Shown one piece after another: positions 1 through 58,343 of a stretch of 58,343 bases of DNA (positions are counted from its first letter, which is position 1; each line of letters starts with the position of its first letter). Made by a program: the position numbers and the translations under genes. The notes below the pieces were generated by a model. It was not told the DNA's origin, did no database searches, and worked only from the letters and a program-made list of their open reading frames with translations. The stretch comes from Chloroflexota bacterium. GTDB lineage: Bacteria; Chloroflexota; Dehalococcoidia; SHYD01. Location: NCBI GenBank assembly GCA_016190485.1, contig JACPQN010000024.1, forward strand, positions 1-58,343, given 5' to 3'.

Positions 1-327
1 CTGCTGACCTGGAGCCACGGCTTTGCGCTGGACGACCCCGATGCGGTGTACGGGGAGTTCTACAACTGCACGGCGCCGCGCAACTGGTCGCACCTGTGCA
101 CTGCCGAGGTGGACGCGCTCTTCGAGAAGCAGTCGCAGGAGATCGACCCGGCCAAGCGCAAGGCCCTGGTGCTCGAGATGGAGCGCAAGGCGGTGCCCAC
201 CGCCTCCAAGATCATCACCCAGTGGAGCAGGGGCCGCAGCGCCTCCTGGAAGTTCGTACGGGACTACGTGACCCATCCCTCCGGCTACAACAACATCCGC
301 TACCGGGACGTGTGGCTGGACAAGTAG
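1..327 (+). CDS. ABC transporter substrate-binding protein (family 5-like), C-terminal fragment
   Basis: Open from base 1 (LLTWSHGFALDDPDAVYGEFYNC...); SBP_bac_5-like C-terminus ending VWLDK; 5' truncated by window edge. Confidence 0.7.
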   Translation: MLTWSHGFALDDPDAVYGEFYNCTAPRNWSHLCTAEVDALFEKQSQEIDPAKRKALVLEMERKAVPTASKIITQWSRGRSASWKFVRDYVTHPSGYNNIRYRDVWLDK

Positions 328-354
328 CCACGACGCGGCCACGCGCTGCCGACG

Positions 355-387
355 GGGAGAGGTCCTGCTGGGCCTCTCCCTGCTTTT
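355..387 (+). terminator. Putative intrinsic terminator
   Basis: gggagagg/cctctccc stem (355-362/373-380) followed by tgctttt, just after the stop at 327. Confidence 0.5.
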
Positions 388-422
388 CAGGGAGTTTCGC
401 AGGAGCGTTTGGTCGAGGGTGT

Positions 423-1523
423 TTAGCCCTGAGCTGAGGTCTTCAGGCGCTGCCGATGACGCTCCAGGGTCTGCTCGTACCTGCCACGCAGCGGGTCCAC
501 CATGCCCGAACGGGTCGCAGAGACCGTGTGGGTGAGCAGCGCCACAGCCCCCGCCAGGTCGCGCCGGTGGATGCACTCCGGCGCCAGCCTGCTGCCGGGT
601 CCCATGTTGTGGTAGTTTCCCAGGGGGAGCGCCACCCCCGTGGTGCGGTAGCCGTAGAGACCGAAGGCCGTGGCCTCGCAAGTGCCGCCACTCAGGAGCT
701 GGCGCTGCACCTTCGCGCCGGGATCGCTCAGGCGGAGCGCCTCCCAGCCTGCCTGAAGGTAGGCCTCCGCCTCGGGGTGGAAGGTGCGCCGGACGTCGCC
801 GACCCGGATAACCGGCCCGCCGCCGATCTCGGCCCCGGGCAGCGTGCGGCTGGATTCCACGGAGACCACCAGGGTGTTGGGGGGCAAGAGGCCCTGCTGT
901 GCCACCAGGAGCGCGCCCAGCAGCCCTACCTCCTCCGCTCGTGTGAACACCAGATAAACGTCCCCGTCCGTCTCTCGCCGTTGCAGCTCAAACAGGGTGG
1001 CCAGGGTCACCGCACAGCCCGCCAGGTCATCGGCGGCGCGCAGGTGGAGCAAATCGCCGTCCTCCCGAAAGTCGTCCATCTCCCAGACGCCCCAGTCCCC
1101 AGGCGCGACCGGCTCCTCACAGCGCAGGTCGAAGAAGGTCTCGCCTGCCCCACTCGTCTGGGAAGGGCCAGTCAGCACGCCGGCAACGCTCTGCCCCTGG
1201 TGGAACACCCGCACCGGCACGCCGGCGTGCAGGTACTCCGGGAAGACGCCGCCCAGGAGCCTGGCCCGGCAGCCGTCTCCGGCGGCCTCGGTCACCTCGA
1301 AGCCGGGGTGGTCGGTGTGGGCCACCAGGGCCAGGGGTTGGTCCGCCTCGCCCCGCCGGTACCGGGCGAGGATATCCCCGTAGGGGTCAACCTCATAGGG
1401 TATCCCGTGCGCCTCCAGGGAGCGGCGGATGTAGCCCAGCGCCTGCTCCTCGTGGAAGGATGTGGTGGGGAGCCGCGCCAGGTCCCGCAGGATGGACACC
1501 GGGTCCGTTGGCGTTGTTACCAT
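423..1523 (-). CDS. M42/M20-like metallopeptidase (aminopeptidase)
   Basis: 366 aa; LVAHTDHPGFEV, LRAADDLAGCAV, FTRAEEVGLLGA metal-site motifs typical of M42-type peptidases. Confidence 0.8.
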   Translation of the reverse strand: MVTTPTDPVSILRDLARLPTTSFHEEQALGYIRRSLEAHGIPYEVDPYGDILARYRRGEADQPLALVAHTDHPGFEVTEAAGDGCRARLLGGVFPEYLHAGVPVRVFHQGQSVAGVLTGPSQTSGAGETFFDLRCEEPVAPGDWGVWEMDDFREDGDLLHLRAADDLAGCAVTLATLFELQRRETDGDVYLVFTRAEEVGLLGALLVAQQGLLPPNTLVVSVESSRTLPGAEIGGGPVIRVGDVRRTFHPEAEAYLQAGWEALRLSDPGAKVQRQLLSGGTCEATAFGLYGYRTTGVALPLGNYHNMGPGSRLAPECIHRRDLAGAVALLTHTVSATRSGMVDPLRGRYEQTLERHRQRLKTSAQG

Positions 1524-1686
1524 GGCAGTGCTCCTGAGATCGGTCGGAATGCGTGCGGCGTTCTCGCGGGGCGCTCGCCGAGTATTGCTGCATAGTATCC
1601 CTTCGCGGCGGCGGCGTCCAGAAACGCTGCCGCAATGTCCTTAGGATCAGAGGCGGGCCCCAGGCCAGAACCCCGGTCGCGTCCCC

Positions 1687-2823
1687 TCAGGCCACCTCCA
1701 GCATCAAGAGGTAGAGGTGGTAGTAGAGCTTGGCCGCCTCCCGCAGAAAATCCCAGGTCTCCAAGGGGCGCTGCGGGTGCATGTGCTGGAACAGCTCGAA
1801 CTCGGTGTAACGCTTGCGGGGGTAATCCTCCAGGGCAGCCAGCAACCGACGCGACTCCACGTAGGGGATGTAGGTATCCTGGCGGTCGTGCATAATATAG
1901 ACCTTGGTCTGGATCCATTCCAGCGCGTTGCTGGGAGAGAGGCGGGCCAGGAGGTTTTTCAGCCCCTCGGGCAGCGCCTCGTAGAGCTCCTCTGTCCTCG
2001 CCGGGTCCCGGTTACTCAGGAGCTGATACACCGACCGGGCTTGGGGCGACAGGCCGGCCACTTCGCCCGGGGCGGGCTGGTAGCCTGCCACGAAGATGCG
2101 CTCCAGCAGCTTCTGCTCTGCCTCGGAAGGCACGCTGTAGATGAGCTGCTGGTAGAACCAGATCAGTGCGTCCTGGCTGGGCTCCCAGGGGGCGCTGTCG
2201 CCGTCCAGGGCGATGCGCCGGGTGGTCATGGCGGCCAGGAGGTCCTGGGCGGAGTAGTAGCCCCCGAAAAAGTTGACGAAGCGCACGTCCCCGCTGATGC
2301 GAGCGTCTCCGGCGGCGATGAGCGCGAGGGAGGAACCGACGCAGAAGCCGGCGAAGCCGATGCGCTTGGGGTCCACGAAGCGCTGCTCCTGGAGGAAGCG
2401 GAAGCCGCCGATGAGGGCCTCAACCTCCTGGTAGGAGATGCGTCCCTGGAGGAGCTGCGCCGGCCGCGGCAACAGCACGACGATACCCTGACGCGCGAGA
2501 CCGTTGGCCACCCGCAGGAGGGTCTCGTCGTCCAGATTAGGGTTTACTCCCAGGAGCAGGATCACCGCGCCGTGGCGCCCGCCGTCTGTGGGACGAAAGA
2601 GCGTGCCGCCGGCCTCTCCACCCGTGTAGGGGTAGCGAGCTTCCTCCTGGAGCGGCGGTGTGGAGAGGGCGGAGAGGGGACGGAGCGGGACCGCGGGCAG
2701 CACCTCTGGCAAGAGGAGGAGGGTCTTGATGGCCACCCGTCCCTCGTGGGTGACCACCAGGATCGCGAGAACGGTGAACACCAGGATGACTAGCCCCATG
2801 GCGATGTTGCGCAGAAGACGCAT
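1687..2823 (-). CDS. Membrane-anchored alpha/beta hydrolase (dienelactone hydrolase-like)
   Basis: N-terminal TM segment; GFCVGSSLAL nucleophile elbow-like motif; C-terminal HMHPQ. Confidence 0.65.
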   Translation of the reverse strand: MRLLRNIAMGLVILVFTVLAILVVTHEGRVAIKTLLLLPEVLPAVPLRPLSALSTPPLQEEARYPYTGGEAGGTLFRPTDGGRHGAVILLLGVNPNLDDETLLRVANGLARQGIVVLLPRPAQLLQGRISYQEVEALIGGFRFLQEQRFVDPKRIGFAGFCVGSSLALIAAGDARISGDVRFVNFFGGYYSAQDLLAAMTTRRIALDGDSAPWEPSQDALIWFYQQLIYSVPSEAEQKLLERIFVAGYQPAPGEVAGLSPQARSVYQLLSNRDPARTEELYEALPEGLKNLLARLSPSNALEWIQTKVYIMHDRQDTYIPYVESRRLLAALEDYPRKRYTEFELFQHMHPQRPLETWDFLREAAKLYYHLYLLMLEVA

Positions 2824-2856
2824 GATCTTGCTCGGCTCCCTGGATGCAACCCGCGG

Positions 2857-3255
2857 CTAGCGCTGGGCAGAGAGGGCCTGCTGGAACTGCCGCTGCTCCT
2901 CGGTCCACAGGCCCTTGACGAACTCCAGCACCTGCCGAACCTCCTGGGGGCTCAGGGTATTCCCCCAGGCGGGCATGGCCACGGGCGCGCCGGGGCGGGC
3001 AATGCCGTCGGTCACGGCGGTCGCCAGCTCCCCGTCGGTGTGGTGGTGCGCGTGCCCGGCGGCATTCAGCAGTGGCCCGGCGCCCCCCTCACCCCGGGCG
3101 CCGTGGCATGCAGCGCAGTGGCGCAGGAAGAGGCGCCCACCGGGACTATCATAGAGCGATGGCGCGCTGGCCGCTGCCGGGCTACAGGCGGCCACCCCCA
3201 GCATGAGCCCGGCGGCGGTGAGGAGCTGGGAGATAGAGATAGCTGTCGTTGACAA
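2857..3255 (-). CDS. Exported monoheme cytochrome c
   Basis: Signal peptide, CAACH heme motif, distal MPAWG. Confidence 0.85.
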   Translation of the reverse strand: MSTTAISISQLLTAAGLMLGVAACSPAAASAPSLYDSPGGRLFLRHCAACHGARGEGGAGPLLNAAGHAHHHTDGELATAVTDGIARPGAPVAMPAWGNTLSPQEVRQVLEFVKGLWTEEQRQFQQALSAQR

Positions 3256-3277
3256 GGCAGGTACCCTTGTCTAAGAT
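3249..3277 (+). promoter_or_regulatory. Sigma70-type promoter for tRNA-Gly
   Basis: TTGACA (3249-3254), 17-nt spacer, TAAGAT (3272-3277), 11 nt before tRNA. Confidence 0.7.
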
Positions 3278-3288
3278 TAGCGCGTCAC

Positions 3289-3364
3289 GCGGGTGTAGCT
3301 CAGCCGGCAGAGCGCTTGCTTCCCAAGCAAGATGTCGAGAGTTCGAATCTCTTCACCCGCTCCA
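3289..3364 (+). tRNA. tRNA-Gly (CCC)
   Basis: Cloverleaf readable: GCGGGTG/CACCCGC acceptor, CTTGC-TTCCCAA-GCAAG anticodon arm, GAGAG-TTCGAAT-CTCTT T-arm, encoded CCA. Confidence 0.95.
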
Positions 3365-3456
3365 TGCGGAGTCATACCATCTATCTTACTACGTCCCGCC
3401 CTCCTTACCCAGGCTGCCCCCACCGGGATTGGCCAGCAGCCCCCGGGACATAAACC

Positions 3457-4122
3457 GTGGAGCAGCTCATAGGTTACTGGCGCATCCTGGCACGGCGGTG
3501 GTGGCTCATCCTGGCCCTGACTGTCCTGGCCGCCGGCTCCGCCTACGCCTTCAGCAGCCTGCAAGAGCGGGTGTACCGCTCCAGCGCCCGGCTTTACGTC
3601 ATGCCCGCCCGACCCGATCACGGCACCACCTACTACAGCCAGAGCGTGGTGCGGCAGTACGGGCAACTCCTCACCACCGACTATTTTCTGGGCAAGGTGC
3701 GGGAGGGCCTGGGGCCGAGCGCCTCGCTGGAAGAGCTACGGGGCAGAGTGACCGCCAGTGGCAACGTGGAGCACCTGGCTATCTATCTTACCGTGGATGA
3801 CCCCGACCCCCAGCGGGCGCGGGAAGTCGCCCGCCGCCTGACTCAGGAGTTCGTGCGGGACCAGCACGAGCGCATGCAGCAGGCGCCTCCGGACTACCGG
3901 GTGGACGTTCGCTCTTACGATGACGCCACGCCGGCGGTGCTCTTCCGCCCCCAGACCGGGGCCAACACCCTCGCCGCTGGGCTGCTAGGGTTCCTGGTGG
4001 GGATCGTCGCGGCATTTGCGTCTGACCTGCTAGACCGGACCGCCCTGCGTCCGGAGGCCGTCGCGCGCCGCGTGGCGCCTCCGGCGCTGGCTAATCCCTC
4101 AGCCCCGGCGCAGGATGCCTGA
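3457..4122 (+). CDS. Wzz/chain-length determinant-like polysaccharide co-polymerase
   Basis: Two TM segments flanking extracytoplasmic domain; ...RRWWLILALTVLAAGSAYAF; GTG start. Confidence 0.75.
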   Translation: MEQLIGYWRILARRWWLILALTVLAAGSAYAFSSLQERVYRSSARLYVMPARPDHGTTYYSQSVVRQYGQLLTTDYFLGKVREGLGPSASLEELRGRVTASGNVEHLAIYLTVDDPDPQRAREVARRLTQEFVRDQHERMQQAPPDYRVDVRSYDDATPAVLFRPQTGANTLAAGLLGFLVGIVAAFASDLLDRTALRPEAVARRVAPPALANPSAPAQDA

Positions 4123-4834
4123 CACCGCCACGCTCGGAGCCACGCCGCCTGCCGCCGGGCAGGAGGCGCTGGTCACCCTGTCCCGCCCAGAGTCGCCCCA
4201 AGCCGAGGCCTTTCGCCAGCTCCGGGCCACCCTGCCTTTCATGGACCCTGAGCGGCCGGTGCGAGTCCTGCTGGCCACGAGTACCCGAGACGACGAAGGG
4301 AAGACGGCTACCCTGGCCAACCTGGCGGTCGCCTTGGCCCAGACGGGCCGCAGTGTTGCCCTGGTGGACTGCGACATGAGGCGCCCTGGCCTGCACCTCC
4401 TGTTCGGGCTGGACAACGCGACAGGGCTGAGCACGCTGCTCCAGGAGGGCGTCCCGCCCGGGCTGCCGCTGCGGGAGACCGGAGTACCGCAGCTTCGTGT
4501 GCTTCCCAGCGGGCCACAGCCCCCGGACTCGGCGGTGCTCCTGGCCGCGCCGGCCATGGCCGAGGTCCTGCGGCAGCTCCGCAACCAGGCGGACTACGTC
4601 TTGCTGGATGCGCCGCCCCTAGTGGCCGTGGGCGACGCCGCCGTGCTAGCCCCCCAGGTGGATGGCTTGCTCCTGGTGCTCAAGGCCGGAGTGACGCAGC
4701 GAGAGGCCGCCCAGCGGGCCAAGGCGTTGCTGCAGCGGGTCAACGTCACTATCCTGGGCGTGGTCTTGAACAACGTGCAACCTCATAGAGACGCCTGGCG
4801 CTATTTCGCCAGCCAGGGACGCCCCGTCCGGTAG
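4115..4834 (+). CDS. CpsD/CapB-family tyrosine kinase-like P-loop ATPase
   Basis: PQAEAFRQLRATL, DDEGKTATLANLAVALAQTG, VALVDCDMRRPGLHLLFG, DYVLLDAPP. Confidence 0.85.
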   Translation: MPDTATLGATPPAAGQEALVTLSRPESPQAEAFRQLRATLPFMDPERPVRVLLATSTRDDEGKTATLANLAVALAQTGRSVALVDCDMRRPGLHLLFGLDNATGLSTLLQEGVPPGLPLRETGVPQLRVLPSGPQPPDSAVLLAAPAMAEVLRQLRNQADYVLLDAPPLVAVGDAAVLAPQVDGLLLVLKAGVTQREAAQRAKALLQRVNVTILGVVLNNVQPHRDAWRYFASQGRPVR

Positions 4835-4844
4835 CCGCCGTAGC

Positions 4845-6533
4845 ATGGACCGGGCCCGCCGGGGCGAGCTCGCCTGGGTAGCCCTCTGGGCCGGGGGTGT
4901 AGTGGGCCTCTCCCTGCTGCCCTACCTGGCGAGCTGGTGGCTGACGCCGGACGGCTACGCGTTCACCGGCGCGCTGGCCAACCACCAGGACTACTTCTCC
5001 TACCTGGCCAAGATGCGCCAGGCCACGGAAGGCGCCTGGTTGCTGCGACTCCCTTACGCCTCGGAGCCCCACGGGCCGGCGCCGATCTTTCCGCAGTACG
5101 TGCTGCTGGGCAAGCTGGTGGCGCTGACCGGCCTGGCGCCACCGGTGGTCTACCATGCCGCCCGCGCCCTGTCCGGCCTCTTTCTCCTGGGGGCGGGCTA
5201 CTGGTTCATCGCCAGAGTGGTGGTCTCATTGGAGGCGCGGCGGACCGCGTTCCTCCTCCTGGCCCTGGGCGGTGGGCTTACCTGGCTTACCAGCTTCTTC
5301 GGCTACCTGGCCGCCGACGCCACCATTCCGGAGTCCAACACCTTCTACAGCCTCTTCAGCAACGTCCACTTTCCGCTGGCCAGCGGGCTGCTGGCCCTCG
5401 TCTTCTTAGTAGCGCTGTCGAGCTGGCCGGAGCTGGGCTGGCGGTGGATGGCCCTGGGCGGGGCGGCCGGCGGGTCGCTGGCGCTGCTCCAGCCCTTCCT
5501 CATGGCGACCCTGGCCACGGTGGGCTTGGCCTGGAGCCTGCTGCTCGTGGCCCGCGGAAGGCACATCCAGCGCCCGGCGCTGCGACCCTCGCTGCTTTTG
5601 CTGGTGCTGCCACCCGGGGCGCTGCTCCTGGCGCTGGCCGGCCCGCTCTACACCGACCCGGTGCTGGCGCAGTGGACGGCGCAGAACTACACGCCCTCGC
5701 CCCCACCCTGGAGCTACCTGGCCGGCTACGGCCTGCTGGCGCCCCTGGCCCTGGTGGGCCTCTGGCTGCTGCTGCGACGCCAGGACCGCCCTTCGACCCT
5801 TCGACAAGCTCAGGACACCGCGGGATCAGGACACCGCGGCCTGGTCACGCCCGAGGGCGTGCTGTTGCTGGTGGTCTGGGGTTGCGTGGGGGCGCTGCTG
5901 CTCTACGCGCCCGTGCCCTACCAGCGCCGCCTCAGCGAGGGCTATCACATCCCCGTGAGCGTGCTGGCTGCGGTGGGGCTCCACGGGGCGCTGCTGGCCC
6001 ACCTCGGCCAGCGGGCCGGGGCCTTGGCGCGGGCCGGCGCCATCGGCTTCTCGGCAGTGGGGAGCCTCATGCTGGCCGGCGCGTCGGTGCTGGGCGCCGC
6101 GGTGGTCCGGGAGCCCTTCTACCTCCCTCGGGACGACGTCGCCGCGCTGGCCTGGCTGGGGACCGGCACCATGGCCACAGACCTGGTGCTGGCCTCTCCC
6201 ACCGTAGGCAATCTGATCCCGGCCTGGAGCAGCGCCAGGGTCTATTGGGGCCACCCCTTCGAGACCATGGATGCGGCGGCCAAGCAGCAGCGGGCGCAGG
6301 AGTTCTACCGGGCCGAGACGCTCCCGGCAGCCCGCTGCGACTTCCTGCGAGAGGTGGGGATCAGCCTGGTCTACGCCGGCCCGCTGGAGCGCCGCCTGGG
6401 CGACTGGGACCCCGCAACGCAACCGGGGCTGGCGGCGGCCTTCCGGAGCGGCCCGGTGGCTATCTACCGGGTGGCGTCCTGCGCCCAGGTGGCCGTGGGC
6501 GCCGTGGCAGCGCAGGGCAGCCCGGGAGGCTAG
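4845..6533 (+). CDS. Polytopic membrane GT-C-like glycosyltransferase
   Basis: 562 aa, many TM helices; N-terminal acidic loop NHQDYFSYLAKMRQ. Confidence 0.6.
   Translation: MDRARRGELAWVALWAGGVVGLSLLPYLASWWLTPDGYAFTGALANHQDYFSYLAKMRQATEGAWLLRLPYASEPHGPAPIFPQYVLLGKLVALTGLAPPVVYHAARALSGLFLLGAGYWFIARVVVSLEARRTAFLLLALGGGLTWLTSFFGYLAADATIPESNTFYSLFSNVHFPLASGLLALVFLVALSSWPELGWRWMALGGAAGGSLALLQPFLMATLATVGLAWSLLLVARGRHIQRPALRPSLLLLVLPPGALLLALAGPLYTDPVLAQWTAQNYTPSPPPWSYLAGYGLLAPLALVGLWLLLRRQDRPSTLRQAQDTAGSGHRGLVTPEGVLLLVVWGCVGALLLYAPVPYQRRLSEGYHIPVSVLAAVGLHGALLAHLGQRAGALARAGAIGFSAVGSLMLAGASVLGAAVVREPFYLPRDDVAALAWLGTGTMATDLVLASPTVGNLIPAWSSARVYWGHPFETMDAAAKQQRAQEFYRAETLPAARCDFLREVGISLVYAGPLERRLGDWDPATQPGLAAAFRSGPVAIYRVASCAQVAVGAVAAQGSPGG
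5787..5840. repeat. REP-like dispersed palindromic element inside CDS
   Basis: cccttcgacaagctcaggac core matching intergenic copies; encodes STLRQAQDTAGSG in frame. Confidence 0.7.
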
Positions 6534-8879
6534 GTGCGGCCCGCTCTCGTGGCCGGACGGCTACTGGCCGTCCCTCTGCTCCTGGCCCTGCTGGCGGCGC
6601 TCTTCTTCTGGCGGCTGACCATCCTGGGCGAGGTCCTCTACTGGGGCACCCCACTCCTCCAGTTCTTCCCCTGGCGCACCCTGGCCGTGCAGGAGTACCT
6701 GAGTGGCCGGGCGCCCCTCTGGAACCCCTATGCCGGCTTCGGTGCGCCCCTGGCGGCCAACTTCCAGAGCGCAGTGTTCTACCCCCTGAACCTCGTCTAC
6801 TTCCTGCTACCGATCGAGCGGGCCATGACCGCCACGGTGCTCCTCCACGTCTTCCTGGCCGGCTGGTTCACCTACGGTTTCGGGCGGCATACCGGACTCA
6901 GCCGCTCCGGGGCGCTGGTCTCGGCCCTCACCTTCATGTTCAGCGGCTATCTCGTGGCCCGGGCGGGATTCCTCAGCATCACCGCGGCGGTGGCCTGGCT
7001 ACCGGCGCTCTTCCTGGCGCTGGAGGGTTGCCTGCGGGCATCTGCTCAGCCGGGAGGGAGCCGGTTGCTCTGGATGGTGGCCTTGGCCGGGGCCACCGGC
7101 ATGCTGCTGCTAGCGGGGCACATCCAGCTCGCCTACTACAGCCTGGTGGCAGGGGCGCTGTACCTGGGCTACCGAGTCTTGACTGGTGATGACGCTGCTC
7201 ACGGGGCCTCAGGCGCAACGCCCACGTCCCGTATCGGCTCGGCCGTCCGGCGCGCCTGGCGGGCCCTGGCGGGCATGACCCTGGGCGTTGCCCTGGCGGC
7301 GGTGCAGCTCGTGCCGGGCTGGGAGATCGCGCGCGAGTCGGTGCGCCAGGGCGGCGCCGCCTACGACTTCGCTACGGGCTACTCCCTGTGGCCCGGACAG
7401 CTACTGGGCGCCCTGGCGCCGAACTTCTTTGGAAGCCAGGCCAACGGCGACTGGTGGGGACCGGGCGCCTACTGGGAGGGCGTGATCTACCTGGGTGTGT
7501 TCCCTCTGCTGCTGGCGCTCCTGGGGCTCCGCTACGCGCGGGACCGCCGCCGGTGGTTCTGGCTGGCCCTGGCGCTGGTGGCGCTGTTCCTGGCCATGGG
7601 ACGCTACAACCCCATCTTTCCGGCGCTCTTCGAGCGGCTGCCGGGTTGGGGGCTGTTCCAGGCCCCGGCCCGTTTCAGCCTCTGGTACACGCTGGCAGGA
7701 GCGATGCTGGCCGGCCTGGGGTGGGACGCGCTCCAGGCCGGGGGCGCGGCCCGCGGCCGGAGGCTGGGGCTTTGGGCTACCGCCCTGGCCCTGGGGATGC
7801 TGCTGGCGGCCCTGATCTTCGTGCTCAGCGGCTTCGACCAGGCCCTCCAGTCCACGGCAGCGACGGCGGTGGCGGCGGCGGGCGGGTGGCTGCTGGTGGC
7901 GGGACTGCTCTTGCGGGCGCGCGCCAACCTCCCGCACGCCCGGTGGCGTCCGGCAGCCCTCGCCTTGGTGGCCGTGGACCTCTTCCTCTTCGGGTTCGGG
8001 CTGAACCCCACCACCGACGTCCGCCTCTACAGCGGGGAGACGCCGCCCTCGGTGGCGGCGCTGCGAGAAGCCGCGTCCGGAGGTCGCACCTACACCACAG
8101 AAGCCGTGTACAAGGAGAGCCAGGAACGCTACTTTAGCTTCAAACGATTTGCCCCAACGGACTGGCAGGAGCTGTGGCAGCTCCGGGAGGCGTTGATGCC
8201 CAACCTGGCCGCCGTGGAGCGGCTGTCCGAGGCGTACAACTACGACCCGCTGCGGCTGGAGCGCCCGCAGCGGGTCCAGCAGGCGGCCGAAGCCCTGGGC
8301 CTGCCGCCGGCTCTCCTGGAGCTGATGCGGGTGAATCTCCTCCTCAGCTACGGCGATCCCCCTGGCCAGAGCTGGCGGCCCCGTGGCCGCAGCGGCCCGG
8401 TGGCCGTCTACCGGTCGGAGTCGCTCGCGCCCAGGGCCTACGTCGCGCCCTGGCCGGTGACCGCCTCCGGGCCGGACGAGGCCCTGGCCCTCCTGACCGC
8501 GGCGGGATTCGATCCCCGGCGCGAGGCGGTGGTGGAGGCGCCGACGGAGGCGCTTCCCTTCGTAGGCGGGGCGGCTGGCGCGGCGCGCATCGTGGAAGAG
8601 GAGCCGCAGCGGGTGGCGGTGGAGGTCTCCTCCTCGGGCGGCGTGCTGGTGCTGGCCGACGCCTACTATCCGGGCTGGCGGGCCAGCCTGGATGGGCAGG
8701 AGGCGCCCATCTGGCCTGCCAACGTAGCCTTCAGGTCCGTGGCGTTGCCTCCCGGCGACCACCGGGTGGAGTTCTGGTACGATCCGCTGAGCTTCAAGAT
8801 CGGCGTCGCGCTATCGGGCCTGGCCCTGGGGACCGTGGCCGCCCTGGCGGGCCTGGGCTTGCGCAGCAGGCAGGCCTGA
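6534..8879 (+). CDS. YfhO family membrane protein
   Basis: 781 aa; FFPWRTLAVQEYLSGRAPLWNPYAGFGAPLAANFQSAVFYPLNL is YfhO-like; GTG start. Confidence 0.8.
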   Translation: MRPALVAGRLLAVPLLLALLAALFFWRLTILGEVLYWGTPLLQFFPWRTLAVQEYLSGRAPLWNPYAGFGAPLAANFQSAVFYPLNLVYFLLPIERAMTATVLLHVFLAGWFTYGFGRHTGLSRSGALVSALTFMFSGYLVARAGFLSITAAVAWLPALFLALEGCLRASAQPGGSRLLWMVALAGATGMLLLAGHIQLAYYSLVAGALYLGYRVLTGDDAAHGASGATPTSRIGSAVRRAWRALAGMTLGVALAAVQLVPGWEIARESVRQGGAAYDFATGYSLWPGQLLGALAPNFFGSQANGDWWGPGAYWEGVIYLGVFPLLLALLGLRYARDRRRWFWLALALVALFLAMGRYNPIFPALFERLPGWGLFQAPARFSLWYTLAGAMLAGLGWDALQAGGAARGRRLGLWATALALGMLLAALIFVLSGFDQALQSTAATAVAAAGGWLLVAGLLLRARANLPHARWRPAALALVAVDLFLFGFGLNPTTDVRLYSGETPPSVAALREAASGGRTYTTEAVYKESQERYFSFKRFAPTDWQELWQLREALMPNLAAVERLSEAYNYDPLRLERPQRVQQAAEALGLPPALLELMRVNLLLSYGDPPGQSWRPRGRSGPVAVYRSESLAPRAYVAPWPVTASGPDEALALLTAAGFDPRREAVVEAPTEALPFVGGAAGAARIVEEEPQRVAVEVSSSGGVLVLADAYYPGWRASLDGQEAPIWPANVAFRSVALPPGDHRVEFWYDPLSFKIGVALSGLALGTVAALAGLGLRSRQA

Positions 8880-8893
8880 GGCCACCAAGCGGA

Positions 8894-10474
8894 ATGAGCG
8901 CCCGGCTGCTGTTCCTCCTGTGGGCCGTGAGCCTGGCCACAGTGGCCGCGGCGGCCGCGCTGTTCCGCCAGCCGGGCTACTTTGACGCCTACTATTACTA
9001 CCACGTGGCGGCCAACCTCGCGGCGGGCCGGGGGCTGGTGGAGGACCTGGTCTGGAGCTACCTCTCTCCTCCGGAGGCCGTCTCCCATCCCAGCAACCTC
9101 TACTGGATGCCCCTGACCTCCCTGGTGGCCGGGGCGTCCATGGCCGTCTTCGGGCCGGGGTTCCGGGCGGCCCAGGCGCCGCTGGCGCTGGTGGCGTCCC
9201 TGGCGCCGGTGGCGGCCGCCTGGGCTGTATGGGACCTCTGGCGGGACCGGGGGCTGGCCCTCGCCGCCGCCGCCCTGACCCTGTTCGGCGGTTTCTACTT
9301 CCTCTACTGGACCGCGGTGGACGGCTTCGGGCTCTTCGCAGTGAGTACCACTATCGGCCTGTGGGCAGGGGCGCGTCTGCTGGCCCAGGATCGTTCCCAG
9401 AGCGAGGGAGCCAGCGGGCGGGCGGTGGACGCACCGCGTGGCCGGGTCGCCCCCTGGGGCCTGGGGCTGATGGCCGGAGTGGCTGCGGGCGCAGCTCACC
9501 TCACTCGGGCCGACGGCTTTCTGACGGTGCTGGCGGTGCTGGCGGCGACGGTGGTTGCTCGCTCGCGAGGGTGGCGAGCCTTTGGGCTGGCGGCGGCCGC
9601 CGGTTACCTGCTGCTGCTGGGCCCCTGGGCCTGGCGAGTCTGGGCGCTCACCGGCTCGCCGCTGCCGCCGGGCACGGCTGCCACGCTCTTTTTCCGGGAG
9701 TACAATGATCTCTTTGGTTACGGGCAGGCGCATACCCTTGGGACCTACCTCTCCTGGGGGGCCGGCCCCATCCTGCTGTCCAAGCTGGCGGCCTTGGGCG
9801 AGAACCTAGTGGTGCTCTACGGCGCCGGGTTCATGCTGGCGCCTCTGGGCCTCCTGGGGATATGGCGCTGCCGTCGCGATGCGCGCCTGTGGCCCTTCCT
9901 CTGGTACACATGCCTACTCTACCTCACCCTCACCTTCCTGTTCACCTTCCCGGGCGCCAGGGGGAGCATGCGTCACTCAGGCGTCGCGCTGCTCCCGTGG
10001 ACCGGAGTGGTCGCGGCGCTGGGCCTGCAAGTCGCCGTGGCTGCGACCGCGCGCCGTCTGCCGGGCTGGGACGTCCGCCGCGCCTGGCGGGGGTTCATCC
10101 TGGTGGCGGTGGGCGCCAGCCTCGCCCTGGCCCTGGCCTTCCTCCTGTATAATGCGAGCGCCTGGGACCGGGAGTACCAGGCGTATCAGGAGCTGGCGCG
10201 GAGGCTGAATGAGCGAGGAGTGGGCGCAGCCCCGGTAATGGTCACGGACCCGCCGGCCTATCACTATGTCAGCGGGCGGAGCGCGGTTGCCACGCCCAGC
10301 AACGGCGTGCAGGCGCTGCTGGCTGCCGCCGACCGGTACGGGGTGGCGTACGTGGCCCTGGAGCCTGCCCACGCTCCCGCACTGCGTGCCCTCTATGTGG
10401 GGGATGAGCGCTCCCCGCGCCTGGAGCACGTGGAATGGATCGGGCCGACGCGGCTCTTCAGAGTCCTACCATGA
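8894..10474 (+). CDS. Polytopic membrane glycosyltransferase (GT39/GT-C-like)
   Basis: Starts MSARLLFLLWAV; YFDAYYYYHVAANLAAGRGLVEDLVWSY; similar to product of 14203..15816. Confidence 0.65.
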   Translation: MSARLLFLLWAVSLATVAAAAALFRQPGYFDAYYYYHVAANLAAGRGLVEDLVWSYLSPPEAVSHPSNLYWMPLTSLVAGASMAVFGPGFRAAQAPLALVASLAPVAAAWAVWDLWRDRGLALAAAALTLFGGFYFLYWTAVDGFGLFAVSTTIGLWAGARLLAQDRSQSEGASGRAVDAPRGRVAPWGLGLMAGVAAGAAHLTRADGFLTVLAVLAATVVARSRGWRAFGLAAAAGYLLLLGPWAWRVWALTGSPLPPGTAATLFFREYNDLFGYGQAHTLGTYLSWGAGPILLSKLAALGENLVVLYGAGFMLAPLGLLGIWRCRRDARLWPFLWYTCLLYLTLTFLFTFPGARGSMRHSGVALLPWTGVVAALGLQVAVAATARRLPGWDVRRAWRGFILVAVGASLALALAFLLYNASAWDREYQAYQELARRLNERGVGAAPVMVTDPPAYHYVSGRSAVATPSNGVQALLAAADRYGVAYVALEPAHAPALRALYVGDERSPRLEHVEWIGPTRLFRVLP

Positions 10475-12627
10475 CCAGCGATTCCCCTGCGCTGGTGGCT
10501 GCTGGCCTGACCCAGCGCCGGCTCGTGGCGCCTCTGGCGCTGGTGGCCTGGATTGCGGTGGTGCTGGCCGCCTACTACGCAGTGCACAAGCCTCTGCCGG
10601 ACCAACTGTCCCAGGCCGGCGGCCTCTGGGAGCCGCTGCGAGAGGGCTGGTCACCGGCGGCCCTGGCCAGCGCCGTTCTGGACCTGGGCGTGGCGCTGTG
10701 GCTGGCCCTCCTGGGCCTCGGCGTCGGCTCCCTGCTGCTGGACCGTCTGCTGGACGAGCCTGATCTGGGGCCAGTGGAGCACACGGCCTTTGGCGGAGCG
10801 CTGGGGCTTGCGGCGTTGGCCACAACCGTCTTCTTCCTGGGCCTGGCCGGCGGGCTCTCTCCGCTACCGGCTCTGCTGCTCCTGAACGTCCTCTCCCTGG
10901 TGGGCGTCGTGGGGCTCTGGCGGATACTCCGGCGGCAGGTGATACAACCGCGGCAGCAGGCGGCCCCAGATGCACGGGACGGGACGGCGCTGGCCCTCCA
11001 GGGCCTGCTGGCCGGCGCCGCGGCGCTGACGCTGACGAAGGCCCTGGCGCCGCCCGTGGCCTGGGACAGCCTGGTGTACCACCTCACGGCTCCGCAGCAG
11101 CACCTCCAGGCGGGCCGCATCTTGGGCGGCATCGACGTGCCCTACTTCTACTTCCCCTCGCTGGTGGAGCAGCTCTACGCCGCGGCGCTGCTGGTGCGGG
11201 GCGACGTGTCGGCCCAGGCCATGCACCTGGTCCTGGCGGCTCTCGGCGCCCTGGCAGTATGGGGCTTTCTGGCCCGCTACCAGGATCGCCGGGCGGGCTG
11301 GTACGCGCTGGCTCTGCTGGCTTCCGCCACCAGCCTGCTATCGCTAGCGACAGAGGCCTACGTCGAGTGGGGGCTGCTGACCTACGGCTTCCTGGCCTTC
11401 TGGGCGCTGCACCGGGCCTTGGAAACGGGTAGCGGGCGCTGGCTGGCGCTCTCCGGCTGCCTGTGCGGCTGGGCTCTGGCCACCAAGTACACCGGGGTCT
11501 TCCTGGCCCTCGCGCTGGGCGTGCTGTTACTGTGGCACATGACGCGCGACCGTCGGAGGGACGACCCAGCCTTGCCTACCGAACAGGCGGGGCTGGGGGG
11601 CTGGCATGCTCTCGGCCTGTGGGCCGGCCCCCTGGCGGCCGCGGCCAGCCCCTGGTACCTGAAGAACTGGGTGCTGACCGGCAACCCCGCCTATCCCTTC
11701 TTCTTCGGCGGGTGGCGCTGGGACACCTGGCGCGCGGAGTGGTTCTCCCGGCCGGGCACGGGGCTCGTCACGGAACCGCTCCGGCTCCTGAGCGCGCCCT
11801 GGGAGCTGACGGTGCTGGGTACGGAGGGCAGCGCCTTCTACGACGCGACGATGGGCCCCCTGTTCCTGGCCCTGTTGCCCCTCCTGGCCTTGGTTCCACT
11901 GCGCACGTGGGTCTCCCAGGCGCTCGTGGTGACGGCGATCCTCTTCGGGGTGTGGCTGTACGGGGCGGCGCAGTCGGCGCTGCTGGTGCAGGGGCGGCTG
12001 CTGCTGCCGGCCATGCCCTTCCTGGCGGCGGCGCTGGCAGGTGGGCTGGCGGAGAGTCCGCGTCTGGCGGCGACGCCGGTGCGGGTGCACCGCGTCCTGG
12101 AGGCGACGGTGCTGCTGGTGCTGGGCTTGACGGTGCTGCGCCTGGGCCTGGAATGGGTCGCAGACCCGCCGCTGCCCTATCTCCTGGGCGCCGAGAGCCG
12201 GGCCACCTACCTGGAGCGCCACCTGGGAGATCACTACCGAGCGCTGATGTTCCTCAACGGGGAGCTTTCACCCGGCGCCCGGGTCCTCTTCCTATGGGAG
12301 CCTCGGACCTACCTCTGCGGGGGCGCCTGCCAGCCCGACGCGCTCCTCTACAACTGGCGCGACCTGCTGCGCCAGTACGGCTCCGTGGACGGCGTGTACC
12401 AGGAGCTGCGCCGCGAGGGGTACAGCCACGTACTACTGTATGGCGGCGGCCTGCGCCACTTCTCCGAGCCGCCCAACGTGGAGATGGAGCCGGCTCACAT
12501 CGTGGAGCTGGCCCGCTTCGAGGCCCGCTACCTGGACCGCCTCTACGGCCCGCCCCTGCCGGAGACGCTGGCCCAGCCGGCCTCTGCCGTGGCGGGCAAA
12601 GGCTATGCCCTCTACCGGCTGCGGTAG
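10471..12627 (+). CDS. Polytopic membrane glycosyltransferase-like protein
   Basis: ATGA overlap with previous gene; WDSLVYHLTAPQQHLQAG motif; many TM helices. Confidence 0.65.
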   Translation: MTSDSPALVAAGLTQRRLVAPLALVAWIAVVLAAYYAVHKPLPDQLSQAGGLWEPLREGWSPAALASAVLDLGVALWLALLGLGVGSLLLDRLLDEPDLGPVEHTAFGGALGLAALATTVFFLGLAGGLSPLPALLLLNVLSLVGVVGLWRILRRQVIQPRQQAAPDARDGTALALQGLLAGAAALTLTKALAPPVAWDSLVYHLTAPQQHLQAGRILGGIDVPYFYFPSLVEQLYAAALLVRGDVSAQAMHLVLAALGALAVWGFLARYQDRRAGWYALALLASATSLLSLATEAYVEWGLLTYGFLAFWALHRALETGSGRWLALSGCLCGWALATKYTGVFLALALGVLLLWHMTRDRRRDDPALPTEQAGLGGWHALGLWAGPLAAAASPWYLKNWVLTGNPAYPFFFGGWRWDTWRAEWFSRPGTGLVTEPLRLLSAPWELTVLGTEGSAFYDATMGPLFLALLPLLALVPLRTWVSQALVVTAILFGVWLYGAAQSALLVQGRLLLPAMPFLAAALAGGLAESPRLAATPVRVHRVLEATVLLVLGLTVLRLGLEWVADPPLPYLLGAESRATYLERHLGDHYRALMFLNGELSPGARVLFLWEPRTYLCGGACQPDALLYNWRDLLRQYGSVDGVYQELRREGYSHVLLYGGGLRHFSEPPNVEMEPAHIVELARFEARYLDRLYGPPLPETLAQPASAVAGKGYALYRLR

Positions 12628-12639
12628 GAGCCACCGGCG

Positions 12640-14202
12640 GTGACCGGCGCCGGGGGCGCCATCCTGGCTCGACGGCCCGAGGCGATGGCCTCGGCGTTGT
12701 ACCGGGCCTCGGGAGGCCAGGGCGCCATGCTCCTGGCTTGCTCCCTGTGCCTGTTGGCGCTGCTGCTACGGCTGCCCAGTCCGAACCAGCAACTGGAGTA
12801 CGACGAGGTCATCAGCATCCTCTTTGCCCGCCAGGACTTTGGCCGGATCGTGGAGGCCACCGCGGCCGACACCATGCCGCCCCTCTATTACTGGCTGCTG
12901 CGGCTGTGGCACGGGGAGGGCAGCAGCCTCTTCATGGCTCGCTATCTCTCCACCATCCTGGGGGTGCTGAGCCTGCCGGCGCTCTACGTCCTGGGCCGCC
13001 GCCTGCTGGGAGAGGGGACGGCGCTGCTGGGCACGGCCATCCTGGCCCTCTCGCCCTTCCACGTCTTCTACAGCCACTACACCCGCATGTACGCGCTGCT
13101 GGCGCTGCTGGCGCTGCTGGCGGCCACCTTCTTCCTGGCCTGGCTGCAAGATGGAGGACGACGCTCTCTGGCCCTGGCGACCCTCGCGACAGGGCTGGCG
13201 CTGTACGTGCACCCGCTGGCCTTCCTGCTGGTGGCCACCCTGGACCTGCTGTTCGTCGGCAGCTACCTGCTGAAGCGCGCAGCCCCCCTTCAGGCGGGTG
13301 TCGGGACGTTGCTGGCGGCCAACGCGGCGCTGGGGCTGGGGTTCCTCCCGTGGCTCGTCTACCTGCCGGGACAGGTAGAGAAGGTGACCCGGGCTTTCTG
13401 GATCCCTACGCCAGGGCCGACGGAGTTGGTGCGTACGGCCATCGTCTTTCACTTCCACCTGCCCCTGCCGGCGGGATGGCTAGGCCCGGCGGCCTTCCTC
13501 TCGCTGCTGCTGGTCACGGTCACCGCCGTGGAGCTGCGCCGGCGCTGGTTGGCAGCGCTGGGGGAGCGGGCCGGCCTTCTCGCGCTGCTGGTCCTGGCGC
13601 TGGCGCCCCTGGCGCTGATATACCTGGTCTCCCAGGTGCGGCCCATCTACGTGGAGCGGGCTGCGCTGGCCGCGGCGGCGGCCTACTACCTGCTGCTGGC
13701 CGCGGCCCTGCGGTGGCTGCCCCTTCGTCCGGTGGCGTGGGCGCTGGGCGCCTTGCTGCTGTTGGGCATGCTGGTGGCCAACGTATACCAGTGGCAGTAC
13801 CAGTCGTTCCCGCGCTCGCCCCTGGGTGAGGTGGCCCGGTACCTGGCCCAGGAGGTACGCCCCGGCGACATGGTGCTCCACGACAACAAGCTCAGCTTCT
13901 TTCCAGCCTATTACTTCGCGCCTGGCCTGCCCCAGAGCTACGTGGCGGACCCCCCCGGCTCCCCCAACGACACCCTCGCGCCGGGGACGACGCGGGTGCT
14001 GGGCCTCTCTCCCACCACGCCGGAGGAAGCAGCCAGGGGCCACCGCCGGCTGTGGTTCGTGGCCTTCGACCGCGCGCTGGCGGAGGCTGCGGCCGCGGGC
14101 AGACCACTGCCGAACAAGGCCGCGCTGGACGCACGGTCCCCCGGCGCCCTCCAGGCCCACATCGGCGATGTGTCCCTCTACCTGTACCGGCGGGAGCCGT
14201 AG
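12640..14202 (+). CDS. ArnT/GT39-like membrane glycosyltransferase
   Basis: LEYDEVISILFARQDFG...DTMPPLYYWLLRLWH; GTG start. Confidence 0.8.
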   Translation: MTGAGGAILARRPEAMASALYRASGGQGAMLLACSLCLLALLLRLPSPNQQLEYDEVISILFARQDFGRIVEATAADTMPPLYYWLLRLWHGEGSSLFMARYLSTILGVLSLPALYVLGRRLLGEGTALLGTAILALSPFHVFYSHYTRMYALLALLALLAATFFLAWLQDGGRRSLALATLATGLALYVHPLAFLLVATLDLLFVGSYLLKRAAPLQAGVGTLLAANAALGLGFLPWLVYLPGQVEKVTRAFWIPTPGPTELVRTAIVFHFHLPLPAGWLGPAAFLSLLLVTVTAVELRRRWLAALGERAGLLALLVLALAPLALIYLVSQVRPIYVERAALAAAAAYYLLLAAALRWLPLRPVAWALGALLLLGMLVANVYQWQYQSFPRSPLGEVARYLAQEVRPGDMVLHDNKLSFFPAYYFAPGLPQSYVADPPGSPNDTLAPGTTRVLGLSPTTPEEAARGHRRLWFVAFDRALAEAAAAGRPLPNKAALDARSPGALQAHIGDVSLYLYRREP

Positions 14203-15816
14203 GTGAGCGCGGCGGTGGTCACCCGGGAGGGCGAGGCCCTGGCCATTCTGGACCGCGCCATCCCCGCCGCGCTGGTGGCCGCCGGGCTGGTGGTGCGGCT
14301 GGTGGAGGCCAGCGTGCTGCCCTTCCCCGCGCTGGACGACCCGGCTTTCTACCTGAAGGTGGCCGAGAACCTGGCGCAGGGGCGCGGCCTGGTCATCGAC
14401 GCCATCTGGAGCTACCAGGCGCCCTTCGGCCAGGCTCAGGACCAGCCTTTCTCCCAGGTCACCCACCCCAGCAACGAGCACTGGATGCCCCTGGCGTCCC
14501 TGGCGCTGGCCCCCTTCTTTGCGCTCCTGGGGAGCAGCTTCAAGCTGGCGCAGGTGGTGGGCGCGATGGTGGGGTCGCTGCTGGTGCTGGTGGCGTGGCA
14601 GACGGCCCGGCAGGCCCTGTCGCCCCGGGGCCCCTGGCGGGCCACCGCCTCCTTCGTGGCGGTGCTGGTGGCCTTCAACCCCCTGCTGGTCTACCAAGCG
14701 GTCACCGCCGATAGCTCCGTCTACTTTGGGCTGCTGGGCGCGCTGGCCCTGCTCCTGGCGGGGACCAGGCCCCGCCGGAGCGCCGGCGCCGCTGCGCAGG
14801 TGGGTCTGGTGGGCGGGCTGGCCTACCTGGCCCGTAGCGACGGCCTGCTCCTCCTGGTGGCGCTCACTATCTGGACATGGCTGGCTTCCCCCGAGGCCCG
14901 ATGGCGCCGGACGGGGGCGCTGCTCCTGGGAGCGGCGGTGGTGGTGGCGCCCTGGTTGGCCCGGAACGCCGTGACCTTCGGGTCAGCCTTTCCCACCTCT
15001 GGCCTGGCGCTGGCCCTGCTTCCCGACTACCCCACCCTCTTTCACTACGGCGGCGACAGCTTCTGGACCGGGTTCCCCCCGCCCGATGCAGGGCGCCTGT
15101 TGGGCCTGCGCTTGGAGGGGCTGGGGCACAACCTCTTCGTGCTGCTGTTGCAGTCCCTCTTCCCCATTGCGCCCCTGGCGCTGGTGGGTTTTGCGTCGCT
15201 GCGCACAGCTCCCGTGGTAGCGCTGGGCGGGGCCTTCGCCCTGGCCCTGCTCCTGGCCGGCGCCCTCCTTTTCCCGGTCGTCACCATCTACGGCGCCTTC
15301 TACCACTCGGTGGGGGCTGTGCTCCCCCTGATAACGCTGCTGGCCGTGGTTGGCCTACAGCGGTTCGGCCGGGTGCTGGGGCAGCGGCTCTTCGAAGACC
15401 CGGACTTCATGCCCATTCTGCTGGGCATCGCTGCCTTTGCGCTGACCCTGGTGCAGTTCGGGCTGGCCACGGCCACTGCGGCCGAGATGCACGGCCGCTG
15501 GGGCGAGCAGTTCGACCTGGTAGGCCAGTGGCTGCGGGAGCAGGGGGCGCGCGTGGTGATGACCACCCAGCCGCACAGCCTGCACTACGCCAGCGGCCTG
15601 CCAGCGGTCATGCTGCCGGTGAGCGACTCTCCGGAGGTGGCATTTCAGGTGGCCCAGCGGTATGGCGTGGACCACGTGGTTGGCTTCGGTAGCTTCGGGA
15701 GGTACCCGGCTGCCTTCCAGGAAGAGGGCGGCGCCCCTCGGCAGGCTCAGGACAGCGCCCCCTTCCGGCTGGTGTACGAGGCGGAGGGCGTGTGGATCTA
15801 TCGCGTGGAGCCATAG
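14203..15816 (+). CDS. ArnT/GT39-like membrane glycosyltransferase
   Basis: LDDPAFYLKVAENLAQGRGLVIDAIWSYQ; paralog of 8894..10474; GTG start abutting previous stop. Confidence 0.75.
   Translation: MSAAVVTREGEALAILDRAIPAALVAAGLVVRLVEASVLPFPALDDPAFYLKVAENLAQGRGLVIDAIWSYQAPFGQAQDQPFSQVTHPSNEHWMPLASLALAPFFALLGSSFKLAQVVGAMVGSLLVLVAWQTARQALSPRGPWRATASFVAVLVAFNPLLVYQAVTADSSVYFGLLGALALLLAGTRPRRSAGAAAQVGLVGGLAYLARSDGLLLLVALTIWTWLASPEARWRRTGALLLGAAVVVAPWLARNAVTFGSAFPTSGLALALLPDYPTLFHYGGDSFWTGFPPPDAGRLLGLRLEGLGHNLFVLLLQSLFPIAPLALVGFASLRTAPVVALGGAFALALLLAGALLFPVVTIYGAFYHSVGAVLPLITLLAVVGLQRFGRVLGQRLFEDPDFMPILLGIAAFALTLVQFGLATATAAEMHGRWGEQFDLVGQWLREQGARVVMTTQPHSLHYASGLPAVMLPVSDSPEVAFQVAQRYGVDHVVGFGSFGRYPAAFQEEGGAPRQAQDSAPFRLVYEAEGVWIYRVEP
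14421..14443. repeat. REP-like core inside CDS
   Basis: gcccttcggccaggctcaggacc, encodes PFGQAQD; located at an insertion relative to paralog 8894..10474. Confidence 0.6.
15731..15756. repeat. REP-like core inside CDS
   Basis: gcgcccctcggcaggctcaggacagc, encodes APRQAQDS. Confidence 0.55.
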
Positions 15817-17315
15817 CGTCCGGGGAGGTAGCGCTGGCTCCAACGCCATCGCTGCCGCCTGCGCCCTCCGGCGACGCGCTCTGGCGGAGCGCCGCGGGCG
15901 GCGTGGTGCTGCTGGCCTTCCTCCTCCGCATGGTGAACCTGGGCGGCCAGAGCCTCTGGTACGACGAGGCCTTCAGCCTGCTCCTGGCCCGCCAGCCGCT
16001 GGGGGAGATCCCTGGCCGCACGGCGCTGGACACAATGCCGCCCCTCTTCTACTGGCTTCTCCACCTGTGGGGCGTCGGCCCGCCGGTAGACTTCTATCCC
16101 CGCTTCCTCTCGGTGCTGGCCGGGGTCCTCTCCGTGGCCCTGGTGTGGGCCGTGGCGCAGCGCCTGAGCGATGGGCCGGTGGCCGCGGCCGCTGCGCTCT
16201 ACACCGCGGTATCGCCCTATCACCTCTACTACAGCCAGGAGGTGCGGATGTACGCCCTGCTGGGGCTGTGGTCGTTGCTGGCGGTCTACGGCTTTCTTCG
16301 GGGTTGGCAGCGGGGGGAGGGGGCCGGATGGGCGCTCTACGGGGCAGGGACCGCGCTGGCGCTCTATACCCACGCGCTGGGATGGTTGCCCTCTGCCAGC
16401 CTGCTCTTCTGGGCTGTGCTTCAGGCGAGACGGCGGTCAGCTCGCCTACAGGCCCCCCTGCTGGCGCTGCTGGCTGGGCTGGCGCTGTACCTGCCCTGGA
16501 TGGTGGTGCTGGTGGGACAGACCCAGCAGGTGCTGGCTTCATTCTGGTACAGTCCCCCCAGTTTCCTGAGTCCCCTGGCCAGCTTCTATCTTTTCTTCGC
16601 CGGGACCTTTCCGGGTCCGGTTCTCTTACCCCTGGGCCTGGGGGCAGTGCTGCTGGCCCTGGCGCTGACGGCGGCCGCGGGGTTTAGGCGACGGGTAGCG
16701 TGGCTGGGCCTCCTCTGGGTCTGGGCGCTGTTGCCCCTGCTGGCGTTGCTGGCGGCCTCTCTGCTGCGGCCCCTCTACCTGGAGCGGGTGGCCCTGGGCG
16801 CGGCCTTCCCGGTGTATATCCTGCTGGGGTGGGCGACGCTGCGCACGCATCCCCGATGGTTGGGGTGGGCCCTGGGGGGCGTGCTGCTGGTGGTAGGCGC
16901 CTGGGGCCTGGGCCACTGGTACGGCGAGCCAGCCTACGGCAAACCGCCCCAGCGGGAGGCGGCGCAGGTCCTCCTGCGCCAGTGGCAGCCCGGGGAGCCG
17001 GTGCTGCACACCAGCGATGGTAGCCTGCTCCCCTTCCTGCTCTATGCGCCGGAGCTGCCTAACCGCCTGCTGCTGGGCGATCCGGAGTACTTCCAGCGGA
17101 CGGCGCGCGCCCGCTCCACCTACGAGGCTCTGGCTGTGTCGCCGCTGACGCCGGAAGAAGCGCTGGCGGGGGCGCAGCGCTTCTTCCTGGTAGTAGCGCT
17201 TGATCACAGCGTGGAGTACCAGCGCGCTGTGGCCGAAGCGTTTGACAGAGCGTACCGGCGCCTGGGAGAAGAGGATGTGCGCGGCATCATAGTGCGCACA
17301 TACCAGAAGCGGTAG
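15792..17315 (+). CDS. ArnT/GT39-like membrane glycosyltransferase
   Basis: LWYDEAFSLLLARQPLGEIPGRTALDTMPPLFYWLLHLW; similar to 12640..14202. Confidence 0.8.
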   Translation: MDLSRGAIASGEVALAPTPSLPPAPSGDALWRSAAGGVVLLAFLLRMVNLGGQSLWYDEAFSLLLARQPLGEIPGRTALDTMPPLFYWLLHLWGVGPPVDFYPRFLSVLAGVLSVALVWAVAQRLSDGPVAAAAALYTAVSPYHLYYSQEVRMYALLGLWSLLAVYGFLRGWQRGEGAGWALYGAGTALALYTHALGWLPSASLLFWAVLQARRRSARLQAPLLALLAGLALYLPWMVVLVGQTQQVLASFWYSPPSFLSPLASFYLFFAGTFPGPVLLPLGLGAVLLALALTAAAGFRRRVAWLGLLWVWALLPLLALLAASLLRPLYLERVALGAAFPVYILLGWATLRTHPRWLGWALGGVLLVVGAWGLGHWYGEPAYGKPPQREAAQVLLRQWQPGEPVLHTSDGSLLPFLLYAPELPNRLLLGDPEYFQRTARARSTYEALAVSPLTPEEALAGAQRFFLVVALDHSVEYQRAVAEAFDRAYRRLGEEDVRGIIVRTYQKR

Positions 17316-17353
17316 TCTTGAAGTTGTGCGTGTCCGATGAGGGATGACTGAAC

Positions 17354-18589
17354 GTGCCCCAGCCTGAGTACCGCCTGCCCCAAGTGGTAGTCCAGTCCGC
17401 TTGGCGAGGGCTGCTCCTGGGGGGAGCTGCTGCTTCCTTCCGGCGCGCCTTGGCCGCGGCGGCAATGGCGTTTCTGGCGTCCCGGGCGGTGATCCTGGCT
17501 GCGGTGTGGATAGCCCCGGCCGTTCTCCCGGAGCAAGTCATCCTCAGAACGCCAGAATACTTCGTTGAAACCGGCACTCCCAGGATCATCGACTCCCTGG
17601 TTCGATGGGATGGCATTCACTACCTGGATGTGGCGCAAAGGGGTTACCGGATCGACCCCGATCACCGATTGATCTCTACCCGCTGGCCTCTTTATCCCGG
17701 GCTCATGCGAGTCCTGGGTGGCTGGGCAGGAGCGGACGGCCTGGTCTACGCGGGCGTGGCCCTGTCGAATCTGGCCCTGTTCCTATCCCTGGCACTCCTA
17801 TTCCGCAGCGTAGAGGAGCAGTACGGCAGGGAAGTGGCCTACCGCAGCATCTGGTACCTAGCCGTGTTCCCTGGGGCCTTCTTCTATAGCGCCCTCTACG
17901 CGGAAGCCTTACTGGTTCTGTTTAGTGTCCTGACCCTGGAGCTGCTGCGCCGGCGCCGCTGGCCGCTGGCGGGTGGGATGGGCTTCCTGGCCGCCCTCGC
18001 TCGCGGCCAGGGAGTCCTCCTCGTAGCGCCCCTGCTGGTCGAAGGAGTAAGGGCTTACGGTTTCTCCCCGCGGCGTCTGTGGCGACCCGCGCTGGCCGGA
18101 GCGCTCACCGGGGGTGGATTTTTCTTCTTTTTGGGCCTGCTCTGGGTCAGCGTGGGAGACCCCCTGGCTTTCATTCGCCCCCTCCAGCTCTGGGACCAGG
18201 CGTGGACGCCAGTGCTGGAGCGCCCACCGGAAGCCGTGGGGTCTGCGCTATCTTACTACTTCACTCCGCAGGATGGCATCAAATACGGTGGGGCGTGGAT
18301 TGGAGCGGCCGCGAGCCTGCTCTTCGTCGCTGCGACCGCATGGCTGTTGAGGAGAGGCCAGTATACTGAAGGGGTCTTTTGTCTGGCGACGCTAGCCTAT
18401 TTTCTGAGCCTGACCCTGCCTGTAGGAACGGGCACCATGATCCGCTACCTGGCGCCGATAGTCCCGGCCTACGTCGCCTTCGGAGTTTGGGGCGAGCATA
18501 AAGTCTTTCATTATGGCTACAGCATCGTGTCTACGGTGCTGCTGTTCCTGGCGGCGATGCTTTACACGCAGCGATACTGGGTAGGGTGA
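17354..18589 (+). CDS. PIG-V-like mannosyltransferase family membrane protein
   Basis: DSLVRWDGIHYLDVAQRGYR...RWPLYPGLMRVLG; GTG start. Confidence 0.75.
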   Translation: MPQPEYRLPQVVVQSAWRGLLLGGAAASFRRALAAAAMAFLASRAVILAAVWIAPAVLPEQVILRTPEYFVETGTPRIIDSLVRWDGIHYLDVAQRGYRIDPDHRLISTRWPLYPGLMRVLGGWAGADGLVYAGVALSNLALFLSLALLFRSVEEQYGREVAYRSIWYLAVFPGAFFYSALYAEALLVLFSVLTLELLRRRRWPLAGGMGFLAALARGQGVLLVAPLLVEGVRAYGFSPRRLWRPALAGALTGGGFFFFLGLLWVSVGDPLAFIRPLQLWDQAWTPVLERPPEAVGSALSYYFTPQDGIKYGGAWIGAAASLLFVAATAWLLRRGQYTEGVFCLATLAYFLSLTLPVGTGTMIRYLAPIVPAYVAFGVWGEHKVFHYGYSIVSTVLLFLAAMLYTQRYWVG

Positions 18590-20073
18590 CATCACCCGGG
18601 CTCCTCGCGAAGCAGGTGGCGCTGATGGCAGCCGGGATGCTGATGCTGGACGCAGCGCTGTATCTCCTTTCTGGCTGGGTGGTCAGCGGTGGTCTGGGCT
18701 TCCCTCTGGACGACTCCTGGATCCACCAGACGCTGGCCCGGAGCCTGGCGGCCTCCGGCCAGCTCGCGGTCAACCCCGGCGAACCGGTGGCGGCGTCTAC
18801 ATCGCTGCTCTGGACCCTCCTCCTCGCGGTGGGCTATCTCCTGGGTCTCGCACCCTTGCTGTGGGCTTATCTCCTAGGCTTGGCCTCGCTCGTCTTGCTA
18901 GCCTGGGAGACGCTGCGGCTGGGCCGAGCGCTGCTGCCCCAGGCGTCTCCAACACCCTGGCTTGCGGGCCTGCTGGTGCTCTTGGAGTGGCACCTGGTGT
19001 GGGCAGCCTTCTCAGGGATGGAGACCCTCCTCTTTGCGGCGCTGACGGTGGGCGCGCTGCGGGAATACGCGCAGCGTGGCCTCGACCGGCCCTGGTGGCT
19101 GGGGGTCTGGCTCGGTCTGGCCACCCTGACCCGTCCGGAAGGGCTGGCGCTGGGGCTGCTGGTGGCCGGCTGGGAGCTGGTGGTGAAGCGAGGGCGGCGT
19201 TGGGCCTCACTGGCGCCAGTGGGCCTTGCCCTGGGCGCGGTGCTGTTGCCGGGCGCACTGGCGAACCTAGCGTTGAGTGGGGGGCCGCTGCCTGCCACCT
19301 TTTTGGCCAAGCACGCCGCCTACGGCGTGGAGCGGGATCTCCTCTCCTGGGCCGGGTACCTGGGCGGGGCGCTGCTCACCCTGGCCCGGGGACCACTCCT
19401 CCTGGCTTACCCTGGCGTGGCCTACGGCCTGGCCCGGCGGTTCCCCGGCCTGGCCCCGGCCTGGCCGCTGCCGCTCCTCTGGGGGGTGGTGCTGCTGTTG
19501 CTCTACATGGTGTGGTTGCCGGCGCTGTACCATCACGGTCGGTATCTCTTTGCCGTCATTCCGCTGGTGGGCCTCTACGGATTGGAGGGCGCACGCCTGC
19601 TCCTGGAGCGGCTGCCCTTCCGGTTGCTGCCCAGGGCGACCCTCGTCATCGCCGGAGCCCTCCTCCTGGTCTCGTGGGTCCGGGGTGCGCAGGTCTACGG
19701 GCAGAACGTGCGCACCATCGCCCAGCAGCAGGTGCAGGCCGCGCTCTGGCTGCAGTCGCATACGCCGTCCAATGCGGTGGTGGCCACCCACGACATTGGG
19801 GCGGTCAGCTACTTCTCTGGACGGCGGCTGGTAGACATCGCAGGGCTGGCCAGTCCGGAGCTGGTCACCGCGCCCCGGGACGTGAAGCGCATCCTGGTGG
19901 TGCTGGAAGCGAAGGAGGTGACGCATGTGGCCCTCTTGCCCGGATGGTTGCCACAGCTCTACGAGCGGCTACGGAACACTCCGGGGGCTGAGGTGGCCTG
20001 GCGGGCGCCTCCTGAGGATGAAACAAATGGAGGCATTGGTACGTTTGAGGTGTTGCGGTTCATGCGTAACTAG
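18586..20073 (+). CDS. Polytopic membrane glycosyltransferase-like protein
   Basis: LDDSWIHQTLARSLAASGQLAVNPGEPVAASTSLLWTLLL; many TM helices. Confidence 0.65.
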   Translation: MTSPGLLAKQVALMAAGMLMLDAALYLLSGWVVSGGLGFPLDDSWIHQTLARSLAASGQLAVNPGEPVAASTSLLWTLLLAVGYLLGLAPLLWAYLLGLASLVLLAWETLRLGRALLPQASPTPWLAGLLVLLEWHLVWAAFSGMETLLFAALTVGALREYAQRGLDRPWWLGVWLGLATLTRPEGLALGLLVAGWELVVKRGRRWASLAPVGLALGAVLLPGALANLALSGGPLPATFLAKHAAYGVERDLLSWAGYLGGALLTLARGPLLLAYPGVAYGLARRFPGLAPAWPLPLLWGVVLLLLYMVWLPALYHHGRYLFAVIPLVGLYGLEGARLLLERLPFRLLPRATLVIAGALLLVSWVRGAQVYGQNVRTIAQQQVQAALWLQSHTPSNAVVATHDIGAVSYFSGRRLVDIAGLASPELVTAPRDVKRILVVLEAKEVTHVALLPGWLPQLYERLRNTPGAEVAWRAPPEDETNGGIGTFEVLRFMRN

Positions 20074-20092
20074 GCGGAGTGATGAAGATCAC

Positions 20093-20120
20093 TTGACACG
20101 CGCCTGAGCCGGGTTACAAT
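20093..20120 (+). promoter_or_regulatory. Sigma70-type promoter of flp pilin genes
   Basis: TTGACA (20093-20098), 16-nt spacer, TACAAT (20115-20120), about 115 nt before first pilin. Confidence 0.75.
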
Positions 20121-20238
20121 GGGCGCGAGAGATGGAGTGACGTTGTGGGCACGCGTTTCTGTTTATCCAGCGAGTTGATCCTCGGATTGCCTGCACGCTT
20201 CTCCCGTCTCTACATGGACGGAAAGGAGGCAATGAGGC

Positions 20239-20388
20239 GTGCAGAAGTGGCTAGTGCGTGAGGAAGGTCAAGGCCTGGTCGAGTACGGCTTGATTATCTT
20301 CCTCGTGGCCATCGTGGTCATCGCGATTCTGGTCCTGTTAGGGCCGCAGATCGGCAGCATCTTCAGCGGCATTACGTCGTCCATCTAA
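20239..20388 (+). CDS. Flp/Fap pilin (49 aa; absent from ORF track)
   Basis: VQKWLVREEGQGLVEYGLIIFLVAIVVIAILVLLGPQIGSIFSGITSSI; G-xxxxEY type Flp processing region; SD aaaggagg. Confidence 0.88.
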   Translation: MQKWLVREEGQGLVEYGLIIFLVAIVVIAILVLLGPQIGSIFSGITSSI

Positions 20389-20407
20389 AGGTGCTGGCGA
20401 GACCCAG

Positions 20408-20451
20408 AAAGCACGGCAAGGAGCTGATTCGTCGGCTCCTTGCTGTGCTTT
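20408..20451 (+). terminator. Terminator/attenuator-like hairpin between tandem pilins
   Basis: aaagcacggcaaggagc / gctccttgctgtgcttt 17-bp stem with one G-U, 10-nt loop. Confidence 0.65.
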
Positions 20452-20508
20452 CATTAGCAGTTGGCGGATGTAGCTGTGAAGAGCAGGCGACAGAAAGGTT
20501 GACGATCC

Positions 20509-20703
20509 TTGAGCAGGTCAAGACTGTTCCCCGGAGGGGCGACCTACGACCGGCTGGTCAACGAGTGGCGCTGCGCTTCGGGTCAGGGGATGATCGAGTA
20601 CGGGCTCCTGATCTTTCTCGCCAGCGTGATCGTTATTGCTATCCTGATCATACTAGGGCCACAGACGGGGAGCATTTTCAGCACAGTGTCCAATACTATC
20701 TAG
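20509..20703 (+). CDS. Second Flp/Fap pilin
   Basis: ASGQGMIEYGLLIFLASVIVIAILIILGPQTGSIFSTVSNTI; exact start uncertain (TTG at 20509). Confidence 0.8.
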   Translation: MSRSRLFPGGATYDRLVNEWRCASGQGMIEYGLLIFLASVIVIAILIILGPQTGSIFSTVSNTI

Positions 20704-20747
20704 TACCTACTATCATAAATCAGCGTCACAAAGCCTAGCCCAATCCC

Positions 20748-20830
20748 GCTCACCCTTCGACAAGCTCAGGGTGAGCCGCTCATGGTTCCCTTCGGCGGGC
20801 GCAGGGTAAACTAGGCTCGCCACGAGCGGC
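20748..20830. repeat. REP-like palindromic composite element
   Basis: gctcacccttcgacaagctcagggtgagc palindrome plus catggttcccttcggcgggcgcagggtaaactaggctcgccacgagcgg; inverted copy at 23593..23680. Confidence 0.75.
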
Positions 20831-20906
20831 TGATTATAACGCTCTTTTCCGAAAGTAGGTGCTAGTGTGGTGTCTTCGAAGTTCGTTGACAAAGCCTGGC
20901 CGGACT

Positions 20907-21032
20907 GTCGTTGCGAGCCCGACGAAGGAGGGCGTGGCAATCTGGGGGTGGGAAGCCGGCCATGCCCCCACCCCGGATTGCGGAGCTTGTCCTGAGCCTG
21001 CCGAAGGGTCGCCTCTGGCTTCTCGCAATGAC
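20907..21032. repeat. Hairpin-forming MITE-like element with embedded REP core
   Basis: gtcgttgcgag ... ctcgcaatgac termini; nested ggcaatctgggggtggg / cccaccccggattgc; contains gcttgtcctgagcctgccgaagg. Confidence 0.6.
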
Positions 21033-21224
21033 ATTCGGGGCGTTCTTCGGGGACACCACACTAGGCATGGGGATCGTGTAAGGGTCCCCTCTCCGTTGGC
21101 GTCACTGAGGGTCGTGTGAAGGGATCGCCGCCCCACCCTTCGCTTGACCCCTTGGGTCACCACTTGTAGAATGAGGCTGGGTTGACGTAACCTTCTGCGA
21201 CCACCAGTAGAGGAGCGGCTCCAC

Positions 21225-22043
21225 ATGGGACGCAAGCGTGGCGGCACAATGCTCATGGCCTTCGGCGTAGTGCTCGCGCTCCTCGCCGGGGGCATCGTGT
21301 TTTTTATCGCCTCTACCGCCACTGCGCCGGCCGCACCCATCCCGACCAAAGAGGTGGTGGTAGCCCGGGCCGACATCTCAGAGCGGACTATCATCACCGA
21401 GACCCAGGTTCAAGTGGTCAAGATGCCCGAAGAGGTCATCCCTCCGGGGGCAGTCTTGAAGCTGGAAGAGGTGGTGGGCAAGTTCGCCAAGGAGAAGATT
21501 CGGGCCCGCACGCCCGTCCTGGGTAATCACCTGGCCACCACGGGCAAGCCGGGAGAGGTCCCGCCTACCACGCAGCCCGCGCCCGCGGCCGCGGCCGGGC
21601 CGGGCATCGGCGGCGCCAAACCGGCGCCTGCCAAGCTGGTGGACGCCGCGTTCACCCTAGACCGGGGCCGGGTGATGGTGGCCGTGGACTACCCAGAAGC
21701 CGCCAAGCTGGTCAGCGCCGGCATCCTGCGGCCGGGCGACAAGGTGGACATCTATGTCAAGACGGCGGGGGTGGCCGGCGACCAGATCGCTCTCATCTTC
21801 TCCAATATGGAGATCAAAGCCATCGGTGACCTCAGCCAGACGGAAGAGGCCAAAGCCGCCAGCAGCACCCTGATCTTTGTGGTCACGCCCCAGGAGGCGG
21901 TGGTGCTGAAGTTCCTGGAGAACCTCAACCCCTTCTTCCTGCTGCGGGCGGCGGGGGATGAGCAGGTACTGCGGACTGACTTGGTCACCATGGACTACAT
22001 CGTCGCTCGCTTCGGCTTGCAGCGGCCCGTGGGTGGGCGCTAG
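21225..22043 (+). CDS. cpaB: Flp pilus assembly protein CpaB/RcpC (SAF domain)
   Basis: TM helix then SAF-like VVVARADISERTIITETQVQVVKMPEEVIPPGAV; Tad context. Confidence 0.85.
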   Translation: MGRKRGGTMLMAFGVVLALLAGGIVFFIASTATAPAAPIPTKEVVVARADISERTIITETQVQVVKMPEEVIPPGAVLKLEEVVGKFAKEKIRARTPVLGNHLATTGKPGEVPPTTQPAPAAAAGPGIGGAKPAPAKLVDAAFTLDRGRVMVAVDYPEAAKLVSAGILRPGDKVDIYVKTAGVAGDQIALIFSNMEIKAIGDLSQTEEAKAASSTLIFVVTPQEAVVLKFLENLNPFFLLRAAGDEQVLRTDLVTMDYIVARFGLQRPVGGR

Positions 22044-22100
22044 CCCCGCTTCGATGCTCAACGCGGCCGTGGCCGCGTGTTATGCCGGAAGGAGGAAGCC

Positions 22101-23576
22101 ATGTCCCTGCTGAGACGGTTGGAAGGGCGAGGAGCTGCGCCCAGCGGACGCCCGGGCGAGGAGGGCGCTGAAGCGCCCGAGGCCCCACCGGAGCGGCCGG
22201 CCGCGCCACCGCCCCCACCCGCGTCACCGCCCCCACCCGAACGCCGCGGCCTTATGGCCACGCCGGCCGTAGCCACGGCCGAGGTGGGGGCGCCGCGCGG
22301 CTCCAAGGCCTGGATCCGGGAGCTGAAGGGCCGCGTTCAGGGCCGCCTCATCAAAGAGCTGGACCCCAAGCTGGATGTAAACGATAAAGATAAGGTGCGC
22401 CAGGTGGTCCAGCAGCTCTTCGACAAGATCATGGAGGAGGAGAACACGCTCCTTCCGCGCGCGGAGCGGATCAACCTGTTCGATGCGTTGCTGGCGGAGA
22501 TCATCGGCTTCGGCCCCATTCAGCCCCTGCTGGATGACGAGAGCGTCTCCGAGGTGATGGTCAACGGACCCAACCGGGTCTTCTGCGAGCGCAAGGGCAA
22601 GCTGGAGTTGACGGACATCAAGTTCGATGACGAGGCCCACGCGCGCCGGATCATTGAGCGCATTGTGTCTCCCCTGGGCCGGCGCTGCGATGAGAGCTCG
22701 CCCCTGGTGGACGCCCGCCTTCCCGACGGCTCCCGCGTCAACGCGATCATCCCCCCTCTGGCCCTGGATGGCGCCACCATCACCATCCGGAAGTTCTCCA
22801 AAAAGCCCCTCTCGGTGGACGATCTGATCCGCTTTGGCAGCCTCACCCCGGAGCTGGCGGAGTTTCTGCAGGCCTGCGTGGTCGCCCGGTTCAACATCGT
22901 GGTGTCCGGCGGCACCGGCTCCGGTAAGACGACGCTGCTCAACGTCCTTTCCTCCTTTATCCCGGAGGACGAACGCATCATCACCATAGAAGACGCCGCG
23001 GAGCTCCAGCTCCAGCAGATCCACTGGGTCCGCCTGGAGAGCCGCAAGGCCAACATCGAGGGCAAGGGAGCCGTTACCATCCGGGACCTGGTGATGAACA
23101 CCCTCCGGATGCGCCCCGACCGCATCGTCGTGGGCGAGTGCCGCGGCGGTGAAGCGCTGGACATGATCCAGGCTATGAACACCGGCCACGACGGTTCCCT
23201 GACCACGCTGCATGCCAACACCCCCAAGGACGCCCTTGGCCGTCTGGAGGTGCTGGTGCTCATGGCGGGCATGGACCTGCCGGTGCGGGCTATCCGGCAA
23301 CAGGTCGCCTCCGCCCTGCAGCTCATCGTGCAACAGGAGCGTCTGCGAGACGGCAGCCGGCGTGTCACCTACGTGACAGAGGTGCAGGGCATGGAGGGCG
23401 ACACCGTGGTCCTGCAGGACATCTTCCTCTATGAGCAGACGGGCATCGACTCCAATGGGAAGATCATCGGTCACGTGCGGCCCACCGGCCTGCGCCCGAA
23501 GTATATGCAAAAGATCACCGACGCCGGCATCCAGCTCCCGGCCAACATCTTCGGCGGTCAGCCAAGCCGCGGCTAG
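22101..23576 (+). CDS. cpaF: CpaF/TadA-type secretion ATPase
   Basis: GFGPIQPLLDDESVSEVMVNGPNRVFCERKGKLELTD; Walker A GGTGSGKTT; MRPDRIVVGECRGGEALDMIQAMNTGHDGSLTTLHAN. Confidence 0.95.
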   Translation: MSLLRRLEGRGAAPSGRPGEEGAEAPEAPPERPAAPPPPPASPPPPERRGLMATPAVATAEVGAPRGSKAWIRELKGRVQGRLIKELDPKLDVNDKDKVRQVVQQLFDKIMEEENTLLPRAERINLFDALLAEIIGFGPIQPLLDDESVSEVMVNGPNRVFCERKGKLELTDIKFDDEAHARRIIERIVSPLGRRCDESSPLVDARLPDGSRVNAIIPPLALDGATITIRKFSKKPLSVDDLIRFGSLTPELAEFLQACVVARFNIVVSGGTGSGKTTLLNVLSSFIPEDERIITIEDAAELQLQQIHWVRLESRKANIEGKGAVTIRDLVMNTLRMRPDRIVVGECRGGEALDMIQAMNTGHDGSLTTLHANTPKDALGRLEVLVLMAGMDLPVRAIRQQVASALQLIVQQERLRDGSRRVTYVTEVQGMEGDTVVLQDIFLYEQTGIDSNGKIIGHVRPTGLRPKYMQKITDAGIQLPANIFGGQPSRG

Positions 23577-23592
23577 CGGACGCTGGTAAAGA

Positions 23593-23680
23593 ACCGCTCA
23601 TGGTGAGCCTAGTTTACCCTGAGCCCGCCGAAGGGAACCATGAGCCGCTGGTCCTTCGACAGGCTCAGGACGAGCGGAAC
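23593..23680. repeat. REP-like composite element, inverted copy of 20748..20830
   Basis: ccgctcatggtgagcctagtttaccctgagcccgccgaagggaaccatgagccgctggtccttcgacaggctcaggacgagcgg. Confidence 0.75.
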
Positions 23681-23749
23681 TACATGTTTCTACAGCCTGC
23701 TCGGAGGCGTTTGCCGCGGGTACCGCGCTGACCCACAGGGAGCACGCCC

Positions 23750-24748
23750 ATGGTTATCCCAATCCTCCTGGGGCTGGCCGTTGTGGTGGGGATCATCCTG
23801 CTCTTTGTGGGGATCATGCAGACCCTGGAGCAGTCCTCGGAGTTTGAGCAGCGGCTGGACACCGTCATGGGCCGCCAGCGCCCGGCGGACACCAAGGCCC
23901 TGGAGGCGGGTGGCCAGGGCGGCGCTACCACCGGGCAAGCGGTGGCCGCCGCGGTGGAAAAGGCCCTGATCAAGCGGGGCTACGGCACCAATGTCCAGGA
24001 GAGCCTCTCCCGAGCAGACCTGAAGTTCACCGTCGGCGAGTACATGGTGCTGCGCTTCGTGACGGCGCTCCTGGGCGCAGGGCTGGGCTACATCGCCGGT
24101 CTCACCAATTCCCTCATTCAGGGTGTGCCTCTTCCCTTTGCCGTGGCGGGGCTGTTCATCGGCTACATGGCGCCCCGCTACTGGGTGGGCAACCGGGCTT
24201 CGGGGCGCCTCGCCGCCTTTAACTCCCAGCTCCCCGAAACCGTCAACCTCCTGTCCAACGCCCTGCGCTCCGGCAACAGCATCGCCCAGGCCATGGCCCT
24301 GGCCTCCCGGGAGGCGCCCTATCCCACCAACGGGGAGTTCGCCCGGGTGGTGGCGGAGATGAGCCTGGGCGTTCCCCCGGAGCAGGCGCTGAGTAACCTG
24401 ATGCGTCGCGTCCCCAGCGGAGACCTGGACCTGATGATCACCGCGGTGAACGTGTCCGCCGAGGTGGGCGGCAACCTTGCCGAGGTGCTGGAGAAGATCG
24501 GCGAGACCATACGGCAGCGCATCCGCCTCAAGGGCGACATAGAAACGCTCACCGCCCAGCAGCAGGGCGCCGGCTACATCGTCAGCATCCTGCCCCTGCT
24601 CATTGGCATCGTCCTCTTTCTGCTGAACGGCAAATACATGAAGCCCATGTTCAGTGGCTTTCCCTACCTGTGCTTGCCCATCTGCGCCGGGCTGATGATC
24701 TTCATCGGCTTCTTGGCCATGAAAAAGATCACCGACATTAAAGTCTAG
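23750..24748 (+). CDS. tadB: TadB-like type II secretion F domain protein
   Basis: RFVTALLGAGLGYI..., LPETVNLLSNALRSGNSIAQAM, GGNLAEVLEKIGETIRQR. Confidence 0.9.
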   Translation: MVIPILLGLAVVVGIILLFVGIMQTLEQSSEFEQRLDTVMGRQRPADTKALEAGGQGGATTGQAVAAAVEKALIKRGYGTNVQESLSRADLKFTVGEYMVLRFVTALLGAGLGYIAGLTNSLIQGVPLPFAVAGLFIGYMAPRYWVGNRASGRLAAFNSQLPETVNLLSNALRSGNSIAQAMALASREAPYPTNGEFARVVAEMSLGVPPEQALSNLMRRVPSGDLDLMITAVNVSAEVGGNLAEVLEKIGETIRQRIRLKGDIETLTAQQQGAGYIVSILPLLIGIVLFLLNGKYMKPMFSGFPYLCLPICAGLMIFIGFLAMKKITDIKV

Positions 24749-24781
24749 CCCGGGGCGCTGGCGCACCCGCGGAGGTGAATT

Positions 24782-25717
24782 ATGGCACTCCTACCCTTTG
24801 TTGCAGGACTCATGATGACGGCGGGCATCATCCTCCTCTTCCGCGCACTCTCCATGCCGGAGGAGGAGGACACGCTGCAGACCCGGCTCAACCAGTACGG
24901 CGCTCGCCCGCCGAGCCTGGAGGAGATCGAGCTCCAGAAACCCTTCTCGGAGCGCATGCTGAAGCCCATCGTGCTGAAGCTGTCTGCCTCACTGGCAGCC
25001 CGCACACCCCAGAAGACCCTGGAAGACATCCGGATCAACTTGGACGGCGCCGGAAACCCCAACAATCTGACGGTGGCCGACTTTCTGGGCATCAAGGGGT
25101 TTGCCGGGCTGGCCCTGGGTGGCGTGGGGTTCCTGCTCCTCAGCGGCTCGGACCAGTCCGTCCTGGTGAAGGCCCTGGCCCCCCTTGGCCTGGCCTTCTT
25201 CGGCCAGAACCTGCCCAACATGTGGCTCAGCGGCAAGATCACCGCCCGCCAGAAGGAGCTCACCCTCTCCCTGCCCGATGCCCTGGACCTGCTGACCATC
25301 AGCGTGGAGGCGGGCATGGGCTTCGAGCAGGCCCTGCAGAAGGTGGCGGAGAAGTGGGACAACGCCCTGACCAGGGAGTTCGCCAGGGTGCTCCGGGAAC
25401 AGCGGATGGGCATGTCTCGCCGGGAGGCGCTGCGGGGCCTGGGCGCCCGCGCGGCGGTGCCGGAGGTGGTGGCTTTTACCTCGGCCATCATTCAGGCGGA
25501 CCAGCTCGGCGTCAGCATCAGCCGCATCCTGCAGCTCCAGTCGGAGCAGATGCGCATCAAGCGCCGGCAGAAGGCGGAAAAGCTCGCCCACGAAGCGCCC
25601 CTCAAGATGACCTTCCCCATGGTGCTGTTCATGATGCCCGCGCTGTGGATCGTGATCCTGGGCCCCATGTGGCCTAACATGGCCATCATGATGGGTGGTG
25701 GCGGCGGGGGAGGGTAG
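24782..25717 (+). CDS. tadC: TadC-like type II secretion F domain protein
   Basis: LPDALDLLTISVEAGMGFEQALQKVAEKW; QADQLGVSISRILQLQSEQMR; RRQKAEKLAHEAPLKMTFPMVLFMMPAL. Confidence 0.9.
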   Translation: MALLPFVAGLMMTAGIILLFRALSMPEEEDTLQTRLNQYGARPPSLEEIELQKPFSERMLKPIVLKLSASLAARTPQKTLEDIRINLDGAGNPNNLTVADFLGIKGFAGLALGGVGFLLLSGSDQSVLVKALAPLGLAFFGQNLPNMWLSGKITARQKELTLSLPDALDLLTISVEAGMGFEQALQKVAEKWDNALTREFARVLREQRMGMSRREALRGLGARAAVPEVVAFTSAIIQADQLGVSISRILQLQSEQMRIKRRQKAEKLAHEAPLKMTFPMVLFMMPALWIVILGPMWPNMAIMMGGGGGGG

Positions 25718-26096
25718 GCGGCCCACGTCGCCTGACGCGGTCCTCAAGGTACGCAACCTCCGGACCCAGCAGTGGCTGACGGAGGACCTCTGGGTGGCAG
25801 CCAGCTTCTGGGCCAAGCTGGTGGGTCTCCTGGGGCAGAGCGGCCTGGCGCCAAGCGCAGGGCTCTACATCGCGCCCTGCCAGTCCATCCACAGCTTCTT
25901 CATGCGCTTCCCCTTCGACGCGGTCTTCGTGGACGGCGGGTGGCGGGTGCTGCACCTCACGGAGGCCATGCCTCCGTTCCGCATCAGCCCCTACATATGG
26001 CGAGCCAAGGGCGTGCTGGAGCTGCCGGTCGGCGCCATCCACTCCAGCGGCACCCAGAAGGGCGACACGCTGGAGCTAGTGCGAGAGCAGGGCTAG
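25695..26096 (+). CDS. DUF192 family protein
   Basis: FWAKLVGLLGQSGL...PCQSIHSFFMRFPFDAVFVD...AKGVLELPVGAI. Confidence 0.85.
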   Translation: MVAAGEGRRPTSPDAVLKVRNLRTQQWLTEDLWVAASFWAKLVGLLGQSGLAPSAGLYIAPCQSIHSFFMRFPFDAVFVDGGWRVLHLTEAMPPFRISPYIWRAKGVLELPVGAIHSSGTQKGDTLELVREQG

Positions 26097-26110
26097 CGCT
26101 GCCCTGAGCC

Positions 26111-26809
26111 ATGGTCCTTCACGCGGGTTCCTGGAAGGACCGTCTCCTCGGCTTCTTCTTTCCTCGCCGCTGCCTCGGATGCGGCCGGGAAGGACGCTAC
26201 CTCTGCGCCGGATGCCTGGCTGCCAGTCCTGTGGTCGCGCCGCCCTGGTGTCCCCGCTGCGGGCTGCACCTCCCCGCGGGCCAGGAATGCCGGAGCTGCC
26301 AGCGGTTCCCCCTGCGCGTAGCAAGCGTCCTCTCGGCGTATGCCTACCGGTCGCCGGTGCGTGAGGCCATCATCCAGCTTAAGTACCACGGTGTGCGGAC
26401 CATAGGCCTGGAGTTGGCCGAACTGCTGGCGCGTTGCCTGGAGGAGCATTCTGCGCCGGTGGACCTGCTGGTGCCGGTGCCAATGCACCCGGCGCGCCGG
26501 CGGGAGCGCGGCTACAACCAGGCAGAGGTGTTGGGGGAGGCGCTGAGCCGGCTCCTGGGGTTGCCCCTGGCCTCCGGCGCATTGCAGCGGGTGCGCCCCA
26601 CACCCGCCCAAGCGCGACTCACCAGGGAAGAACGGTGGCAGAACCTGGCGGGCGCCTTCGCGGCCGGGCCTACCTCCGTGGCCGATAGGCGGGTGCTGCT
26701 GGTGGACGATGTGTGCACCACCGGGGCCACCTTGAGCGCCTGCGCCGACGCGTTGGAGACCGCAGGCGCCACCAGTGTCTGGGGGCTGACGGTGGCGCGG
26801 GAGGAGTAG
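26111..26809 (+). CDS. comF: ComF family protein / amidophosphoribosyltransferase-like
   Basis: CLGCG...CAGC, CPRCG...C; RRRERGYNQAEVLGEALSR; VLLVDDVCTTGATLSACADAL PRPP motif. Confidence 0.93.
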   Translation: MVLHAGSWKDRLLGFFFPRRCLGCGREGRYLCAGCLAASPVVAPPWCPRCGLHLPAGQECRSCQRFPLRVASVLSAYAYRSPVREAIIQLKYHGVRTIGLELAELLARCLEEHSAPVDLLVPVPMHPARRRERGYNQAEVLGEALSRLLGLPLASGALQRVRPTPAQARLTREERWQNLAGAFAAGPTSVADRRVLLVDDVCTTGATLSACADALETAGATSVWGLTVAREE

Positions 26810-26850
26810 CTGAGGGCGCGGTGGATGCTGCGCCGCCGCGCCCCCTCATC

Positions 26851-26879
26851 TTGAAATGTCTACCCCGCTCCACTAGAAT
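26851..26879 (+). promoter_or_regulatory. Sigma70-type promoter of hpf
   Basis: TTGAAA (26851-26856), 17-nt spacer, TAGAAT (26874-26879). Confidence 0.6.
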
Positions 26880-26912
26880 GACGAATACGATAGAGCAGAA
26901 CAAGGGGAACCC

Positions 26913-27473
26913 GTGGAGCTTACGATCAAAGGCCGAAACACCGAGATCACAGACGATGTCAAGCAGTATGTGCAGAAGAAGCTGGAACGGGTGGGGCGGC
27001 ACCTCCCCTTCCGAGACGTGGAGACGGTGGTGGAGCTGTTCCAGAAGCAGAGCAAGCGCCAGGACCAGCGCTCCGTGGTAGAAATCACCATGACGGCCAA
27101 TGGGGCCGTGCTGCGCTGCGAAGAGAAGGCCGCCGACTTCCCCGCCGCCATCGACACTGCGGCCGATAGCCTGGACCGCCAGATCGAGCGTTTCAAGGGC
27201 CGGCTCTACGACCGCCACCGCGCCGGCGCCGCGGAGCGGGCGGGCGTGGGTCGGGGCATGCTGGGCCCCGCCGCCGCGGCCGAGACCGTCTCTGCTGTGA
27301 TCCGCCGCAAGCGCTTTCTGGTGGAAGCCATGGACGAGGAGGAGGCCGTGGAGCGTATGGAGCTGGTGGGACATGACTTCTTTGTCTTCCTCAACGCCGG
27401 CACCGGCCGGCTGGGGATCGTCTACCGCAGAAAGGACGCCGGGTACGGCTTGCTGGACCCGCACCTTCCGTGA
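26913..27473 (+). CDS. hpf: Ribosome hibernation promoting factor (long form)
   Basis: VELTIKGRNTEITDDVKQYVQKKLERVGRH; C-terminal VIRRKRFLVEAMDEEEAVERMELVGHDFFVFLNAGTG. Confidence 0.93.
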   Translation: MELTIKGRNTEITDDVKQYVQKKLERVGRHLPFRDVETVVELFQKQSKRQDQRSVVEITMTANGAVLRCEEKAADFPAAIDTAADSLDRQIERFKGRLYDRHRAGAAERAGVGRGMLGPAAAAETVSAVIRRKRFLVEAMDEEEAVERMELVGHDFFVFLNAGTGRLGIVYRRKDAGYGLLDPHLP

Positions 27474-28453
27474 TCATCACCCTGACCACGAACCCCGCCA
27501 TAGACCATACCGTCACCCTGGACGCGCTGGTGCCGGGGGATACCAACCGGGTCGTGGAAAGCCGCAGCGACCCGGGGGGCAAGGGGATCAACGTCTCTAG
27601 GGCCCTCCTGGAGCTGGGATGTGAGAGTCTGGCCATGGGCTTTGTTGCGGGCGCCCGTGGCCGGTTTGTTGAGCACGCGCTGCGGGAGCAGGGCATCTAC
27701 ACGGACTTCCTGCACATCTCCGGCCAGATCCGCACCAATATCACCATCCAAGACCGTAAGCACAACACCACCACCACCTTGAACGAGCCGGGACCCAGGG
27801 TGGAAGCCCAGCATGTGGCATCGCTGCTGCAACGGGTGAAAAAGCAGCTCAGCCCTGGCGACTGGCTCATCATCGGGGGAAGCCTGCCGCCCGGTGTGGA
27901 CCCGGGATTCTATGCCCGGGTGATTACCCTGGCCAAAGGGCTGGGCGTGCGCTGCGTCCTGGATGCCGATGGCGAACCCCTGGCCCGGGGGATTGCGGCG
28001 CAGCCATACCTGGTGAAGCCGAACCGCCTGGAGGTGGAGCGCCTGCTGGGGCGTATGCCCAAGAGCAGGGAGCCCCTGCTGGAGGCGGCGATCCGCATTC
28101 ACGAGGCAGGTGTAGCGGTGGTGGTCCTCTCCGAGGGCTACCAGGGCGCGGTGATGGTGACCAACGAGGGCACCTGGCGCGCGTACCCGCCGGCCATCGC
28201 TGCCGTGAGCCCCGTGGGTAGCGGCGATGCCATGGTGGCGGGGATGGTGCAGGTACTGAGTCAGGACGGCCCGCCCGAGGAGGCGCTGCGGCTAGGCGTG
28301 GCCGCGGGCACCGCCGCGGCCATGACGCCCGGCACGCTCTTGTGCCGCCAGGCGGACGTGGTACGCCTGCTGCCCCGGGTTCAGGTCCGCCGGATCCCCC
28401 GCGGAGACCGGACCTCGGCGCTGGCCGGCGCAGCGCCCCGCCCTCATCGGTAG
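27470..28453 (+). CDS. PfkB-family hexose kinase (1-phosphofructokinase-like)
   Basis: MIITLTTNPAIDHTVTLDALVPGDTNRVVESRSDPGGKGINVSRAL; PVGSGDAMVAGM. Confidence 0.9.
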   Translation: MIITLTTNPAIDHTVTLDALVPGDTNRVVESRSDPGGKGINVSRALLELGCESLAMGFVAGARGRFVEHALREQGIYTDFLHISGQIRTNITIQDRKHNTTTTLNEPGPRVEAQHVASLLQRVKKQLSPGDWLIIGGSLPPGVDPGFYARVITLAKGLGVRCVLDADGEPLARGIAAQPYLVKPNRLEVERLLGRMPKSREPLLEAAIRIHEAGVAVVVLSEGYQGAVMVTNEGTWRAYPPAIAAVSPVGSGDAMVAGMVQVLSQDGPPEEALRLGVAAGTAAAMTPGTLLCRQADVVRLLPRVQVRRIPRGDRTSALAGAAPRPHR

Positions 28454-28540
28454 CCAGGTGCCACGGGGTGTCCTGCTAAGCCGACTGCGCCAGACCCGTA
28501 TCCTCCTTCCCGCTCCGTTTTCTCCGCTCCGGCCACTAAC

Positions 28541-30061
28541 GTGGCGTCCCCCGCCCCTATGACGGCGTCTGCCGCTCGGTCGCCCGAAGAAGCGCAGTCC
28601 ACCGCCAGGGGGCCTGCCCAAGGGCTACCCCTCGCCTGGGCAGGAGCGCTGGCGGTGCTGGTGGTAGCGACCCGTTGGCCCTTCCGCAGCCAGTACCTCT
28701 TCAACTGGGACGCCGCGAACTTCGCTCTGGCCACTCGCCACTTCGACGTAACGCTGCACCAGCCCCACCCACCGGGGTACCCCTACTTCGTGGGCTTAGG
28801 CACGCTCGTGTCCCTGGTGGTGGGCGACGCCAACGCCGCGCTGGTGGCCGTCAGCGTGCTGCTGGAGACGCTGGCGGTGGCGTCGCTGTACCTGCTGGGC
28901 GCGCGCCTCTTCGGCCACCGGGCAGGGCTGGCGGTCGGCCTGCTGCTGGGGGCCAGTGTGACCTTCTGGAGTTATGGCGAGCTGGCGCTGGCCTACCCCG
29001 CGCTGGCCGCCTTCAGCACCCTGGTGGCCTATTTTGCCTACCGGTGCGTCGTCCAGGGGGATGATCTGCTGCTGCCGTGCGCAGTGGCCTATGGAGTGGG
29101 CAGCGGCTTTCGGCCCGACCTGGCGCTCTTCCTGCTGCCGCTGCTGCTGGCCTCCTGCTACCGCCGTCCGGCGGGCAAGGCAGTTTTGGCGCTCGCGGTG
29201 GGGGTGGGAGGCGTCCTCCTCTGGCTCCTGCCGGTGATCGCGCTCTCAGGCGGCCCAAGCGGCTATGGGGAGGTTTCCTGGGCCTACATCGGGACCGACG
29301 TGGTGGAGCGCTACGCCCCGGCGGCCCAGGGCCTGGCGGGCCTGGCGGTGAACCTCCGGGACACCGGCCAGTATCTCCTGCACGCCCTCTACGCAGAGGC
29401 CCCCGTGGTGGCCGGCGGCATCCTGCTGCTTCTGAGGCGCAGGCCCCACCGTGACGAGTGGGCCACCTACCTCTTTCTGCTGGGCTGGATGGCGCCCATG
29501 GCGGCGTTCTACGTCTTCGTCCACATCGGTGACCCCGGCTACATCTTCAGCATGCTCCCGGCGCTGCTGCTGCTGGGGATCGGCGGGTGGCGCCGCGTGA
29601 TTTCCGCCGCCTCGGAGCAGGGGCGCACGCTGGCCGCCTGCGGGCTGGCCCTGGCGCTGCTGGCGAACACCCTGGTGTTCCTGCTGCACCAGCGGCCGCT
29701 GACGCTGCCGGGCCTCCTGGCCAGCGACGCCGGCGCGGCCGCCCGGTTGAGCTACCTGCGCGGCCACCGCCCGCAGGAGGTGCTCCTGGTCTCCTACGAC
29801 AGCTACAAGAGCCTGCGCTACTACCTTCCCCAGTACACCAACTCCGTGTGGCTGGATACGGCGACGCCCCGGCGCCAGGTGTTCCCCATACCCGCAGAGG
29901 CCCGCTGGGCCATCCTGCTGGACCCCAGCGTCTTCGCGCTGGCGCAGCGCCTGCCGGCAGAGGCCGAATCGCTGCCCGGCGGGGTCTGGGCCGCCCGGCT
30001 CCCGGTGCGGGCCGGGCAGGCGCTGGTATACGAGGGCGGGCGGCTGACCCTGGAGCCGTAG
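28541..30061 (+). CDS. Polytopic membrane glycosyltransferase-like protein
   Basis: FNWDAANFALATRHFDVTLHQPHPPGYPYFVGLG; many TM helices; GTG start. Confidence 0.7.
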   Translation: MASPAPMTASAARSPEEAQSTARGPAQGLPLAWAGALAVLVVATRWPFRSQYLFNWDAANFALATRHFDVTLHQPHPPGYPYFVGLGTLVSLVVGDANAALVAVSVLLETLAVASLYLLGARLFGHRAGLAVGLLLGASVTFWSYGELALAYPALAAFSTLVAYFAYRCVVQGDDLLLPCAVAYGVGSGFRPDLALFLLPLLLASCYRRPAGKAVLALAVGVGGVLLWLLPVIALSGGPSGYGEVSWAYIGTDVVERYAPAAQGLAGLAVNLRDTGQYLLHALYAEAPVVAGGILLLLRRRPHRDEWATYLFLLGWMAPMAAFYVFVHIGDPGYIFSMLPALLLLGIGGWRRVISAASEQGRTLAACGLALALLANTLVFLLHQRPLTLPGLLASDAGAAARLSYLRGHRPQEVLLVSYDSYKSLRYYLPQYTNSVWLDTATPRRQVFPIPAEARWAILLDPSVFALAQRLPAEAESLPGGVWAARLPVRAGQALVYEGGRLTLEP

Positions 30062-30070
30062 AGGCCTTTC

Positions 30071-30733
30071 ATGGAAGCCCTGGGGCTGCTCTTTCTGTCA
30101 TCCTTCATCGTGGGCCTCTCTGGGGCCGCCACGCCGGGCCCGCTCCTCATGGTCAATATCGCCGAGGTCGCGCGCCGCGGCTTCTGGGCGGCGCCAGCGC
30201 TGGCCCTGGGCCACAGCCTGCTGGAGCTGGTGACGGTGGCGCTCTTGGGCCTGGGGTTGAGCCAGGTGCTCCACACGGGGGTGATCCCCGGACTGGTGGG
30301 CCTGCTGGGCGGCCTCTTCCTCCTCTGGATGGGAGGGGGCATGATCCGCAGCGCCCCCCGGCTCTCCCTGCGGGCCGCCATGGCCGATGCGCGGAGCAGC
30401 CCTGCCGGCCTGCCGGTGCTCCTGGGTGTCACCGCCAGTCTCTCGAACCCCTACTGGCTGGTCTGGTGGGCCACCGTGGGGGCCAGCTTCATGGTGGCGT
30501 CGCTGGCGTGGGGCCTGGTGGGCCTGGCCACCTTCTACGTGGGGCACATCGCATCGGACTTCGCCTGGTACGCCTTTGTAGGGGCCGTGGTGGCCACGGG
30601 CCGGCGCGCCATGACCGACGCTGTCTACCGGGGGCTACTGGTGGCCTGCGCCGTCTTCCTGCTGGCTCTGGGAGCCTTCTTCATCCTCTCAGGCATCGGG
30701 GCCCTGGTGGGGCTGCGCCTCATTGACGCGTAG
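30071..30733 (+). CDS. LysE family translocator
   Basis: SSFIVGLSGAATPGPLLMVNIAEVARRG; six-TM architecture. Confidence 0.85.
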   Translation: MEALGLLFLSSFIVGLSGAATPGPLLMVNIAEVARRGFWAAPALALGHSLLELVTVALLGLGLSQVLHTGVIPGLVGLLGGLFLLWMGGGMIRSAPRLSLRAAMADARSSPAGLPVLLGVTASLSNPYWLVWWATVGASFMVASLAWGLVGLATFYVGHIASDFAWYAFVGAVVATGRRAMTDAVYRGLLVACAVFLLALGAFFILSGIGALVGLRLIDA

Positions 30734-30819
30734 CGTCGCGTAGAAGGTCGGCAGGAGCGCCCGCAGCAGCGGGAAGTAGTGTAGAATAGCCAGGGCCGCT
30801 CGCCTCTGAGGAAACTGCC

Positions 30820-32148
30820 TTGACCAAGACCCTCGCGCCGGCCATGGGGCCGCCTATCACCACCCCCTTCTTCTACGGATGGCTCGTTCTGGCCATGGCC
30901 ATGGTGAGCGCGTTCCTGGCCGCGGGCAGCTCGCAGCTATTCATGGGCATCATGCTGAAGCCCATGAGCGAGGAGATGGGGTGGAGCCGCACCCTGGTCT
31001 CGGGCGCAGTCACCGCGGGCACCTTTGCGGGGGGATTCCTCTCCCCGCTGGTAGGCGCGCTGGCCGACCGGCACGGCCCGCGCATCCTGATGCCCCTGGG
31101 GGCGTGCGTCGTCTCCCTGGCCCTGCTGGCGCTCTCGGGCGTGGACTCCCTGTTGCAGTTCTACCTGGCCTATGTCGTCGCTCGTAGTGTCGCGACGGTA
31201 TGCCTGGGAGGGGTGGTGCCGTTGACCACCGTGACCAACTGGTTCTTCCGGATGCGGGGCAGAGCCCTGGGCTTGGTCGCTATGGCGCTCCCTTTGGGTG
31301 GCTCGTTGCTGGCCCTGGCCGGCGCGCAGATCATGGCCCTGGATAGCTGGCGGACGGTGTTCCTGGTCTTTGCCGCGGTGACCGCGGTCGTGGTCGTGGT
31401 CCCGTCCTACTGCATCATGCGACGGCGGCCGGAGGACATGGGCCTGTTGCCCGATGGCGCCCGAAGCGAAGGAGCCACCCCCCACGCGCCGCAGCACGGC
31501 GAGCCCGGACCGTCGTCCGAGTACAGCTTTACGCTGGGAGAGTCCCTCCGGACCCGGACCCTCTGGCTCCTGATCGTGAGCATGGTGCTGGATATCCTGG
31601 CCAACGGCGCAGTGGGCTTTCACCAGGTAGCCTACTACAGCGACATCGGCCTGTCTCCGGCGGTGGCCGCGGCGGCCCTGAGCGTGTACGGGCTGGCCGG
31701 CGCCCTCTCCAGCGGCTTCTGGGGCTTCCTGATCGAGCGGATGTCTCCCCGGGCGCTCCTGGCGCTGGTCATGCTGCTGGCCGCCCTGGCCTCGGGCCTG
31801 CTGCTGGTGGTGAACAGCGACGCCACTGCCCTGGGCGTCAGCGCGCTCTACGGCTTCGCGGCCCGGGGCGAAGGGCCCCTGCTGAACATGATCCTGGCCC
31901 GCTACTACGGGCGGGACTCCTTCGGCGCCATCAGCGGGTTCACCACGCCCTTCCTCATGCTGGGGCTGGGGCTGGGTCCGCTGGTGGGCTCCCTCACCTT
32001 CGACCTGACGGGCACCTACCAGGGGGCCTTCGCAGCCTTCGCCGCCATCTACGTGCTTACCGCAGGCTTCACCTACCTGGCCACGGCGCCCCGCCTGCCC
32101 GCCCATGCGCGGGCGGGGCGTACGGGGACAAGCGAGCAGCGTGGATGA
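30820..32148 (+). CDS. MFS transporter
   Basis: 12-TM pattern; SPLVGALADRHGPRILMPLG; TTG start. Confidence 0.88.
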   Translation: MTKTLAPAMGPPITTPFFYGWLVLAMAMVSAFLAAGSSQLFMGIMLKPMSEEMGWSRTLVSGAVTAGTFAGGFLSPLVGALADRHGPRILMPLGACVVSLALLALSGVDSLLQFYLAYVVARSVATVCLGGVVPLTTVTNWFFRMRGRALGLVAMALPLGGSLLALAGAQIMALDSWRTVFLVFAAVTAVVVVVPSYCIMRRRPEDMGLLPDGARSEGATPHAPQHGEPGPSSEYSFTLGESLRTRTLWLLIVSMVLDILANGAVGFHQVAYYSDIGLSPAVAAAALSVYGLAGALSSGFWGFLIERMSPRALLALVMLLAALASGLLLVVNSDATALGVSALYGFAARGEGPLLNMILARYYGRDSFGAISGFTTPFLMLGLGLGPLVGSLTFDLTGTYQGAFAAFAAIYVLTAGFTYLATAPRLPAHARAGRTGTSEQRG

Positions 32149-32318
32149 GAACGTAAGCACTCGCCTGTTATAATGGCATGAACCACAACCGGTGGTGAGT
32201 AAGTTTTATGCACAGGTGCGGGTGAGCCTCGAGAGCCGAAGAATAAGCGGTACTTACTGTAAGTAGAGTATACTACTCCAGTCGCTCATACTCTATTTTG
32301 AGCGAGAGGAGAAACTCG

Positions 32319-32593
32319 ATGCCAATCACGGCCATCTTTCAAGTCCAAAAGATGTCTGCTTCACAATATGACCAAGTGATTCGGGAGCTTGAGCCTCGGG
32401 TCACGGCAAGCCCAAGGGACGCCGGTATCACGTGGCCTCCCCCAATGGTGAAGGCTGGTATGTACTAGACGTTTGGGAATCCCCGGAGGCCCTCCAAGAG
32501 TTCGCCCAAGTGCTCATGCCTATTCTGATGCGGAACGGAGTCGATCCGCTACCAACCCCGCAAATTCTTCCTACGCATAACATCCTCAGTTGA
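32319..32593 (+). pseudogene. Frameshifted small conserved-type protein
   Basis: MPITAIFQVQKMSASQYDQVIRELE in one frame continues in +2 frame as GKPKGRRYHVASPNGEGWYVLDVWESPEALQEFAQVLMPILMRNGVDPLPTPQILPTHNILS-stop. Confidence 0.75.
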
Positions 32594-32633
32594 GTTAATA
32601 ACTGCAGCGCGAAGACCGAGAAGGGAGAACGCG

Positions 32634-33122
32634 ATGAGAAAGGTCATTGTTGCGGGTATTGCTGTCATAGTTGTAGTTCTAGCTCTTGCCCGCTATGGCG
32701 GTGGATTAGTTAAGGCTGCTCCAACAGCTTTTGTGACAGGAGGAGGAGCGGGGATGTTCCCCTTCCCGCCCTTTGCCGGCGACCACATAAATGTCACCCC
32801 TTCTGCCCGGCAGGGGCCCAGTGACTCGGTTCAGGGCCGGTTCAATCTCGCGCACCATAGCGCCGCTGGAGGGCTAGTAGCAGATGTGGCGGGTGAAGTG
32901 ACGTGCCTGACGGTCGTCGGCAACGCAGCGCAGGTTACCGGAGTGATCACACAAGGGGAGCAAACTGGCCAGGCAGTTGCCATTACGGTGGTGGACAACG
33001 GTGAGATTGATGCCGCGGGGGTTGACCTCTCCTTCTTTCCAGCTCCTCATCCCATTGCGCCATGTCAGGTCGTTGCGCCTTATATGCCTATCGATAGCGG
33101 CAACTTCACAGCGCACGATTAA
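32634..33122 (+). CDS. Exported hypothetical protein
   Basis: N-terminal hydrophobic signal (VIVAGIAVIVVVLALARYGG); RBS gggagaacg. Confidence 0.6.
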   Translation: MRKVIVAGIAVIVVVLALARYGGGLVKAAPTAFVTGGGAGMFPFPPFAGDHINVTPSARQGPSDSVQGRFNLAHHSAAGGLVADVAGEVTCLTVVGNAAQVTGVITQGEQTGQAVAITVVDNGEIDAAGVDLSFFPAPHPIAPCQVVAPYMPIDSGNFTAHD

Positions 33123-33198
33123 ACAAAAGGAGCGCACGCTCAAGCGAAAGGAGGTGGCAGACCGGCGAGGAGCTAGCTCACGGTACGAGCAGGAAATC

Positions 33199-34032
33199 AT
33201 GTCTTCACTAAGGAGGATAAATCCAGTGGACAGAAGAGAATTCCTAAAGACCACAGGCATCGGCTCGCTTGGCCTGATGGCGCTGCCCACTCTCCATGAC
33301 CTGTTCGAGCTAGGGGCTGTAGCAGCAGCGGCGGCAGGGGAATCCAACTTTTATGTTGTAGCGGTAAGTGCGGCCGGAACCGTCGACAACGTTCAGCATA
33401 CTGTCGTTGTAGCCGGATCAGGGAGCTTTCGCCTCGCGCACGCGGAGGGCGGCGGGATGCTCCAGGGAGGCGGCCCGTTTCTCCATTTCGATAACGCTGC
33501 TCCCGCCCCTAAGCCCGTTATTGGAGCCGGTACCTGGACAGCGAGACGATACGTGAATTACGCACCCCTGGGCAACGCCGGGCCGCTGCAAGCAGGGGTC
33601 CTGGAACTTTTGGTGGATCTCAACGCCCAGGTCCCCTCTCCCGCGGTCCTCCCAGCGCGACTGCGCATCGTGTGTAATATAGGGGCCGCCAACCTCCTGA
33701 CCGGCAAACCAGAAGGCTTCGTTCTGGCGATCCCTGGTACACCTTTTGTGCAGGGTGGAGCAGCAGGGCCCTTCCGCCCCTTGCATCCCGAACTTGGGCT
33801 CACCGCCTTTACTCCCGGTGCGGAGGTCGGGGCGTTTGATGCCGCATGGGAGCAGGAGTTCCAGCGGCTCCATGGCGGGGCACCTACCGCACAGGACCGA
33901 GCCGACCGTTTGTATTCGCTGGAGATCTTCGCGCGCGAAGGGCGTAGCCCGACCGAAGCTGAATGGTTGGCCCGCTGGCAACGCCTGCAAGAGTGGAACT
34001 CGCTGCTTGGAGGACAGGCTATCGCTGAATGA
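33199..34032 (+). CDS. Tat-signal exported hypothetical protein
   Basis: MSSLRRINPVDRREFLKTTGIGSLGLMALP, RR-x-FLK Tat-like signal; rest unrecognised. Confidence 0.65.
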   Translation: MSSLRRINPVDRREFLKTTGIGSLGLMALPTLHDLFELGAVAAAAAGESNFYVVAVSAAGTVDNVQHTVVVAGSGSFRLAHAEGGGMLQGGGPFLHFDNAAPAPKPVIGAGTWTARRYVNYAPLGNAGPLQAGVLELLVDLNAQVPSPAVLPARLRIVCNIGAANLLTGKPEGFVLAIPGTPFVQGGAAGPFRPLHPELGLTAFTPGAEVGAFDAAWEQEFQRLHGGAPTAQDRADRLYSLEIFAREGRSPTEAEWLARWQRLQEWNSLLGGQAIAE

Positions 34033-34076
34033 CAATTCTCCAGCCTAAGAAGCTGGCTCTTTAGCCGTGGCGAGAC

Positions 34077-34679
34077 TTACACGGGGGTGCGATCTCGTCT
34101 GGCCGGTTCTTTGATGGCTCGCTCCAACGTCTCGGATGTAGGAACAATGCCCTGAGTCACGAGGCGGCCATCCACCGTCACCACGGGCGGATGCCAGCCG
34201 CCCTTCAGGAGTGCTTCCGGCAGGTGGTTGAGCCACGGCTTAACGGTAACCGTCACTCGCTCTGGTCCAAAGGACTCGGCCACCCGATGCGCCACTGCCA
34301 CCGTCAGGTCGCATTCCTCGCATACTGCTTCGGGCACACGAAAGAACAGTTGTGAACCGGTCATCCGATAGACTGTAACCTCAACAGGACGGGTCCGGAC
34401 CTCGCCCTCCCTCCCTTCGTCTGGCCTTTCATGAGTGCTCAATTTCTCGCCCAGCTGCTTGTTGGACGGCTCAACCAGCACCGAACCGTCGGGAAAGACC
34501 AGTGTGGGGACGCTGCGCATCCCACCGTTAATGCGTAGGACTTCCTGTACTGCGGCCGGATCCTTGTCGATGTCTATCCACGTATATGGAATCTCCCGCT
34601 GGTCCAGGAATTGCTTAGTGCGACGGCAATCAGGGCACCAGGTGGTGCTGTAGACGATGATGGACTTGGGTGTAGTCAT
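34077..34679 (-). CDS. Glutaredoxin-like protein with second CxxC C-terminal domain
   Basis: YSTTWCPDCRRTKQFLDQREIPYTWIDIDKDP, GMRSVPTLVFPDGS; second domain with CEEC and PPVVTVDG. Confidence 0.85.
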   Translation of the reverse strand: MTTPKSIIVYSTTWCPDCRRTKQFLDQREIPYTWIDIDKDPAAVQEVLRINGGMRSVPTLVFPDGSVLVEPSNKQLGEKLSTHERPDEGREGEVRTRPVEVTVYRMTGSQLFFRVPEAVCEECDLTVAVAHRVAESFGPERVTVTVKPWLNHLPEALLKGGWHPPVVTVDGRLVTQGIVPTSETLERAIKEPARRDRTPV

Positions 34680-35106
34680 GGAGTACCTCTAATTCGTTTC
34701 AACCGCCAGGCAGATGCGATCCCAAACCCGCTGCTCTCCAGCATAGCTCATCGTCTCTGAGCGGCTATGTAAGCCTTCCTACACAAAGGAGCTGATGAGC
34801 CTGGTTACGCCTATGCGGCGAGCCACCTGGGAAGAGGAGTTCTGGAGAACTGCCATTCTTTACTACAAGGGCTCGGCCCGCCACACTTGCCGCAGCAAAA
34901 CGATGTCTTGCCACACCGGATCGCTGCCGCTTGCGGCACCCTAACTTGTTCAGGCACAACGTGAAGCAGCGAATCCTTTTCCCTCTCAACCTCTCCAAGG
35001 AAGCGGCTGCAATTAAGACACTTAGAAGGGATACCCGTTACGCTGACAAACAAGCCCCTGTGTCTACCATCCGCCACGGTGGTTCGGACCCCACTCGGAG
35101 ATCCGA

Positions 35107-35139
35107 AAACTGCAGGGGGTGGCGCTCGCCACCCCCTGC
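35107..35139 (-). terminator. Intrinsic terminator downstream of Ldh2 gene
   Basis: gcagggggtggcg/cgccaccccctgc perfect 13-bp arms; minus-strand agtttt follows. Confidence 0.7.
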
Positions 35140-35158
35140 GGCATAGCCTGGGGCTGCG

Positions 35159-36238
35159 TTACAGGTCCGGCACTACGTCCAGCTCCCGGGCCAGGTCTCG
35201 CAGGTAGGCCACCACGTCCCGGTGCAGGGGGATGCCGTTCTGGCGGCGCTCCAGCTCGCTCTCGTGGTCCGGCTCACCAGCCACGTAGACCTTGTCGTGG
35301 CCCTTGACCGGCGGCGTGGCTCCCAGGGCCCGGACCATCCGGTCCATGTGCTCTTTGAACTCGTCCACCGGCCGGAAGGCGTCGACCCGGAAGGCGCCGA
35401 AGAAGTGGCCCACCTGGCGCATCTGGAGCTCCTTGCTGTAGCCCGCGCCGGAGAGGAGGCCGCTGAAGATGTCGACGATGACAGCCAGGCCGTAGCCCTT
35501 GTGGCCGCCCTGCTCCCGGGTGGCGCCCAGGGGCAGCAGCGCCCGGCTCTCCCGGGCGGCCAGGGGATCAGTGGTGGGGTTGCCCTCCGGATCGACGGCC
35601 CAGCCCTCGGGAATGGGCACGCCCAGGATGCCGGCGATGGCCACCTTCTGGGCCGCCACGGTGCTGGTGGCAACGTCGAAGACGAAGGGGACCTCGTTCT
35701 TGGTGGGGGCGGCGATGGCGATGGGGTTGGTGCCCAGCATGGCCTCCCGGCCCCAGAGGGGCACCACGCCCGGCCCGGAGTTGGTCATGGACCAGCCGAT
35801 CATGTCGTGGGGCAGGGCCATCATGGCGTAGTAGCCCGCCATGCCGTAGTGCTTGCTGTTGCGCACGGTGACAAAGCCCACGCCCGTCTCGTGGGCCTTC
35901 TTGATGGCCAGGTCCATGCCGAACTTGCCGGCGATCATGCCCATGCCCTGGTCGCCGTCCACCACGGCCGTGGTGGCGGTCTCGAAGGGGATGGTGATCT
36001 TGGGCTTGGGGTTGATGCGGCCGTCCTTCAGCGCAGGCACGTAGATCTGCTTCACGGCGTTGCTGACGCCGTGGGAGTCTACGCCCCGCAGGTCGGCCAG
36101 CACCAGCACGTCGGCGCAGACGGCGGCGTCCTCCTCCGCGATGCCGAAGCGGGTGAAGATGCGGGTGATGAGGGTGGAGAGCTTGTCGTGGTTGACCCGG
36201 ACGGCCTCGGCTTCCGGGACTTTAAGCCACTTCATCAT
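35159..36238 (-). CDS. Ldh family (malate/L-lactate/ureidoglycolate) oxidoreductase
   Basis: DLRGVDSHGVSNAVKQIY, SKHYGMAGYYAMMA, TNPIAIAAPT, GHKGYGLAVIVDIFSGLLSGA. Confidence 0.92.
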   Translation of the reverse strand: MMKWLKVPEAEAVRVNHDKLSTLITRIFTRFGIAEEDAAVCADVLVLADLRGVDSHGVSNAVKQIYVPALKDGRINPKPKITIPFETATTAVVDGDQGMGMIAGKFGMDLAIKKAHETGVGFVTVRNSKHYGMAGYYAMMALPHDMIGWSMTNSGPGVVPLWGREAMLGTNPIAIAAPTKNEVPFVFDVATSTVAAQKVAIAGILGVPIPEGWAVDPEGNPTTDPLAARESRALLPLGATREQGGHKGYGLAVIVDIFSGLLSGAGYSKELQMRQVGHFFGAFRVDAFRPVDEFKEHMDRMVRALGATPPVKGHDKVYVAGEPDHESELERRQNGIPLHRDVVAYLRDLARELDVVPDL

Positions 36239-36384
36239 AGTGGGGACGTCCTCCTTGGTCTAGGGTGATGCGCTGTGGGAGTCGTAGGGCAGCGACGGCG
36301 AAGGCATGATAGCGCAACGATGAGGGGCTGTCTATATTCCGTCCGCGAGCGGGTGTGCAGGTCCTACGCCGCTGCCTTGCCCCC

Positions 36385-37482
36385 TCAATGCTCGAGCGTC
36401 GATCGAATTTGCTGGAAGGTGTTCTGCGTCCGTTCCGAAGGAAGGTAGCCCACGCTTCTCCCTCGTCCGGCGCGCACCAGCAATCCTTTGGCGATAAGCT
36501 TTGCGAAGTCCGCTACCGCAGACTGGTGCGAGCGCTTGGTAATGAAGCGGTAGATCCGATTGGAGATGTGCCCCGTGCGGCAGGCAGAAAACAGGATAGC
36601 CAACTGCCATCTCGAGAGGCCCTCGGCCTTGAACGCTTCTGCGAGACCATCGAGCTCTGCAACAAGCTCTCGTGTGTACGTGACGGCGGCCTCCGCCTCC
36701 TGTAAGTGAGCGACCGAGTAATATTCCATCCATGGCGTGACATCCTGGGGAGGAGCATAGTGTGGTCCAAGGGAAGCGGAGAGGGCGCGGTAATATCCCT
36801 GGGTGTCTCTGCCAAAGTGAGCTTCAAGAGACACCAGGTACTGTGAGCGGAACCCCCCCCTGTACATGACCAGTGCGTCGAGCACTCTGGCGGTGCGGCC
36901 GTTGCCGTCAAGAAAGGGATGAATCGCCACTAAGTTCAAGTGTGCGAGCCCCGCCTTATAGGTGGCTGGCAGTGTGTCGTCTCGATTGAGCCACTGAACG
37001 AACTCCCCCATAAGCTCGGGCACGTTCTCAGGGGGAGGGGGCAGAAACACCCTTCTTCCGGTCAGTCGGTCGACCACGTAGTTCTGTTCTGTGCGATATT
37101 GGCCCGGTCCATACGCTCCCGGAAGAGATTTGGTTACCAGGTAGTGAATTGTATGGAGGACGTCATCGGAGATGGTGAAAGCGCGCGCGCTCCACCTTTG
37201 AATATAGGAGAGCGCCTCCCGATAGTTGATGGCCTCCTGCACCTGATCCTCCGGCGCACGGATTCTCTGTCCAGACAGCAGGCTTTCGACCTGGGCTAGG
37301 GTGAGGGTGTTGCCCTCAATTCTCGTGGAGTAGTGGACAGACTGAACGAGAGCGTGCTGCCGCAGCGCTAAGGTATACTCCTCGGGCAATCGGGCATATG
37401 GATCCAGCACCGCGCGCACAGCCTCGAGCGCCTGCAGGCACTGCTCCATCGGCATTGATGGCGTGAGGTCTAAATAGAGCAC
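36385..37482 (-). CDS. Fic domain protein (class II) with C-terminal winged-helix-like region
   Basis: HPFLDGNGRTARVLDAL Fic motif; STRIEGNTL N-terminal inhibitory motif; C-terminal wHTH-like segment. Confidence 0.92.
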   Translation of the reverse strand: MLYLDLTPSMPMEQCLQALEAVRAVLDPYARLPEEYTLALRQHALVQSVHYSTRIEGNTLTLAQVESLLSGQRIRAPEDQVQEAINYREALSYIQRWSARAFTISDDVLHTIHYLVTKSLPGAYGPGQYRTEQNYVVDRLTGRRVFLPPPPENVPELMGEFVQWLNRDDTLPATYKAGLAHLNLVAIHPFLDGNGRTARVLDALVMYRGGFRSQYLVSLEAHFGRDTQGYYRALSASLGPHYAPPQDVTPWMEYYSVAHLQEAEAAVTYTRELVAELDGLAEAFKAEGLSRWQLAILFSACRTGHISNRIYRFITKRSHQSAVADFAKLIAKGLLVRAGRGRSVGYLPSERTQNTFQQIRSTLEH

Positions 37483-37502
37483 CTGGACGATTGCGACGGG
37501 AT

Positions 37503-37543
37503 TTCGTCAAGCTATGATGATTATAGCATCATAGCTTGACGAA
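37503..37543. promoter_or_regulatory. Perfect 17-bp inverted repeat operator overlapping fic promoter
   Basis: ttcgtcaagctatgatg-attatag-catcatagcttgacgaa; minus-strand TATAAT (37520-37525) lies in the spacer. Confidence 0.85.
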
Positions 37544-37636
37544 TAATAACCGGAAGCGTCAAGGTTGTCAAGGCTCTCCTCTGTTTTGGTTGCAGAGCTA
37601 GACCAGCGAAGGTGGCTTGGCAGACCCCGCCTATGC

Positions 37637-38149
37637 CTACCGCCCGAAGGGCATGCCTTGGAGACCCTTGAGGAAGCGGATGTCCCCCAGGTGCCAGAAG
37701 CAGTGGCCGATGAGGATATTGGCGATGGTGCGCCCCACCGTCATGCGGGCCCGCTCCGGGTTGGGGACATGGTCCAGGTCCGCCTCCGTAAGGCTGCCCA
37801 GCAGGCCCGGGGTGGTGTCCCAGACCTTCTGGCAGTAGAGCAGCAGCTCCTCCTTGGCGGGCCGGAACGTCCCCAACTGCTCCGTGGTGAAGCTGCCCAG
37901 GCTGTCCTTGGGCCCCACGCCCAGGCGCTGGTGCCACTCTTCCCGCTCCCAGATCGACCCCTCGCTGTGGGCGACGCGCTGCGCCAGCCCGTCCTCCGTC
38001 ATGGCGGCGTGCCACAGCACCAGGGCGATGCTATTAGCTTCGGCCGTGGGGCGGTAGTAGATCTGGTCGGGGGTGAGCAGCTCCACCTCGCTGCGGAAGC
38101 CCCGGTGGAGGTCCTCCATGGTCATCAGGATGAACTGGATAACGTTCAT
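37637..38149 (-). CDS. DinB-like four-helix bundle protein
   Basis: MNVIQFILMTMEDLHRGFRSEVELLTPDQIYYRP...LWHAAMTED...HCFWHLGDIRFL; metal-binding His pattern. Confidence 0.75.
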   Translation of the reverse strand: MNVIQFILMTMEDLHRGFRSEVELLTPDQIYYRPTAEANSIALVLWHAAMTEDGLAQRVAHSEGSIWEREEWHQRLGVGPKDSLGSFTTEQLGTFRPAKEELLLYCQKVWDTTPGLLGSLTEADLDHVPNPERARMTVGRTIANILIGHCFWHLGDIRFLKGLQGMPFGR

Positions 38150-38169
38150 GTACCTCTCCTCGCCATGGG

Positions 38170-39261
38170 TTACTCTTGCGGCTCCAGGAAGGTCCTGATC
38201 TGGTGGTTCACGTACTCCTCCTCCAGGGCGCCCGCGGCGTGGCCGGCGTAGGAGGGGATCTCCACGTAGGTGGCGCTGGGCAGCAGCCGGCGCATAAGCT
38301 GCGCGTTCCGGGGCGGAATGAGCTGGTCGGTGGCGCAGGGCACCACCAGCACCGGCATACGGCAGCGGGCCAGAGCCGACGCCAGGTCGCCGCCGTAAGG
38401 CGCCGACACGTCGTGGAGGTCGCAAGCGATGGTCTGGTAGATGGTATTGTTAGCGTCGGTGGCCTCCGCGTTCTTGCGAGTCCACTCCAGCCGGGTCTCG
38501 TACCACTCGGGGCGGGCGTACTGGAGGAACCACTCCTCGCCGAAGCTCCAGGGGAAGGCAACCGTGGCGCCTGCCCTCAGGCCCTTCACCGGCGGCTGGG
38601 TGTAGTCGCCGCCCTGCCATGCGGCGTCGGCCATGATGGCGGCCCGCTGGGCCTCGTGGATGGCCACCAGATGAGGCGCGCAGCGGGCCGAGGGCACCAC
38701 ACACACGGCCGACTTCACAAACGCGGGGTAGGTGACCGCGAACTCCAGGGCCATGTAGGCCCCCATGGAGGGGCCGGCGGCGCAGCGGAGCTGGGTGATC
38801 CCCAGCCCCCTGGTCAGGGCCAGGCACTGGGCCCGCACCATGTCCCGGATGTTGTAGCGGGGGAAGCCCATTCGCAGTCCTGAGGAGGCCGGCGAGGAGG
38901 AGAGTCCCGCCCCGATGGAGTCCATGGCGATGACGAAGTAGCGGTCGGGGTCGTAGGCCTTGCCGGGGCCGATGGTCGTGCCGTGGCTCAGGCGAGTGCC
39001 GCTGCTGCCGTGGCACACCAGCACGGCGTTGGTGCCCCACTGGTTGAGCTGGCCCCAGGTCTCGTAGCACACCACCATGTCCCGGATAACCTCGCCCGAC
39101 TCCAGGATGAAGTCGCCTGCATGGAAGAGCTGAGGGCCGCCGTTGCTGGGCGGCGGCTCCGGCAGGGTAGGCTTAAGGGGCCACACCGGCTCCACCGGCT
39201 CGCCCCGTGCCACCTTCTCGGCCAGGGAGCCGGCGGGGAAACGGAGGGTGGGAGAGGGCAT
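38170..39261 (-). CDS. Alpha/beta hydrolase, homoserine O-acetyltransferase (MetX)-like
   Basis: LVCHGSSGT, IAMDSIGAGLSSSPASSG, AAGPSMGAYMALEFAVTYP nucleophile elbow. Confidence 0.8.
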   Translation of the reverse strand: MPSPTLRFPAGSLAEKVARGEPVEPVWPLKPTLPEPPPSNGGPQLFHAGDFILESGEVIRDMVVCYETWGQLNQWGTNAVLVCHGSSGTRLSHGTTIGPGKAYDPDRYFVIAMDSIGAGLSSSPASSGLRMGFPRYNIRDMVRAQCLALTRGLGITQLRCAAGPSMGAYMALEFAVTYPAFVKSAVCVVPSARCAPHLVAIHEAQRAAIMADAAWQGGDYTQPPVKGLRAGATVAFPWSFGEEWFLQYARPEWYETRLEWTRKNAEATDANNTIYQTIACDLHDVSAPYGGDLASALARCRMPVLVVPCATDQLIPPRNAQLMRRLLPSATYVEIPSYAGHAAGALEEEYVNHQIRTFLEPQE

Positions 39262-40241
39262 TATGGCACCAGCACCACGCGCCCGAAGATGTCCCGGCTG
39301 GCGATGATGCGGTGCGCCTCCCGCACCTGGCTCAGGGGCAGCACCTGGTGGATTACGGCCTTGAACCGGCCCTGGCCCAGCATGTCCATGCACTTCTGGA
39401 GCTCCGGGCGCACCAGCCCCTTCTGGATGGCCGTGGGCAGCCCGAACTGCTTGGTGGTCACGTGCTTGTCGGTGAGGGTCGCCGGGTCGTCGCTGGGGCG
39501 TCCGCCCGATGCGGCTCCCACGGAGACCAGGCGGCCACCCTCGGCCAGACAGCGGATGCTATCCAGGTACACCTGGCCGCCCACCGCGTCCAGGGCCACG
39601 TCCACGCCGCGGCCGCCGGTGAGGCGCAGCACCTCGGCCACCGTGTCCTGGGTGGTGTAGTTGACGGTCTCGTCGGCGCCCAGCTCCGCCTTTGCCCGCT
39701 GGAGCTTCCAGTCGGCGCCCGCGGTGGTGATGACCCGGGCGCCGTGGGCCTTGGCAATCTGGATGCCTGCAGAGCCGATGCCACTGCCCGCGGCGTTGAC
39801 CAGGGCGGTCTCTCCGGCCTTCAGCTCACCCTCGTAGAGGAGGCCGAACCAGGCGGTCATCCAGATGACGGGGATGGTGCATGCCTGCTCGAAGCCGATG
39901 TTGGGCGGGATACTGGCGGTGCTGGCCACGTGACAGGCCACGTACTCGGCGTAGCCTCCGTTGGCCAGCAGGGCCACGACGCGATCGCCAACCTCCCGCT
40001 CCGTCACCCCGGGCCCCCGGTCCACCACCACGCCCGCCACGTCCAGCCCGTTGATGAAGGGCAGCGGGCGGTTGCCGGTGGCGCCGCCGTACGTGCCGGA
40101 GCGGCGTGCGGTATCGGAGCGGCTGGCGCAGGCCGCCTTGATCTGGATCAGCACATCCCGAGGCCCCGGGGTGGGGGTGGGAAAGTCCTGGTAGTGCATG
40201 ACGTTCTCGTCGCCGTACTCGTGGATGACCACGGCCTTCAT
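39261..40241 (-). CDS. Zinc-type alcohol dehydrogenase / quinone oxidoreductase (MDR)
   Basis: MKAVVIHEYGDENVMHYQDFPTP; GLDVAGVVVDRGPGV; NAAGSGIGSAGIQIAKAHGARVI. Confidence 0.92.
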   Translation of the reverse strand: MKAVVIHEYGDENVMHYQDFPTPTPGPRDVLIQIKAACASRSDTARRSGTYGGATGNRPLPFINGLDVAGVVVDRGPGVTEREVGDRVVALLANGGYAEYVACHVASTASIPPNIGFEQACTIPVIWMTAWFGLLYEGELKAGETALVNAAGSGIGSAGIQIAKAHGARVITTAGADWKLQRAKAELGADETVNYTTQDTVAEVLRLTGGRGVDVALDAVGGQVYLDSIRCLAEGGRLVSVGAASGGRPSDDPATLTDKHVTTKQFGLPTAIQKGLVRPELQKCMDMLGQGRFKAVIHQVLPLSQVREAHRIIASRDIFGRVVLVP

Positions 40242-40358
40242 AGAGGCTCCTTTCGGGGAGAGGGGAGGCGTCGGGGGTGTTGCCCCAGAACGCACGAATG
40301 CGGGTATTGTACACCCTTGGTGGCAGTTGCTCAAAAGCCCAGGGCCGCTGCGGTGGCC

Positions 40359-40396
40359 AAAAAGGGCGTCCCCCGGAAGATCTCCGGAGGACGCCC
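40359..40396 (-). terminator. Intrinsic terminator downstream of acyl-CoA dehydrogenase
   Basis: Minus strand: gggcgtcctccgga-gatc-ttccgggggacgccc then TTTTT. Confidence 0.8.
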
Positions 40397-40421
40397 GTCG
40401 GGTTGATGAGCTGCTGCGAGG

Positions 40422-41594
40422 CTACCGTGGCAGACCCAGGCCGCGGTTGGCGATGATGTTGCGGTTGATCTCCGAGCTGCCGGCCAGGATGGTGCCCACC
40501 ACGGTGGTGAGGTACTGGTACTCGAAGCGGCCCTGGAGGACGGCCCACTTGGAGCCCCGCTTGATCTGGCCGTAGAGACCCATCACGTTCATGCCGGTAT
40601 TGGCGATCTTCTGGGCCAGCTCGGCGCCGAAGACCTTGGAGGCGGAGGCCTCCCGGTTAGGAACCTGGCCATGCTCCTGCATGGAGATGGTCTTGAAGCC
40701 GATGTACTTGCCCACCTCCACCTCGATGGCCATCTGGGCCAGCTTGCTCCGTACCTGGGGCTCTTTGGACAGGGTGTGGCCGTTGAGCCGGGTCTCTTTG
40801 GCGAACTCCACCAGCTCCTCCAGCAGCCGGGTGGAGCCGGCGTAGCGCTGCACGCCGGAGCGCTCGAAGTCCAGGGTGGTGGCCATCTGATACCAGCCCC
40901 GGTTCTCCTCGCCGATGAGGTTGTCTTTGGGGACCCGCACGTCGTCGAAGAAGACCTCGTTCACCTCGTGCGCGCCGGCCATGTTGATCATGGGCCGGAC
41001 GGTGATGCCCTGGGTGTGCATCGGCACGATGAAGGTGGAGATGCCGCGGTGCTTGGGCGCCGTGGGGTCGGTGCGGAAGCCGGCCCATCCCAGATCGGCG
41101 TGGTGCCCGAAGCTGGTGAAGAGCTTCTGGCCGGAGATCACGAAGTCGTCGCCGTCCCGCACGGCCCGGGTCTGGAGGGCCGCGAGGTCAGAGCCGGCGC
41201 CGGGCTCGGTGAAGAGCTGGCACCACATCTCCTCGGCCGAGGCGATGCGCGGCAGCCAGTGGGCTTTCTGCTCTGGCGTGCCGTAGATCATGATGGTGGG
41301 CCCCGCCAGGCTGATGCCCTGGCCTACCGAGACCGGGAAGCGCCAGTAGGTGTTCTCCCAGTTGAAAATGGCCTGCTGCCAGTGGGTGGCGCCCAGGCCG
41401 CCGTACTCCTTGGGCCAGGCCAGGGTGAGCCACTTCTTCTCCGCCAGCTTCTTGGCGTTGGACCGCCCGAACTCGTAGGTCTCGTCGGTGCCGAAGAGGG
41501 CCTTTTCCTCCCAGTCTTCTGGCTGGTTCGCTTTGATAAACTCGCGCACCTCTTTGCGGAAGGCTTCGTCCTCGGGTCTCCAGGAAAACTCCAT
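40422..41594 (-). CDS. Acyl-CoA dehydrogenase
   Basis: MEFSWRPEDEAFRKEVREFIK; LAWPKEYGGLGATHWQQAIF; CQLFTEPGAGSDLAALQTRA. Confidence 0.95.
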   Translation of the reverse strand: MEFSWRPEDEAFRKEVREFIKANQPEDWEEKALFGTDETYEFGRSNAKKLAEKKWLTLAWPKEYGGLGATHWQQAIFNWENTYWRFPVSVGQGISLAGPTIMIYGTPEQKAHWLPRIASAEEMWCQLFTEPGAGSDLAALQTRAVRDGDDFVISGQKLFTSFGHHADLGWAGFRTDPTAPKHRGISTFIVPMHTQGITVRPMINMAGAHEVNEVFFDDVRVPKDNLIGEENRGWYQMATTLDFERSGVQRYAGSTRLLEELVEFAKETRLNGHTLSKEPQVRSKLAQMAIEVEVGKYIGFKTISMQEHGQVPNREASASKVFGAELAQKIANTGMNVMGLYGQIKRGSKWAVLQGRFEYQYLTTVVGTILAGSSEINRNIIANRGLGLPR

Positions 41595-41897
41595 GTATTC
41601 CTCTCCTTCTTGGCCTGTCGGCCTGCGTGACGTTGCTGCCAGCATGGAATGGGCAAAGGGCCGATGAACCAGGCGTGGCCTGGGCAGACAGATATCGGGG
41701 CGGAAAGGCCCCGATACAGAGTCTGCAGTGCATAACATACTCGGTTTTTCCCAGGTGTCAAGGGGTGAGTTGCAGGCTAAGCACTGAAATCGCCGTGCTG
41801 CGGGCGCTCATAGCGTCCTGGCGCGAGTCGCCGTAGAATAGGGAGCGGCCAACCCGCCCTGCCCGCCGGCAGGCGGGTCTGGGCTGAGGAGGCTCCG

Positions 41898-42869
41898 GTG
41901 CACTACACAAGGCTGGGTCGGACCGGACTACAGGTATCGGCCATGGGCTTCGGTGGGGGCGGCATCGGTGGAGTGTGGGGAGCAACCACCGACGAGGAGT
42001 GCGCGCGCGCGGTGCGCCGCGCCCTGGAGCTGGGCGTCACCTTCTTCGATGTCGCGCCCTCCTACGGGAACGGCAAGGCCGAGGAGAACCTGGGAAGGGC
42101 ATTGCGGGGCCGCCGAGGGGATGTCCTGGTCGCCACGAAAGTGCGTCTGCGCCACCAGGACCTGGGAGACGTGGCCGGGGCCGTTCGGGCCTCGGTGGAG
42201 CAGAGCCTCCGTTTGCTCCAGACCGACGCCGTCGACCTGCTCCAGCTCCATAACCGAGTGCGCAACGCCCGGCTGGAGGCGGACAACTCCCTGACGCCCG
42301 AGGACGTGCTGGGGCCCGGCGGTGTGCTGGAGGCGTTCCAGGCGCTCCAACAGGAGGGCAAGACCCGCTTTCTGGGCTTTACGGGCTACGGCCACATCGA
42401 AGCGCTGCGCCAGGTGGCCGAGAGCAGCGGCTTCGATACGGTGCAGATCCACTACAACCCCATCCACCAGAACGCTCTGGGCACCCTCCCCTTTGTGGAT
42501 ACGGAATGGCCTCAGCCCATGGGCATCCTGCCTCTGGCCCAGGCCCTGGACCTGGGGGTCATTGGCATCCGGCCCCTGGCCGCGGGCGCGCTCTCCGATG
42601 CGGTGGACCGCGCCTACTCGCCCGACTCGGAGCTGGCGGGAGACGTACGAAAAGCCCAGAGGCTGCGCCTCCTGGTGCGGGGGCCTGTTCGGACGCTCCA
42701 GCAGGCGGCCATGCTCTTTGTCCGGATGCAGACCTACATCCACACTCAGGTCCCCGGCTTCAAGAACGCCGCTGAGGTGGAGGAGGCCGTGGCGGTGCTG
42801 GACATGCCCCCCTACGAGCCGGAGGAGCTGCAGGTGCTGGAGGCGCTCTACCGCCGCGGTTTCACCTAG
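41898..42869 (+). CDS. Aldo/keto reductase
   Basis: YTRLGRTGLQVSAMGFGGGGIGG; GVTFFDVAPSYGNGKAEENLGRAL; VDLLQLHN. Confidence 0.93.
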   Translation: MHYTRLGRTGLQVSAMGFGGGGIGGVWGATTDEECARAVRRALELGVTFFDVAPSYGNGKAEENLGRALRGRRGDVLVATKVRLRHQDLGDVAGAVRASVEQSLRLLQTDAVDLLQLHNRVRNARLEADNSLTPEDVLGPGGVLEAFQALQQEGKTRFLGFTGYGHIEALRQVAESSGFDTVQIHYNPIHQNALGTLPFVDTEWPQPMGILPLAQALDLGVIGIRPLAAGALSDAVDRAYSPDSELAGDVRKAQRLRLLVRGPVRTLQQAAMLFVRMQTYIHTQVPGFKNAAEVEEAVAVLDMPPYEPEELQVLEALYRRGFT

Positions 42870-43006
42870 CATTTGCTCTCGATGTAACCGCCACAACCGC
42901 GTCTGAAAATCTCGAAGGCAGTCACCCTAAATGCCATTCCTCCCCCTGGGAGGGGGAGGTTAAGTGGGGGTGCGATGTTGTCCTGGGATGCTCTCACCCT
43001 CCCCTA

Positions 43007-43096
43007 GCCCCTCCCTGGCAGGGAGGGGAAGGACTAAAGGCGACCTTCCATGATCCGCCCCAATAGCGCCCCTCCCTGGCAGGGAGGGGAAGGACT
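43007..43096. repeat. Two identical 29-bp palindromic repeats
   Basis: gcccctccctggcagggaggggaaggact at 43007-43035 and 43068-43096. Confidence 0.85.
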
Positions 43097-43153
43097 CTTG
43101 CCTTCTCCCCTTCGACTTCGCTCAGGATAGGCCTCAAGCGAGAGGGGATTTCC

Positions 43154-44056
43154 TCACAACCCCAGCCGGAGCTGCCCCATGCGACGGGGCGCGGGCGCAG
43201 AGACGGGCGACTCCGGCAGCCCGTACTTGCAGCGCAGTTCCCCCACCAGCGCCAGCACCCCCGCTCCATACGCGGCCGGATCGAAGGGCCCCCGGTACTG
43301 CCGGGCGTACTGGCGGACCAGGTGGGGGCACTGCTCCCGGAGCAGGGGGAGGGCCCACTCTCTGGAGCCAGGCCGCAGCGCTGGAAGGTTGCCCCCGAGA
43401 AAGGAGGCCCCGTGCTCCACGGCCAGCCGCACCAGCTCTTCCAGGGCCGCCGGGTCGTCGGTGAGGTCGGGCAGAATGGGGGCCAGGAGCACGCCCGCCG
43501 GCACGCCCGCCTGAGCCAGCCGCTCCAGCGCCGCCAGCCGCTTCATAGGTGGCGCGGCCTCCGGCTCCACGTGCCGCCACACTGGCTCCCGCAGGCTGCT
43601 CAACCGCAGGCTCACCTGGGCCAGTCCCCGCCGGGCCAGGGCTGCCAGCAGGTCCAGGTCTCGCAGCACCAGGGTGGCCCTAGTGCTGAGCCAGCAGGGC
43701 TGGCCCAACTCGAGGGCCACCGCCAGCATGCCCTGGGTGACCCGATACTTCAGCTCGGCGGGTTGGTAGGGATCACAGGCGCCCCCCAGGGCTATCAGCT
43801 CACCACCCCAGTCCGGCTGGGAGACCTCTGCCCGCAGCACCGCCGCCGCGTTCACCTTGATCACCACCCGCTGCTCCATCTCCTGCCCTCCCTGGTGGCC
43901 GCGGTACTGGTGGGAGCCCCGGGCGTAGCAGTAGGAGCAGGGGTGACGGCACCCCCGGTACGGGTTGGCGGCCCACCGGAAGGGTAGATGAGGCACGGTG
44001 AGCCGCAGCAGCAGCCGCTTGCAGCGCACCTCTTCGTAGAAGACCGAGGGCACCAT
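43154..44056 (-). CDS. Radical SAM protein (SPL/Rv2578c-like)
   Basis: ANPYRGCRHPCSYCYAR CxxxCxxC motif. Confidence 0.9.
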   Translation of the reverse strand: MVPSVFYEEVRCKRLLLRLTVPHLPFRWAANPYRGCRHPCSYCYARGSHQYRGHQGGQEMEQRVVIKVNAAAVLRAEVSQPDWGGELIALGGACDPYQPAELKYRVTQGMLAVALELGQPCWLSTRATLVLRDLDLLAALARRGLAQVSLRLSSLREPVWRHVEPEAAPPMKRLAALERLAQAGVPAGVLLAPILPDLTDDPAALEELVRLAVEHGASFLGGNLPALRPGSREWALPLLREQCPHLVRQYARQYRGPFDPAAYGAGVLALVGELRCKYGLPESPVSAPAPRRMGQLRLGL

Positions 44057-44079
44057 GCTCCTCCTGGGGTGTGTCCCTG

Positions 44080-44109
44080 GTTATACTACTAGAACGTATG
44101 TACTGTCAA
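44080..44109 (-). promoter_or_regulatory. Sigma70-type promoter of radical SAM gene
   Basis: Minus strand TTGACA, 18-nt spacer, TATAAC. Confidence 0.55.
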
Positions 44110-44139
44110 GGGTATGATGGAGACCGTTTTTGCTCCGCA

Positions 44140-44196
44140 CTGCAGGCTTCAGCCTGCAGCATAGCCACTCGGAATGCCTCAGGCTTGAGCCTAAGG
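44140..44196. repeat. Pair of small palindromes upstream of PLD-ATPase gene
   Basis: ctgcaggct-tc-agcctgcag (44140-44159) and cctcaggc-ttga-gcctaagg (44177-44196). Confidence 0.65.
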
Positions 44197-44386
44197 TGGC
44201 GGGTTGATCAACATCCGCTGATGGCGGGCGTCGCCTCACACTGCGGCGCATGCCTCAGGCTCCACTGTGGGGTAACACGCTGGTAGACGGTCTTTCCCTT
44301 GCGTTCTTGACACACCTGTGCTAGATTCCTGGCGTGGTCTCGCCGCTGATGCGCCAGCGCAGTCCCCGGTAGGCAAGGAGGTTCTC

Positions 44387-46348
44387 ATGACCCAGACGGC
44401 GTTTGCCATCCAGTCGCCCCGGGTGCTCTCCCGGGTCATCACGTCGCACCGAGACTTTGATGGCCTGTTTGAAGGCTACTCCACGCTACAGGGCGTATCC
44501 TACGTGGTTTCCCCGGATCTGCTCCTCGACTTCTTCCAGAAGCGCGGCTTTAGCCAGGTAGAGGTCGTGGTTGGAGAGAACCTGACAGGACACCACCTGC
44601 TGGACCAGTACCGCCAGTCTCTGTCGCAGAAAGGTACGGAAGTCGCGCTCGCCCTGGCCCAGCTTGTCGAGCAGGGAAAGCTCAGGGTCCTCGTGCCCAA
44701 GCGGACCTTGCACTCCAAGCTCTACCTCCTTCGCAACGAACGGAACTACCGGGTGATCCAGGCCAGCGCTAACTTCACCGAGACCGCGCGTCTGGCGACC
44801 AGCCAGGTCAACTATGCCTGGTATGCCGATCTTCCGCCGGATGATCCCTGGTTGGCCCAGGTGGTGGACGACTACCACGCCCACACGAAGGACTGCGCCC
44901 AGTTCATGGGTGATCTTGTCGAGTTGCTCAAAGGTGAGCCGAATGAGCGGCGGCAGGAGATTGCAGAGGCCTGGCTGAAGGGGAAAGTCGATGGCGAGGA
45001 GGAGTTGGAAGGGCGGAAAGTGCTCCAAGAGCTTACGGCCCGCTCCCTCACCAGCCTGGAGGAGAGCATTGAGCCGGTCCTCATACTGACCCTACCGGAC
45101 GCGCCCAAGGCCAGAAAACAGGTGGAGCGCTTCCTTGCCCCGCTGGGCCCCGAAATCACGGACCATCGCGCTTCGGTGAACGCGCTGCGCTACGTCAGAT
45201 ACGTGTGGGAGCACCACGCCGTGCCCCTGATGCAGGTGGACCTGCCGGCGCGGGCTGTCCGGCTGAGCATAGACGGCCCGGTCGCAGCGCGCTCGGAGCC
45301 GCTCCCTGATGGGGAGCATGTTAGCCAGGCACTGGAGCACATCGAAGCCTACGTCAATACGGTAGACTGGGGTCGCTGCCTCGATCCGCAGTTCGCCAAA
45401 GCCAGCATGTTCGAGGCGCTGCTCTACTTCCTTGCTGCGCCCTTCGCCCACGAGCACATGAAGCTGCGGCGCCAGAGCTACGGCCTGGTGGACTACAGAG
45501 GGCCACAGGTGCTCTACATCTTCGGCCGGGCCCAGAACGGGAAGTCCACCTTTCTGCGCTTCGCCCTCAGGCTCCTTACCGGCCAGCATGTCTCGGCCCA
45601 GCCGGGGGCCCAGTTCAGCAAGACCAAGGTGCAGGGCACCGCGGCAGTGGGCACGGTGTTTCCCCTGGTGTTCGACGACGTCGATTTCTCCCGCAACGCC
45701 AGGACCTTCGAAGAAGTCATGAAGTCCTACTGGGAGGTGTGGTGGCGGGAGGAGTGCGTGGTCCCTCAGCTTACCCTTACCGGCAATGCGGATAACCTTA
45801 AGGATTGGGCCAAATCACGACTGAAACGCGTCGACTTCGATGTCCAGTTCGCTCCCAGTGAAATAGAAAAGGCACGGCTCAACAAGATCCTCGAAGTCGA
45901 TAACCCGCTGTTCAAGTGGTTCTCTCATCTTTACATGGAAAGCTTGGCTCGAGGGGAAACTCCTGGGGAGGACGAGCTTCGCATCTCGCGCAGCGTTATG
46001 AGGGACCTCTATCGCCACGCTGGCCGGTCGGCGCCTTCCTTCTTTCCGGACCAACCCCTGGAGCGCCTGTATGATCCAGGCCGCAAAGCATGGCGAGACG
46101 TCATCCATGTCTTACGCAAGGCCGCTCCGCAGCGGCAGGGCCAGCGACTGCTGATCACTTTCAAGGAAGAGATGCAGCACAACGAGGTGCGCGCCTATGC
46201 CGGCCACCTGCCCCAGACCGTCAAAAAGGAGATCAAAGGCAAGACCATCGTCATCGAGTCGCCCGTGGAGTTTGACCGGTGGCTAAAGGGAGCCGACGGC
46301 GCATCGCAGAGCTGGCGCGATCGTCTTGGGAGACTCTTCGGCCGATGA
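44387..46348 (+). CDS. PLD-like nuclease domain fused to P-loop (SF3/D5-like) ATPase
   Basis: SD aaggagg before ATG 44387; HSKLYLLRNERNYRVIQASANFTETA (PLD HxK...SxN); GRAQNGKSTFLRFALRLLTG Walker A; LVFDDVDF Walker B; LTLTGNADNLKDWAKSRLKRVDFDVQF sensor/Arg-like. Confidence 0.8.
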   Translation: MTQTAFAIQSPRVLSRVITSHRDFDGLFEGYSTLQGVSYVVSPDLLLDFFQKRGFSQVEVVVGENLTGHHLLDQYRQSLSQKGTEVALALAQLVEQGKLRVLVPKRTLHSKLYLLRNERNYRVIQASANFTETARLATSQVNYAWYADLPPDDPWLAQVVDDYHAHTKDCAQFMGDLVELLKGEPNERRQEIAEAWLKGKVDGEEELEGRKVLQELTARSLTSLEESIEPVLILTLPDAPKARKQVERFLAPLGPEITDHRASVNALRYVRYVWEHHAVPLMQVDLPARAVRLSIDGPVAARSEPLPDGEHVSQALEHIEAYVNTVDWGRCLDPQFAKASMFEALLYFLAAPFAHEHMKLRRQSYGLVDYRGPQVLYIFGRAQNGKSTFLRFALRLLTGQHVSAQPGAQFSKTKVQGTAAVGTVFPLVFDDVDFSRNARTFEEVMKSYWEVWWREECVVPQLTLTGNADNLKDWAKSRLKRVDFDVQFAPSEIEKARLNKILEVDNPLFKWFSHLYMESLARGETPGEDELRISRSVMRDLYRHAGRSAPSFFPDQPLERLYDPGRKAWRDVIHVLRKAAPQRQGQRLLITFKEEMQHNEVRAYAGHLPQTVKKEIKGKTIVIESPVEFDRWLKGADGASQSWRDRLGRLFGR

Positions 46349-46498
46349 GCTGGTTTCAGGCCCGTTCTTCTCCACTGGTTGGAAGAAGGGCCACGACACC
46401 GGTGGCCTTCGCTCTGTTTGACACCCCCCAGGCCACGGTGCTAGCGTAGGGCCACGTTGCGACTCCCCGGTGGGGTCGCATCCGCCGAGGCGGACCCA

Positions 46499-46568
46499 GG
46501 GCTTGTCCTGAGCCTGTCGAAGGGCTTGTCCTGAGCCTGTCTGCCGACAGGCAGGCCTGTCGAAGGGA
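46499..46568. repeat. REP-like element, tandem cores
   Basis: gggcttgtcctgagcctgtcgaagggcttgtcctgagcctgtctgccgacaggcaggcctgtcgaaggg. Confidence 0.75.
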
Positions 46569-46574
46569 AGGAGC

Positions 46575-47783
46575 GTGACACTGGTGGAAGGCACGGTGCT
46601 GGATGGCCTGCGGGTGCTGGAACTCTCGGAGTTCGTGGCCGGCCCCTTCTGCACCAAGATGCTGGCAGAGATGGGGGCCCAGGTCATCAAGGTGGAGCGC
46701 CCCGGCGCCGGCGACATCGCCCGGCAGGCCGGCCCCTTCCCCAAGGACATCCCCAACGCCGAGGCCAGCGGCCTCTACCTCTACCTGAACACGGCGAAGA
46801 AGAGCATCACCCTGGACCTCTCCTGCTCCTCCGGCCAGGAGGCGCTGCGCCGGCTGGTGGCATGGGCCGACGTGCTGGTGGAGAGCTTTGCCCCCGGCGA
46901 GATGGAGGGCTGGGGCCTGGGCTACCACGCGCTGGAGCGGGTCAATCCCGGCCTGATCATGGCCTCCATCACCCCCTTTGGACAGACGGGGCCGTACCGC
47001 CACTACAAGGCCACCGACCTGGTCACCTTCGCCATGGGGGGCCTCATGTCCACGGTGGGAGACCCGGACCGCCCACCCACCAAGCTCCCCGGGCCCATGA
47101 CCAGCTACTGGGCGGGCGTCCACACCTTCGCCGCCATCATGGTGGCGCTCTTCCACCGGGACCTCTCGGGCCAAGGCCAGTATATCGATACCTCCATGAT
47201 GGAGATGGTGGGCGCCCACACCAACTCCAACTACCTGATGTGGTCCCACGAGGGGCGGCAGGCGCCCCGCCGGGGCAACACCGCCGGCTTCGGCGGCGGC
47301 TTCTCCCAGTTCCACACCACCAGGGACGGCGGCCTGATCATGGTGGCCATCGCGCCCTGGGACGGCCTAGTGGAGCTGCTGGGCAAGCCGGAGCTGGCCA
47401 AGGACCCCCGCTTTGCCAGCCGGGAGGCCCGCCAGCAGCACGGCAAAGAGCTGGACGAGTACCTGGCGGCCTTCTGCCGCGAGCACGACCTGGAGGAGGC
47501 GTTCCAGACGGCCCAGGAGAAGCGCCTCACCTGGGCGCCCATCAACACCCTGGCCGACGTCTTCACCTCGCCCCAGCTCCAGGAGCGGGGCTATTTTTTC
47601 GACATGGCCCATCCGGTGGTCGGCGCGCTGCCCTATCCCGGTAGCCCCCTCAAGATGGGCGACGCGCCCTTCGTCTTCGCGCCGGCGCCACTGCTGGGCC
47701 AGCACAACGAGGAGGTGTACACCGGGCTGCTGGGGTACACCAAGGCCGACCTGGCGCAGCTCCGAGAAGCGGGCGTGGTGTAG
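46575..47783 (+). CDS. CaiB/BaiF (family III) CoA-transferase
   Basis: LDGLRVLELSEFVAGPFCTKMLAEMGAQVIKVERPGAGDIAR; GQGQYIDTSMMEM. Confidence 0.95.
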   Translation: MTLVEGTVLDGLRVLELSEFVAGPFCTKMLAEMGAQVIKVERPGAGDIARQAGPFPKDIPNAEASGLYLYLNTAKKSITLDLSCSSGQEALRRLVAWADVLVESFAPGEMEGWGLGYHALERVNPGLIMASITPFGQTGPYRHYKATDLVTFAMGGLMSTVGDPDRPPTKLPGPMTSYWAGVHTFAAIMVALFHRDLSGQGQYIDTSMMEMVGAHTNSNYLMWSHEGRQAPRRGNTAGFGGGFSQFHTTRDGGLIMVAIAPWDGLVELLGKPELAKDPRFASREARQQHGKELDEYLAAFCREHDLEEAFQTAQEKRLTWAPINTLADVFTSPQLQERGYFFDMAHPVVGALPYPGSPLKMGDAPFVFAPAPLLGQHNEEVYTGLLGYTKADLAQLREAGVV

Positions 47784-47807
47784 GATGCCAGCCATGGATA
47801 ACTCCGC

Positions 47808-47892
47808 TCGCCCTTGAGCCTGTCCTGAGCAACGTCGAAGGGCTTGTTGAAGGGCGAGGCCGCCCATGGTTCGACAGGCTCACCATGAGCGG
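47808..47892. repeat. REP-like element
   Basis: cgcccttgagcctgtcctgagcaacgtcgaagggcttgttgaagggcgag...catggttcgacaggctcaccatgagcgg. Confidence 0.7.
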
Positions 47893-47933
47893 TGGTCTCG
47901 CAACTGGCCTGAAGCAGTAGCGAGGAGCGAAGC

Positions 47934-49226
47934 ATGCTCACCGGCGTCAACCTTCCACTCCAGGGTATCCGGGTGCTGGAGCTCTCCGTGGCCTGGGCCG
48001 CGCCCTTCTGCGGCAAGAACCTCTCCTTCTTCGGCGCCGAGGTCATCAAGGTGGAGGCGCCCACCCGCCCGGACGGCCATCGTGGCTCCATCAACCCTGC
48101 GGCGGGCGGCTTCACCATCTACCCCAACGGCGTGCCCGGAGAGCGACCGTGGAACCGTACGGGGGCCTTCGCCGAGCGCCACCGGGACAAGCTGGGTCTC
48201 AGCGTGGACCTGAACGCCTCGGAGGGGAAGGAGCTGTTCAAGCGCCTGGTGGCCCTCAGCGACGTGGTGATGGTCAACTACCGGGCCGGCGTCATGGACC
48301 GCCTGGGGCTGGGCTACGACGTGCTGAAGCAGGTCAACCCCGGCCTGGTCATGGTGCTGCTGCCCGGCTTCGGCAACACCGGCCCCTACCGGGACTACTC
48401 CTCCTATGGCAGCAACCTGGAGGCCCTCACGGGCGCGGCCGGCCTCACCGGCTACCCGGACCGGGAGCCCCTTAACTCCAACCTTACCTGGCCCGATCCG
48501 GTGGTGGGTATGATGGCCCTGGGGACGATCGTGGCCGCCCTGCGTCACCGGAGCGTCACCGGAGAAGGCATGCTCATGGAGTACTCCCAGCTCGAGGTGG
48601 CGGTGCGCACCCTGGGGGGCTTCCTCATGGACTACTCCATGAACGGGCGGGCGCACCACCGCATCGGCAACCGGGACCCCGTCATGGCGCCTCACGGTGT
48701 CTACCCCTGCCAGGGCGAAGACCAGTGGCTGGCCGTGGCCGTGGCCTCCGACGCGGAGTGGCGGGCCCTGTGCGGCGTCATGAGTAAGCCGGAGCTGGCC
48801 GAGGACCCCCGCTTTGCCGACGGGCCGGGCCGGTTGCGCAACCACGACGCCCTGGACGAGATCATCGCGGGCTGGAGCAGCGCCCAGGACAAGATGAGCG
48901 CCTTCCACGCCCTTCAGGCCGCGGGCGTCGCCGCCGGGCCGGTGCTGGCCCATGCCGAGCATTTCACCGATCCCCACTTCCGGGAGCGGGGCTTCTTTCA
49001 GGAGATCTACCACCCGGAGGCGGGCACCTTCCCCTTCCAGGCGGTCAACGGCTTCAAGCTGTCCCGCACGCCGGGGCGCAACCGCCGCTCGGCGCCCCTT
49101 TACGGCGAGCACAACCGCTACCTGCTCCAGGACGTGCTGGGCCTGGGCGACGAAGACCTGGCCCACCTGGAGGCCCGGCAGGTCATCAGCCAGGTCCCCC
49201 TGGCCGACAGCCCCCGAGCGCTGTAG
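47934..49226 (+). CDS. CaiB/BaiF (family III) CoA-transferase
   Basis: LQGIRVLELSVAWAAPFCGKNLSFFGAEVIKVEAPTRPDGHR; LSVDLNASEGKELFKRLV. Confidence 0.93.
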   Translation: MLTGVNLPLQGIRVLELSVAWAAPFCGKNLSFFGAEVIKVEAPTRPDGHRGSINPAAGGFTIYPNGVPGERPWNRTGAFAERHRDKLGLSVDLNASEGKELFKRLVALSDVVMVNYRAGVMDRLGLGYDVLKQVNPGLVMVLLPGFGNTGPYRDYSSYGSNLEALTGAAGLTGYPDREPLNSNLTWPDPVVGMMALGTIVAALRHRSVTGEGMLMEYSQLEVAVRTLGGFLMDYSMNGRAHHRIGNRDPVMAPHGVYPCQGEDQWLAVAVASDAEWRALCGVMSKPELAEDPRFADGPGRLRNHDALDEIIAGWSSAQDKMSAFHALQAAGVAAGPVLAHAEHFTDPHFRERGFFQEIYHPEAGTFPFQAVNGFKLSRTPGRNRRSAPLYGEHNRYLLQDVLGLGDEDLAHLEARQVISQVPLADSPRAL

Positions 49227-49575
49227 CGGCCCTGGCAGCGGGCGACGGAGAACCGGGCATGTTATGGGGATGGTGTGCTCAAGAACGCCGCCGGTGTCAC
49301 CCTGAGCGATAGCGAAGGGTCTACTCCCCCTGAAGCGGCGCTTCGCTTCACTCAAAAAGTTGCGAAACAATGGCCAGCCGCCGAACTCACAAGCTTCTCT
49401 GGGTGACAGGACAGGCTTGAGAATCACCAACGTGCTTCGGGAACCTGGCGCTAGGATATAGGCCGGGTCTTGTGATAGAGTAACCCGATCACCCCACTCG
49501 CACGCTCAGTCCGCTGCCCTGCCGGTGAGCCGGCTCGGCGCCCTGAGATAGATATTAGGTATGGGAGGCACTAAG

Positions 49576-50652
49576 ATGGCCCTCGACTACGTGAGCAACC
49601 AGGAGATCGTGCTGGCTGCCCGCAAGCGTCTCAACCAGGCCGCCTGGGACTACCTGTCTGGCGGCTCCGAGTCCGAGACTACCATGCGGCGCAACCGCCT
49701 GGCCTTCGACCGGCTGGCCTTCCGCCCTCGGGTGCTGGTGGATGTGTCCCACGTCGACACCGCCACCGCCATCCTGGGACACCGGCTGCGCATCCCGGTC
49801 ATGTTCGCTCCCATCGGTTCGCTGCAGCTCTTCCATCCTGAAGGGGGCGCGGCCTCGGCCAGGGCGGCGGGGGAGTACGGCATCGTGCACGTGGTGAGCT
49901 CCGTGACCGAGCCGAGCCTGGAGGAGATCGCCGCCGCCGGCGCCGGCCCCAAGGTGTTCCAGCTCTACATCCGCGGGGACTGGGAGTGGATCAAGGGGAT
50001 GCTGGGCCGGGTGAAGCAGGCGGGCTACACCGCCCTCTGCATTACCGTGGACACGGCGCACTACAGCAACCGGGAGCGGCCGATGCTGGGCCGCTGGAAT
50101 CCACCCACCCGACGGGCGCAGATAGACCCCTCCTACGGCGCCTCGGTGACCTGGGAGCTGCTGGACCGGATCAAGGAGACCATCGGGCTGCCCCTGTATG
50201 TCAAGGGCGTGGCCACCGCCGAGGACGCCGCGCTGGCGGTGCAGCACGGCGTGGAGGTGGTCTGGGTGTCTAACCACGGCGGCAGGCAACTGGACCACGG
50301 CCTGGGTACCCTGGACATGCTGCCGGAGATCGCACAGGCGGTGGGCGGCAGGGCCCAGATCGTCCTGGACGGCGGCGTCCAGCGCGGCACCGACGTGGTG
50401 AAGGCGGTTGCCCTGGGCGCCACCGCGGTTGCTATCGGGAAGCTCCAGGGGTGGGGCCTGGGCGCGGGCGGATCTGAGGGCCTGGTGCGGATGCTGGAGC
50501 TGCTGGAAGCGGAGATCGAGATCGCGATGGCCCTCCTGGGGGTCACCTGCATAGAGCAACTGGGCCCGGCCTACGTCTGCAAAGCGGAGCCGGTCACCAG
50601 GCCCCACGAGATGAGCGGGTGGATCCACCTACCGGGCGAAAGGATTCTCTAG
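49576..50652 (+). CDS. FMN-dependent alpha-hydroxy acid oxidase/dehydrogenase
   Basis: YLSGGSESETTMRRNRLAFDRLAFRPRVLVDVS; GVEVVWVSNHGGRQLDHGLGTLDMLPEI; ILDGGVQRGTDVVKA type motif; SD gggagg before 49576. Confidence 0.93.
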   Translation: MALDYVSNQEIVLAARKRLNQAAWDYLSGGSESETTMRRNRLAFDRLAFRPRVLVDVSHVDTATAILGHRLRIPVMFAPIGSLQLFHPEGGAASARAAGEYGIVHVVSSVTEPSLEEIAAAGAGPKVFQLYIRGDWEWIKGMLGRVKQAGYTALCITVDTAHYSNRERPMLGRWNPPTRRAQIDPSYGASVTWELLDRIKETIGLPLYVKGVATAEDAALAVQHGVEVVWVSNHGGRQLDHGLGTLDMLPEIAQAVGGRAQIVLDGGVQRGTDVVKAVALGATAVAIGKLQGWGLGAGGSEGLVRMLELLEAEIEIAMALLGVTCIEQLGPAYVCKAEPVTRPHEMSGWIHLPGERIL

Positions 50653-50879
50653 GGGACCAAGAGCCACTATTGCCCACCTGTTGTACTGTGTACTCGATGC
50701 AGGGCGAGGCGGCCAGCGGTGGATCGTCCTGCTCGCCAGACTTGCTCCTACCAGACCGATCAACGTTGGGGCAGGGCGCACTCGCACTCGACCTTGCCCG
50801 GAAGGGAGGCGCATCGCTGCGATCGTGACCGTCACACGCAGCGGACCCCGACGGTTGATGCTCAGAAGGGAGGCCTGAG

Positions 50880-51890
50880 ATGACCCACGGGAAAGGTATT
50901 AGGAAGCGCCTGCTGGTCCTGGGTTTCGTCGTTGGCTTGCTGGCGGCAGTCTCCACCCTGGCCGGCGTATCCCCCACCGCAGCCCAGCCCCAGGCCGACG
51001 CTGCGGCGGGCAGAGTGTTCTGGACCACCAAGTTCTGTCTGCGTTGTCATGGCGACAACGGAGAGGGCGGTTTTGGGCCGGACCTGGCCGGCAGGGGCCT
51101 CTCTTTCACTCAGTTCCAGCGGGCGGTGCGCACTCCCTGGGGCATCATGCCTGCCTTCACGGAGCACCAGGTCAGTGACGAGAACATCGCCGACCTGGTG
51201 GCTTGGTTCGGGTCACTGCGGCCCGCAGCCGAGCCGGGGCCCTGGCGGGTTCCCTTGCCGGCCACTACCTCCAAGGGCCAGCGCCTGCTCATCGGGGCCT
51301 ACGGCTGCGCCCAGTGCCACGGCGCCACCGCCGACCGGATGCGCCAGGGGCTGGGGGGAGAGGGAATCCTCGCCTTCGAGCGCTTCGCCGAGCGGGTGTA
51401 CCAGCACACCAAGGAGACGCCCGCCGGCCAGATGGGCAACTTCTCCGAGCTTCGGGTGCCGCGGGAAGAGCTGGAGGTGATCTGGAGCTACCTCAGCAGA
51501 GACCTGGGGATCCGGGTGCCCGTCGTGGCGACCATGACGGCCGCGCCTCCGGTGGGAGACCGGGCATCCTACAGCTTTACGCTGGAGAACAGCGGCGCGC
51601 TGCCGGCGGGCCAGGTGTTCATTGCGGCATCCATCCCCCAGGGAGCGACCCTGGCAGGCACACCCGGCGCGCCCGCCGGGTCCTGGTCCCGGGGACAGGA
51701 AGGCGGTGACAGTGTTCCCCCGTCGGCGGTGTGGCTGGCCTCGGAGATCCCCGCCAAGGGCAGGCTGGGCCCCTTCACCTTCGAGGCCCAGGGCGCCGGC
51801 GCCGGGGGCGGCTCCCACGTGTGGGCCCGGTGGCTCTCCCCGACGCCGGGCGGCGACGTGGTCATCTCCGCTCGCGTTGCCTCACGGTAG
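50880..51890 (+). CDS. Exported diheme cytochrome c with C-terminal DUF11-like domain
   Basis: Signal peptide; two CxxCH (CLRCHGDNGEGG, CAQCHGATAD); C-terminal YSFTLENSGALPAGQVFIAASIPQGAT. Confidence 0.85.
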   Translation: MTHGKGIRKRLLVLGFVVGLLAAVSTLAGVSPTAAQPQADAAAGRVFWTTKFCLRCHGDNGEGGFGPDLAGRGLSFTQFQRAVRTPWGIMPAFTEHQVSDENIADLVAWFGSLRPAAEPGPWRVPLPATTSKGQRLLIGAYGCAQCHGATADRMRQGLGGEGILAFERFAERVYQHTKETPAGQMGNFSELRVPREELEVIWSYLSRDLGIRVPVVATMTAAPPVGDRASYSFTLENSGALPAGQVFIAASIPQGATLAGTPGAPAGSWSRGQEGGDSVPPSAVWLASEIPAKGRLGPFTFEAQGAGAGGGSHVWARWLSPTPGGDVVISARVASR

Positions 51891-51974
51891 GCGGTAGGCC
51901 CCTAGCGGGTGAGGGCTTGTCCCCCGCCCGCTAGGGAATCCTGGTACGCCTTCTCCCTTGTTGCTGGACTCCGG

Positions 51975-52331
51975 TTACAGAGGCAACGGCGTCATCCGTA
52001 TTCTGTCCTGTTCCACGACCGAGAAATGGCCGCCCCAATCATCGCGCGCCTTGAATATCGCAACAAGAATATCTGCCGCCATTTGAGGACTCCCGGGCGC
52101 GAACCGCAGGAGGACTATGCCGCAGCGAGCAGGCAGGCCGGTCCGAAATGCAAGCTCACCGAAATCTTTGTCAAAGGTTACTACAACCCGCTCCTCACGT
52201 TATGCATGGGAAAGGACAGAGGCGTCGTTACTGCCTGGCGCTACCGTACGAACCCAAAGCACATCATGCCCGTCCCTGTGTAACGCCTCTACTGCCTCCT
52301 TGGGAATGTTTTCGTCTACCAGCAGCCGCAT
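51975..52331 (-). pseudogene. DUF5615 PIN-like toxin, interrupted by in-frame TAA (52200-52202)
   Basis: MRLLVDENIPKEAVEALHRDGHDVLWVRTVAPGSNDASVLSHA-stop-REERVVVTFDKDFGELAFRTGLPARCGIVLLRF...; single 119-codon frame. Confidence 0.88.
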
Positions 52332-52339
52332 TGGGTTGC

Positions 52340-52570
52340 TCAGCGCGGCAGTGGGTAGACCCGCTCGGCATGGAGGAGCGCGCTCGCGTATTGCAGGCAG
52401 GCGTTAATATCTTCCACACTGATGTCCGGGTAGTTGTGCAGTACCTCGTCCCTGGTCCAGTCCTGGGCAAGCAGGTCGACAATGAATTCCACGGCCAGCC
52501 GGGTACCCTTGATGACCGACTTCCCCTGAAGGACTGCCGGATCGATGGTGATGCGCTCTTCCCAGCTCAT
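52340..52570 (-). CDS. DUF433 family antitoxin-like protein
   Basis: ITIDPAVLQGKSVIKGTRLAVEFIVDLLAQDWTRDEVLHNYPDISVEDINACLQYA. Confidence 0.9.
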   Translation of the reverse strand: MSWEERITIDPAVLQGKSVIKGTRLAVEFIVDLLAQDWTRDEVLHNYPDISVEDINACLQYASALLHAERVYPLPR

Positions 52571-52607
52571 GGTACTCTCCGAGACCCGCTGTTGAGTCTG
52601 TTCAACG

Positions 52608-53606
52608 CTACCCCTCCATACCCAGAAAGCGGAGACAGTTCTTGGAACTGAACACCTCGATGTCGGCGGCGCTGAGCCCCAGCTCTTTGAAGCTGGCCTC
52701 CGGGTGGTGCGCCATGCGATAGCCGCTGCCGAAGGGATAGTCGGAGCCGACCACGATCTGGGAGATGCCGACCATCTCAATCAAGTAGCGCAGAGTGCGG
52801 TTGTCGAAGAAGATGTCGTCGTAGTAGAACAGCTTCGCATAGTCATAGGGCGATTGGGGCAGGACGCTCTTGAGCGCGCCGCCGCCCTGCCACTGGTTCT
52901 GGAGGCGCGGCAGCAATTGGGTGAAGACCCCGCCACCGTGGCTGAAGAGGATGCGCAGGTTGGGGCAGTCCACCATGACCCCACCCAGCAGCACGCCCGC
53001 AGCGGCTAGCCCGTTCTCGGTGGGAAAGCCCACGCCATTGGCGCCGGCCTCTCCCACGAAACGATCCTCAAAGGTGGGGTTCTGGGCGTGGGAGAAGATG
53101 CACAGATTCAGGCTCTCTAGCTCCTTGAGGAAGGGCCGGAACTCCGGGTCACCCAGGTTCTTCCCACCGATGTTGGTCTGCACCTCCACGCCCAGCAGCC
53201 CCAGCTCCTTGATGCGGCCCAGCTCTTTGATGGATGCCTCCACGTGGTGCAGGGGGATGGCCCCCAGCCCGTAGAAGCGGTCCGGCGCCTCGTCTATCAT
53301 GCGAGCGATGTCCTCATTGATCCAGCGGGTCAGCTCCAGCGCGTCGTCCGGTTCCAGGTCGTAGTTCAGCAACCGCGGCATGGGGGAGAGCACCTGCTTG
53401 TCCACGCCATGGGCCGGCATCTCTGCGATGCGTTTGGGCACGCTCCAGCACCCGCTCTGCACCGTGCGGAAGTTGAAGGTTCCGTACATGACGTTTGCCC
53501 GGTCGCCGGGCACGGGCTCCATCCGCGGCCAGCGTCCCCCGGCCTTTCTGCTCCCCACATCGGGGAACTTTTCGGGGACGATGTGTGTGTGGGCATCGAT
53601 GATCAT
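52608..53606 (-). CDS. Amidohydrolase 2 family protein (ACMSD-like)
   Basis: MIIDAHTHIVPEKF; FSHGGGVFTQLLPR; VVGSDYPFGSGYR. Confidence 0.92.
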   Translation of the reverse strand: MIIDAHTHIVPEKFPDVGSRKAGGRWPRMEPVPGDRANVMYGTFNFRTVQSGCWSVPKRIAEMPAHGVDKQVLSPMPRLLNYDLEPDDALELTRWINEDIARMIDEAPDRFYGLGAIPLHHVEASIKELGRIKELGLLGVEVQTNIGGKNLGDPEFRPFLKELESLNLCIFSHAQNPTFEDRFVGEAGANGVGFPTENGLAAAGVLLGGVMVDCPNLRILFSHGGGVFTQLLPRLQNQWQGGGALKSVLPQSPYDYAKLFYYDDIFFDNRTLRYLIEMVGISQIVVGSDYPFGSGYRMAHHPEASFKELGLSAADIEVFSSKNCLRFLGMEG

Positions 53607-53670
53607 GGGGACCCCCTGTGGTGATTAGCGGGCGCCCGGCGGGCGCTTGCGGGGCCTATGATACCACGCA

Positions 53671-54513
53671 CTACGCCCGGCCGGGGTTGCGGTCCGGCTC
53701 TGTCGCCTCCTGGCTCTCCAGATAGGGGCGGAAGTCGGTGACGCCTTCTTCGCGCAGCGCTTCCTCGTCGGTGACGGTGCGCCCCGTGTAGCTGGCAGGG
53801 TCCTTGGCCACGATGGCCAGGGCGGCGTCGGCGAAGAGCTGGGGCGAGGTGTGGCCGTAGGGCTGGCCGCCCCGTGTCGCGCGCATGCCCTCGGTGTTGC
53901 GGGCGCCGCCGGGGAAGAGGCAGTTCACGGCGATCCGGTGCGGCAGCAGCTCCTGGGCCATGGTGAGGGCGAGCTGGCTGGCCCACTGCTTTGGCAGCGC
54001 GCCCAGGTTGACGCCCCGTGGGGTCTGGCCGGGCGCGAGCTGCTCCGCCGGATCGGGCAGTCGCAGGGCCGGCGAGACGTTGAGGATGTGGCCGCCGCCC
54101 CTGGCCTGCATGGAGGGGATGACCCCCTTGGCTAGGAAGAAGAGCGCCCGGACGTTCACGTTCCACAGCAGGTCCCAGCGCCGGGCGGTCAGGTCGAGGA
54201 TGCCGCCCGGGATCAGGGCCGCGGCGTTGTGCACCAGGATATCCACCCGGCCGTACTCGGCCAGCGCGGCGTCCAGCAGCCGCTGCAGGTCCTCCTCGGA
54301 CCCCACGTCGCAGCGGACGGCCAGAGCGGTCCCGCCGGCGGCCCGGATCTCCTCTACCGTCTGCCCGATGGTGCCGCCAATGCGGGGGTGCGGCTCCTCG
54401 GTGCGGCCGGTCACCACCACCGTCGCTCCTTCTCGAGCAAAGGTCAGGGCCATGGCCTTCCCCAGGCCGCGGCTGCTCCCCGTTACCAGGGCCACCTTGT
54501 CTGCCAGACGCAT
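53671..54513 (-). CDS. SDR family oxidoreductase
   Basis: MRLADKVALVTGSSRGLGKAMALTFAREGATVVVTGR; LVHNAA. Confidence 0.9.
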   Translation of the reverse strand: MRLADKVALVTGSSRGLGKAMALTFAREGATVVVTGRTEEPHPRIGGTIGQTVEEIRAAGGTALAVRCDVGSEEDLQRLLDAALAEYGRVDILVHNAAALIPGGILDLTARRWDLLWNVNVRALFFLAKGVIPSMQARGGGHILNVSPALRLPDPAEQLAPGQTPRGVNLGALPKQWASQLALTMAQELLPHRIAVNCLFPGGARNTEGMRATRGGQPYGHTSPQLFADAALAIVAKDPASYTGRTVTDEEALREEGVTDFRPYLESQEATEPDRNPGRA

Positions 54514-54601
54514 ACTCGCTCCTCCTAACCGTAGTGATAGACGGAGCGGGAGGCCCGTGGCCCCCCGCCCCCTGGCTTGCGTGCTGGTCCCCCCAGTGGG
54601 A

Positions 54602-55339
54602 CTAGGCCGGCTGCAGCCCTTCCCTGGCGAAGACGGGATAGGTGCCGGTATCAATCATGCGCTCCCGCACCACCGTTCGCAGCGTGCGCAGCTCCTCCAC
54701 GGTGGGCGCGGGCGTGGCCGGCGCCTGCGGCGGCGCGCCCAGGTCGAAGGCGGTGTTGTCCTGCACCTCCTGCACCGTGTGCCAGGGGTGCACCGACCCC
54801 AGGCGGAAGCGCCCCGCGGCCCAGTCGTAGTCCATGATGGCCATGGGTGTGATGACCTTGACGCTCTGGGTGTGGCGCTTGACCTTCTCCGGCGTCTTGA
54901 GGGAGCCCGAGATGAAGTCTACCTTCTCCACAAAGGTGCGGCGGGTATGCTCGGTGCGGAAGATGATGATGCGCTTGGCGGTGTAGTAGAGCATGGCCGT
55001 GCCGTAGGCCCCCGGCATGCGCACGTCCGGGGCATCGGCGTTGCCGATGACGTGGAGGTTGAAGTTGCCCTCCGCGTCGATCTGGATGCCGCTGACAAAG
55101 AAGAGGTCCATTTGCCCGCGCTGGGCCAGGAAATGCATGTCGTAGCCCACCTGGTCAAACTCCCGGCTGCTGCGAATAATGAACTGGACATGGGGCGCGT
55201 GGGTCGCCTCGGCCAGGAGCAGGCCGGCCGCCGGTATCTGGGAGAGCGCGCCGCAGGCGCACATCTCCCAGTCCTTCACCTCCCGGGCGATGAGGACGGC
55301 CAGGAGCTCCGAGACGTTGCAGTCGGGCTTCTCTGGCAT
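54602..55339 (-). CDS. CoA-transferase subunit beta (glutaconate/IpdB-like)
   Basis: SELLAVLIAREVKDWEMCACGALSQIPAAGLLLAEATHAPHVQFI; DLFFVSGIQIDAEGNFNLHVIG. Confidence 0.85.
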   Translation of the reverse strand: MPEKPDCNVSELLAVLIAREVKDWEMCACGALSQIPAAGLLLAEATHAPHVQFIIRSSREFDQVGYDMHFLAQRGQMDLFFVSGIQIDAEGNFNLHVIGNADAPDVRMPGAYGTAMLYYTAKRIIIFRTEHTRRTFVEKVDFISGSLKTPEKVKRHTQSVKVITPMAIMDYDWAAGRFRLGSVHPWHTVQEVQDNTAFDLGAPPQAPATPAPTVEELRTLRTVVRERMIDTGTYPVFAREGLQPA

Positions 55340-55344
55340 GGCGG

Positions 55345-56202
55345 CTAGACCTTGACGGGGGCCCGGCCGTACCGATGGGCGTACTCCTCTTCCGTGACGC
55401 CGAAGACGTACTTGTCCAGGAAGCTCCGGAAGAGCTCGTCGCTCACCGAGCAGCGCTGGTACTCCAGGACGTGCTCCCGGTCCAGCTCGTAGTAGCCGTT
55501 CACGCCCGTGGGGTGGGCGCCGCCCGGCGCGTGGACCACTGCGGTGACGTTGATAGTGGGAAGGAAGACGCCGCCGGAGTCATACGGCGAGACCTGGTCC
55601 ACCACCTCCTCGGCGGTGACGATGACTCGCCGGGAGGCCCGGGCCACCTGGAGGTCCTCGTTGTCCGGGTGCCAGCGGAGCAGCGCGTTGCCGCTGCGGT
55701 CCACCTTGGTGGCGTGGAAGATGGCCACGTCCGGGTTCAGCGCCCGCACCACCACCGTATGCTCCTCGGGGTCGAAGGGGTTAGGCGTGATGGTCACGTC
55801 GTCCCGGCGGCGGTAGAGGTCCGTGCCCGCGAGGCCGATGACCGGGGCGTAGGGGATGCCGAGCGATCCAGCCTGGATCATGATGAGCTGGATGCCTCAG
55901 GTGTTGTCCTTGGCGAAGACCTTCCCCGCCTTGACCAGCCGGTCGAAGTTGGGGCAGACCCGGGCGAAGGGCGCAAAGCCCAGGCTGCAGCTCTCCACGA
56001 TGGCCGCCTGGCCGGCGCCCACCAGGTAGTCCACGTTGATGGAGCCGCCCCGGCAGATCACGTGCAGGTCCTTCACCCCCCTGCGGGTCAGCTCCCGCAG
56101 CGCGGCCATAGGGCTCCAGCTGAACGCGGAGCTCATGGCCAGCTTGTCCCCGTCCCGGACGATGCCCACCGCCTCCTGGAGACTCATCAGTTTGTCTTTC
56201 AC
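55345..56202 (-). pseudogene. CoA-transferase subunit alpha (IpdA/glutaconate-like) with in-frame TGA at 55897-55899
   Basis: VKDKLMSLQEAVGIVRDGDKLAMSSAFSWSPMAALRELTRRGVKDLHVI...AKDNT-TGA-GIQLIMIQAGSLGIPYAPVIGLAGTDLYRRRDDVTI; same frame both sides. Confidence 0.82.
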
Positions 56203-56454
56203 AATGCCCCCTCTCGGTGCGCTCTGCGCGATCCACGTTCTCGACGCCATCCCGCCCGCCCGCAGGCTCCGCCACTACCGATAGAGCGATAGAACCCGCG
56301 CCAGCCGGATGATAGCCGTACTCTATCCCTTGCGGGGGGAGCCGTCAAGCGCGGGGGCCGAGACTGCTGAACAACACCCCACGACCAAAGGGAAGTACGC
56401 TGAGGCGGTCGCCTGTGGTTCCATAGGAGAGAGGAGGTAAGGTCAGACGAAAGA

Positions 56455-56486
56455 GGCGGGGCAATCCCACCGAAGATTGCCCCGCC
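56455..56486 (-). terminator. Hairpin terminator downstream of cupin gene
   Basis: ggcggggcaatc / gattgccccgcc 12-bp perfect arms, 8-nt loop; minus-strand tctttc follows. Confidence 0.65.
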
Positions 56487-56529
56487 CGTGATTACTGCCC
56501 CCACCCCTCAGGGAAGGAAGCTGCGGTGG

Positions 56530-58059
56530 TTACTGCACCGGGATGGCCGGCGCCTGGTCGGCGGGGAAGAGAAGCGCCGCGGCGATCCGGGTGGGCTTGT
56601 CTCCCAGGGCGTAGGTGTCCGTATGCACTCCCACCTGCTCAAACCAGACGCTCCCAGGCCCTTCCGTGGTCGACTTGCCACCGTAGGCGTGCTGTGCTGT
56701 GCCCTCAATGACGTAGGCCGCCGCGGGCCCCGGATGGTAGTGGTTCCAGCCCGCCACTCCCGGGTGCAGCTTCACGTCTCCCAACAGGAACACGTAGGGG
56801 CCGTCGCGCAGCCCTTCGAGTCGGGGGCTCATGGCCAGGGGCGTGACGCCCGGCGGCAGGGGTAACGGCGCCCCAAGGGGCACCAGGGCGAAGATGATCC
56901 CTTTCGCCGGGGAGTTCCCCATGGCGGTAACGCTGTGGGGCCTCGCCTCGAAGAACGCGCTTCCTGGACCGGTGAGCCTGGAAGAGCCATCCGCGTACCC
57001 CAGGCTCAGCCAGCCCCCGGTCTGGTAGAAGAGCAGGGGTGGGGCGTCGCCCAGAGGAAGCACGAAGCCGGGCGGGAGGTTCACCTCTAAGACCGCATAA
57101 GCCCAGTCACCCTTGGGCAACTGCGGAAAGCCTCCTGAGGCCACTGGCGTGAAGTCCACCGGTATGGGCGGGACTGTGCCCGGCACTGCCACCTCCATGG
57201 AGGTGGTCGACGCGTCCCAGGGCCTGCCCCAGTGGGTCCAGCCTCGGGCCATTCCCGGGGCCCCGCCGCCCAGGGTCACCTGGTAGCTGAAGGGGCCCAG
57301 CGTGCTCCACGCAGGGACGGATTCGGCAAGAAAGCCCGCCGATCCCCCCTCCACGCCCTTGAAGCCACTCCTGGGAGGCATGGCGGTCGCGCCCGCGAAG
57401 GATGTTCCAGCGGGGACGGTCCCGGCCAGGAAGATGTCCCGGATCTCGGCGCCACTCCCGTTGACCAGGGTCATGGAGTAGGTCACAGTCCGGCCCTCAC
57501 GGCTGGCGGCCATATCGAGCCGTACGCTGGGCGCCGGCTGGCCAGAGCCTGGCGGCGTGCTGCCCGGGGCGCAGCGCAGGGTGGGGTTCCAGGTGGAGAC
57601 CAGGAACTGGCCATTGGGCTGAAAGTAGATGTGGAGCATGTAGTGCCGGTGCCAATGGCCGGGATGGGGACCGGAGAGCTCAAACTTGTGGCCGAAGAGA
57701 CTCGGGACAGGAGCATTGAGGTCTTCGGTCTCGTACTCGATGCCGATGACCCTGAAGTTGTTGTCCAGCAGCAGGATCTCCGGGTCCATACCCTTTACAA
57801 CGTTGTCCCCGAAGAACTGGGGCTTCACCGCATGGATGCCCATGGCGCCCACCTCGGCGGGTAAGCCTTCGACGGTGGCCGGGATACAGAAGGCGTCGAT
57901 CCGGTAGCCCGCCGCCTCGATCTGCTCCTTGGTAAGGTTTTCGAAGCGCGCCCGGGCTGCGGCCAGGTCCTGCGCATCGTCCGCGGATGCGGGGACGGAT
58001 GGCGTGACAGCCAGTGCGAGCATGATCATCAGCCCCATCAGGCCGATACCGCGTCGCAT
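56530..58059 (-). CDS. Exported protein with DUF11-like domain and C-terminal cupin domain
   Basis: Signal peptide; VTYSMTLVNGSGAEIRDIFLAGTVPAGTSF; cupin GVAGWNHYHPGPAAAYVIEGTAQHAYGG. Confidence 0.8.
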   Translation of the reverse strand: MRRGIGLMGLMIMLALAVTPSVPASADDAQDLAAARARFENLTKEQIEAAGYRIDAFCIPATVEGLPAEVGAMGIHAVKPQFFGDNVVKGMDPEILLLDNNFRVIGIEYETEDLNAPVPSLFGHKFELSGPHPGHWHRHYMLHIYFQPNGQFLVSTWNPTLRCAPGSTPPGSGQPAPSVRLDMAASREGRTVTYSMTLVNGSGAEIRDIFLAGTVPAGTSFAGATAMPPRSGFKGVEGGSAGFLAESVPAWSTLGPFSYQVTLGGGAPGMARGWTHWGRPWDASTTSMEVAVPGTVPPIPVDFTPVASGGFPQLPKGDWAYAVLEVNLPPGFVLPLGDAPPLLFYQTGGWLSLGYADGSSRLTGPGSAFFEARPHSVTAMGNSPAKGIIFALVPLGAPLPLPPGVTPLAMSPRLEGLRDGPYVFLLGDVKLHPGVAGWNHYHPGPAAAYVIEGTAQHAYGGKSTTEGPGSVWFEQVGVHTDTYALGDKPTRIAAALLFPADQAPAIPVQ

Positions 58060-58244
58060 AACGTTCCTCCTCTATGGTCTAGGCCACTCTCAGAGACCGG
58101 CCTTTACTCACCGATTGACCGATTCAGGTTCTCCCTCGTTTCACCTCCTTGTCAGCCATAGGCACAGGGCAGGAAGACCTGCCTGGGCAGCTATTGTAGC
58201 ACCTTCCCGAAACCGCGCCACTGCTGGCGTTCCGACTCATAGTA

Positions 58245-58289
58245 ACGGTTACCGAAACAACCTCCGTTGCCTCATAAAACGGTTACCGA
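58245..58289. repeat. Two direct copies of acggttaccga, possible IS end
   Basis: 58245-58255 and 58279-58289, 34 nt apart, immediately before the edge ORF. Confidence 0.55.
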
Positions 58290-58303
58290 GCAAGGAGGTG
58301 ACG

Positions 58304-58343
58304 GTGAGTCCTGGAAGTGTCCGGGAGTACGCCCAGGTGATGC
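58304..58343 (+). CDS. N-terminal fragment, possible IS transposase
   Basis: GTG start after SD aaggagg; VSPGSVREYAQVM resembles N-terminus of integrase-type transposases; truncated by edge. Confidence 0.45.
   Translation, partial: MSPGSVREYAQVM

Follow-up and report, generated by a model that had tools for sequence, protein, structure and literature searches.

The 58,343-nucleotide contig JACPQN010000024.1 of a Chloroflexota bacterium (Dehalococcoidia), which is the whole stretch of DNA analysed and is referred to here as the window, carries, among metabolic genes, a gene whose product joins a PLD-type nuclease to a P-loop ATPase. A preliminary description of the sequence had proposed a candidate single-gene defence effector. 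We find that the gene is real, with an open reading frame uninterrupted across 653 codons, and that it contains the motifs described earlier (HSK, residues 109–111; ASAN, 126–129; GRAQNGKST, 380–388; FPLVFDDV, 425–432; Asn467 and Arg478); conservation of the key residues in an alignment of 42 family sequences shows that they are not chance occurrences. The features are listed in Table 1.

Table 1. Positions in the window of the PLD–ATPase gene, its start signal and its predicted domains and motifs.
Feature	Positions	Strand	Details	Basis
Gene for PLD-nuclease/AAA+ (SF3-like) fusion, bacterial AgaP homologue	44387..46348	+	653 aa	full-length homologues
Ribosome-binding site AAGGAGG	44375..44381	+	perfect; ends 5 bases before ATG 44387	sequence
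PLD-type nuclease domain	44426..44902	+	residues ~14-172	AF2 model; Foldseek; Pfam PLDc_2 in family members
Catalytic motif H109-S-K111 ... A-S127-A-N129	44711..44773	+	one HKD-type half-site, contiguous spacing	family alignment
C-terminal AAA+/SF3-like ATPase region	45299..46345	+	residues 305-653	separate AF2 model; Foldseek
Walker A GRAQNGKST	45524..45550	+	residues 380-388	sequence, motif table
Walker B FPLVFDDV	45659..45682	+	residues 425-432	family alignment, motif table
Sensor-1/motif C Asn467 (TLTGN) and basic segment R478-x-K480-R481 (SRLKR)	45770..45829	+		nearly invariant columns

The gene stands alone, as had been described, with a radical SAM gene upstream and a CoA-transferase III gene downstream; no defence gene directly adjoins it, and no phage genes are seen in the neighbourhood. 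Its GC3 is 0.78, compared with 0.86-0.94 in the immediate neighbours. The flanks had been called repeat-rich, and a downstream repeat is indeed present, but it is not specific to the gene: the 22-23-bp element GCTTGTCCTGAGCCTGTCGAAG occurs in three dispersed copies in the window (46498-46541, 20985 and 23654), partly in tandem near the PLD–ATPase gene, and flanking repeats were for this reason rejected as a signature of mobility. When an empty insertion site was sought through the flanking genes of 20 relatives, the homologues proved too diverged and no shared synteny was seen. About 7 kb upstream, a Fic-domain gene (36385-37482, minus strand) matches the PADLOC SoFic model (E 8e-51); it has low GC (0.58, with GC3 of 0.68) and may also have been acquired.

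The two halves of the protein are both supported by structure prediction. AlphaFold2 modelling of the full protein on the family alignment gives a mean pLDDT of 86.7 and a pTM of 0.68, and in Foldseek the N-terminal half matches SauUSI (the top structural match), NgoAVII R, Nuc (1byr, TM 0.63 by target length), NucT and BfiI, in agreement with the PLD fold proposed earlier. Pfam PLDc_2 is matched by 32/42 family members; with the single window protein, RE_NgoFVII falls below cut-off (E 0.26). The catalytic residues H109, K111, S127 and N129 are invariant or nearly so in the 42 sequences and are retained in each member where they can be read, while residue 126 is Ala and not Gly, the bacterial clade having [A/T]SAN throughout. 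Nuc, NucT, BfiI and NgoAVII R share the fold and likewise have one HxK...SxN half-site per chain, but they lack an ATPase domain, and BfiI and NgoAVII carry DNA-recognition domains.

In the C-terminal half, Walker A, Walker B and the sensor-1 Asn follow one another in AAA+ order; G380, G385, K386 and D431 are conserved across the alignment, and N467 and R478 are present in at least 90% of it. Residues 305-653 modelled alone reach a pLDDT of 88.2 and a pTM of 0.83. Foldseek matches the C-terminal half of the full model to SCCmec Cch, monkeypox (poxvirus) E5 and JC virus T antigen, and the 305-653 model to Cch first, followed at similar scores (TM ~0.3) by numerous AAA+ proteins outside SF3 and by the SV40/JCV T antigens. 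Because Cch leads but T antigens and many AAA+ proteins come next, the models make the AAA+ fold a firm prediction, whereas SF3-type is likely and the best label, though unproven over AAA+ generally; of the D5/SF3 reading made earlier, an AAA+/SF3-like fold is supported. The protein shares Walker A, Walker B, the sensor-1 Asn, the subsequent basic segment and the fold with D5/SF3 and AAA+ helicases (SCCmec Cch, poxvirus E5/D5, polyomavirus T antigen), but it has a PLD nuclease in place of a primase or origin-binding domain, and the D5-type Pfam family DUF5906 scores below cut-off (E 0.053-0.16, 13-14.6 bits against 27.6).

This likeness to viral helicases could mean that the gene is left over from the replication module of a phage or plasmid, as a relative of D5-type primase-helicases with an added nuclease domain. 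We consider this very improbable: the primase domain is absent, phage genes are lacking around the window gene, and tblastn with each of three queries returned no homologue from 50,697 phage records. A search of viral contigs with the single window protein also found nothing. A prophage primase-helicase, which had been judged unlikely from the start, is rejected on the phage-record search, and no homologue in a phage replication module, a finding that the preliminary description would have counted against a defence role, appeared in the records searched.

What, then, are the relatives of the protein? Pfam, PADLOC and PHROGs searches with the single window protein gave nothing above cut-off, and a PDB sequence search gave weak, unrelated matches only. 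DISARM DrmC and PADLOC PLD_Helicase were rejected as identities, the window protein being unmatched and 2-3/42 relatives matching at E 4e-4 or worse. The search for homologues of the full fusion, as had been suggested, recovered full-length relatives, including the AgaP protein of Natrinema pellirubrum (NpAgaP), to which residues 17-633 of the 653 align with 29% identity (E 2e-74); a profile of the family, of which the window sequence was a part, finds this AgaP with an E value of 8.7e-236. In the APAP systems of haloarchaea, AgaP is a PLD nuclease that works with Argonaute to destroy foreign DNA (PMC11442185). By sequence comparison the window gene is a full-length AgaP homologue, with the same domain order and catalytic His, Lys, Ser and Asn; it is not an APAP system, because it lacks the adjacent long-A pAgo gene and no Argonaute gene was found elsewhere in its genome. 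Its host is bacterial. The fusion is accordingly no orphan design; it belongs to a family of which one archaeal member has been studied by experiment.

The tested gene (NC_019963.1 121345-123498; locus L010:7947-10100) is annotated as three hypothetical fragments, although its reading frame is intact. In this open reading frame of plasmid pNATPE02, which adjoins a Piwi gene, HSK falls at residue 105 and GSPN at 157, positions that coincide with the residues mutated in the AgaP study (H105, K107, G157, S158 and N160), on which toxicity depends (PMC11442185); by position, H105, K107, S158 and N160 are the equivalents of the window catalytic residues. NpAgaP alone is toxic in vivo and pAgo suppresses the toxicity. 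Together the two proteins restrict plasmids, by way of AgaP, and enhance immunity to virus, whose propagation falls with no noticeable abortive infection (PMC11442185). The split motif HxK(x)49GSxN has been described as distinctive of AgaP (PMC11442185). It is absent from the window protein, where the motif is contiguous (K111-x15-S127) rather than interrupted by ~50 residues, and since the pAgo-linked haloarchaeal proteins at L007, L011 and L012 also lack the insert, the split is a feature of a subclade. The main text of PMC11442185 does not refer to AgaP as having an ATPase, a P-loop or a Walker motif, and our literature search found no paper joining PLD, D5 helicase and Argonaute; the AgaP nuclease has a second, ATPase half that the founding paper leaves unmentioned.

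A scan of genomes yielded 53 loci in Elusimicrobiota, Dehalococcoidia and many haloarchaea, extending a recently described archaeal immune nuclease family to two bacterial phyla. The gene is rare and patchy, being found in 4/399 Chloroflexota and 3/249 Elusimicrobiota genomes. The small bacterial clade, window gene included, forms one group in the tree (SH-aLRT 98), with the window sequence among the Elusimicrobiota rows (82), but the fine placement is unsure because the branches are long. Many archaeal homologues lie on megaplasmids: tblastn against plasmids found 23 records, 15 with at least 80% query coverage, nearly all of them haloarchaeal megaplasmids.

The two groups differ at the P-loop. 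Walker A is a canonical GK[S/T]T in every member of the bacterial clade (GKST in the window protein), and GK[S/T] is also found in more distant bacterial PLD–ATPase proteins, whereas in 57/57 haloarchaeal members examined the motif is GKG (as in NpAgaP) or GKD, with loss of the Ser/Thr, the residue that coordinates magnesium. Read from these sequences, the archaeal AAA+ part may have been kept as a binding scaffold, with targeting and energy supplied by partners, and the bacterial proteins would be energy-competent and solitary. An inactive D5-type SF3 domain, a similar case, is known in another counter-invader system (PMC10853773).

The haloarchaeal copies do have partners. A full-length pAgo adjoins 11 distinct loci, usually within ~140 bp; HerA-like ATPase genes are neighbours at 16 loci, Rad50-like at 13, NurA at 11 and Mre11-like at 10, and UvrD/PD-(D/E)XK/helicase cassettes lie beside 10-11 copies. 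The pAgo label switches at least 5-6 times across the tree, and the partners are therefore exchangeable. The HerA-like/Rad50-like/NurA/Mre11-like phosphoesterase context is mostly chromosomal (L064, L074-L079, L083, L085, L088, L090, L095, L097 and L002), and together with the AgaP homologue these genes possibly constitute an undescribed defence cassette.

The same neighbours, together with the Tdp1 structures found among the Foldseek PLD matches and the 'tyrosyl-DNA phosphodiesterase' annotations, could point instead to DNA repair or end processing, by a Tdp1-like enzyme or Mre11-Rad50 accessory whose ATPase remodels blocked ends for the PLD site to resolve. This seems to us unlikely, given the very patchy distribution, the many megaplasmid copies, the lower GC3 and the repeated gain or loss of the pAgo partnership; the tested homologue is, moreover, toxic and plasmid-restricting (PMC11442185), and the best PADLOC scores of the Rad50-like protein at L002 are with the defence models LmuB/PbeC.

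Two further proteins recur in haloarchaeal loci. A 375-aa protein encoded on the opposite strand accompanies the UvrD/PD-(D/E)XK/helicase context (L004, L008, L009, L013, L014, L015, L059 and L060; for example L009:6545-7672, minus strand). It has no Pfam match; its N-terminal region is common with haloarchaeal pAgo (E ~1e-7) and the remainder appears by eye to be DEDD-type exonuclease-like, but it is not counted as an Argonaute because its weak Piwi-profile match extends no further than the N-terminal part of the profile for pAgo. An AAA_14/DUF4143 ATPase (PADLOC PDC-S01) occurs with AgaP in 13 haloarchaeal loci, including L005:2759-4447 (minus strand), and in one Elusimicrobiota genome it lies immediately next to the gene (L050:4292-5482, minus strand).

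The bacterial copies have no conserved partner gene. No Piwi/Argonaute gene was found in the window's genome (83.6% complete) or in nine other genomes of the bacterial clade, three of the ten having a completeness of 90% or more and a contamination of 5% or less. In four bacterial kin the next gene is a type II REase-MTase pair at L043, an AlbA_2/Schlafen-like gene at L047, the AAA_14-DUF4143 gene at L050 and MNT/HepT at L051; others, the window's included, have metabolic neighbours. As a raw listing of neighbours this is suggestive of a defence association. The association proposed earlier is supported through relatives, from which we infer a defence function for the solitary bacterial form.

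Toxin-antitoxin genes also lie by bacterial copies (MNT/HepT beside L051, PIN near L052), and these, the megaplasmid location in archaea and the toxicity of NpAgaP alone (PMC11442185) would suit a toxin-like or selfish maintenance gene carried by mobile DNA, its product a harmful nuclease restrained by its own ATPase or by an unlinked antitoxin. Such a role is quite improbable, as no conserved small antitoxin partner adjoins the bacterial copies and conservation runs through the whole length of the large ATPase half.

We think it probable that the product of the window gene is a bacterial AgaP relative that works on its own, in which a PLD nuclease and an AAA+/SF3-like motor act independently of Argonaute and under the control of ATP to degrade invading DNA. 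With Argonaute absent and the motor motif intact, it may constitute a complete defence enzyme in itself; as the bacterial clade throughout has no partner and an intact ATPase motif, sensing and cutting should both fall to a single polypeptide, and since NpAgaP is toxic without Argonaute the solitary form would need some control. The AAA+ part, which would bind and probably hydrolyse ATP, could assemble on invading or replicating plasmid or viral DNA and move along or clamp it, delivering and licensing paired PLD domains to cut, the nuclease active site probably being completed by two chains. In archaea, on this reading, targeting would have passed to pAgo, to HerA/Rad50/NurA/Mre11-like genes or to UvrD-family helicase cassettes, and the P-loop would have decayed. 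That the bacterial protein is a nuclease, dimerises, is controlled by ATP and serves in defence is in each case a prediction. The abortive route entertained in the preliminary description is not favoured, because the tested member, which acts with Argonaute, showed no noticeable abortive infection (PMC11442185).

More tentatively, the bacterial protein may represent a self-sufficient AgaP whose intact AAA+ part both targets and licenses the nuclease, the archaeal APAP nucleases being derivatives that lost ATP hydrolysis on gaining external partners. The comparison of the two groups supplies a testable rule, that the P-loop is intact without partners and degenerate with them. The haloarchaeal proteins are insoluble in E. 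coli, which has prevented biochemistry (PMC11442185); the bacterial form may function in low salt and would then permit it.

Coupling of an N-terminal PLD nuclease to an ATP-driven motor in one polypeptide is also seen in the SauUSI and PbeA-type PLD(HKD)-SF2 restriction enzymes. Their motor is a two-RecA SF2 helicase, whereas that of the window protein is AAA+/SF3-like with one P-loop domain, and no modification-recognition domain was identified in it.

Other Chloroflexota genomes contain a distant family of 660-730-aa PLD–ATPase proteins (L025-L040 and L044-L046) with the motifs GKPSCGKSS, FPAVFDDI, LSMNQ and KRS, pointing to a wider PLD-AAA+ superfamily. A further distant PLD–ATPase gene (L006), on the Thermotogota plasmid pATS1 of Athalassotoga, lies beside DNA methyltransferase and helicase genes, a defence-like context.
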